Source: Enchytraeus crypticus
Lineage: Eukaryota > Annelida > Clitellata > Enchytraeida > Enchytraeidae
Direction: 5' to 3'
Length of the DNA: 64,000 nt
Assembly (NCBI GenBank): GCA_905160935.1
Contig: CAJHZI010000818.1
Span: 2,072,001-2,136,000 of the forward strand
Shown here: positions 1-64,000 of the stretch, in pieces
Numbering within the stretch: position 1 is the first letter of the stretch
Layout of the letters: the number at the start of each line of letters is the position of its first letter
Translations under genes and position numbers: made by a program
The notes under the pieces: generated by a model
The model's database searches: none
Seen by the model: the letters and a program-made list of their open reading frames with translations, nothing else
What the model was told of the DNA's origin: nothing

Positions 1-1800
1 CTGTATTATATTTATGATGCTGTGATTTGATTCGCAGTATATTACGAATTATTATGAATTATTACAGGTTCGTGGGATTTTACATATGAATATGGTATAT
101 CAAACAATTAATGTTTGATTAAATATCAAATAATTAAAAATCAAATGATCAAATAATTAAAAATCAAATGATCAATAAGTCATCCTTGATCAACCAACAC
201 CTGTCATGAACAGCGCATACAGATATATAGAACTTACAGAACATTAAGATCTGTAGTCATATTATTAGATTAATATTTCCGAGTAGGAGAATTTATCATA
301 AATAAAGTGGATGTCACCATTTTCCCAAACAATAAAATAAAATATTACACAATGAAATTCTATTCCATTTAAAAACAAAACAAAGGAAACAATTAATTCT
401 CGATACTTTTCAACTTACCAACTTGTATTACTTTTGATCTATATCAATATAAGAAAATACAATCTCGGTAAGTGAGATATGACACAACAAAATTAGAATT
501 GAGTTATATCGGAATTAGGAAGAGGCCAATAACATTGCATAACTGTTGTCATATAAAATTATGGTGGATGTTAGAAAGTGTCGATATCTCTGGAAATTTA
601 TTAAATATAGAATCATAGATATGGTAACATCGTTACACGGACAGGAGAGATGATATATTTAGACTATTCTTGCACTGAAATGGCTTAGGGGCTAAGGGCC
701 CTAAATTTGGTGCTCAGCCCCCCAACTTTTAGCCCTTTAATTGTCCGAATAAATATATGTAACGGGTAGAATCAAGTTCCCAAAGTTATCTTCCCCCCCT
801 CAATATAGGCCACATTCTTGTTCATGACCCTCGTCTCGACCCTAAAAGACCTATAGAAAATGAAGCTCCTTGAGATGGTAAAATTAAATATACACGTTTT
901 ACATATTATGATTTCATGAAAAATAACCCGTATGATTTCCAGAATATTTGCATCTGAACGCTGCCAGTGAAGAGATATCTTTTCAGAGAAATCTGACCAT
1001 GAGTGGCAACTTTTAGGCCTATAGTTAGGGGAGATAGGGTATGATAATATCTTGAGTATCATACTAATTCAATAGGACTTTGTATATATTATTATTGATC
1101 AGAGCTTCAAACGACCGTATAAGGCAACGAAGAAAATTTAGCATGCGTTATAAATTGCTCCTTTATTTAGGACCGCTTAATTTTAGCCTCAACAGGAAAC
1201 TAAAGTTAAAATTTTGCTTTAGCTCTAGCGTTGACTCTACTAATTAGCTTTGGCTTTAACTTCGTCTTTAATAATTAATACCTAATATGTAATATATTAA
1301 TATGTAATAATAACTAAGTTAATAACTGTCATTATTGCCGAAATCGACGGAATTGAAAATAACTATTTTCTGGAAACTGTGTCTGTCTATGAGCGAGGGA
1401 GGGGGTATGGAGATGCTAGGCTCGTAGGCTATACGGCACATCAAAGGGTTAGCGGTGTGACGGAGTCAACGGCTTGATAACCTTACTTCATCCGCTATAG
1501 GGCCTGGGTAGCTTGAGAAGTCGTAGCATCTCGTGCTAGCGCTTTATACACAACGCATGCTTAAACGCGCCTTATTTAATTTATTATAACGGCTGACAAT
1601 ATTTTGACACTATTCTGTTTTAGTTGTAAAATGGACCAAACTAGAATTGATAATATATTGTAGGCTGATTATAGAGGATAGCCGAATAGGCAATATAATT
1701 TAATTGAGAATAATTGTGATAGGCGGCGATATAGAAGTACTGTAAAAGTGAAGTACTATTGCATGAAGTTAATGAAACTTGTTTATAGAGTTGTGATATT
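1..1800. other. AT-rich intergenic DNA, no gene seen
   Basis: I see no coding exon, RNA gene or clear repeat in this stretch. It is AT-rich, with short homopolymer and trinucleotide runs. The only open frame of note (about 96 codons, minus strand, 772-1062) has no domain or composition suggesting a real protein. Confidence 0.5.
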
Positions 1801-1802
1801 AC

Positions 1803-1821
1803 TCATCTATCTCCCTTTCTT

Positions 1822-1857
<36 letters not shown>

Positions 1858-1895
1858 GTGTTTTGCTCTATTGGCAGGTCCAATGTACACATTAA
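1803..1895 (-). mobile_element. CT microsatellite plus retroelement 3' tail remnant
   Basis: A CT-rich microsatellite runs directly into a short motif, TTGGCAGGTCCAATGTACAC. The same motif follows CT runs at 61.9 and 62.8 kb. Reverse-complemented, it is the GA-tailed 3' end of a non-LTR element seen repeatedly in this window. Inferred to be a heavily truncated 3' tail. Confidence 0.45.
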
Positions 1896-1923
1896 TGTAT
1901 TAAAGCCAAGCAAGAGCACTAGG

Positions 1924-2048
1924 CTGGAGCCAGTGGCGAAGTCGGTAAGATACTCGGCCTCGGATCAGTATGTGCGGGTTCAAATCCTGGCTCGCCCGTC
2001 ACTGACATCGCTTTCGAGTGAGGCAACTGGCGTTAACCTTAGCTTTAG
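1924..2048 (+). mobile_element. tRNA-derived SINE, family 1 (plus copy)
   Basis: This segment has an A-box-like stretch (GGCGAAGTCGGTAAGAT) and a B box (GGTTCAAATCC) spaced as in a tRNA, so it looks like an RNA polymerase III promoter. Close copies lie on the minus strand at 43.05, 55.37 and 56.28 kb, with a fragment at 31.77 kb. A dispersed tRNA-like unit with a conserved non-tRNA tail (a CACTGACATCGCTTTCGAG block) is a SINE rather than a working tRNA gene. The parent tRNA is not identified. Confidence 0.75.
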
Positions 2049-2049
2049 C

Positions 2050-2980
2050 TTTACTTCTTTGTCAAATATCCATCTCATCTCGATAGCTAAACCATTTGCA
2101 CATTTTAATATGTAACCGTAAGCATAGTTAAATATAGTTGATGAGGTGGTTTTCCATTACCTTCCCTAATTCTTTCTTAGTCGCAAATACTGACACGTGG
2201 CGTTAACTGTTGGCTTTGGTCTATTTTACAATGCACAAGTTAGCTCGTAATTTACTTGAAATAACTAATTATTAAAGTGTATTTAATCTCCTTTGATGAT
2301 TTGGTTCTCTCTCCCGTTTGCACGTGCCGATTGAATTGAAGACTTTTTGAAGTTTATACTAATCCTATAGTATATCTTATAGTAGAGACGTAGACTAACA
2401 GATACTAGCTATTAATTAATGCTAATATTTGTATTTTAACACAGTATTAAATTCTGATCATTATATTTTAGAATGCCGTTCTGATAACGTTATCTTAAAT
2501 AATTCGATCGAATAATTTAACAATAGGCTAGCGCTTGTCAGAACAACGAAATATTCATAATTGAATAATAACTTAAAATGTAATAGGCCTACTATGAATC
2601 AATTTAAATAATCTGTTAATTATAAAATAAACGAGTGCATGGTTCTGTTGAAAGAGACTTAACTCTGTTACAGGTTGTTCTGTTACATTATTGAAACAAG
2701 ACGTTATTAAAGCTCATGTAAACTCGCGTTAATCAAGAGGATTAAATCTACTGATAGTTTGAAGCCTAGAATCTTAGTATCTACAGACAAGTGCAGTTTT
2801 AGGAACCGTTCTGATCCGATAGACACAATTCTGTGAGAAAATTCGATAGAAACGCGCTTACTAAATGAATTATAAATATTACAGGCTCTTTGTTTGTAGA
2901 TGACGTTGTTTTCTTGTTTGTTGAAATTAACTGACAGGATACTTTAGTGATATCATTTAAGTTATATTCAACATAATTTC
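2050..2980. other. AT-rich DNA upstream of serine-rich gene
   Basis: No exon or repeat is recognisable. Since the serine-rich gene appears to begin near 2991, this stretch may hold its promoter or a 5' untranslated region, but I see no clear TATA box or initiator. Confidence 0.35.
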
Positions 2981-2990
2981 TCGTGATAGG

Positions 2991-5900
2991 ATGGATAAAT
3001 CTATTAATAGTCTTGGTTGCGTTGAGGAGGGGCATGGAGGAACCCACTCCGACTGTTCTTCTGAGCGGTCGGGTGGCAGTACTCCATGTGCCCGCGATCA
3101 TGCCCGGGTTGATACCGTTGACTCCCCAGGAAGTCTTGTTTGTGCGGAAGGCGTCCGCAGCGACCGCGTCGTGTCGCCCCCTGGTCAGGGCCTGCGTGCA
3201 GGTGTGGGGCTGGTGAAGCCCGCGGGGAGAAGGAGCGCAATGGGGTTCATTCTGCGAGGCCGTGGCAGCGTGACGGACGTGGTGGGCACTGGACCAAGCC
3301 TGGTTCGCCCGCCCGTCCTCTTTGCCTCAAGGAGGCAAAGAGGACGGGCCCCTGCCTCCTTCCTCCTCACTCAGGCTCTCCTGCCGTTGAGCCCTCGATC
3401 CTCCTTCCCAGTCCGAGGAGGACTAGAGAGAAAGCGCTCTCATTTATCCACAGGGGTCGCGCCAGTGTGTATGATGATAGCTCTGCCCCTCAGGATACCA
3501 CCCCCGTCTGTCACCGTCTCCTGACCCCGGGGTGTCAGGAAGGTGCCGTTGAAGACCCACGTAGTCTCTCTGATGGAAAAGAAGCGCCTGTGTCTGACCG
3601 TTTCCCTGCAGATAAGTCTGAGAGCAGCACGTCTGCCACTGTACCACGTTCGCTGACTTCTTGTCACCTTTCACAGTCTCCCGCTGCCGCCACACGGTCG
3701 TCTGATGACGCTCATCTGTCTTCTGATAAAGCTGCCTCTTCATCGGTCTCTTCGCTGATATCACCCACCACGTTGTCCTGCATGTCTTCGACAGCTCCAG
3801 TCTTCGCTTCACTTGGATCCATTGACACATCTCCCAAGTCTAAGGAGGAAGCTGCTCAGAATGGCTGCTCAGCCAGCGGCGAGGCCCCACGTAAAGTCGA
3901 CCTGGCCTTCTTCGGTTCAGGTTGCCGAAAGGGCCTTTGGGTAAGGCGAAGAAGAGGAGGTCGAAGAGAAGGCGAGGAAAGAAGAGAGCGAAGAACTCTC
4001 CATCACACACGTCTGGATCTGATCTGTCTGAGATGGATATGTCACCCATGTCTGCTGACTGTACAGAGGAGAGCAGCACGTCTGCCGCTGTACTGGGAAA
4101 GTCGTGTTCTCAGACTTCTTTCCATCTTCCACAGACTTCTGCTGCCGTCACACTGTCGTCTGATAACAAGGTTCTGTCTTCTGATAAAGCTGCCTCTTTA
4201 TCGGCCTCTTCGCTGATTCCACCCACCGCGTTGTCCTGCATGTCTTCGACAGCTCCAGTCCTCGCATCACTTGGATCCATTGACACATCTCCCAAGTCTG
4301 AGGAGGAAGCTGCTCAGAGTGGCTGCTCAGCCAGCGGCGAGGCCCTGCGTAAAGTCGACCTGGGCATTCTTCGTTTCAGGTTGCCGAAAGGGCCTTTGGG
4401 TAAGGCGAAGAAGAGGAGGTCGAAGAGAAGGCGAGGAAAGAAGAGAGCGAAGAACTCTCCATCTCACACATCTGGATCTGATCTGTCTGAGATGGATATG
4501 TCACCCACGTCTGCTGACTGTACGGAGGAGTCGATGAGCTCACCAGTGCCTAACTTCTCATCTGACTGTCCCTCGTCCACTCTCTCTAGCATCGAGTCAG
4601 GTCACGTTGAGTGGTCTAACGAGGAAGGTTCCAGGAGCGGTACGGCCTCCAGTCTCTCGGTGCCTGACAATGTATTGTATTCCGTTCTATCGCAGTATGA
4701 GTCCTCAGACACTGACCCTGAGTCTGATTGGACGTGGACGGAAGGCGGATGTCCATGGACTCTTCGACTCAGTCCCATTCCATGATCCTGGACACTCCTA
4801 GCAGGGATTCAGCTGCAGGAGGTAATGACGTGAAAGAAGTTATAGCTCGGATGAACAGCGAAGAAACAATTATTGCGGATGCCAGTTTACCCGCTGCCGG
4901 ACCTTTACTAATCTTTCACCCAGTTAGGCTGGTGAGATCAGTTCCTGATAGTCTCAATACTGACGATGATGCCTACGACACATTACCACTGGATTCCAGC
5001 TCAGACTCTGATGACTCGGAACCCAGCGACTCAGAACTCAGCCGACGTATCGAATCCAGACTACCGTCTCTCGTACCAGTGATGACCGGTAGCGCCATCT
5101 CACTGAACGGATACCTGCAGAAGGTTAAGCAGAAAGCGCGCATAATAACTGTCGGAAAGAAAATTTTACTGAAAAAGTTCAAGAGATTTGTGAAAGGATT
5201 TTCGTCTAAGGTTAGTCCACTGGAAAGCGAGGAATCTTCTGAAGTGGATCAGCAGCAGTCGCTCGGCTCTCTTCCATCACACCGCCGCCACGAAAACACA
5301 TCGAAGAAAATCTCTCGACCCAGCTCTGCACCGCTTTGCAGAAAACTCTCGGACGAGTTTGAGGACGAGGAGGGAGAGTACGAGTCCTCAGTGTGTACCG
5401 ACTCTTCACTCACTTCTGGGGTGTACAACATAAACCCGTGCGAAGATCCGGATGAGGAATACCAGTGCCCTGATGACTGGGATGCAGAGTCGGGCTCTGA
5501 GCCAGCTGTCGAAGATAACGAGGACTATGAGGACGAGGAGGCTGATCACCTGGCGTGCTTGAGGCCTCGACCAGTGAGTAGGAGGAGAAGACTTGACCCA
5601 CATAGAGGGGATTATCGTGCTGAAATGAGGGTGTACAGAGAGTTCACTAATGCTTATGGTCCACTTGATTTCATAGAGGAGGAGGAAGGGGAAGTGGAGG
5701 AACACATAGAGTCTTTATCTGAACTCCCACCTCTGAACCCTATGACATCTGACCTCTCACCTCTGAACCCTACGAGCAGCTCTGGAGGAACAGCTCCTCT
5801 CTTGGCCTGGGCTGAGTCAGTGCTCGGCTCCTCTGAGGTGGACACTCAGCAGGTGGAAAGCACGATGAACGATCAGTCCTTTCCTTTCTGGAATTGGTTC

Positions 5901-6697
5901 TTCGAGTTTAAGGATAAAGACGGACACAGAAAGATACTTCGAGAACTGCGCAAAGAGGAACATGATGAGTATAGGTTGAGGCATAGGTTCCAGAGCCATA
6001 TACAGGAAGAAATTAGTATCGCCTATGAAATGGATAGGACATGGAAGGAACGATATGAAGGACCTGGAGAGAGTTCAGCAGATGGGATTGCGTGGGTGGA
6101 AGATGATGATGATACGATCAGGATAAGTCCACCGTGTGAGAAAGTCTCTGATAGTGTTCCATATGATGCTGACAGCGATCATTGTGAACTAACTATGGAG
6201 ACGACTGGAGTTGCTAATAGCTCTGAAGGAGATGCAGCAGTTAGTGAAACATTGGAAATCAATCCCATGGTAGAGGAGGAGGGGAAGATTGAGGAGGAGT
6301 TGGGTGTTGATTGTGAGCCCGTCATGCGTGAGTCATCACCATTCCATCCTCTGGGAATAATGCCACACTGGGACTTCGGTCCATTGGAACATATCAGCAA
6401 ACGAAAGCAGAAATTCCTGAGAGCTCGGGAGAGGAACCTATCACAAAGCAGACGTATGGCCTGGAAGGCCGATGTGACGGCATGTAGCGGCTGTGGGGAG
6501 GTAGCTTGCAGCAAAAGGGTGACAAAGAAACTGAAGAAACTCGAAAAGAAGGTTAGGAAGCTTCAGGGAAAGGTCTGCAGGACGGAAGACTTCCTGGGAT
6601 CATGTGCTGCAGGAGGCGTGAGTCTGTCTACTGTGAGAGGAGCGATAGCGAGTAGATATCTTGTCAGTCAACGATCCTCCCTGTCTAAAGCCATTAG
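2991..6697 (+). CDS. Exon A of serine-rich gene, with frame breaks
   Basis: GC-rich sequence stands out from AT-rich flanks. The best coding frame changes three times: a frame from ATG 2991, then the frame open to 4216, then 3922-4785, then 4728 onward. Each change has the sense of one missing base. The last segment is the longest and cleanest: acidic and serine-rich runs (DSSSDSDDSEPSDSELSRR), a Glu-rich middle, then a Cys-containing basic patch (CSGCGEVACSKR) followed by a Lys-rich helix-like stretch. The exon probably ends at AG|GTATTT (6697); an alternative donor is GC|GTGAGT at 6617. Beyond 6697 the open frame enters TCAA-rich repeat and is unlikely to be coding. Confidence 0.5.
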
Positions 6698-9600
6698 GTA
6701 TTTAACAATCAATCAATCAAACAATATAAATCAATCAATAAGTATATTAATTATTCAATCGTTTAAATCAGTCAATGAAATCAGGCAGTCAAATCAAAGG
6801 AAGAAATCAAACAAATAAACCAATCTGATAAATAATTTGTTTCAGTTAAATCAATGAATAGTATCAATCAGTCAGTTAAATCAATGAATAGGATCAATCA
6901 GTCAGTTAAATCAATGAATAGTATCAATCAGTCAGTTAAATCAATGAATAGGATCAATCAGTCAGTTAAATCAATGAATAGGATCAATCAGTCAGTTAAA
7001 TCAATGAATAGGATCAATCAGTCAGTTAAATCAATGAATAGGATCAAACAGTCAGTTAAATCAATGGCTAAGATCAACCAGACTGAACCATTCATTTAAA
7101 TCAATGTATAGGATCAACCAGTCAGTTATACGTTATGTTATGTTGTGTTATGTTATTCTATGTTATGTTGTGTTATATTATGTTGTGTTGTGTTATACAT
7201 AAGATGTTATGTTTTATGTTGTATTATGTTATGTTATGTATCTATGTGTATATGATGGGCGTTTGTTTTACAATCCAGGAGGCACAACGATATATGCCTC
7301 AGTTGCCACGCCTCTCTCTCTGGGTACCAGGCCATTCCTGAAGCTGTCAGTCAGTCGGTAAGCTCCGTCTCTTCTGCCTCTGATACCACGCCCACCAGCA
7401 CAGCAGCTATGCTGAGCAACGCCTCTTCTGCTACTGACACCACGCCTACTAGCTCTGCCCCGTCCTTTGGAGCCAGTCACGTACAGGTGGCTAGTCTAGA
7501 AAAGCAGTCAGTGCCTAATGGCATCATGAACGACGATCAGCCCAGGCTAAACTGGTTAGAACTTGCTAATCAATCAATAAATATTTAGTTATTAGTTATA
7601 ACTAAGTATTTGTTTGAATCATGTAGTTAATCAATCAGTCGAGCTTTCGATTACTAAGTTTGTCAGTCTAATGCAGGCAATTATTTAAATAATAATCAAG
7701 TTAACATTTCGATCAATCAGTCAATCAAAAAGTCTGCTAATTGTCAATCGTTTAAGAATTCTAAGCTGCTGGCAAATTTCTCGTTCTGTCATTTTGTCAA
7801 TCAGTCAGTTACTACCATGAACATAATAACGCAACAACAATTAGAGTGCTACTGTCGTCGATGTCAACATCGATCACTACTATCAATTATACCTATAGAC
7901 TCTGTTCAAATTAATTTTGTCAATCATCTCATTTAGATTTCTCAATTCTTAATCCCCTTCTACTTACATTTGCTATTTATATTAGTGATTTTATTCTTTC
8001 GAGTTTGTGTTGTCAATATAAACTCGGATCTAACGCTGAGATTGAGTGCGTGCTGCACTCTGAGGTAAATATTTAATTTAGTTGATGATCTCTGCGCAGT
8101 TTTTAAATGATTCTAGTTTTGAATTTTTGTACTTTGTCAACTATTATGTTTATACACTGATGGTATTTAATAACGAAGATAGAATTGATCACCTATACTA
8201 CATAGCTCAATCCATTGATTTGCTTGTCTATCATATTATATTGTATTAAAACAACTTCTGTTAGAGTTTTACTATCCTCTATGGATAGTTTTTACTATCT
8301 TCTATGGATAGTAATACTTTAACTATCGGACATTACTATAATTAATTAATTACTTTAATTATCATAACGCATTGTTTACAGTCGTGTGGCTGAGAAGGAA
8401 ATGGACAAGCTCCTGACTAAGAAGGAGAAGCTGAAGGAGCGATCGGCTCAGCTGGAGGGTTGGATAGAGGGAAGGGGTGTCTCTGCAGTGAGGAAGTTCT
8501 GGGTGAGGCATCAGCTAAAACATGTTGAAAAATCATACGCTAAGGCTTGCTGGTGAGTAGCTTCCATTAAAACTTGTTAGATGAGATTTAGGTATTTGTT
8601 TAGATGTTTATTTACTTGTAAATAAACTTACTTGTTTATTTAGTTGGTTATTTACTAGCAATACATGAAATGATTGGACAACACTTTACATACAGCGAGA
8701 TAGAGAGTCTTAGAGATATGTGACGCTGTGAATTGATAGGAAAGAATGAGATCAAGAGAAGCATTGCTAAGATATAGGGATCTATTGTATTTGTGAAAGT
8801 AAATTGTCTTGCATTTACCAGCATTTAAGCCTTTATGGCTAACAAGTAGTAGGATATTAGATGAATTATTTTGATTTAAGTTGTAACTGAAACTGAAATG
8901 TGAGATTAATCCTTTATTGTTAACAAATAGTAGTTTATTAACTGATTTATTTTGATTTAAATTGTAACTGAAACTGAAATGTGAGATTAATCCTTTATTG
9001 TTAACAAATAGTAGTTTATTAACTGATTTATTTTGATTTAAGTTGTAACTGAAACTGAAATGTGAGATTAATCCTTTATTGTTAACAAATAGTAGTTTAT
9101 TAACTGATTTATTTTGATTTAAATTGTAACTGAAACTGAAATGTGAGATTAATCCTTTATTGTTAACAAATAGTAGTTTATTAACTGATTTATTTTGATT
9201 TAAGTTATAACTGAAACTGAAATGTGAGATTAAGCCTTTATGGCTAAGAAATTGTAAATTATGAAATGAAGTATTTTGATTTAAGTTGTAACTGAAACTG
9301 AAATGTGAGAATAAGTCTTTATGGCTAACAAGTAGTAGGCTATTAAATGAACTATTTTTATTTAGTTGTAACTGAAACTGAAATGCGTATTGGAGAGAAA
9401 TGAGAGGTGGAGATCCAATGCAGATTTTCACACATGTGAGGAAATTAAGCCATTATGGCTGATTGCTTGTCATTAAATGATTTATTTATGTTATTATTAA
9501 ACTGAACGGTAGAAAGTATATGAAGATGCTTGGAGCCAATGGGTGCTGACGATTAGATTCAGCTAAATTGTAAATTGTATTTTCTCATTGGAAGACCTTG

Positions 9601-12600
9601 ATGAATTTGTGATGCTGTGCAGGATTGAATTTATTTGAATGTCATTTCTAGTGTATAATATGATATTAATATGATATTGTAATATAGTTTACGATATGAT
9701 CTAATTGTGTATTAATGAACTTTGTTAGGATATTATGTATAATATCTGATATTATCATCTAATTTACTATAAATTGTGCTAAATTCCTAATATAGTTCCG
9801 AATTAGCCAGCTAATTGTTGCATTTACTAAATTGGAGCATTATTTGTGCAAGTTGAATAAATGCATACCTATCAGGTATGACCTCGAGTGTAAATGATTT
9901 CATAGAAATGTGCGGGCAGACGCTAAATGAAGCTGTTGAGGAAGTGATCAAATATTTTTGCTGATATTTCTGTTCAGAAATATTTGTTTTGACTATCTAA
10001 ATGCATTATATAACCACAACAAATAGATTGCTACTGTCGTCTACAACATCATGGAGCACAATCAATTTTGAACTAATGATTCTTCTTATTATTGAATTCA
10101 ACTTCTCTCTCATGATTTATAATTATTTATAATTTTATTTATAATTATTTGCTATTTGATTTATTAATTATTTTATTGGATAAGATTTTTTTTTTTTTTT
10201 TTTTTATATGCTGAACGAATTTTATATTGATATGCTAATCTAAAACCATAGTGTCAACCTTTCAGCGTACATCTCTTGTATTTTGTTTGAGGAGACGACA
10301 AACGTTCAGTGTCTAGTCTATTTATTTCTAATGTTTGTTCAGTTGTAGCACAAGCATGATCATGTGAAAATCATTGAGGAGTCCATGCCATTGTTATTGA
10401 ATTCTTCTAGGGAAAGGCGTCATTGATTGCACTTAGCAGAAATATTAATGATATTAGTTAAAGTATGCTTTACCATACAATTGGAAGTGAAACTGGACAT
10501 GGAGTTAAATTAAAATGTTAAATGCTTTACTGACATTCTGAACATAATTGTGAAGTCTTTTGCTTATATAGTCTTTGTACTTATGTAGTCATTCTACTTA
10601 TATAGTTTTGTGCTTATGTAGTCTTTTGCATATATAGTCATCCTACTTATGTAATCTTTCTACTTATGTCGTTTTTTGCTTACGTTGTCTTTCTACTTAA
10701 GCAGTTTTTTGGTTATGTAGTCTTTCAACTTATAATGATGTTTTTTTGCTTATGTAGTATTTCTACTTATATAGTCTTTTGCTTATGCAATCTTTCTGTT
10801 TATGTAGTTTTTTGCTCTACTTCTAAACAATAAGCAAGTTCTACTGATTAATTCTAAACCCTAGATATATATTTGATAATACGTATTACTTATGATAATA
10901 GCTGTGATATGAATATAACTATGATCAATTTGTAATTTGATTGTGATTATGACTCCGAATGTCAGATGAATCACAGCTCTGGTCATAGAAACCTCTGAAC
11001 ACTTAAATTTATCTGTTACGTTTTGTTTCTAGTCTGTGTCATGATCAACTACTGTCATTATTATACTCTCTGTCTCTCTCTCTCTCTCTCTCTTTCTCTT
11101 TCTTTGTGTACTGCCCGTTGGCAGGTCCTTACCATATAACTCCTCATATTTCTATTCTCTGCTTTTCTATTAGTATCAAAATAGGAATTAGTTATCAAGT
11201 GATCCAGCATGCAAAGTCTCGTTCATCCTCTAACATTTTTTCCTTCCATTCTTCCTTTAATTACCTCTTTTAGTAAACCATTTCCTCTCAGTGCAGGACC
11301 TGTTCATTTCTTCTTTCTGTTCCTTATGCTATTTATCATTATTTTATTATACTGTCAACTTTATTTCTGTGCTTACTTCGTTCATAAAATAGACAAGATA
11401 GTAAGTAGACTATAATGTAAAGATTTGATTGTCAAGCGCCTCTGATAGGGCCCAAGTTATTTATCAACTTAGCATTTAGAGAACTTGTCGATTTTTATAA
11501 GTGAATGTTGAAGAATTTTATAACTCGAAAGAAATAAGTTAAAAATCTACAATTTTTGTAATTTTAATCTGTTCTTGAACAAGTCCCGATTTAAATTTGA
11601 ATGTGAAGAAGATCCTGTTAGTAGACGTAGTCTCATAGATTTATCAGCATTAGGACTGACATACTGGGTGAACTACAACAACATCTATGTGGAGGCGTGA
11701 CCACATGTGATTGATGTGTCAGTATCACGTACTAACACCTTGGGTGAACAACAACAACATCCTGTGAGGAGGCGTGGCCTCATAGGATAGACTGTCAGCA
11801 TCACGACTGACCTGGGCGAACAACAACAACAACTCTGAGTCATCGTTCTATTGAATATGCGTTGTATTGAGTTATGTTGATTTGTATTGTATAATGGTTT
11901 TATTTTATTATATGGTATTGTATGTGTTTTGCATTAAGTTTAGTATTGCTTTTCACTGCAATAATTTGTATTGCATTGTGTGCACTTGTATTGTGCAGCG
12001 TGTGGTTAGTATTGAGATTGTATTCTGTGTATTTGTATGGCATCATATTGTATTGATCAGCGTCTGCTTTTTATTGAGTTTTATTGTATTAGGTTGCATT
12101 TTACATAGTACTTTATATTGAGTTGTGTTGTGCTAATTAACCTACATTAAAGTCTAAGTTGTTGACTTTTTCACTTTTACTTCGCAGGTTTTAATGTATA
12201 TAAAACAGGAACTGAGAAAGACTATTTTTCTCAAGATATCGGCCTCATAAAGGTCAAGGTCATTAAACATAGCTTTTAGTGTAGGAATTAACTTGTTCAT
12301 TTAGGCATGCTTTTTAAAAAGCGTTAAAGACCTGTGAATAAGAATATATATACCGTGGACCTACCATGTGTCTGAGCACTAAAGAGAAATACTAATTGAA
12401 TGTCTGGGTTTGTTTCCTGTTTACTAAACAGTCGACTGTCGGCACTTGAAGCTTCCTTGTTACAAGTTCTCCCGTCTCAGCATTCCCTTCCGTCTTCCTC
12501 TAGTGACGACCCTGTACCGTCATCATCGTCTTCTAGCGACGAGCTGCCTTCTCGCCATCATCTCCCAGTTCCTCCGTCTAGCGTCGAATGCGGGCAGGTC

Positions 12601-14988
12601 GCCCCTGAGGTCTGTCCTGACCAGGTCAAGTCTGACGAGATTGAGAAGTGCGAGGTGGAGAAGTGCGAGGTTGACAAGTGCGAGGTTGAGAAGTGTGAGG
12701 TTGATTGTCCAGCTCTCGTCTCCGCATCGATGACGTCTCGACCTTTTGATAAGACAAAGAAGAAGCTGAAGTTCTGGAGTGGGTCGAAGAAGAAGGCCAG
12801 TGTGACCCTTGAAGCCGCTGCAGAGCCGGCCGAGGCAGCCGTGCCCGCTCTGCCGCAGGTTTCGTCGTCCGCCATGCCTCGCATCTCGTCGCCTACTGCC
12901 TCTCAGCCGTCCTTCTTCAGTAAACTCTCTACCGGTCTACAGCTCGTAAAGATACGGTTAACTAGTCGCCATAAAGTTGGTTGTATGCCAGTCGAGGAGA
13001 CTGATCACGTGACCTCTGGAGCCCATGTAGCAGTAGGGACTGAGCCTGAGGAGCCGCGGAGCTCCCCACCTGACAGCGGTGAGTCCTCGACGTATGACAG
13101 CGGGCTATCATCTGATAATCCTGGAATCTCGCCTGATAGCAGCGGGAAAGCAGCTAGTAATCCTGGAATCTCGCCTGATAGCAGCGGGAAAGCAGCTAGT
13201 AATCCTGGAATCTCGCCTGATAGCAGCGGGAACGCAGCCAGTAGTCCTGGAACCTCGCCTGATAGCAGCGGGAAATCAGCTAGTAGTCCTGAAACCTCGC
13301 CTGATAGCAGCGGGAAAGCAGCTAGTAGTCCTGGAATCTCGCCTGATAGCAGCGGTGTATCATCTGATTATCTTGGAACCTCGGCTCATGTCACTGAGAA
13401 AGCAGCTGATAAGAATTGGACACAAGCTGATAAGAGTTGGACACAAGCTGATAAGAGTGGGACACAAGCTGATAACGTTGGGAACTTAGCGGATGTCTGT
13501 GAGATGTCAAAGGATAACAGAGGGATGTCCTCGGATCACTGTGTAGGGCCCGCAGATAATGCTGGACAACCAGCGGATAATAGTGAGATGTCGACCGGGA
13601 GCCAATTCCTCGCTGAATTCGAGGCTCGGTTAAGGACCCTGGAGGCTCAGAAACTAGCAAAGACAACTTCACCCCAGCCTAAAGTCATACTAGTCAGGCC
13701 TAAGATGATCTTAAGCGAAGTGGAGCAGAGTTCAAACGACGATATGTTGGAGTTCAACACCGGGACAGTCATCAGAAGGAGGAAGCCAGTGATCTCCGAG
13801 GCAGTGTGTGCGATGTCAACGGATGACAGTGGAATGGCCACATATCACTGTGTAGCACCTGCAGATAATAGTGGACAACCAGCGGATAGTGAGGTGTCGA
13901 CCGGGAGCCAATTCCTCGCTGAATTCGAGGCGCGGTTAAGGACCCTGGAGGCTCAGAAACTAGCAAAGACAACTTCACCCCAGCCTAAAGTCATACTAGT
14001 CAGGTCTAAGATGATCTCTCTGGAAGAGGAGCAGAATTCGAACGACGATATGTTGGAATTCGACATAGGGACAGACATCGGAAAGAGTAAACCAGTGATC
14101 TCAGAGGCTGGAACACAGTCTACTAACATGTTCACATCTGGTTCAGCTTTGAGTGAATCGAGTGAGTCGCTAGACAGCAGAGTGACCAATCCACTCAAGA
14201 CCTTCATCTGGGCCTCTATCGCTGATCTCTCTCCTCGATCCCGGCCCTCTGAAGCCTATCGACTGGCTCGCTTCCCCTCGGGCTCTGAGGAGAAATCTCT
14301 AGGTAGGGAAGAACTGACTGAGTCCGATCAGGAAGGGGACACGATGTTCTCCGCCAGGCTGAATTATTTTGAAGACAGAAACTCTACATCCAAACCCCGA
14401 GACGCCCTGCGTCGATCTGGATCCCCATCGCTCAACAGAGAATTCATCTCATCAAGGCGATCATCCTCGAGTATTTGCAGTAGATCTCGGGTGCCCACCG
14501 CTAAGGTATCTGAGCGGGATCCGGTATTCAGCTCTCAATCATCGTCTGCCCAAGTCTCTACTGAGACGCTGAATGAGACAGGGGTCAAGGTAAAAGAAAG
14601 GTGGTGGTTCGTAGGAGCATCCCCTAGTATTGCTGGTAGATCTCGGGTGCCCTTCGCTAAGTTATCTGAGCGGGGAACGGTATTCAGCGCTCGATCATCG
14701 TCTAGCCAAGTCTCTACTGAGAGGCTTAATAATACAGGAGTCAAGGCAAAAGAAAGAGAGAGGTTTGACGGATCACCCTCGAGTATTGCCGGTAGATCTC
14801 GGGTGCCCACCGCTAAGGTATCTGAGCAGGGCCCGGTATTCAGCTCTCGATCATCGTCTGCCCATGTCTCTAATGAGACGCTGAATGATACAGGAGTCAA
14901 GGCAAGAGAAAGAGAGTGGTTTGACGGAAAAGAGCGTATCTCATACAACGATAAGATGAAGTCAGAGTTGTCCAGACGAAAGAAGTGA
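2991..14988 (+). CDS. Serine-rich repetitive protein gene (four-exon model)
   Basis: I do not recognise this protein. The model joins four exons: about 2991-6697, 7279-7554, 8382-8552 and 12432-14988. Every junction leaves two bases before the intron and one after it, so the frame is kept throughout. Donors are AG|GTATTT, TG|GTTAGA and TG|GTGAGT; acceptors are ATCCAG, TTTACAG and AAACAG. The product would be long, serine- and acid-rich and mostly disordered, with basic coiled-coil-like patches around the middle exons and tandem peptide repeats at both ends. AATAAA signals follow the stop at 15048 and 15116. The first exon has apparent frame breaks, so this is either a decayed gene or one with base-level sequence errors. 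The start codon is uncertain. There are no introns inside the 2.6-kb last exon. No function is proposed. Confidence 0.55.
3311..3349. repeat. Perfect 18-bp inverted repeat in exon A
   Basis: Bases 3311-3328 are exactly complementary to 3332-3349, with a 3-base AAG loop. Such a long perfect GC-rich hairpin inside an apparent coding exon is unusual. It lies in the area where the coding frame first changes. Confidence 0.9.
3612..4540 (+). repeat. Tandem 458/459-bp duplication in exon A
   Basis: Two adjacent copies of about 459 bp encode the same Ser-rich peptide followed by a basic Lys/Arg cluster (KKRRSKRRRGKKRAKNSP). The offset is 458 up to the GTCGACCTGG block and 459 from GTTGCCGAAAG onward. 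Copy 1 therefore lacks one base between 3900 and 3921, which is exactly where the reading frame breaks. Confidence 0.85.
6840..7128 (+). repeat. 30-bp minisatellite, about 9 units
   Basis: Repeated TCAATGAATAGGATCAATCA-type units of 30 bp, ending TCAGTTAAA. The period is a multiple of three, so a false open frame results. The array lies in the predicted intron between exons A and B. Confidence 0.9.
7128..7256 (+). repeat. TATGT-rich simple repeat
   Basis: Degenerate TATGTTATGTTGTGTTATG sequence directly follows the 30-bp array, still within the predicted intron. Confidence 0.8.
7279..7554 (+). CDS. Exon B of serine-rich gene
   Basis: A pyrimidine-rich acceptor (TTGTTTTACAATCCAG) precedes an open stretch starting one base into a codon. 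The peptide is Ser/Thr/Ala-rich, with a repeated ATDTTPTSSAP-like block, then SHVQVASLEKQSVPNG and NDDQPRLN. It resembles the composition of exons A and D. The proposed donor TG|GTTAGA leaves two bases, matching the phase of both neighbours; it is weaker than consensus. Length is 276 nt (1 + 91 codons + 2). If unspliced, the frame would stop about 34 bases later. Confidence 0.5.
8382..8552 (+). CDS. Exon C of serine-rich gene, Lys/Glu-rich helix
   Basis: A 171-nt exon bounded by a good acceptor (CATTGTTTACAG) and a consensus donor (TG|GTGAGT) in AT-rich surroundings. Its only sensible frame encodes EKEMDKLLTKKEKLKER, then an AQLEGWIEGRGVSAVRKFW segment and a His/Lys-rich end. This is an amphipathic helix or coiled coil by pattern. 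It begins one base into a codon and ends two bases into one, so it could be skipped without shifting the frame. No family recognised. Confidence 0.6.
8826..9395 (-). repeat. 81-bp minisatellite (false 258-codon frame)
   Basis: About seven tandem 81-bp units, the central ones nearly identical. Because 81 is divisible by three, the minus strand has a continuous open frame encoding SFSYNLNQNKSVNKLLFVNN-type 27-residue repeats. Flanking non-repeat codons show no protein character, and the array lies in a predicted intron. I treat it as a repeat, not a gene. Confidence 0.75.
9440..10550. other. AT-rich predicted intron sequence
   Basis: Nothing recognisable apart from a run of T near 10187-10205. 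It lies inside the predicted 3.9-kb intron between exons C and D. Confidence 0.4.
10555..10830 (+). repeat. Degenerate TTATGTAGTCTTTCTAC repeat
   Basis: Repeated variants of CTTATGTAGTCTTTCTACTT with drift in unit length. Intronic by the gene model. Confidence 0.75.
11060..11420 (-). mobile_element. LINE 3' fragment, minus strand
   Basis: A CT microsatellite leads into TGTACTGCCCGTTGGCAGG, and then sequence matching the 43.26-43.6 kb fragment (TTCCTTCCATTCTTCC, CCTCTTTTAGTAAACCATT). On the minus strand this is the C-terminal coding end and GA-rich 3' tail of a non-LTR retrotransposon. It lies in the intron before exon D, antisense to that gene. Confidence 0.6.
11625..11840 (+). repeat. About 75-bp tandem repeat, 3 units
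   Basis: Three units share a GACTGACCTGGGCGAACAAC-like core followed by ACAACA runs and GAGGCGTGGCC. They are diverged from each other. Confidence 0.65.
12432..14988 (+). CDS. Exon D (last exon) of serine-rich gene
   Basis: A strong acceptor (GTTTCCTGTTTACTAAACAG) opens a 2,557-nt uninterrupted exon to the TGA at 14986-14988, about 851 residues. An ATG at 12400 in frame lies before the acceptor, so the intact reading could also start there. The protein is Ser-rich and low-complexity: poly-Ser near the start, an EKCEVEKCEVDKCEVEKCEV repeat, a basic patch (KTKKKLKFWSGSKKKAS), 14-residue SPDSSGKAASNPGI repeats, a 102-residue duplication carrying SQFLAEFEARLRTLEAQKLA (helix), and three 52-residue repeats starting RSRVP. 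It ends RISYNDKMKSELSRRKK. No catalytic motif or membrane segment. Perhaps a cytoskeletal, extracellular or scaffold protein, but this is a guess. Confidence 0.7.
13118..13345 (+). repeat. 42-bp coding repeat in exon D
   Basis: Five to six units of 42 bp encode a 14-residue SPDSSGKAASNPGI-like repeat. Most differences between units are single bases, suggesting recent expansion. Confidence 0.9.
13534..14105 (+). repeat. 306-bp coding duplication in exon D
   Basis: The block beginning ACCGGGAGCCAATTCCTCGC at 13594 recurs at 13900, an offset of 306 bp (102 codons). The encoded helix SQFLAEFEARLRTLEAQKLA is identical in both copies while the flanks differ. Confidence 0.9.
14481..14930 (+). repeat. 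156-bp coding repeat, three units
   Basis: TAGATCTCGGGTGCCC starts at 14481, 14637 and 14793, a period of 156 bp (52 codons). Each unit encodes RSRVPTAKVSE, a Ser-rich stretch, then LNDTGVKAKERE. Confidence 0.9.
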
Positions 14989-15047
14989 TCGCTTCCCTGC
15001 ATCACCACGTCTGGAATGGACTCGTAGGAAATTTATAGAGACAATTT

Positions 15048-15121
15048 AATAAATGGCATCAGGCCGATGTACAAAGTCGGTTTAAAATTATGTGGAATAA
15101 TCAAAATAATAGAGTAATAAA
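15048..15121 (+). terminator. Poly(A) signals after serine-rich gene
   Basis: AATAAA occurs at 15048-15053 and again at 15116-15121, 60 and 128 bases after the exon D stop. Likely cleavage and polyadenylation signals. Confidence 0.5.
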
Positions 15122-15340
15122 GACTGTAGCAAAAGTTTTATAAGTTTAGCTCGCCAGAATCTGAATCTATAAATCAATAGTACTATTCTGGTAGATAGAA
15201 GATGTGGATAAGATCCGCTGAATTCCGCATTCTATTGATCGTCCTCGATGATCGACTGCTCCGGTTGTTTCGTCTGGTTCAACTCGACCATCTCTCAATG
15301 ATTGTCTATCAGAAAAATTCAACAGTGGGAAGGAAAGAAA

Positions 15341-15371
15341 GCTTCAGTGTTTCCAGTAGAAACACTGAAGC
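15341..15371. repeat. Perfect 13-bp inverted repeat
   Basis: GCTTCAGTGTTTC and GAAACACTGAAGC are exactly complementary around a CAGTA loop, with AAGGAAAGAAA-type direct repeats on both sides. No gene context is clear. Confidence 0.85.
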
Positions 15372-15448
15372 CATAAAAAGAAAGGAAAGAAATCTCCACA
15401 GTACGTTTGCCAGGTGACAGAATAGTCTTCCAGCGCGACCGTGGCATG

Positions 15449-15556
15449 AGCCTGTTGCGCTTCGGCTGAGTGGCAACTGATAGAATCAGTGGCTGTGCCT
15501 AAGATCCTGGAGTCTGCGGAAGTTCTGTCTGTTAATGCTACGTTACTGCCTCTCAG
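15449..15556 (+). other. Possible short exon ending at CAG|GTAAAT
   Basis: A GC-richer stretch is open from after a TGA near 15448 and encodes WQLIESVAVPKILESAEVLS before a near-consensus donor. It has no start codon and no clear acceptor. It leaves two bases before the donor, the same phase as the serine-rich gene. Suggestive only. Confidence 0.2.
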
Positions 15557-15559
15557 GTA

Positions 15560-16560
15560 AATTATTTTACATTTGACATTTGTGGCGCAAGTTTATTTCA
15601 TGTTTACACGGTTTTTCTGTTGATTGTTGTTTTTGTTTGTAACTTTGTATGACAATCATTCGGTTAGTGAAATTAAAATTATCACTATTAAAATTGTTAT
15701 TTCTACCATCTCATTAGATGGTAGTATGTTGAAATCGGAAATAGTAGAAATAGATATGTTTAGACAATATTGCTTCAAGCTATTATAAAAACGACTAGAA
15801 AATTGGTATCCTATTTAATTATTCGACCATTTGTTGGTGTATCATTGGATGTAGTGGCTATGCTATATCGGTTCGGTGATGAGTCAAATCCTAATCCTCG
15901 TTTACTGATTTGATTATTTAATTTATTAATAAAAATGAAATTGATTGGTTAAGTTTCCGATTTACTGATAATTTCTATGAATAGTGACTGATTGATTATT
16001 AAATTTATTGGCTTAAATTTGTTAAATTTGAGAATGGCAGACAATGAATATGAGCAACACATGACTATCAATAGAAGGCTCATATTTCAGATTAGCTGAT
16101 AAAAGATTGTCCTACTGTTTGAAACAAATAAGCTTAATGATAATAATAATGTTAATGTCACGGCTTAATTGCTATTTTGAGACTTCTCTTTCTAGGAGTT
16201 CATTTATTTTATTATAATTGATTGATTGATGTTTAATGGCGTATACTGTATGTCTTGATTTGCCTGATACTAGTGATTAGTTAATACTTTGTCTGTTGTC
16301 TTCTATTTATTAATTCTTTGACTCGGTAATTACTAAACTAACTGACTGAATGATTGACTAATTCACTGGTTTGTCTGACTGATTGATTGCTTGATTGTTT
16401 GACTGGTTGATAGCGTTTTTGATTTATTTATTGATTGATTGACTGACGAGTGATAGATTGATTCACTGACTGTTAGATGTAACGATTGGGTCGTCTAAAT
16501 AATGACCAGGGGACCATCGATTGCCCACAGCTATTCTGTAGCCGTCTGATCAAGAATCCT
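15560..16560. other. AT-rich DNA with TGATTGACTGA repeats
   Basis: No exon seen. Degenerate TGAT/TGAC tetranucleotide repeats occupy about 16200-16470. Confidence 0.4.
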
Positions 16561-17344
16561 AAGAGAGTGAAGCGATACTCTGTTGTTATCCCGGAGTCAT
16601 CAATCTGACCTTTTCAGCTTCTTGATGTGAAATGGGCCTAGTACCTTCCAGCCGCCCATGCTGTCTCGAGTAGGCGTCTTGGTATGTATTAATTGCCTTT
16701 ATTTATATCTCGTGAGAATCATAGTGACTGGTTCACAAAATTTTTCTTTATCTTTTTTTTGTGCTCTCTGCTGTTCTGAATTACCTACAGGAGTTATTTA
16801 GCGAATTAAGTTCTTTCAAACCATTGTGCTTTTATTACCTTGTTAAACAATGTAATTCAACATCGTCACATGTTCTCTATACTAGTCTGTGTGATATTGA
16901 CATTACAGCAAAAATGATAACTAGTGTTGCTAATATTGTAACTATTTTTATCCGGGATCTAGAAAAACTTTAACCTAATAGTATTGAAAATAAAATTAAG
17001 GGTATATTTCTTACTGATACTTTCCTTTAATACATATCAAAGCTTTCAGTTAAGTTTTGATGTTGGTCAAATATTTTATTTCACTAGTTGCATTCACTAA
17101 ATGTAGTGAATGAGTTAATTGTTTTCTTTTAAGCCAGTGGTTGTTGTTGTAGCTAGTTGTAGTGGTTATAGCTGGTTGTTAATTACCTGTAGTATATAAA
17201 ATATACTATATTTTGAAAATTGGCATTTAAATGACTTTATGTTCAACAGGTGAAGCACTCTGGAGGTAATAAAAACTTTTTGTGAAAAGATAAAGACTGA
17301 CTTGTAAGGAAGTGATGCTGAGGTTCGGCCTAGTAGGCAGTTTG

Positions 17345-18690
17345 GTAAGTTATCTCATACATTTATTCATTTCTAAGCGCACTTATGATTTCAATGCAGC
17401 ACTCGTATGGCTTGTGTTTTTTACTTTAAGAATTCTTTCTTTCTGTTAGTTTGAATTATGCAGATATATTATAACAGAATAGTAATATATTACAAACAAT
17501 TTGATTTAAGAAATGTAAAATTATGACACTATATGTACATCACTTAAAGACGATTATCTAATCATTAAGTATAGAGATGTGATCTTGTAATGCAAAACGT
17601 AAATGTAATATAATGGTATGATAATGTTACAAGCACCATTGTTCTTTTGTTTGTGCATTTCCTGCAATTTTATATTGTAGTTAAGATTCATATATTGTGA
17701 ACAGAGAGTACACTTAAATAGAGTTGAGCTTAGCTTTAATCTTTCATATTTAATGGAGTATATCATGCTAAGGCATCTCTATAATTTATAACAGTAACGG
17801 TAAAACAAGCAATATACTGTCAAATTCGCGAAATCAAAAGCACTGCAATATCAAATAACTATCATTCATAACATAGCTTAAATGTCAAAATCTGAGAGAT
17901 TTAAGAATATCGGTGAGCAGAATTCACAGAAATGATCTTGCAAAAAGATATGTTTTAAGACTCTTTTTAAAGCTATCAGGTTTATCAGAATGTCTTTTAA
18001 AATGTGGAAGTTCTTTCCACAATTTTGGGACCTGCTACAGGAAAAGACTTGTTATCATAAGTAACTGTGCTTTTTATAAGCATATTTTGTTGTAAGTTTT
18101 GTTGACTAGTTATGGAAAGAAAGAATTGTGTAAAATAATTGCAAAGGTCATATGAGAATCTGAAACCTACAACCAAATTACTAGTTGATGACTTAAATAT
18201 ATAAATTAATCATCATCATCATCTTCCCTTAAATCCCAGTAATATATAAATCTCAATATATAAATTAATAATAAGGAATAATCATCATCATCATTAATAA
18301 CATAAATTCTTGTTTTTATAGAGTTGACTTTGTGTTTATCATGCTTGAAATGTGAATTACAAATTCTCGATATAATCTATAATAACATCATACTTGTTTA
18401 CACGCTCTTCACTGATAGTTTGAACATGCTTATCGTTTATTGCCGTTTACTATCGTTTATTTTTTACATTATCGTTTACGTTTATCGTTTATTTGCTCAT
18501 CGCAGCACAAATTATACAAACAATATCAACGTGCCTGTAGTTAGATAAATAAACAACGATACGAAAGAGGCTACCATAAAAGAGCCAGAGCTCTGTGTGG
18601 TAATACCATAATTAGCAGTTATTTCAGATTGCAATATAGATATTAGATATACTGATTTATCCTGATTTACAACACGTTGATCTTTTGTTA
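17345..18690. other. AT-rich DNA with a dispersed-repeat copy
   Basis: Mostly featureless. Bases 18543-18640 (AAATAAACAACGATACGAAAG followed by GAGCCAGAGCTCTGTG) match copies near 51.6 kb (plus) and 54.0 kb (minus), so a dispersed repeat is present here. Confidence 0.45.
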
Positions 18691-18701
18691 TTGTGTAACC
18701 C

Positions 18702-19091
18702 ATGACCAGCAGGAGGTTCCATGACCAGCCAGGTCCTCGATATGAACAGCCCCGACCTTGCCCTGGAGTTAACTTCCGCCCGACTGACCTCTCCGCGTCT
18801 GATGTCGCCTTCTTCTGTCTGCTTCCGTCACCTGCCTCTCGTCTGACCTCGATCAGTCTGCCGCTCAGCTATCACCTCTCTGCCTTCCTCCTGAGCGACA
18901 ACCGGGCTGGGGCGTCTCAGCGCTGGTCTTCGACTGGTGGGACGGCGAACAAGAGTGGTGAGTCTGCGAGAAGATTCGTCGATAGTGGGCGGAACTCTAA
19001 GGGGCAGCAGCTTTGTCAGGCAGGGTGGAACTGTCAGGGACAGCAGCTTTGTCAGGGTGGAGTTCTCAGCGGCGGTAGCTCTGTCAGCTAA
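18702..19091 (+). CDS. GC-rich open frame, unrecognised
   Basis: A 129-codon frame in a GC-rich island. Its C-terminal part repeats GQQLCQAGWNCQGQQLCQGG. It is Ser/Arg/Pro-rich and matches nothing I recognise. A consensus donor (TG|GTGAGT) lies inside at 18957, and another frame is also open up to that donor, so the true coding frame is undecided. It may be an exon of an unseen gene, or chance. Confidence 0.25.
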   Translation: MTSRRFHDQPGPRYEQPRPCPGVNFRPTDLSASDVAFFCLLPSPASRLTSISLPLSYHLSAFLLSDNRAGASQRWSSTGGTANKSGESARRFVDSGRNSKGQQLCQAGWNCQGQQLCQGGVLSGGSSVS

Positions 19092-19424
19092 ATTGTTTAT
19101 GTTGTGTTCTTATCTGCAGATCTCGTGTTGTTTGGATGGCGCATAGGTAGAGTTAGTTATGTAGGTGGCACTCGGTGCTAAATTACGTGTTGTCGGAAAA
19201 CTTTTCGCTTGGTGCTTGTATAGCGAGAGATAAGTTTGAGAGCGTTATGTTTGATGCTTAAATTTACATGTGCATGCATGCTTTGTTTCAATCTATGTAT
19301 ATTTCGAAAAAAAATTTCTCTACCCCATTATATAATTAAATAGTGCTCCATTTCAGGTCTAAAGTATAAATTTCGTCTGTATGCTGTTTCAATCATTTAG
19401 CGCATCGGTACTCATCCATTGCAC

Positions 19425-19935
19425 CCGCACCTTATATCCATTACCTCACACCTTATATCCCTTATCTCACACCTTATATCCATTACCTCACACCTTATAT
19501 CCATTACCTCACACCTTATATCCATTACCTCACACCTTATATCCATTACCTCACACCTTATATCCATTACACCCACACCATCCATTGCACCCACACCTTA
19601 CATCCATTACATCCACACCATACATCCATTATACCCAAACCTGACATCGCCGATCCATTACACCCACACCTTGCATCCATTTCACCCACACCTTACATCC
19701 ATTACATCCACACCTTACATCCATTGCACCCACACCTTACATCCATTACACCCACACCTTACATCCATTACCTCACTCCTTATATCCATTACCTCACACC
19801 TTATATCCATTACACCTACACCATCCATTGCACCCACACCTTACATCCATTACACTCACACCTTACATCGATTACACCCACACCTTACATCGATTACACC
19901 TACACCTTGCATCCATTGCACCCACACCTAATCCC
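19425..19935 (+). repeat. 20-bp minisatellite (ACCTTATATCCATTACCTCAC)
   Basis: About 25 tandem units of 20 bp, with a T-C-A-rich consensus. Two variants alternate: CTCACACCTTATATCCATTA and CCCACACCTTACATCCATTA. Open frames over it on both strands are artefacts. Confidence 0.9.
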
Positions 19936-19939
19936 GTTA

Positions 19940-20740
19940 TTGTTCCTTCATGATGCACTTCACACTCCATCACCTCTTCATTTTGCGCTCCTACTCCAAA
20001 TCAAAAGTCAAACCATGAATCAGTTCCTTAATAAAGATCCTAAACATATTTCTCAATCCTTCGTTTCTTAAACCACCTATTTCAACATTTCAACTTCATT
20101 ACTTCATATTCCCTCCAAATAGCTGCCATGTATATCTATTTCTCCTCATTTACTTTTTCGTTTATTCGTTTAATCATTTATAATTTTATTTTTTAGAATG
20201 TGTTTAAATATACTGCAATTACTTTACCACTTAACTTGATTTCGCTGCCGCACTACCCGCGCTAAATTACTAAATTTATTGTTTTTTTAAACTTTTTTTA
20301 CATTATTTGCTGTTAAGTACCTGTACATGCACAACTGGTTTGCCACTATTTACTAGCAACTGCTTTTACAAATGCTACATATAACTACTAAGTCTTTACT
20401 CCGGCTAATATACCATTATTGATGCCAGAGTAATCCTGATATTGTGACCGTCGCAGGAATAATGTTCCTTTCGTAGCAGAAAAAGGTGGAAAAATTACAC
20501 AAATAGTTTTAAAAAATAACTTAAAACAATATAGAAAATCCACTGCATAAAAGTTTTTAAAGCGTTACCTAATATAAATCCAACAGTCATTATTTAATAA
20601 ACATCACCGTAATCGTCTACTTTATAAACATTACTGTAATCGTTTTTTGCAACATCGATTTCTATCTAAACCAACTATCTCAGAATTTATCAACTTCTAA
20701 TTATATTCAATTAAATTTTACCTAGTTCAACTTTTTTTAC
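19940..20740. other. AT-rich DNA, nothing seen
   Basis: No exon, RNA or clear repeat recognised. Confidence 0.4.
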
Positions 20741-22079
20741 ATTTTTAATTTTTTCGATATCGTTCAATTATTTCAGGTAAGAAGACTCATCCACTTTTAT
20801 CTGTTATAGTTGAATGAACTTTTTTTAGTCAAAATTTAAAAAAAAAATTTTTTCAATAAAATGTTTAATTAATTTTAAAATTAATTTTTAAATATGACGT
20901 TCATTTATTTCATATAAAAGAGCATATTCCCTCTTCTATATGCAATATTTGAACCAATATTTATTAATTTTAAAATTTTTTTCTTGGAGGAAGTGGTGCC
21001 GGTATGGGGATGGTGGAGCCGTGCATATAATTTTTTTTGTTAATTTTGCAAAATTTATGACTATATTTGGATTAATTTTTACTACATTATTTCAATTAAA
21101 ATTAATTCTAGCCTAATCATAAGTTATAGCCTAAAAATAATTTTTTGAAATCTACATTCTGAGATAGTGGTCCGACAATCATTTTTTCTAAACATCATTA
21201 TAATCGTTTATTTTGCAACAACTTTATATATCAAATCCAACTATCCATAACTTATCAGCAGCATATATTATATTCAATTAAAATTTACCTAGTTTGACAT
21301 ATTTCTTTTTTCACTTTTTTGATATCGTTCAATTATTTCAGGTAACAAGACTCATCCACTTTTATCTGTTATAGTTGAATGAATTTTTTTAGTCAAAATT
21401 TCAAAACAGCATTTTTTTAAATTATTTGTTTGATAATTTGTTTAATTATTTTTTAAAATTTGATATTCATTTATTTCATATAAAAGAGAATGTTCACTCT
21501 TCTATATGCAATAGTTGAATCAATATTTATTCATTTTTAATTTTTTTCTTTTTTTCTTGGAGGAAGTGGTGCCGGTATGGGGATGGTGGAGCCGTGCATA
21601 TAAATTTTTTTGTTAATTTTGAAAAATTTATGCATATATTTTGATTAAATTTTACATCTTTATTTCAATAAAAACTAATTATAGCCTAATCATTAATTAT
21701 ATTATAGCCTTCAAATAATTTTTTAAAATATCTAAATTCTGAGATAGTTGGCCAAAAGTATATTCTAGATATTTCTATGGGTACAAATACATGCAAACGA
21801 ATGTACCGAACGCTGGTCCGAATACTCGAGATCTTTACGTTCGAAAGTGCCGCTGACATATAGTAGAGCGTGAAGCCACGGGTAATCGACCTTTGCAGAG
21901 ACAAATGTGACACTTACAAGTTTAGGCCTGTCAGTGGAATCGATTCGACCTGCTTCATTTTTTAAGAGAAGACCAAGATAAGCAATCGACTGAGGGACTG
22001 CTCAGACCAGTAGAGTAAACTGGTCCTGCACGAAATTAAGAGGCATAGGATACTCATGATACGACATCTACAAAGAACA

Positions 22080-22235
22080 GACTCAAGGTTTCTGCTTTGC
22101 AGTCTGAAGTTGAGAGGTCTGACGCCTGCTTTGGTCTCCGAGCATGTCAGCGACGGGGCGAGTACTGGATTTGAGCCCAGCACCTACTGATCCGCAGTCT
22201 GATACCTTGCCTATATGCTGCCGGCTCAATCTAAG
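22080..22235 (-). mobile_element. tRNA-like SINE fragment
   Basis: GGATTTGAGCCCAGCACC (B-box complement) with GATCCGCAGTCTGATACCTTG and CCGGCTCAAT resembles family 1 tRNA-like SINEs read on the minus strand. Related short pieces occur near 32.13, 32.48 and 58.66 kb. Confidence 0.45.
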
Positions 22236-22304
22236 GGCTGAAAGATTGACCTCTCAAAACAGCTAAACTCTCTATACGCTCAGATATATTTAATTTAAAT
22301 CACT

Positions 22305-22465
22305 ATTATTTTGAATCAATCAAGCAAATCACTTATATTAAATCTGTCAAACAAATCACTTATATTAAATCCATCAAACAAGTCACTTATATTAAATCCA
22401 TCAAACAAATCACTTAAATGGAATCCATCAAACATATCACTTTTATATCGAATCCATCAAACGCT
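22305..22465 (+). repeat. 28-bp tandem repeat, about 5 units
   Basis: Units of CATCAAACAAATCACTTATAT followed by TAAATC. Confidence 0.8.
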
Positions 22466-23777
22466 ACAAATTTATCAGCCTATTTAACTCCAAGGATATT
22501 ATTATTTTGACAAAATATTAAATATAACTTATTTAAAATGAAAGTATTTAATTTTCAGATTCTAATTCTGCTATCTAAAAATATACCAAAATTTATAAGC
22601 AAATTTTATCTATAGTTTTTTCTATTTAAGTCTCTTCTTTCTTTCATTTTTTATTCATTCAATTATCTCAAATAAACGACTCATCCACTTTTATTTATCT
22701 CTGATAGTTGAATGAAATTTTTTACCTCTTATGCAAATATTTTGAATTAAAAAACATTTCAAACATAATTTAAAATTCAATTCATTCATTTATTTCATAT
22801 TAAAGAGCTCTTTAGTTTTTTATATGCAATAGATGAATGAATCTTTTTTATTATTTAAAATTTATTTAAATTATTTGGAGGAAGTGGCACCAGTATGGGG
22901 ACGGAGGAGCCGGTCTAGAAATATTTATATTTGATTAAATTTCAGCTTTTTTAAATTTTACTTTTAATTATTCTTAGCTAAAAATCATTTTCACAAATTT
23001 TTATTCAAATCAAAATTGATCTTTCTAGGAGAATATTCTAACAATACTGTGTTCTACATTACGATTTGTATGCTAAACTAGCAATGCACTAAAATATTAT
23101 TCGTCTTCATACACTGTAGAAAATTAAACAGAGAAAAAGCTATTTGACTGCTTTAACCATGTTCTACAGCGGCTTACATTTGTAGTTCTACCGCACTTAA
23201 TTTTCGGAACTCTGCAGTTCTCATTGACCTTATAGATATTTAGCGATGCGGCTAAATAAAGCATTGAACTTTCGGAGAATGAGTCTACACTCTACACCTA
23301 AGCAATGCTGAAATAATTGCTGAAGGTTTTCTACCGAAATTCGCCGATTTTCTGCGAGTGCTAGCGCGTAACGTAAACCCTATCGCGTGTGATATCGCAG
23401 CCTCTGGGATGTTATTTGGTGCAGACTATATTTCTGATCGGCGTATTTTTTCATTGCTGCATTGAGCAATGACTGTGTAGCTACTGTGTAGCTATGATTG
23501 ACTTTTGAGTATGAGTTCAACTGTGTCTGATGGGCGATTACTGGGTTGTGGCACAATTTATTGCCACAAAGAGCTTTATATACTATATCTACTACATCTA
23601 TATTACATAATTATTATTGTAAGCTGGGAATGATTAGTTTGTGACGTAAGGTAATTGTTTGATTTCTTAACGAGCGGATAAGAGAAAAGTTATCTACCAT
23701 TCGTACCTATACGTCTAATGAGAAAGTAAAGCGAGCATGTAAGAGAGAGAAATTTTGGAAAATGTTTGCTAAGAGGA

Positions 23778-24017
23778 CATCATGAGATGACTGCCTCGAT
23801 TAATGAGCCATGCAGTCATCTCATAATGAGAAAATTAATGAGATAATTAAATGAGATAACTTTGTAAAACTCATTATGAGATGACTGCCTCGATTAATGA
23901 GCCATGCAGTCATCTCATAATGAGATAATTAATGAGATAATTAAATGAGATAACTTCGTTAAACTCATAAGATGAGGGCCTCGTTTCATGAATTATGCAG
24001 TCATCTCATATTATGAG
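23778..24017. repeat. Palindromic hairpin repeats, copies 1-3
   Basis: Copy 2 has arms 23871-23888 and 23906-23923 that are perfectly complementary over 18 bp, around a 17-base loop reading CTCGATTAATGAGCCAT. Copy 1 (about 23780-23830) has a small imperfection in the outer arm, and copy 3 (about 23959-24017) is degenerate. Between them run degenerate ATGAGATAATTAA units. Confidence 0.9.
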
Positions 24018-24067
24018 CGAAATTTTCACATTAAGAGATCATTATGAGCTAATTATGAGAGAATCCC

Positions 24068-24145
24068 AGGGTGTTGGAAGGTTACTCTTAAATCCGTGCC
24101 GGCTGCAATTGATGCGCCATCAAAAGGCAACGATTACTGCTGTGC
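24068..24145 (+). mobile_element. 5'-truncated copy of 5S-type SINE tail
   Basis: CCCAGGGTGTTGGAAGGTTA and GCCGGCTGCAATTGATGCGC match the tail of the tRNA/5S chimeric SINE at 52.86-53.07 kb. The 5S-like head is absent, so this is a truncated copy inserted within the hairpin-repeat cluster. Confidence 0.75.
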
Positions 24146-24553
24146 TAGTGAACTTAATTCTCAGCTGACGGTGTGGTTTTTATCATTAAATGAACCAGTT
24201 GTGAGGTTATACTGCCTCGAATCTCCCTCTCTCCTTAACGTTCTGCAGATGGCTGACCCAAGGTACATATTCCTATTTGCAATCGACTGTCAAACTCCAA
24301 AAAAGCACTCCTTCGATCAACAGGTTAATTCCGTCGCAAAAGGCGGATTTGTCAAAATTAATCTTGAGCTTGAAGAGTTTGGTTTTGAGGTGGTTTCCTT
24401 TGATTTCCTTAGTTCGTGCTTATTATGCCTCTTACGACACATGCAGTTTACCTTGCTATTGACCTAAGTGAACTAATTCTGAGTTAATGGTCTGGCGTGA
24501 GGTTTTTATAAGATAATTCGTCTTGGTTTCAGTAAGAGATGATTGCTTTATAT

Positions 24554-24555
<2 letters not shown>

Positions 24556-24613
<58 letters not shown>

Positions 24614-24740
24614 CTATATATATATATATATATTTTATATATATATATATATATTTTATATATATAGAGATTATTTATTATATATATATTATATATTACA
24701 TATATTATATATATATATTTATATCTTATATATTTATAGA
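24556..24740. repeat. TA microsatellite
   Basis: Long (TA)n, partly interrupted, interrupting the hairpin-repeat cluster. Confidence 0.95.
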
Positions 24741-25220
24741 TGATTGATCGTTTAATGAGCAATGCAGTCTTCTCTTAATGAGGTAACTAATTATGAGTTA
24801 GCTTAGAGCCCATTCTGAGATGACTGCCTCGTTTAATGAGGTAATTAAATTATTATTCTTGCTGGTTGCCTAATGGAGCTCATTATGATATGCTTATTAA
24901 GCTAGTAGGCTAATCACTCGGCCACCGGGCGGTGTAAGACCTGTGTGTAAGATTTAGGATGATTTTGCCGCTAGACATGTTGCTTTAGTGAACAAATAAC
25001 GAGATGGATATCTGCTAATAGCCTAAGCTAAACAAATAAATTTTAAATAACGATATATTTGTTTAATAGCTCATTATGAGATGACTGCCTCGTTTAATGA
25101 GCCATGCAGTCATCTCATAATGAGCTAATTAATTAATAAATTGATTAATTATGAGAGCTTAGAGGTCATTATGAGATGATTGCCTCGTTTAATGAGCCAT
25201 GCAATCATCTCATAATGAGT
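24740..25220. repeat. Palindromic hairpin repeats, copies 4-5 and partials
   Basis: Copy 4: arms 25067-25088 and 25106-25127 (22 bp perfect). Copy 5: arms 25166-25183 and 25201-25218 (18 bp perfect). Copy 5 has GATTGC/GCAATC where the others have GACTGC/GCAGTC, a paired change that keeps the helix. Half or decayed copies lie near 24738-24790 and 24807-24850. Confidence 0.9.
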
Positions 25221-25229
25221 TAAATTCGT

Positions 25230-25920
25230 TGATTGGGAGATAATTACGAGATAATTGTGAGATAATTACGAGATAATAATGGGATAATTATGAAATAATT
25301 ATGAGATAATTGCAAGATAATTTTGAGATGACTGGGTTTACTTGTGATTCATTGGATCAGGTGTGCCACTTTTTCGTGCATCTCGCTATTTATCACCGTC
25401 AGTGATTTAGCTTTCGTCCGTTTTTACGGTTATCAATGACTTCGCGTGGTTTGAGATTCTATATTATTTGACTTGAATGTAATTTTAAGATTTTCAGTGA
25501 TTTGGAGTCAGTTTTAGATTGTCAGTGACTTATCTCTGATGTGGTTTGAAGATTTCAGTTTAATGGTTTCCAGATTATGAGATTAGCAGTGATGTAGGAC
25601 TACTTTTTCGGACTCTAATATGGCTTTGTATTAAGGCCTTACACAATATATTTTATTTTAGTCTTTCCCGTGTCCTAGTTGAAAATCAAAACTCTTACAA
25701 TTTGAAAAGCTTTTAGAACCTGCAATGAAATAAATATCATTTTTGTTAAAATGCACCGTGTGGAAGTGTGCTAAAAGTTCTAAAAAATAAAATACCAAAA
25801 ATTGAAAATTAAAAAACAATTAAAAAAATAAAAAATAAAATGGAGTAGAAAAATATAAAGAGATAAAATCTAACTAAATGTAACTATCCTAAAAATAAAT
25901 AAATAACATACAATGCTCTG
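25230..25920. other. AT-rich DNA, GAGATAATTA repeats then unique
   Basis: Degenerate GAGATAATTA repeats run to about 25330. The remainder has no recognised feature. Confidence 0.4.
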
Positions 25921-25924
25921 ATCA

Positions 25925-26035
25925 GCGCGGCCGAGAATCGAACCCAAAAGAGTTATATTTAGCCTACCTTAGGATCGAAAATTTAAAATATAACGACGAT
26001 ACCTGTCACCATTAACCACTATGCTATTGAGACAT
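25925..26035 (-). mobile_element. tRNA-derived SINE, family 2
   Basis: Read on the minus strand: an A-box-like TAGCATAGTGGTTAATGG, a B box GGTTCGATTCT, and TCGGCCGCGCTGATC after it. About 40 extra bases separate the boxes. A related plus-strand copy lies near 57.11-57.24 kb. Confidence 0.6.
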
Positions 26036-26519
26036 TCAAAATTATCTCAAAGGCACGTTAGTTACAGGACGATTGTCAGTTTAAAACTCTGGACCTACTG
26101 GTCCTCGAAAGACAACCAATCGATTTTGATTCCTTCTTAACTCGGTTGTGTTAATAGCTAGTTGAGCAAAAAACTATTTCATAAAAAGGAAAAAGTTTAA
26201 ATAAGAATTAATACAGCATTTGTTAGAAATTATATTAATTTGTAGTCATTTTAACAACTTTTAAGAATATAAAATATAGAGTCAAAATAAAAAAGCTCTC
26301 AAAAGATTAATTAAATGGAGACCTTTAAGAAAAATGTTAATTTGATTATTCGAAAACTGCTTGATTATTAGATAAATCAATCAATGATTAGTGAGTAGGC
26401 TCGGTATAGCAGATTCTGTATTTCTATGTGCGGGTGTAATGTATTGTCTTAATTTATATTTGGATAATAATTGTTTAAGTGATTAAATATTTGAGATTGA
26501 AATTAGAACATAACTGCGA

Positions 26520-26990
26520 AAGCTAAATTAATCTCTGACAAGCTGAATGAACTTGTAAGAAAATGTCTCAAAAAGCCGCGTAGGAAACTAGAATTCACAA
26601 ATACTAATGAAGGACTAATAAGATAAGTATTTTAAGAAGATAAAAACTTTTGTATTGATTAGTCATATTTCCGCTTTGGATGTGAAACATGGACTCTAAC
26701 TGGAGGATACTTAAAATATTGAAGCTCAAAAAAGTGGTTATAGGAAATACTTAAAAGGTTGGATTCGTAAAATAAAAAATGTTATACGAAAATAATGTGA
26801 CGGATACAGCAGCCTATAAATACTTTAGACGACTGATAAACATATGATGTGATTTGTGAACGGAGGTTTTGCTAAGAGATCATGAAAACAAGAGAATATT
26901 CAACGCGAGGATTATTAGAAGATTCAATGACGAATTACTATGCAGAAATAAAGTAGAAATTAGAAAATAACGGTAATTGGAGGATTAGAA
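26520..26990 (+). mobile_element. Decayed LINE reverse transcriptase C-terminal piece
   Basis: Broken frames encode FGCETWTL, then KYLKGWIRKIKNV and similar blocks. This pattern (YGCETWTL, then EA..YRRMLRI) is typical of the region after the reverse transcriptase domain in non-LTR elements, and it also occurs at 40.6 kb and 50.6 kb here. Many stops and frameshifts; not functional. Confidence 0.55.
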
Positions 26991-27376
26991 TTGAGTCAGA
27001 TTATGTGAATGTATGCTCAAGTAGCCACGTTGAATAAATGTTTAGATGCTGAAATAGCTTTGATGAATGTTTCGTTGCTCCATTGTAGCCATGGTGAATG
27101 AATGTTTGGATGCTCCAGTAGCCATGGTTAATTGATGTTTAAATGCTCCAGTAGCTAATATGATGAATGAATGTTTGGACGTAAATGAAGGTTAAAGAAG
27201 TCACAGTGAATTTTACTCGTTCAAATATATGAGCTATTGAATGCTATGTGAATGCTATGCTATCTATTTCTTTACATCACTGTTGATTAATTCACCAGCT
27301 ACTCGACAGCTCGTGGTTATAACTCCAAATCGTTTCAAATTTAAATTTATCTTGTAGTGGAAAGGTTAAATACCAT

Positions 27377-29704
27377 ACAGGGTACTCAACAAGTACGCGA
27401 CTCGGATTTTCGTTCAGAATGTGTCCGATTAAAATCTCTGACAGCGAAATTGTGCACAACCTTTGACTTAACCTTTAGACTATGGTTCCAATATTTACAT
27501 ATTGGAATATAGTCTTGAGTAAAACATTTAACTAATTACTTGCCAAATGTAGTCATAAAGTGTATTTTTAAGTTAGAGCATTGACGTACTTGACAATATT
27601 GTTGTTGTCGACTCGTAAGTTCAATCGTGATACCGACTTCCTCATCTCCAATGTCCATGGATATAATCAGGATGGGAAAACTTCCAACAGCTACCACTTC
27701 CGGAGTCTATTCCACTGAGTGTGTGACTGCTGACTGATTAAGTCTGTAAAGTGCAAGAAGTGTTTGACATTGCATGTTGACAGAATCTTCTTTTAAAATT
27801 TTCTAAGTTATCATTTTTCTCGGCGTTTCAATTAATGCTGGCTGATCTTTTTGCAAAGCCGAAAATAGGCAGTTTTCGTTACTTTAGCTTCATCATTTCA
27901 CTTGCTTAGTCCTAGTTCGTATTGGTGTTATTTAACAATCGATGTGTTCAGTTATATTTAGAATCGTTGCCGGAGATTGGTTTGATTGGGGGGGGGGGGG
28001 GGTGTTAAGGGGTGTAAATTTTTTCTCTAAATAAAATTGGGGACTTTCATACAACAATTTTCTGAACTAGACAATCCTGTAAATTTTTTCTAATTAGCTT
28101 TCGTTATCCCAAGTGACCTCTAAAATATTTATTTAAGGGCGGGGGAGGATAAAAAAATTTGCACTTGCCCTTTTCGACGATCCTGAATTAGTTAAGTTTG
28201 GAAGATTGTGTTTTCAATAAGTGGTCGCATCTTACGAACGAAGCAAAGTTATAAAAAAATCAATCAATAAATCAGTAGGAATCTAGCGTTCAGTTCCTCG
28301 CCATTAGGCAATGTCATCTATCATGTCATCTACAAAAATATAATCTTCCAAACTTAAAAGCTGAATGCAGCATTTAAAATTGTTAAACAACATATTTACC
28401 AATAGGAGCTAAGCCAGTGCACTCGAAGAAGCTACGAAACGCCAATTTTGGCTGTTTTTGGTATACGTGCAAAGATCAATGGGTACTAATTTGAAACAAA
28501 CCAAAGATGATAATTTTGAAAATTGAGATCTGTTGACATGGAATGTTTTTGTTATTAGTTGTTTTTCTCATCGGCTCATGCATCATTTGGGGGGGGGGGG
28601 GGGGGGTTCTATCGGAAAATATCTTATATTTGAATAAAGGACTAATTTCAGAGCTTCTGGCACTTAAATACACACACTAGTCGCTTCTTACGATCATGGT
28701 TTTCGATAGGTCCAAGGAAAAATTTCTGAAAAATTAAAAATCTTCATATTGCAAAATACAGATTTTCTATTTTATTAGTTTATTGCTTACTTACTTTTCC
28801 TAATCCTCCTTGAACTAAAAAAGTTAGTTATTAATCCAATGGGTTCTTAGCAGCCATTTAGTTTAATTTCCTGACTATTTCAACCACAGGGCATTTCACG
28901 CAGTATCATAAAGCTTATCAGATTTTGAGCGTGTACAGTGGGTTTAACTTCTTTTTCTTCCTCTTTTATTCAATTGACCTCCTCGACTTGTTCCTGGTTC
29001 ATCTTGTTTTGTCACTGATAGGCTCTTCGGCATCAAAACTGCCCTTCTACTAAAAATCTTGTGGAAACTGTCCAAGTAGAACTGATAAATAATATCTAAT
29101 TCATTAGAGCATCAGTAATATAGCTAAGCAGTCCATACTTCAAGTTATGTGCAATGTATGATTAGTATTAGCCAGTAAATTTCATTAATATCTAATATTA
29201 TATGAAATTATATTACACTTTTAGTTATACTAATTATATTAAAATTATATCTATCCAATATTGTATTAAATTAGAATAAAATAGTTTTATTTATGATATT
29301 GACAGGATTAATATCATATTAAATATATTCAATTATATAAAATAGTGCTATTTTAAATGGTATTATTTGAATGTAATTAATATTGTATTAGAATAATAGT
29401 AAAATCTCATTTCTGTTTAACGGCAGATCCATGGCATTTAACTTGACTTGGGAATCGTTAATTCTTGTCTTGGTGTCTTCGTTAGTCGACTCCTACGTAT
29501 CACTTGCAGTTATAATTTCTAATATAACGTGTTTGTCATATTATATGAATGTAGTATGTGATTATTATAAATTAGTTGGAATATATAATTAATATAATAT
29601 AATATAATATAATAATCTAACATAATATGTTATAATGTAATGTAATATAATATAACTTAATTTAATATAGTTAAATAATTATATATAATTTAATAATATA
29701 TACA

Positions 29705-29748
<44 letters not shown>

Positions 29749-30168
29749 TCAGCCGTATCTAATCTTTATCTATATAATAAACACAACACTTCTTGCACTT
29801 TACGCACTTAATCGCTCAGCACTCACCTACTCAGTGGATTGGACTCGGGGAGACTATAGCTGTTGGAAGTCCTTCCAATCCTGATCATATCCAAGGACAC
29901 AGGAGATGAGAAAATCAGTATCACGATTGATCTTATGAGTTGACAGCAACAACACTGTCAGCGTAAATTAATGCTATAACTTAAAATGCTTTTAATGATA
30001 ACATTTAGCATGTAACTGGAGTTATAGGTTTTAGTACAAGACTATTGCTTAAATATTGGAACCATAGTCTACAGGTTAAGTCATATGATGGGCGCCATTT
30101 CGCTGCTAGAGACTCTACTCTGGCTCATTCTGTACGCAAATCAGACTCGTGTACCTATGTGGTACAGT
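27377..30168. mobile_element. 2.8-kb element with about 390-bp inverted ends
   Basis: The left arm (about 27377-27765) is the imperfect reverse complement of the right arm (about 29784-30168). Matching landmarks include TGGTTCCAATATTTA vs its complement near 30050, GTCCATGGATATAATCAGGA vs TCCTGATCATATCCAAGGAC, and GTGCAAGAAGTGTT vs AACACTTCTTGCAC. The 2-kb interior has no open frame and includes poly-G runs near 27991 and 28590 and a TA run near 29710. Most likely a non-autonomous DNA transposon. The target-site duplication is not clear, and the arms have diverged, so it is old. Confidence 0.75.
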
Positions 30169-30369
30169 GCGAGTCCGTTATTCCGCAAATCAAAGTAAAA
30201 GTAAGTTATTGTATGAATTGTAGCAATAGCTATTGAAGCCATTTGTAGCAATTTTAGTCATTGTAGCCGTTTGTAGCTATTGTAGCTAGTATAATCTTAG
30301 TAGCCATTGTAGCTAAATTGTAACCTTTTTGTAGCCATTTTAGTCATTTTAGCTATTGTAAACGTTGAA

Positions 30370-30490
30370 GACATTGTAGCCAATGTAGCTATTGTAGCCA
30401 ATGTAGCTATTGTAGCCAATGTATCTATTGTAGCCAATGTAGCTATTGTAGCCAATGTAGCTATTGTAGCCAATGTATCTATTGTAGCCA
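30370..30490 (+). repeat. 18-bp minisatellite (TGTAGCCAATGTAGCTAT)
   Basis: About seven nearly exact tandem units, with degenerate copies upstream from 30230. Confidence 0.9.
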
Positions 30491-30768
30491 TTTAGCTTAT
30501 TGCCTATTGCATAATAGCATTTGCATTTGCTTACAAATACCTTAAAAAACCTAGGACCTAGTTTAGCGTTAATGTGTCCTATCTCATAAGCGTGTCACTG
30601 GTTTATCGAGCTTTGGATTTGAACTCATCACGCTGCTGGCTGATTTCTACAAGCTAATTTTTCGTACTAATAATTGTGATTTGAAAACACTTCTATATAT
30701 TTGAGGGGAGGAAAGCTTTAACCGATGCGCCTGATAGTTGAGCCATCAGCTGCGGGTATTTGATATTT

Positions 30769-30890
30769 AATAATAATAATAATAATAATGGTTTAACGCC
30801 CATTTCCACATCCAAGGATGATGGCAGGGACGTCCATTTTTGAATCTATTGTCCGGATTTAGCGCCTTTCATTGCCCACAAATGGAGTGC
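30769..30890 (+). mobile_element. Dispersed repeat sharing GGTTTAACG...GACGTC block
   Basis: An AATAATAAT run followed by GGTTTAACGCCCATTTCCAC, then a GGATGATGGCAGGGACGTC block. The same arrangement is at 49525-49600, where it interrupts a LINE. Probably a SINE-like or small DNA element, type unknown. Confidence 0.6.
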
Positions 30891-30989
30891 ATTCGTGTTT
30901 AAATCTCATTTATCAAAATGTTGTTCATCAAAGATAATTTATAATTATATGTGATCAAAAGCAAATATAGATCAGATTTGCAATTTGGA

Positions 30990-31085
30990 TTTAGAATTAG
31001 AAATGCAGAAGACAGAGAAGAGTGGAGGCTTTATGTACCATGGATCTGCCATTAGGCAGTGCACTGAGAGAGAAAAAGGAATGAC
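30990..31085 (+). mobile_element. LINE 3' tail fragment
   Basis: Encodes AEDREEWRLYVPWICH-like sequence, then GGCAGTGCACTGAGAGAG, the C-terminal end and GA-rich 3' tail of the LINE family seen also at 35.05, 40.97, 43.3 and 61.73 kb. Confidence 0.6.
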
Positions 31086-31504
31086 AGATAGGGAGAACGA
31101 AATTAGAAGGAAGTCGTCGACATTTAACAAAAGGTTTTTGAAGAAGATTAATTAATGCTGGTTGATCAGTATCTAAGTATTGTCGATAGTTATGATGAAA
31201 GAAGGAGACAGAAGACATATAGGAGTGAATGAAAATTTAGGCTTACATTATTGAGTGATAGTAGATTTTCATATGATGAAGGTATGCTTACTTGGAAACT
31301 AAACTGGACTGCACAAGAATATGAAAAGACTAAACGCTGTGCATTGAGGCGTAGCTCAACACATAAAAAGGAGATGATGATAAGAGTGTGCTGGTTGACT
31401 AAGACGTTTGTATAACAGTGAATGCTGAATGATTAGAATATATAAAGTAGTTAAACGTATTCGTGGCACATTGTTACAATAGATGGGATGAGATTTAATT
31501 TTTT

Positions 31505-31930
31505 TAATGGTTAATCTGGAGTAGCATAGAGTCGTTTAGAGTCGTGTAGAGCTGTATTAAGTCGCATTGAGTTGTGTGGAGTCGTATAGAGTCGTTTAGA
31601 GCTGTATTAAGTCGCATTGAGTTGTGTGGAGTCGTATAGAGTCGTGTAGAGCTGTATTAAGTCGCATTGAGTTGTGTGGAGTCGTATGGAGTCGTGTAGA
31701 GTTGTATAAAGTCGCATAGAGTCCTGTATAGTCTCGTGGAGTTCCATATAATCGTGTACGGCTTGTAAAGCCAATGTTAACGTCAGTTTCCGCACTCGAT
31801 AGCGATTTCAGTGCCGAGTGAGACTAATAGAGTTGCATAGAGTCGTATAGAGTCGTGTACTGTCGTGTAAAGTCGTATAGAGTCGTGTAGTGTCGTGTAG
31901 AGTCGTGTAGTATCGTGTAGAGTTGAAATT
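31505..31930 (+). repeat. AGAGTCGTGT minisatellite, with SINE fragment
   Basis: Degenerate 10-bp AGAGTCGTGT/AGAGTCGTAT units, some in about 60-bp higher-order repeats (AGCTGTATTAAGTCGCATTG). A SINE family 1 fragment (AATGTTAACGTCAGTTTCCG) interrupts it at about 31770-31825. Confidence 0.85.
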
Positions 31931-32119
31931 TGTCATAGTATCTGGGCTGGATAAAGTAAGGCATAACAAAAACACACGCAGCGAGTAGTTCATATTTCTG
32001 AAAAACTAAGATGTATATATATATATGTATATTTATCGTGACTCCTGGATAGTCGAAATCTATTTTATAAAGTATAAAACTGAGTTAAACCTCAGTTTCG
32101 CCGCTGTACAGTATATTAA

Positions 32120-32565
32120 TAATGTACGAGCATTGGATTTGAACTCAGCATCTGCTGATCTCAATGGTATACCAGGCCGATAACGTCTCTAAATCGACTA
32201 GTATTGTAGCCATGGAATTTTAAAATCAGCTAATATTCGGTCTGGTTATCGTACCGTATGACACTATAACGTATTATTGTAGCTGAGTGGCTGTACAAAG
32301 AGTTTGATGGACCATACTAACTGGCTTTACAGTAGAACAGTGATCGCTTACCACTTTCAGGAGACAAAGATGGATTAGTCACGGTGCACGTCCACTTTCC
32401 CTGTGGAGACAACTGTAGTCTAACAGATTAAACTCTGTTAGACTTCATCTAGTTTAGCGTCTACTTTTCTCACCTCTGAGAAGCAAGCACTAGATTTGAA
32501 CCCTGCTCCTATCTGACGCGCAGTGGGACAATTCTCAACATGCTACCGACTCAACTCTAGTGTTT
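32120..32565 (-). mobile_element. Two decayed tRNA-like SINE pieces
   Basis: TTGGATTTGAACTCAGCATC at about 32134 and TAGATTTGAACCCTGCTCC at about 32491 look like minus-strand B boxes with SINE-like flanks. No complete unit. Confidence 0.35.
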
Positions 32566-32579
32566 AGCCTGTCTCGAAT

Positions 32580-32932
32580 CTTTCGACTGAGATAATCGGG
32601 TATTTGATAACGATTCTATCAATCGACTGAGATAACCGGGTATTTGATAACGATTTTATCAATCGACTGAGATAACCGGGTATTTGATAACGATTTTATC
32701 AATCGACTGAGATAACCGGGTATTTGATAACGATTTTATCAATCGACTGAGATAACCGGGTATTTGATAACGATTCTATCAATCGACTGAGATAACCGGG
32801 TATTTGATAACGATTTTATCAATCGACTGAGATAACCGGGTATTTGATAATGATAACGATTTTATCAATCGACTGAGATAACCGGGTATTTGATAACGAT
32901 TTTATCAACCGACTGAGATAACCGGGTATTAG
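32580..32932 (+). repeat. 40-bp minisatellite, about 9 units
   Basis: Units of AATCGACTGAGATAACCGGG followed by TATTTGATAACGATTTTATC, nearly identical. Confidence 0.95.
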
Positions 32933-33225
32933 GGGTGGGTCCGGGTTTCGAGATAGTGATTACCCGGGCCCCTTTTACAGAGGAATTTATGTGGACCCGG
33001 GTTTCGAGATTGTGGTTACCCTGGCCCTTTTTGCAGAAGAATTTATGTGGGTTCGGGTTTCGTGCTAGTGCTTACCTGGGCCCTATTTACAGAGGAATTT
33101 AGGTGGGCCCGGGTTTCGTGATTGTGGTTACCCGGGCCCTTTTTGCGAGGAATTTAGGTGGGCCCGGGTTTCGTGATTGTGGTCCCGGGTTTCGTCATAG
33201 TGGTTACCCGGGCCCCGGTTGTGGA
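32930..33225 (+). repeat. About 60-bp GC-rich repeat, 5 units
   Basis: Units of GTGGGCCCGGGTTTCGTGAT, GTGGTTACCCGGGCCC and GAGGAATTTA. Starts directly at the end of the 40-bp array, whose CCGGGT core may have seeded it. Confidence 0.85.
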
Positions 33226-33234
33226 GGAATATTT

Positions 33235-33830
33235 ATGGATCGTTATGAAAACATGTTTAATACAATATGTGCAAGCCGAAAAAGTAGATAACGTTATAAT
33301 AGTAATTATGATTATTATTGTTATTGTAATTATTATTTTTATTAATTTTACTATTGTTATTATTATATTGAGATGAAATATAATATATAATAATACATAA
33401 TATATAAATGTGAAATGAGCAACAAATTAAATTAATAAATAAACCCGAAATAAGAAAAATAAAATAACGAAGAAAAAAGAAAAAAATCAACTTAATTTAA
33501 GTAGATAACATTACTTAAAAACACATATAAAACTTAAATAATAATTTACAGATATTGTAAAAAACAATAAATAAAAATATAAATTCAAAAAACCAATGAA
33601 ATTATTAAAGTTAAACATCTGTAAAATAAAAAACCTTGAAGAAACTGTAAGAATCCGAGCGCCATCTTCTTCTCAGAAATTAATTTCTGAAAGAGGACAA
33701 AAGGTAATTCTTCAATCAACTCAATAATGCATTTGTAGTTACAATGAGACGGCAGCATATAGGTTAATTGTCTGACTGCGTACCAGTAGGGACTGGGTGG
33801 GTGGGTCAAATCATTAGTGGGTGGGTCGAA
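33235..33830. other. AT-rich spacer, nothing seen
   Basis: TTATTA-type simple sequence followed by unique AT-rich DNA. The open frames here are low complexity. Confidence 0.4.
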
Positions 33831-33837
33831 TCCAGTG

Positions 33838-33990
33838 CTCTCCCGTCGCTGATTTGCTCTGAAGACTTTGGCTGACCTTTAAGAGATATCCCGTCGCTGA
33901 TTTGCTCTGGTGACTTTGGCAGACCTTTTAAAGATATCCTGTCGCTGATATGATCTGGAGACTTTAGCAGACGTTTTAGAGATATTCTGG
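33838..33990 (+). repeat. About 58-bp repeat, 3 units
   Basis: CCGTCGCTGATTTGCTCTG followed by GACTTTGGCAGACCTTT and AGATAT, three times. Confidence 0.8.
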
Positions 33991-33999
33991 AGGGGAGGT

Positions 34000-35040
34000 A
34001 GAAAGATTTTTGGATATATCTCTGAAGAGGCTGTAGAGATATCTATGGTGATATCTCTGAAGAGGCTGTAGAGATATCTATGGTGATATCTCTGAAGACG
34101 CTGTAGAGATATCTATGGTGATATCTCTGAAGACGCTGTAGAGATATCTATGGTGATATCTCTGAAGACGCTGTAGAGATATCTATGGTGATATCTCTGA
34201 AGAGGCTGTAGTGATATCTATGGGGATATCTCTGAATAGGCTGAAGTGATATCTATGGTGATATCTCTGAATAGGCTGAGGTGATATCTATGGTGATATC
34301 TCTGAAGAGGCTGTAGTGATATCTATGGTGATATCTCTGAAGAGGCTGTAGAGATATCTAAGGTGATATCTCTGAAGAGGCTGTAGAGATATCTAAGGTG
34401 ATATCTCTGAAGAGGCTGTAGAAATATCTATGGTGATATCTCTGAAGAGGCTGTAGAGATATCTATGGTGATATCTCTGAAGACGCTGTAGAGATATCTA
34501 TGGTGATATCTCTGAAGAGGCTGTAGTGATATCTATGGGGATATCTCTGAAGACGCTGTAGAGATATCTATGGTGATATCTCTGAAGAGGCTGTAGTGAT
34601 ATCTATGGTGATATCTCTGAAGACGCTGTAGAGATATCTATGGTGATATCTCTGAATAGGCTGAAGTGATATCTATGGTGATATCTCTGAATAGGCTGAA
34701 GTGATATCTATGGTGATATCTCTGAAGAGGCTGTAGTGATATCTAAGGTGATATCTCTGAAGAGGCTGTAGAGATATCTAAGGTGATATCTCTGAAGAGG
34801 CTGTAGAAATATCTATGGTGATATCTCTGAAGAGGCTGTAGAGATATCTATGGTGATATCTTTGAAGAGGCTGAAGTGATATCTATGGTGATATCTCTGA
34901 ATAGGCTGAAGTGATATCTATGATGATATCTTTGAAGAGGCTGAAGTGATATCTATGGTGATATCTCGGAAGAGGCTGTAGAGATATCTATGGTGATATC
35001 TCTGAAGAGGCTGTAGTGATATCTATAGTGATATCACTGG
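34000..35040 (+). repeat. 35-bp GATATC minisatellite, about 30 units
   Basis: Each unit reads GATATCTCTGAAGAGGCTGT then AGAGATATCTATGGT. Across the junction GAGATATC-TATGGT-GATATCTC forms an 8-bp inverted repeat in most units. Several unit variants (AGACG, ATAGG, TGATATC) recur in blocks. Confidence 0.95.
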
Positions 35041-35140
35041 ATACCCACTCATATGTGGACATGAAGAGGAAAGCGGAAGACAGAGAAGAGTGGTGGCGTT
35101 ATATACCATGGACCTGCCAGTAGGCAGTACACTAAGAGAG
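35040..35140 (+). mobile_element. LINE 3' tail fragment
   Basis: CACTCATATGTGGACATGAA, then AAGCGGAAGACAGAGAAGAG and ACCATGGACCTGCCAGTAGG. Encodes DMKRKAEDREEWWRYIPWTC followed by the 3' end. Confidence 0.7.
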
Positions 35141-35499
35141 ATCTCTGGAGGGACTGTAGATAGATTTCTGGATATATCTCTGGTGATATCGCTGGAGAGG
35201 CTGTAGAGATAACTCTAGTTTCTGTTTAGACAGGCAATGAGGACACAGATATGTCGTGGCCGTCTGAGAACAATGCCACATCCGCCTGAGTGCTCTATTG
35301 CTCTGAGCCATCCGATTGTTCAATGAACCGCACGGTACGGAATGCTTTCGTGGCTCCTATTGGACAGGATATGTTGATTGAGCAAAAGATTCTGGAGAGG
35401 ATAAGGTATTCTCATTCTCATAGTAAAGCTTCTAGTGCTAAGCCATTGCATCAACAATCGATCAGCCATGAAAATAAATAGGATTAAGGTACCGCTCTT

Positions 35500-35795
35500 G
35501 TTTAAATGATGTGGGAGATTTTGGTATGTAGAATTGTTTGGGTAAACAGGATAGTGTTCTCAGGGAATGACTCCCCTGCCCAGTAAATGTTAGTCGAAGC
35601 GGAGGAAGGTGCAGGGGGCCCGCCTCATCATAAGCAGAAGCCCCCAAGAATAATGGTATATCAAAAGGAATGTTAGATACTATAAAGATCCACTCATACG
35701 TGGATAGTACTGGAAATCGAAAGATAGAGATGAGTGGAAGCGCGATATACCTTGGCCTTGCCGGTAGACAGAGAGAGAGAGAGATGCCGACACTT
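35500..35795 (+). mobile_element. Retroelement 3' end with GA tail
   Basis: GGGTAAACAGGATAGTGTTC, CCCAGTAAATGTTAGTCGAA and AATAATGGTATATCAAAAGG precede a diverged coding end and an AGAGAGAGAG tail. The same arrangement is at the window end (63.8-64.0 kb, plus) and at 58.87-59.14 kb (minus), so this is one repeat family. Confidence 0.7.
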
Positions 35796-36229
35796 ACTTG
35801 CTCTAACCTGCCATACTATATCTGCATTGAATTACTACAGCTATTACATTAGTGATACTCTATTTATCTATTACTGCGTTATACCAAGTAGACCTGCATG
35901 CAATGCCTTATTTTTTGTGCTACATTATTTACGAACTACTGTTATCATACTTATAGTTGTATATTTATTTATGCCTTTTATTCATATCTTATTTTTTATA
36001 ATATATTCTTGCAAGAATTTTTTCAAATGCTCTCGGAACTTCTCTACCAATTTCTTTCTCTATTTCTCCCTAGTAATTCTATTCCACATCCTAAGAAATA
36101 TCCATTAAAATAATACTATTCATACTATTCCCTTACTATTACAAATTTCAATTCAATATTCCTTCCTAATATTTATCAGTTATTTTCCAAAAATCTTTAA
36201 AAAATCAAACCAAATTATTATCCCCTCCG

Positions 36230-36720
36230 TTTTCCATCCATCCATTCATCCATCCATCAATTATTCCATACATCCGTCTTTTAAATCCCCCATCCATTAA
36301 ATCCTCATTAAATCATTAATCCAACCTACTATGAACAGCCAGTTAAATGCTGTCAGTATCAATCTCGTACCAAATCTCCATCTCCTCCATTTTCCGTACA
36401 TTCATCCATCCATTCGTCAATCGTTCAATTATTCCATGCATCCGTCGTTTAAATCACTCATCCATTAAATCCTCAATCTATTAATCCAACCTACTATGAA
36501 CAGCCAGTTAAATGCTGTCAGTATCAATCTCGTACCAAATCTCCATCTCCTCCATTTTCCGTACATTCATCCATCCATTCGTCAATCGTTCAATTATTCC
36601 ATGCATCCGTCGTTTAAATCACTCATCCATTAAATCCTCAATCCATTAATCCAACCTACTATGTATTATTCCATGTTAAAGTTATTCCATGCCAGTTAAA
36701 TGCTGTCAGTATCAGTCTCG
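36230..36720 (+). repeat. 165-bp tandem repeat, about 2.7 units
   Basis: AACCTACTATGAACAGCCAG begins at 36323 and 36488, and the partial third at 36653. Copies are nearly identical. Confidence 0.9.
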
Positions 36721-36936
36721 TGCTTATAAATGAGTGTGACAGTGTAGAGTGGGGAATTTCTATTTTAGACAAAACGAAATGGAATCCATGCAGTTTTACT
36801 GATAGTTTTCTATAACTTTTTTCTTATTAACTTCCATTTTCCCATATTTTTCACTCCTTTGTAAAAAATGTTGAGACAAAGAAATAGTGCCCAACCATGC
36901 TTACCAATTAAGTACCACCATTAGGAGCTATAAATG

Positions 36937-39230
36937 CATATTCAGACTGTATACGCAATTGTGCTTCTGAACCTTAATGGTAAAGTCTACAACGTAGTCT
37001 ATGTATAAACCTTTTCTTCGAAATAATACTTTGCATGCACATGTATCTAGTGTGTGTCTGTGTAGTATCAGTGACAATCAATCAATTATTGAATGTAATA
37101 TTGCGCTAATCTCTAGCGCTGGCCTCTGCATAATGTAGACGAATGTGACTCAGCGTGACCGGGCTTACCTTAATGAATGAATCTCTCACTCTCAGCAATT
37201 TGTATGAATTCCTGTGAGTTATAGATTGACTAGTATGTCAATTTATAAGTTATTTCTATGAAAGACTCTCTTAAAGTTTTATTAGACTGACGGATATGAA
37301 CTTTTGTATATGCAGATTAATTTAATCACCCGCTTATATTTAAGATTAAATAAATTGAACATTTTAGTGCGCCAGAGATCTGTAGATTATAGACACAACT
37401 GATGTATAATAGAAGTTTAAATATGCCGTCAATTTCAGTGCTCTAATATAAGGCGAAAGTACACTATGAGCGACTATGTATGATGCGATATTGAACGAGA
37501 GAGTGAGAGATAGGGACATGCTGAGGTAGAGAGAAAGAGTGAGAATGATACTGAGGGAGAGAGAAAGAGTGCAAGAGAATGAGTGAGAGTGATACGGAGT
37601 GAGAGAGAATAAGAATGATATCGTATGAGTGAGAAGGAGTGAGAGTGATACTGAGGGAGAGAGAATGAGTGAGAATGAGAGTGAATGAGTGAGAGTGATA
37701 TTGAGTGAGTGCGAGATTGAGAGAGAGATTGTTTAAATCCGTTGTTGTTCAACAGTTTGTTTCCTATTAATTGTTTTACTTGCTTTACTCTGCATACTCA
37801 TCGTTTGTTTGTATAAAATTGATGCTTGATTAACTTGTAGACAGGTGATGACGAGCTGCCACGTCACGTCTGCCTACATGTCAATCACCATTCATACTGT
37901 TTTAGTTCATGTAGTTTATAGAGTGGTACTGGGTGAGAGAGATAAAGTGAGAGTGATACGGGGTGAGAGAGATAGAGTGAGAGTGATACGGGGTGAATGA
38001 GACTGTGAGAAAGGGATGTTAAATCTATTGTTGTTTAATTGTTTCTTTTTAATTGCTATATTTGCTTTTTTTCCTTCCTATATTTATTTATATTCCATAT
38101 TCAGACTGTATACGCAATTGTGCTTCTGAACCTTAATGGTAAAGTCTACAACGTAGTCTATGTATAAACCTTTTCTTCGAAATAATACTTTGCATGCACA
38201 TGTATCTAGTGTGTGTCTGTGTAGTATCAGTGACAATCAATCAATTATTGAATGTAATATTGCGCTAATCTCTAGCGCTGGCCTCTGCATAATGTAGACG
38301 AATGTGACTCAGCGTGACCGGGCTTACCTTAATGAATGAATCTCTCACTCTCAGCAATTTGTATGAATTCCTGTGAGTTATAGATTGACTAGTATGTCAA
38401 TTTATAAGTTATTTCTATGAAAGACTCTCTTAAAGTTTTATTAGACTGACGGATATGAACTTTTGTATATGCAGATTAATTTAATCACCCGCTTATATTT
38501 AAGATTAAATAAATTGAACATTTTAGTGCGCCAGAGATCTGTAGATTATAGACACAACTGATGTATAATAGAAGTTTAAATATGCCGTCAATTTCAGTGC
38601 TCTAATATAAGGCGAAAGTACACTATGAGCGACTATGTATGATGCGATATTGAACGAGAGAGTGAGAGATAGGGACATGCTGAGGTAGAGAGAAAGAGTG
38701 AGAATGATACTGAGGGAGAGAGAAAGAGTGCAAGAGAATGAGGGAGAGTGATACGGAGTGAGAGAGAATAAGAATGATATCGTATGAGTGAGAAGGAGTG
38801 AGAGTGATACTGAGGGAGAGAGAATGAGTGAGAATGAGAGTGAATGAGTGAGAGTGATATTGAGTGAGTGCGAGATTGAGAGAGAGATTGTTTAAATCCG
38901 TTGTTGTTCAACAGTTTGTTTCCTATTAATTGTTTTACTTGCTTTACTCTGCATACTCATCGTTTGTTTGTATAAAATTGATGCTTGATTAACTTGTAGA
39001 CAGGTGATGACGAGCTGCCACGTCACGTCTGCCTACATGTCAATCACCATTCGTACTGTTTTAGTTCATGTAGTTTATAGAGTGGTACTGGGTGAGAGAG
39101 ATAAAGTGAGAGTGATACGGGGTGAGAGAGATAGAGTGAGAGTGATACGGGGTGAATGAGACTGTGAGAAAGGGATGTTAAATCTATTGTTGTTTAATTG
39201 TTTCTTTTTAATTGCTATATTTGCTTTTTT
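36937..39230 (+). repeat. Nearly identical 1,135-bp direct duplication
   Basis: Bases 36937-38071 recur at 38096-39230 (offset 1,159). I see only a few single-base differences, for example at 37582/38741 and 37894/39053. A 24-bp non-matching spacer separates them. Each copy holds a GAGAGTGA-rich stretch giving a false minus-strand 92-codon frame. Further diverged partial units follow to about 39660. Confidence 0.9.
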
Positions 39231-39234
39231 CTGC

Positions 39235-39670
39235 ATATTTGTCGTTTGTTTTTAGTGTACAATTGGTGCTTGATCGACATGGAGGCAGATGATGACTAGC
39301 GGCCGAGTCTAGTCTGCCTAAATGTAAATCTACCATTCATATTTGTAGTTCATGTAGTTTATAGTGACAGTGACACTGGGTGAGAGCGATAGAGTAAAAG
39401 TGATACGGGGTGAGAGAGACTGTGAGAAAGAGTTGTTTAAATGTAGTTCAATTGTTTCTTGTTACTATTTTACTTGCTTATTGTATACTGTACTTTTTAC
39501 ACTGCATATTCGTCATTTGTTATTAATGTAAAAGTGGTGCTTGATGGGCATGTAAATGCAGGCGTTGACTAGCTGCCCAGTCTCGCCTGCCTACAAGTCA
39601 ATTAACCATTCATTCTGTTTATACTTCTTGTTTGTTAAATACAGTTCATGTTAAATAAAGTTTTAAAGTT
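39235..39670 (+). repeat. Diverged extra units of the 36.9-39.2 kb repeat
   Basis: Units sharing TTGTTTTTAGTGTA, GCCTAAATGTAAATCTACC and a GGGTGAGAG tract repeat about every 200-290 bp with clear divergence. Confidence 0.65.
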
Positions 39671-40370
39671 TTTATTAGTCTCTCGTTTGAATTTAATATC
39701 ATTGGCAAATGTTAAATGTTACTGGCTGATGTAGAACAATTTAACGTCGGTTTTCTTTAACGAACATGATTTGAACGAACATATCCGGATCTTTTTTGAT
39801 TATCACCGTATTAAACAGTACCATGCGATACTCAATTACACAAGACACATAATTATAGCAATGTAGGATCAAGTATATTTTACCACTCGGCCTGTACAGT
39901 GATTTCAATGTAAAAATTGCATAGTGTGTAGAATAACAGGTGATATCATGACATCTTTTATGACTGATCATGATGTGCTTTGAACTAACGTGGTTTTGAT
40001 TCCCAGTGAAGATGATCAGAAAGTAAAATCTTGACTAGTCACAAGACCACTAATGATAGTTTCACCCTAACGTATAATTTGAGACTTGCGACACTTGATA
40101 TTGAACAGAGTGACACATATTTTCTTGATACTATTCTAGTCGTTGACTTGCTTTTTTTTGCAAAAGACAAAAACAGGGTCAATGATTGATCTATTCGAAT
40201 AATATTGCATTCTCAGTATATCGGATGCACTAAATCAACATAAACTGAATAAATAAACTAAATAACTAAAATGAATTAAATAACAAAAAATAAAATATAA
40301 ATAAATAAAATAAATCAACATACATGCAAACTTTAAAAGACTTATTACAAACTGCTCATTATCGAATTAC
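39670..40370. other. AT-rich DNA, nothing seen
   Basis: No exon or repeat recognised apart from a short AATAAATAAA stretch near 40250-40320. Confidence 0.4.
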
Positions 40371-40379
40371 GGCCTGCAC

Positions 40380-41045
40380 ATTGCAGCTTTAAAGTATGGA
40401 TTGAAAATTAAAACTAAGAAGACGAAATGATGGAGTGTCTTGAAAAGGAGGAGAAATTGATTGAAAGAAGTTAGCTCAGGTAAAGAGCTTTAGATATTTA
40501 GGACAAACGATAACAGAAATTGGAAGATGTGAAACAGAAATAAATTATCGATTTGCTCAAGCAACAAAGGCCTTCTGTAAGAGGAATGAACTACTGTACA
40601 ACAAAGTTTGAAGAAATCCACGAAGATAAAGATTGCAAGACTTTAGTGCGAACCATGCTCCTGTACGGTTGTGAAACATGTACTTTAAGAAAGGCGGATA
40701 TTTGGAAACTACAATCGTTCGAAACGTGGCTATGCAGAAGGTCAAATGGAAAGACAAAATAACCCACGAAGACTTACTAAATAGGGATGGCACAAATAAG
40801 CAATTGATAAACATCAATAAGGAATAGAAAAAAGAACTGAATTGGCCATGTTGTGAAAGGGATGGCTTACTAAAGGTAACTGAAAGAAGAAGGAAGCTTA
40901 GAGGAAATCCGAGACTTGGGATGCTGGATGATTTGATAACCTACATGTTGATATGAAAAGAAAGCAGAGGATAGAAATTTGTGGAGGAGTTATATGCCAT
41001 GGAATTGCCAATTGGCAATGCACTGAGTGACGGAGAGAGAGAGAT
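40380..41045 (+). mobile_element. Decayed LINE 3' region (RT C-terminal to tail)
   Basis: Across frameshifts it encodes YLGQTITEIGRCETEINYR, RTMLLYGCETCTLRKADIWK, a conserved Trp/Cys-rich end, and finally DMKRKQR-like and RSYMPWNCQLAMH-like sequence before a GAGAGAGAGA tail. The order matches the C-terminal part of the intronic LINE at 50.0-50.96 kb, but it is a distinct family or subfamily. Many stops; inactive. Confidence 0.7.
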
Positions 41046-41049
41046 AGTA

Positions 41050-43030
41050 TGAAATTTAGTCAAGATCTACAGTTTAATACTTAGCCTATCTTCATATCAT
41101 TTTATGTGAATCTCTGGCATTTTTTTGAAGTAGTTACTAATCAGCTTTGTCGCAACTAAACACCTAAATACTAGGCCACAACGGAATATATAAGAATATT
41201 TAATAATATTTAAATCGGCCATTATTATGTACGCATGATATGGTACATATCAGTTCCAATTACTGCATGGTTAGTTATATGCCAGTGAATTACCAGTAAA
41301 TTACTGTTACCTTAATCTTTGTGACGGTAGCTCGAGTGTATCGAGTCGTCTTGAAGAGAAGCTTTGTGCTTCTGAACCTTGACGTTAAATACACTACAAC
41401 CTAACTACCTTTACATCGGCTACATGTATTACAAGCATAGCTGTGATATGCTTGAATTCGTTTTGCGACGCTAGCTCTAGTGTATGGATGGAGCGTACCA
41501 CGACTAAAATTGTTGTTGATATTTATAATTAAAACTTGTTTTTCATACTATTTGCTTCCTTCTTATTGTAGTTAGATTTAGAGTGTGGTAATTGGTAAAC
41601 CAATAGGGGCCTATTTGTAAAACTGATAATTTCTATTAATTGATCAACTGTATAGACCTATGTTATTTTAGAGCTTTCAGTAACATTTCATATTTAGCTA
41701 ATTTTTTACTAAAAGACTGCCAAATTTGAATTAATCCTTCACCTGGCATAAGGGATTTTGGAATCAGTTTGATGAACTTGTTTGCTCTTAGGATGGCGGA
41801 ATTAGCTTCATAAAATTACGTTGATGTTTTCGTAGGCGCCTCTAAAAGGGTAATTCTTACAAATGTACAATTTATACGTAATTTACTTAAATTTAGTGCT
41901 CATTATCATCATCATCTTCCCTTCAATCTCAGTTTAACTACGGTCGAGATACTAATAGACCTTCTCAACTCCTCTCTGTCCATTAGTCAATCAACTATTT
42001 TTCCATTCGTTTTAGAAAATGTAGCAATTTCTGGAGTTTAAGGGCTCATGTTAGTGCTTTCGTGGACTTTGTGTCCTTTTTCACTTGTCTCCGTGTGTTT
42101 CTTGTGAGCGATTTAACTGAAGTGAAATAAACGTGATTCAATTCAATTCAGCTTAGGCGCTCACCAAACGAATGCCCTTTCTGACGTTAGTTTGTATCTT
42201 AGTGCTTTAGTCGTCTTCTACATGTACGGCACTTGCAGTCACCGGTTGGTCAATTCTTCAAACAACCCTGACACAATACGGGGATTTTTACTTAATTCAG
42301 TGCTCTATATATAGAAAACGCAAATGTTATATTTCCTCGACTCTGAAATAGACTACTGAAAATACCCGTACAATTCAGCATACAAACAGCAATTAACATG
42401 TTCAGTATATTACGATTATCAAAATAAGAAAACGAAATAATAAAAAAAGTAAACACGCATTATAGTGAATAATCAACTATGTTGATATCTATCACTTTTA
42501 AAACCACATGTTTAATCCGTTAGGCAATTTAGACCATTTTCCGTATAACCAGTCCAGTGAATGTCAGAGATTTTACTCTCAGATCAGCGCGAACATGAAA
42601 CATGAAAACATGAAAACATTAAACATGAAGCGCAGTTATACATGCATGTTCTGCAACAACGAGCAGCACTTCTAAGTCAAAGTCAATCAAATATAAATAT
42701 AATATACAAATTAACTAAATAATCTTGGTCAAAATACAAAAATCGAAGCTAACACGACTAAAGCAATCTGTAAGACTAAGTAAGGACTTGAAATATTTCC
42801 AATTAGGCCTACTGTCATTTAATGTTAGGCGATCTTTATACCATAGAGTATTAGCACAAACTATCGAGGTCTGTCCCTCAACGTTAGGTTCCATAACAAT
42901 TGAGACTTCTATTGAAAACTGCAAGACTTAGTAAGAATCTTAATGCAATAGCTTAAAATTATAGATTAAACTTATAATTTAGAATGAAATTAAACGGCAC
43001 AGTTGAAAATCAAATATTGACAATTATTGT
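41050..43030. other. AT-rich intergenic DNA, nothing clear
   Basis: No exon seen. TCATCATCATCTTCCCTTCA at about 41907 resembles sequence at 18.21 kb, perhaps a repeat tail. Confidence 0.4.
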
Positions 43031-43044
43031 AAATGATTTTGATT

Positions 43045-43175
43045 CAGTTAAAAAAGCTAATGTTAACGTCAGTTTCATCACTCGAAAGCGATGTCAGTGA
43101 CGGGCCAGCCCAGGATTTGAACTCCGCACATACTGATCCGAGGTCGAGTATCTTACCGACATCGCCACCGGCTCC
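43045..43175 (-). mobile_element. tRNA-derived SINE, family 1
   Basis: Minus-strand copy of the 1.92-kb SINE: TCGAAAGCGATGTCAGTGAC, then AGGATTTGAACTCCGCACA (B box complement) and CCGAGGTCGAGTATCTTACC (A box region). Confidence 0.8.
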
Positions 43176-43254
43176 AGTTGTGACATTATTTATCCGGGAA
43201 ATTGCATTTGAGAAGCTATATATTATCTACATTTACATAGTACTCATATGGGTA

Positions 43255-43620
43255 ATCTCTCTTTCTTAGTGCACTGCCTACTGGCAGGTCCATGGTACAT
43301 AACGCCTCCGCTCTTCTCTGTCTTCCGCCTTCCTCGTCATTTCCACATATGAGTGAGTCTTTAAATCATCTAACATACCTAATCTCGGCCTGCCCCTGCC
43401 TCTTTTTCCTTCCATTCTACCTTCTATGACCTCTTTTAAGAGACCTTCCCCCCTTAGAATGCGTCCTATTCATCACTTCTTCCTATGTCTTCATACATTT
43501 ATCAACTGTCTATCTGTGCCAACTCTCTCCAGGACTTCCTCATTTGTAACCTTTTGAGTCCAGCTAATCCTCTCCATTCTTCTCCAAATCCACATTTCAA
43601 ATATGGGTAATATATTCTTT
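43255..43620 (-). mobile_element. LINE C-terminal coding end and 3' tail
   Basis: On the minus strand it encodes a Gly/Arg-rich GKKRQGQAEI-like patch, a KDSLICGNDEEGGRQRRAEA-like segment and a terminal YVPWTCQ-like end before GTGCACTAAGAAAGAGAG. It lies 170 bases beyond the esterase stop codon, in the same orientation as that gene. Confidence 0.65.
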
Positions 43621-43791
43621 AAATAAAAGTAGCAAATACATACATGTAGATAGGATGAAATCTGGAGTAAAAGCTAGCATAGATGAACCTTTTTGGTTGA
43701 ACCTCTTCGTGTTACGGGCTGATAATAAATTAGAAATTATCTATTTTTAGGTTCTGCAATCGGCAGGTTCAATGTACATATTTTATGCAAA

Positions 43792-56559
<12,768 letters not shown>

Positions 56560-57100
56560 GCACCGAATTTAGGACAATCGATAACAGCACACAACTAAAA
56601 ATTTGTGCAGAAACCTTGAGTCGTAGACAACTTACAAGCCTTACGTTATTTACTCCTCTTAATCAAACCAATCAGAGAGCTGCTTTATAAACTAAATATA
56701 GCTTACATATGCTATACGCCCTCAGATTGGTTCGGCTAAGTGGTCGAACGGAAGCTTTGGAATTGTGTAAACATGTTACTAGTTTCTGCTCGAGATTCCT
56801 GCAAGGAAAGCAGGAGGAGCCCTTGGTGCTCTAACCCTACAATGTTTGAGCTTCTTTCATTTTATATTGAATATTTCTTACATTCTAGTGTTATTCAATA
56901 ACGCAAAGTATTATTTGAGAAAGTTGTTCATTTTTTGAGTAAAGTTATGTGATTAATTGAATATATTGGAACATATGCATAGACTGTTGAAATGCCTCTC
57001 CGTATATGCCTAGTTGCAGCATTGCTGAACAATTTATTTCATCTGATACTGGAAAACGTTAAAGCCTACACTACATGTAATTAATTCATAAGTGTAAAAA
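56560..57100. other. Upstream region of esterase gene
   Basis: Should hold the esterase promoter and 5' untranslated region (gene reads leftwards). I see no convincing TATA box or binding site. Confidence 0.35.
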
Positions 57101-57109
57101 ATAAATGTA

Positions 57110-57245
57110 TAAACGTGTCAAAAATGACTGAATCAATAGCGCAGTTGTTAGACACGTCAGGTATCGTCATGAAGTTTTAATGACAGGTCCTGGTCGAGGT
57201 GAATTGATCTCTTGCGGATTCAATTCCCAGACGCGCTAATGTGAG
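57110..57245 (+). mobile_element. tRNA-derived SINE, family 2
   Basis: AATAGCGCAGTTGTTAGACA (A-box-like) and GCGGATTCAATTCCCAGACG (B-box region) with the extended spacing of the 25.93-kb copy; both have a GTCAGGTATCGTC/GACAGGTATCGTC block. Confidence 0.55.
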
Positions 57246-57604
57246 AGTAAAATCTCGGCCATTCACAGAGATTCTGCGGAAAAGGACTAAATTGCTATCG
57301 GTTTAAACATATGGTACTAAAGAGATAGATATTATTATTATTTTTTTAATATTATTTTTACCCCAGTGTAAAGAACCTGGGGTTTGATAAAAACGATTCA
57401 AGCAATACGTGCTGAATCGCCGCCCGGCTACTCAAGGTCATCAATCGGCTTAAAAGAATTGTTGAAGCAGACTGCATTAAAGCTTTTGCAGTGTTATTAT
57501 TATTGTTGTTATTATTATTATTATTATTATCACTATTAAGACATTTTATTAAAACTGCTATATATTACCTATTATCTGAATTTTATATTTATTACATTAA
57601 ATAA

Positions 57605-57637
57605 CATTCTCTCTCTCTTTCTCTTTCTCTCTCGATC

Positions 57638-57688
<51 letters not shown>

Positions 57689-57800
57689 ATTTCTCTCTCT
57701 CTCTCTCTCCCTCTCTCTCTCTAGTGCAGTGCCAAGTGACAAGTTTAATTAAGATATTTATTCATATTCGTCTTCCACGCTCTATACGGAGCACTCCATC
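57605..57800 (-). mobile_element. CT microsatellite and retroelement tail, second family
   Basis: Long CT run, then AGTGCAGTGCCAAGTGACAA and ACGGAGCACTCCATCGATTA; the same order is at 61.86 and 62.70 kb. Confidence 0.65.
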
Positions 57801-58865
57801 GATTAATTAGTTAGTCCTTTACAAATTTACAAAAAGGTTATACCATACCCTAATCTAATAATTTAGCATATAGTGTTGGAATTATATGGCCTTTGTGGTG
57901 ATTTCCCTTTATCTTCCTTTATTCTAAACAATTTATAAGTTAAAATTCTTGTCGAACCTTGTAGATATATAGACAGATACATTCATTGGTCATGATTGAT
58001 CAGACATGAGTGCAGAGCTAATAGTTATAACCATCAATTTGTCTCTTATAGATTTAGCTTAAAAGTTATAAAGCAAATTATAGTGAAAATTATAGTGTGA
58101 TCATCATCCTTGAATAAAAAAATATACGATTCTTACAATTCTACACAGGTTAAAATCTAAAATTTCGCTAGGTATTAAAATTAGTACGCTTTGTATATCG
58201 TCACAGCTAATGTTCGAGATTTATCTACTCCCCGAGATTCAAATTCAAATATGATGAGCTTCAGGCAAGGTCATTGAACCTTCGTCGAATTCACCCATTA
58301 GTTAAACAGCTAATTTAAAAAATAGCCCACCTAACTGAACTCCCCTAGCTCTCATTTATTATCAAGTGCCTTCATCTGCAAGGGCCCGTTTTAGATGCTA
58401 GAAGACCCGCAAATACAATACAGATGGGCCCGAAAAATTCTGACAGTTTCCCTAGCTCTCAATTCCTACTTTAGCCACTGGATAAAGGAGTGATATTGAA
58501 AGTATGTAAATCTTAGTTCAACATTGACACGAAAACTTTATACAAAAATTAGAATTTAGAAGTAGGAAAAATTGCAAGTTAGATGCAACGCACTGGCCTG
58601 CGTTTTAAATACCTGAATATAAAGTCAGTTTTGTTTCTAAAAGATATCAATTGCTGGTGAATTTATGATTTGAACCCTGTATCTAAGCTCTGAAGCCAGA
58701 AATCCAACCTGTTGCAAGGCTACTACGGTATGCCTATATGCTCATCTATCGTAGCCGGATCGGTCATCAGGAAAAGCGAAATTACTTAACTATTTCTATG
58801 TGTACTAGTCGTTGGAGAGACTCTGAACTAGTACCTGATGTTTGCTGGCTCAATGAAATTGTGTT
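57800..58865. other. AT-rich DNA with one SINE-like fragment
   Basis: No exon seen. TATGATTTGAACCCTGTATC near 58663 looks like a minus-strand B box of a decayed tRNA-like SINE. Confidence 0.35.
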
Positions 58866-58869
58866 ATTG

Positions 58870-59140
58870 TAATTTAGATCTCCCTTAGTGCGTTGCCTAC
58901 TGGCAGGTCCACGATATATAGCCTATAACGTCTCTAATCATTTCTATCTTCCAATTTCCTCGTTATGTACAAATACCAGTGGATCTTTAAATCATCTATC
59001 CTTTTGATATACCATTATTCTTGGGGGATTCTGCTTATGACGAGATGGCCCCCTATGCCTTCATCAGCTTCGACTAAAATTTACTGGGCAGGGGCGTCAT
59101 TCCCTGAGACAACAATCCTGTTTACTTAAATTCAGATATC
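58870..59140 (-). mobile_element. Retroelement 3' end, minus copy
   Basis: GTGCGTTGCCTACTGGCAGG, TTTTGATATACCATTATTCT, then TTTACTGGGCAGGGGCGTCA and ACAATCCTGTTTACTTAA are the complement of the 35.5-kb copy. Confidence 0.75.
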
Positions 59141-59144
59141 AATT

Positions 59145-60300
59145 ATATTTAAAGCTACAAATCCAATCTGGTATCGAATGAGAATTTAAATCATGAACAC
59201 TTTTGAAGGTTCAGAAAATTAAACTAAAACTGAGAAAATTGATCGAAATTAAGTAACAATCACAAATAATAATAGAGTGGAAAATAAATATAGTGGTTTG
59301 AACAAACCGGCAATAACACAAAGCTGATGAGCTCTATTAGTATGAACGACTTTGTGTTCGACATTCTGACCTCAATCACTGATGTTACTAGTTACTGCAC
59401 GACATCTTGAACTGGCTTGTTTGAGCGGTCCCGTGTAGACTGTATCATTAAATAACCATTCCAAGGAAGTCCGAATTCACATCGTTAGCTTTAAATAATC
59501 ATTTTCTGACAATCATAATAATTATTTTGTGTAATCTGTTATTATCCTAGTGACATATACGTAAAATATTACTGTTATCATAGGTTTTTAAGCAAAAACT
59601 TTAGTGCTGCTTCTATCTCCTTCATTCTTTGTTTACTGCGGTGGTCAGCTCGATAGGGTACTTTAGTGCCCTCTCTGATGGCCGTAGTGAGCAAATTTTA
59701 TTTTCTGTTTGATGCTCCATATGCTGAACACACTTTGAACTGTTGATTTGTCTGCTTTCACAATTGTTTGTTGGTGTTTGAAGACTTTTAAATAAACATA
59801 ATTATGTACTACTACTAAATTGCTGAGCGAATAAGCCACCGGGTCCTAGAAAACTTAAGGAAATGCTGAAGAAAGCACATGTAAAGCACCTCAGAAACTA
59901 CATTTTTAATTAACATAAAGTTTACGCTAGCTGAGGCTTAGCAAACCCATTCAAACTTTTTATTATTATTAACCAACGTTTGGTCGATAGAAATGCGTTA
60001 ATAAATTTCAAGCAGCCCACTGTATATTATAACCTAAAACTAAAATAAAATATAATGATGAAGTCTTATGACTTCCCGGACACGTACGTATAGCCTGCAA
60101 TGCCTTCACATAGACAAAAAACCATTTGTAACCGTTTTTAACATGCGACCTTATTAGGAATATTGAAAAATTGAGTGATCCCATCACCCACGAAGTAATT
60201 AAGTTGAAGGTTCACTCCCTAATGAAGCCGTTATTTACTTATCCATATATTTGTCCCTAGTATTTAAAGTAATCGAATCCCTTGCAATCAAAGAAATTCA
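59145..60300. other. AT-rich DNA, nothing seen
   Basis: No exon or repeat recognised. Confidence 0.4.
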
Positions 60301-60307
60301 ATTAGGC

Positions 60308-60309
<2 letters not shown>

Positions 60310-60374
<65 letters not shown>

Positions 60375-60382
60375 TATATATA
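60310..60382. repeat. TA microsatellite
   Basis: (TA)n directly abutting the left end of the foldback element, perhaps its target. Confidence 0.95.
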
Positions 60383-60383
60383 C

Positions 60384-61686
60384 TGGGGCGTATCCAGGAT
60401 TTTTTTAAGGGGGGGCCGAATTTTTTTGTTGAGAATGTACACAATTTTTGCTTACTCCCCGCCTTCTTCGGGACATGTTATGCAATCAGAAAAATGCTGT
60501 GGGAGGGGTGTGTGGGCTCAAAATGTTTTCACTACTGAGCTCGGCTAGTAGAGTGAATGTATATAACCCCCCCCCCCCAACCACCACTCATACCCGTACT
60601 AAAGTGAGAGGAAAAACTAAAATGCCTAAAATCCTACATTTGTTTTTGAAGAAAGTAGGTTAATTTTTTTCATCTCTGAAGAAACTCAGCCATCTGGACG
60701 ATTTGCAAAAGTGCTCTAATTATGGCGGTAGGAGGGGGGCTTAAGCCCTTCCCAGCCAAGGCTTCTTGCATTACTGCTGCGGGACAGAGTTCACATTTTT
60801 TACTAGCACACTTTTTTCCTCTTAAACAGTGGTTAAAGAGAAAACTGAGAGCTAGTGAAACGGTCAACACTTTTTGGACCCCTCCATTTACAGGGCTTCT
60901 AGTATACAAAGTATGGGCCCCTAGTCCCATATTTTAACAAATTTAATCTAGTGGAACTGAGTTCCGTCTCGTATCCCTCCCACCCCCACCCTAACCACTA
61001 CCCTTACAAACATACTGATACATAGAAATTGTCATAGAAACAATGAAAATATAGTTTACATTTTTTATCGTCGGGGCTAAGGGAGGGTCCAGGCCTCCTG
61101 GCCCCCCTGGATCCGCCACTGGGGGGTACGAGAATGAACTCAGTTCCACTAGCTCACATTTGTTCAAATATGGATTAGGGGCCCATATTTGGCATCCTGG
61201 GAGCCCTTTGTAATGGAAGGGGGCCCGAACAATGCTGATCGTTTCACTTGCTCTCAATTTTCAATTTTACCACTGTATAAGAGGAAAAAGGATGTAAGTA
61301 AAAAATATGAACTCTGTTCAGCAGCAGTAGTGCAAAAAGCCTTGGCTGGGAGGGATTTAAGCCCCCCCCCTACAGCCAAAATGAGGTTACATTTGCAATG
61401 CGTCCAGATCCGTTGAGTATCGTCAGAAGTGGAATTTAACCTACTGCTTTCCTAGTAGGATTTTAGGCATTTTAGGTTTTCCTCTCGTTTTAGTAGGGGT
61501 ATGAGTGGGGGGGGGGGGGTAAAATAAGGGGATATACTCACTCTATGAATGAGACGAGCCCTATAGTAAAACAATTTGAGCCGCCCCACGCACAGCATTT
61601 TTCTGGTTGCGTCACATGTCCCGAAGAAGGCAAAAAAAGAATATTTTGGGCCCGCCCCTTAAAAATGCCTGGATCCGCCCCTGCAG
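60384..61686. mobile_element. 1.3-kb foldback (inverted-repeat) element
   Basis: Nearly the whole element is an imperfect palindrome about 60384-61000 against 61070-61686. Matched landmarks: GGGGCGTATCCAGG vs CCTGGATCCGCCCC; CTTCTTCGGGACATGT vs ACATGTCCCGAAGAAGG; ATGCCTAAAATCCTAC vs GTAGGATTTTAGGCAT; CCCAGCCAAGGCTT vs AAGCCTTGGCTGGGAG; TCTAGTGGAACTGAGTTC vs GAACTCAGTTCCACTAG. The CAGGGGCGGATCCAGG-type terminus resembles hAT-like non-autonomous elements (inference). No coding capacity. Confidence 0.85.
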
Positions 61687-61689
61687 ACC

Positions 61690-61830
61690 GAGATAAAGAA
61701 TGTTTGATGATTTAAAGATTTACTCATATGTGGACATGAAGAGGAAAGCGAAATACAGAGAAGAGTAGAAAAGTTACATACCATTGCCCTGCCAGTAGGC
61801 AGCACACTACGAAAGAGAGAGATATTATAT
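61690..61830 (+). mobile_element. LINE 3' tail fragment
   Basis: GATGATTTAAAGATTTACTC, TGGACATGAAGAGGAAAGCG, then CCTGCCAGTAGGCAGCACAC and a GAGAGAGA tail. Confidence 0.7.
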
Positions 61831-61854
61831 AATCTGCCTTTCTTTTCGTATTCA

Positions 61855-61980
61855 CAGCTCTCTCTCTCTCCCTCTCTTCAGTGCACTACCAAGTGGCAGG
61901 TTCAAGGTACACATTCATACTCAGAGTATGGTTTCTCGCTCTATAGGAGCACTACTTAGATCAACAAGCAAATCCCTACA
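61855..61980 (-). mobile_element. CT run and retroelement tail, second family
   Basis: CAGTGCACTACCAAGTGGCA, AGGTACACATTCATACTCAG and AGATCAACAAGCAAATCCCT. Same pattern as 62.80-62.91 kb. Confidence 0.65.
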
Positions 61981-62269
61981 CAGTCTATGCCTTATCTATA
62001 CCGTAGTAGCTTGTGAAAAGTAGGCGTAGGCCTATGGCTTGCATATTCACATATGCAAGCGTAATTTAGATCTCCCAGCTTTCCAAGTTTCGGTCGATCT
62101 TTTCCAGCTATCTCAATTTTCTGTTCTTCCATCTATTAGGCCTAATTCTGTTAGGAATTCATCACCTATGACTCTGAGAACGTGGCCTAACAACACATAT
62201 AATGTCCTATTCATTTATTTTATATGATGTTACAGCGTATTTAATTTAGCTAATCTATCGTCAAAAATG

Positions 62270-62590
62270 AAACAGTACTCGAAAGAAGATGACAAAGAAA
62301 ATTAGATGAAATAGTTTCTGAGGGAAGGTTGAGGTTTTTAGGTCATTTACTGAGAATGTCCGAGGATAAATACGCAAAGACTGCAGTGAACTGGAAGCCA
62401 AGTCAAGGAAAAAGGAAAAGAGTATCTAGACGTACCTAGAAGTACTTGGCTAAGTATGATCAACAAGGATTTGAGAACATTAAGCATTTCATGGGAAGAC
62501 GCTGTGAAGATTGCTGATGATAGAAACGAATGGAGGAATGTTGCCGCCCTATGTTCTGCACAGAATGCAAGGAACCGATGATGATATGTT
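62270..62590 (+). mobile_element. Decayed LINE C-terminal fragment
   Basis: Across frameshifts it encodes GRLRFLGHLLRMSEDKYAKT, QGKRKR, then TLSISWEDAVKIADDRNEWR and ALCSAQNARNR. This GH.LRM..., W..AV..A.DR..WR order is typical of the extreme C-terminus of non-LTR element polyproteins. Distinct from the intronic LINE. Confidence 0.75.
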
Positions 62591-62699
62591 GATGCTCGTT
62601 TATAGGCCAACTCACCAACTCGATCTATTCTGTACTTAATTCTTATTTCTTAAAGTAATATTTGCCTATCCATATCGTCTTCTCCACTGTTTATCAACA

Positions 62700-62776
62700 T
62701 CTCTCTCTCTCTTTCTTTCTCTTTCTCTCTCTCTCCCTCTCTCTCTATCCTTCTTTCTGTCTGTCTCTCTTTCTCC

Positions 62777-62810
<34 letters not shown>

Positions 62811-62910
62811 AGTGTTCTGCCAAGTGGCACGTCCAATGTACATATTCATACTCAGAGACGGCTTTCACCCTCCATCAAAAGCACGCCATAGCTCAACAAG
62901 TTGTTTCTTA
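62700..62910 (-). mobile_element. CT run and retroelement tail, second family
   Basis: Long CT run, then AGTGTTCTGCCAAGTGGCAC and CAATGTACATATTCATACTC, ending ATAGCTCAACAAG. Confidence 0.65.
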
Positions 62911-63005
62911 GTTAGTTAGTTAGTTAGCTAGATAGTAAATTAGTTAGTTAGTTAGTTAGCTAGATAGTAAATTAGTTAGTTAGAGTTAGTTAGCTGATGA
63001 ATAGC
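62910..63005 (+). repeat. AGTT repeat with AGCTAGATAGTAAATT blocks
   Basis: Tandem TTAGTTAGTTAGCTAGATAG units. Confidence 0.9.
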
Positions 63006-63009
63006 TGAT

Positions 63010-63795
63010 AGATGGACGGATTGATTGATTGCTTGATTGATCCATTCATTGATTCATTGATTCATTCATTCAATTATTTGTTCGTTCATTCCTCATAATC
63101 TTCTCCTATGAATTCCAGTATACTATTTGTGTAATCTGCTACTAACATGGCTCAGTATTTGTTCAGTGATAGTGTAATGCTATATATTATAATGATATTT
63201 CCATTATATATTAAGGATATAACTTGTGTCGTTATTGAGAGATTTCATAGTTGTACACTCGGTGACCTGGCCTGTCACAGTTGACTTGAGTGTATACTGA
63301 TCAGGATTATTAGGCCTACAACAGCCTGAGGCTGAGCTAGTGAACTCTGCCCAGGGCTGCATGTAACGAGAGGGGAGGGGGGGGGGGGTGGTCAGGCAGA
63401 CGAAATTCTGAGCAGGAACTGGATTTAACTCGTTCATTTGCACTTGTGATGTCGAGGTGTCAAGTACTCATGGCTACAATGATGAAGTCGCGTGGTAAGT
63501 TTCACGAAATATCTTTAAAGATTTTTTGCAATCAAACTTCTTTAGTTGTTTATTTATAGTGTCACAATAATACCAATTATTATCTTTACATAAATAGATA
63601 AGCTCTATTAGTAAGATTTTCGGAATTTGCATACCGGTTCAGAAGTAGAGTAATTGATACATTTTTTCGATCGCATATCTACCTTTAAATATCGTTATGG
63701 CATGTGAGCTGAAATTTTAATAGATTTTATTATCATTGAATCGTGAGCAGTAAGCAGTATGATGAGCCAGCTAGGAACAACCTACAAATAAGTTA
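63010..63795. other. AT-rich DNA, nothing clear
   Basis: Contains ATTCATTGATTC repeats near 63040 and a G run near 63371. The open 79-codon minus frame at 63204-63443 has no recognised character. Confidence 0.35.
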
Positions 63796-63804
63796 ACCTA
63801 TCAA

Positions 63805-64000
63805 TTTGGGTGAACAGGATTGTTTTATCGGAGACCTTACCAGTAAATGTTAATCGTAGCTGAGGAAGGCACAGGGGCCCACCTCGTCATAAGCAGAATC
63901 CCCCATGAATAATGGTATATCAAAAGAAATGTCATAGATGATTCAAAGATCCACTGATATATAGAGGTGAAGAGGAAAACGGAAAATAGAGACGAGTGGA
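63805..64000 (+). mobile_element. Retroelement 3' end, cut by window edge
   Basis: GGGTGAACAGGATTGTTTTA, ACCAGTAAATGTTAATCGTA, AATAATGGTATATCAAAAGA and GAGGTGAAGAGGAAAACGGA follow the order of the 35.5-kb copy; the tail lies beyond the window. Confidence 0.75.

Follow-up and report, generated by a model that had tools for sequence, protein, structure and literature searches.

The hairpins in the window (the whole stretch of DNA analysed, 64,000 nucleotides, C717:2072001-2136000) are remnants of a 91-95 bp tandem repeat, in which the palindrome has diverged much less than the spacers between its copies, a difference that recurs among paralogous loci and suggests that something preserves the palindrome. 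This is a clear case in which paired substitutions would mislead, and in which it is the contrast between hairpin and spacer in a tandem unit, followed across paralogues, that suggests a preserved palindrome. It makes testable the question of whether such a hairpin is kept by selection on RNA or by palindrome-focused repair alone.

Hairpin copies in the window and in the genome

Seven copies of the stem-loop are present at 23774-25221; the stem is perfect in three, has one core mismatch in a fourth and is degraded in a fifth, and the other two copies are broken. These copies and the parts of the array between them are:

23774..23832, plus strand: hairpin c1, one mismatch in the 17-bp core stem (71.8 bits; folding z -4.5)
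23833..23867, plus strand: spacer from c1 to c2, in a 94-bp repeat unit
23868..23926, plus strand: hairpin c2, perfect 19-bp stem (86.5 bits; z -8.7)
23960..24018, plus strand: hairpin c3, degraded (32.9 bits; folding z -1.96)
24529..24545, plus strand: left arm of c4, carrying GATTG
24546..24737, strand not assigned: TA-rich insert of 192 bp splitting c4, with AGATGATTG on both sides
24738..24785, plus strand: rest of c4, loop and right arm GCAGTC (match 24728-24784, 30 bits)
24807..24845, plus strand: c5, left arm and loop only (match 24807-24859, 19.2 bits, E 0.47)
25068..25126, plus strand: hairpin c6, perfect 21-bp stem, matching the 59-nt consensus exactly (93.6 bits; z -11.3)
25127..25162, plus strand: spacer from c6 to c7, in a 95-bp repeat unit
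25163..25221, plus strand: hairpin c7, perfect 18-bp stem with the paired change GATTGC/GCAATC (z -7.7)

A preliminary description of this DNA had reported at least five hairpins within 1.4 kb, which can be equated with c1, c2, c3, c6 and c7; the perfect stems that it gave for its copies 2, 4 and 5 correspond to those of c2, c6 and c7, its shared loop CTCGNTTAATGAGCCAT recurs exactly in c1, c2, c6 and c7, and its GATTGC/GCAATC arm pair is indeed found in c7. The palindrome of its 53-base unit is likewise real, but forms only the hairpin part of a longer tandem repeat, with spacings of 94, 91 and 95 in the window. The stem-loop occupies the first 51-59 nt of the 91-95 bp unit that is the true repeat, and the spacers between the window hairpins are about 35-40 bp long. 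A 17-base arm pattern allowing up to 3 mismatches matches at 11 places when both arms are counted, where chance would give 0.12. The hairpin combines a 21-bp stem, a 5-bp apical helix and a 4-nt bulge; the fold of c6 (59 nt, -38.2 kcal/mol) is a stable hairpin of the size, about 60-80 nt, that characterizes a tandem microRNA cluster.

Several other features of the array were observed. The insert in c4 together with the flanking AGATGATTG (9 bp on each side; span 24537-24746) resembles an insertion with a target-site duplication. Directly after the last hairpin lies an 11-bp array (GAGATAATTAT) at 25237-25329, which has the word GAGATAATTA in common with the c1-c3 spacers. On the minus strand the c6 loop contains ATGGCTCATTAAA (25089-25105), a word that may correspond to a piece of conserved animal 18S rRNA. 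Tandem repeats are very dense over the entire window (1-64000), with 111 Tandem Repeats Finder rows, some of them overlapping.

In the genome (524 Mb, 802 contigs), a COX1 gene on a 15-kb contig can be translated through without stops under the invertebrate mitochondrial code, and the DNA is accordingly taken to come from an invertebrate animal. A search of this genome with a 26-base pattern and up to 3 mismatches, which would miss more diverged copies on other contigs, recovered 94 matches, all on the seven contigs C189, C246, C621, C706, C717, C774 and C785; the reversed pattern, searched genome-wide in the same way as a control, gave 0 matches, and viral contigs contained 0 exact matches to the 26-base pattern. 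In the sequence fetched from these seven contigs there are 97 copies with up to 16 substitutions, 70 of them with 0-2; matching by substitutions misses copies bearing indels, and a profile search by bit score adds a few. Pair counts, arm and loop rates, spacing, unit divergence and strand counts are based on the 91 copies with up to 7 substitutions, and between-locus divergence and the edge profile on the 93 with up to 9, C189 being left out of both of the latter. The 76 distinct sequences gave 73 aligned ones, three with broken ends being set aside. The units are arranged head to tail, as in a minisatellite: 44 of the 84 gaps between successive hairpins measure 84-96 bp, and 32 of those 44 are 91 or 92 bp. 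Some hairpins are instead spaced about 420-460 bp apart in a higher-order repeat, and the piece between them looks tRNA-derived; a piece at 25918-25948 on the minus strand of the window is presumably tRNA-like by its motif. Among the arm-pattern places listed (part of 171), one lies outside the seven contigs, on C571, and is a half-site without the hairpin.

This distribution bears on the proposal, made in the preliminary description, of a tiny foldback transposon, to which the terminal inverted repeats and short size of the unit would be suited. The copies occur in tandem, and the 26-base pattern places them on no more than seven contigs in 524 Mb, rather than as the dispersed copies with target-site duplications that typify foldback elements and MITEs, and a clean hairpin-sized insertion was not found in the alignment of C621 and C785, the one pair aligned base by base; such an origin is hardly credible. 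The other options of that description, namely a structured RNA, a protein-binding palindrome and hairpin-driven amplification, stay in play.

Divergence of hairpins, spacers and flanks

The loci on C246, C621, C706, C774 and C785 are colinear with one another. In C785 and C706 the shared block extends over at least about 43 kb; its right edge is seen there, and its left edge lies beyond the fetched sequence. Between 20.7 and about 39.8 kb the window is colinear with them in islands whose identity to the other loci is mostly about 68-76%, and going by its sequence it is an older member among the six paralogous loci. The colinear islands flanking the array are:

20665..22944, plus strand: upstream islands, mostly 68-76% identical to the paralogous loci, with one piece at 72-85%
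27566..29960, plus strand: downstream islands, about 67-75% identical to the paralogous loci

Two of these islands (27599-27761 and 29788-29960) form an inverted pair about 2 kb apart, with inverted counterparts also in the paralogous loci, and a dispersed repeat of about 110-130 bp is found at 43053-43177 and in similar places in the fetched loci.

When 44 complete units are compared with the consensus, the hairpin differs at 80 of 2244 positions (3.6%) and the spacer at 299 of 1742 (17.2%), a 4.8-fold difference. In 41 between-locus alignments, where non-orthologous copies may be paired, hairpin columns differ at 293 of 4927 (5.9%) and all other columns at 3541 of 22872 (15.5%), a ratio of 0.38 (bootstrap 0.31-0.47); both comparisons are anchored on recognisable hairpins and biased toward low hairpin divergence. 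By locus pair the hairpins diverge by 4.6-7.2% and the flanks by 6.6-31%, the two pairs containing the window resting on 109 and 126 flank columns, the latter of which give the 31% value. The edge of the palindrome is a step, from 0.062-0.076 in the outermost inside blocks to 0.194 in the first 4 nt outside, and not the even decay along the unit to be expected of a minisatellite. Within the palindrome, arms (3.8%) and loop (3.5%) are alike in the 91 copies, without the greater conservation of arms over loop typical of a microRNA cluster. Hairpin identity is 0.932 within loci and 0.931 between them, and pairwise hairpin distance reaches a plateau at about 7% while spacer distance climbs from 0.1 to 0.6; given the anchoring and possible non-orthologous pairing, this plateau describes the hairpin pool. 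In the window, c6 equals the consensus despite the low identity of the surrounding islands.

The contrast does not extend to every flank. In the closest pair, C621-C785, with a hairpin to flank ratio of 0.75, the columns 401-2000 nt from a hairpin differ at 33 of 1596 (2.1%), less than the hairpins (4.9%), so that hairpins are not exceptional against all flanking DNA; in C774-C706 the equivalent columns differ at 127 of 1232 (10.3%), more than the hairpins (6.8%). The maintenance thus shows at longer divergence, when hairpins are set against spacers and near flanks, and does not hold against every flank of the youngest pair. The conserved hairpin of the preliminary description holds in this form, the palindrome with its loop being less diverged than the spacers and most of the flank; the argument from paired substitutions that went with it does not (see below).

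The far flank of the closest pair is what might be expected of an ordinary minisatellite that contains a palindrome by chance, undergoes normal array turnover only and has fast-changing low-complexity DNA as its spacers, as are the 91-92 bp period, the higher-order repeats and the very repeat-rich window. However, turnover should even out the divergence of spacer and hairpin, and the 4.8-fold difference from the consensus is the reverse of this. Moreover, identity between hairpins is about 93%, as against 73-87% for a 338-bp stretch of the higher-order repeat outside the hairpins in its 12 other listed copies, and c6 has kept the consensus in the oldest locus. This makes an ordinary minisatellite decidedly improbable.

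A more serious alternative, though still a somewhat unlikely one, is a functionless palindrome whose cruciforms break and are repaired from other hairpins by very short tracts, such that hairpins are homogenised while spacers drift. The equal identity within and between loci, the equal conservation of arms and loop and the flat hairpin distance are all in keeping with it, as is a 519-bp stretch by which the array of C621 differs from that of C785 and which has its breakpoints within hairpins. On the other hand, the step at the palindrome edge lacks the gradient that such repair should leave, and equal mixing among contigs would be required. Further, variant hairpins (A25C plus C31T, in 51-nt numbering), judged by eye, seem to stand at matching array ends of C706 and C774; as these loci share them at 12.5% flank divergence, any resetting is not fast. 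Recombination between hairpins together with duplication of whole loci can account for the copy numbers.

Paired substitutions in the stem

In the 91 copies, with 17 stem pairs each, 1434 of the 1547 cells have the consensus pair. One-sided changes account for 108 cells, 42 of which leave a wobble and 66 of which break the pair, and both sides are changed in five (two Watson-Crick, two wobble, one broken), against 2.3 expected by independence; two of these five are one and the same substitution. The full set of 97 copies has three Watson-Crick double changes, each of one single pair, two of them at the pair quoted in the preliminary description (in c7 and in a degraded C706 copy). That description had regarded its change from GACTGC/GCAGTC to GATTGC/GCAATC as compensatory. 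Single-step intermediates exist on both sides: three C774 copies and the left arm of c4 have C-to-T alone, and the C189 copy has G-to-A alone; therefore two ordinary steps suffice for this pair.

The same change had been offered as a sign of selection on the helix, with a covariation score across copies as the proposed check and the lack of an excess of paired substitutions as part of what would speak against it. No clear excess is found among the copies of the family: in the 73 distinct sequences the number of double-changed cells is reached by 58 of 500 shuffles, the covariation score by 56, and the four measures by pair, cell, type and covariation each by between 39 and 58, so that to this extent the proposal is contradicted. 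The percentage of paired cells is slightly above that of the shuffles (92.3 vs 91.7; 3/500), and the structure surpasses versions of itself slid along the alignment in both covariation score and cells paired, a control that favours the structure, which was drawn from the consensus. The covariation that would mark a structured RNA family is not apparent, and the paired substitutions are not clear evidence for selection on the helix.

The linked gene family and comparison with known systems

Upstream of the array the window has a long ORF:

12400..14985, plus strand: long ORF, with related ORFs at the five other paralogous loci

It is probably an exon of a linked gene family, whose related ORF lies on the hairpin strand about 9-12 kb upstream of the first copy at all six paralogous loci. 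The relative on C246 has one in-frame stop, though hairpins are present there. A further copy of the ORF, on C705, has several stops, and no family hairpin was found near it by the genome-wide pattern search or in a 2.9-kb stretch that was read, this stretch being without clear colinear homology and possibly the wrong place. An unrelated palindrome with arms of about 16 bp and a 16-nt loop was seen near this broken copy (L043:1810-1857). The ORF at 12400-14985 is built of in-frame tandem repeats with periods of 15, 42, 21, 306 and 156 bp, all multiples of 3. Pfam searches recovered no family above cut-off in the three ORFs of this kind scanned, and, when 83 of the 113 ORFs listed for C621 and C774 were scanned, five single weak matches, the best of which, Atrophin-1 (5.9e-05), was taken for low complexity. 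The 71 window ORFs scanned (of 84 among 91 found) gave a carboxylesterase, a reverse transcriptase and three weak matches, and those that were located are away from the array: a reverse-transcriptase fragment (RVT_1, E 1.4e-15) is at 50012-50956 and two carboxylesterase exon-like ORFs are at 54777-56129 on the minus strand.

The association with the ORF, along with dyad symmetry and conservation over the whole length, could reflect a DNA element, namely a protein-binding palindrome whose array would serve the gene family as a group of enhancer, boundary or silencer sites. Dimer sites are mostly shorter than this, and a conserved 17-nt loop between arms of 17-21 bp exceeds most of them; in addition, the sole place outside the seven contigs among the listed arm matches, that on C571, is devoid of the hairpin. 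A DNA element accordingly appears rather improbable.

We tentatively prefer, over the repair of hairpins from one another, a reading in which the arrays act as RNA hairpins made on the strand of the gene, like tandem intronic microRNA clusters; in doing so we infer that the arrays are transcribed, that RNA is the molecule that acts and that selection is responsible, as well as any processing or target. It is supported by the low divergence of the hairpins relative to spacers and most flank, by the step at the edge of the palindrome and by the consensus sequence of c6 in the diverged window, and further by the related ORF on the same strand at all six loci, by the strong fold of c6 (z -11.3) and by the several-stop copy on C705, near which the pattern search and the 2.9 kb read showed no family hairpin. 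Among non-redundant stem changes, 32 preserve a G-U pair on the strand of the gene and 16 belong to the mirror class (p 0.03); the corresponding counts in the apical helix are 4 and 0. This wobble bias is not clearly above a spacer control of 30:30 (Fisher p 0.05-0.12), and becomes 16:10 (p 0.33) when each change is counted once genome-wide; the bias is a hint, and mutation with a strand bias in transcribed DNA would produce the same picture. Counted against RNA hairpins are the far flank of the closest pair, less diverged than its hairpins, the choice of units by recognisable hairpins, the stop in the C246 ORF, the lack of a clear covariation excess and a loop as conserved as the arms; in microRNA precursors the loop is less conserved than the arms. 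The array might also be situated beyond the transcript. A comparison with Rfam recovered 0 families at the gathering threshold, and permissive matches were mostly to microRNA families, far below their cut-offs. The best of them, MIR807 (36.5 bits against a cut-off of 113), was rejected.

Under the RNA-hairpin reading, the arrays would lie in the transcription unit of the gene, in a long intron or the 3' region, and a double-strand-binding protein might attach to the resulting row of hairpins in the RNA, or an RNase III enzyme might cleave it. Copies would multiply by hairpin-to-hairpin recombination and whole-locus duplication, and decayed hairpins would be lost or selected against. In a more specific and unlikely form, this might be a lineage-specific hairpin RNA family, not in Rfam, with arrays of up to tens of copies from one fast-changing gene family, and with a protein or processing enzyme dedicated to it that recognises the entire hairpin, from the stem through the apical helix to the loop.

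In the titles and abstract openings listed for work on hpRNA, quasipalindromes, palindromic satellites and hairpins in tandem or in minisatellites, the hairpin repeat is not described, although analogues are found; a 13-nt string of the arm occurs in one listed paper, on Marek's disease virus. Palindromic satellite and minisatellite DNAs share with the present arrays head-to-tail units (here of 91-92 bp) and recombination between units, but here conservation is centred on the palindrome and the arrays are few and gene-linked. Drosophila hpRNAs feed endogenous RNAi and have longer stems directed at a target gene. Their loci, as outlined in such abstract openings, are similar in being inverted repeats able to yield double-stranded RNA; they differ from the present case in that the stem here is of 21 bp, with no convincing target among the arm matches listed. 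Template-switch (quasipalindrome) correction, according to the portion of PMC8794818 available, can change both arms of a hairpin in one mutational event and would be comparable in altering the arms together, but here there are only three Watson-Crick doubles in 97 copies, all of single pairs, and one-step intermediates for the quoted pair.

The closest published arrangement found appears to be the mouse Sfmbt2 intron-10 microRNA cluster C2MC, which, in the part of its description available (PMC3212979), lies in a single mouse gene, with a related array in rat, and is built of 296-nt units whose pre-miRNAs, about 83 nt long, overlap microsatellites. By that account it resembles the present family in that its tandem units carry hairpins, follow the coding strand of a gene, form higher-order repeats, contain SINE pieces and are confined to the locus. 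The differences are that the present family, known from DNA alone, has a near-perfect stem-loop of 51-59 nt, six paralogous loci and a loop conserved as the arms are. If these arrays do act as RNA, they would form a gene-linked hairpin cluster that has probably arisen apart from the known microRNA clusters.
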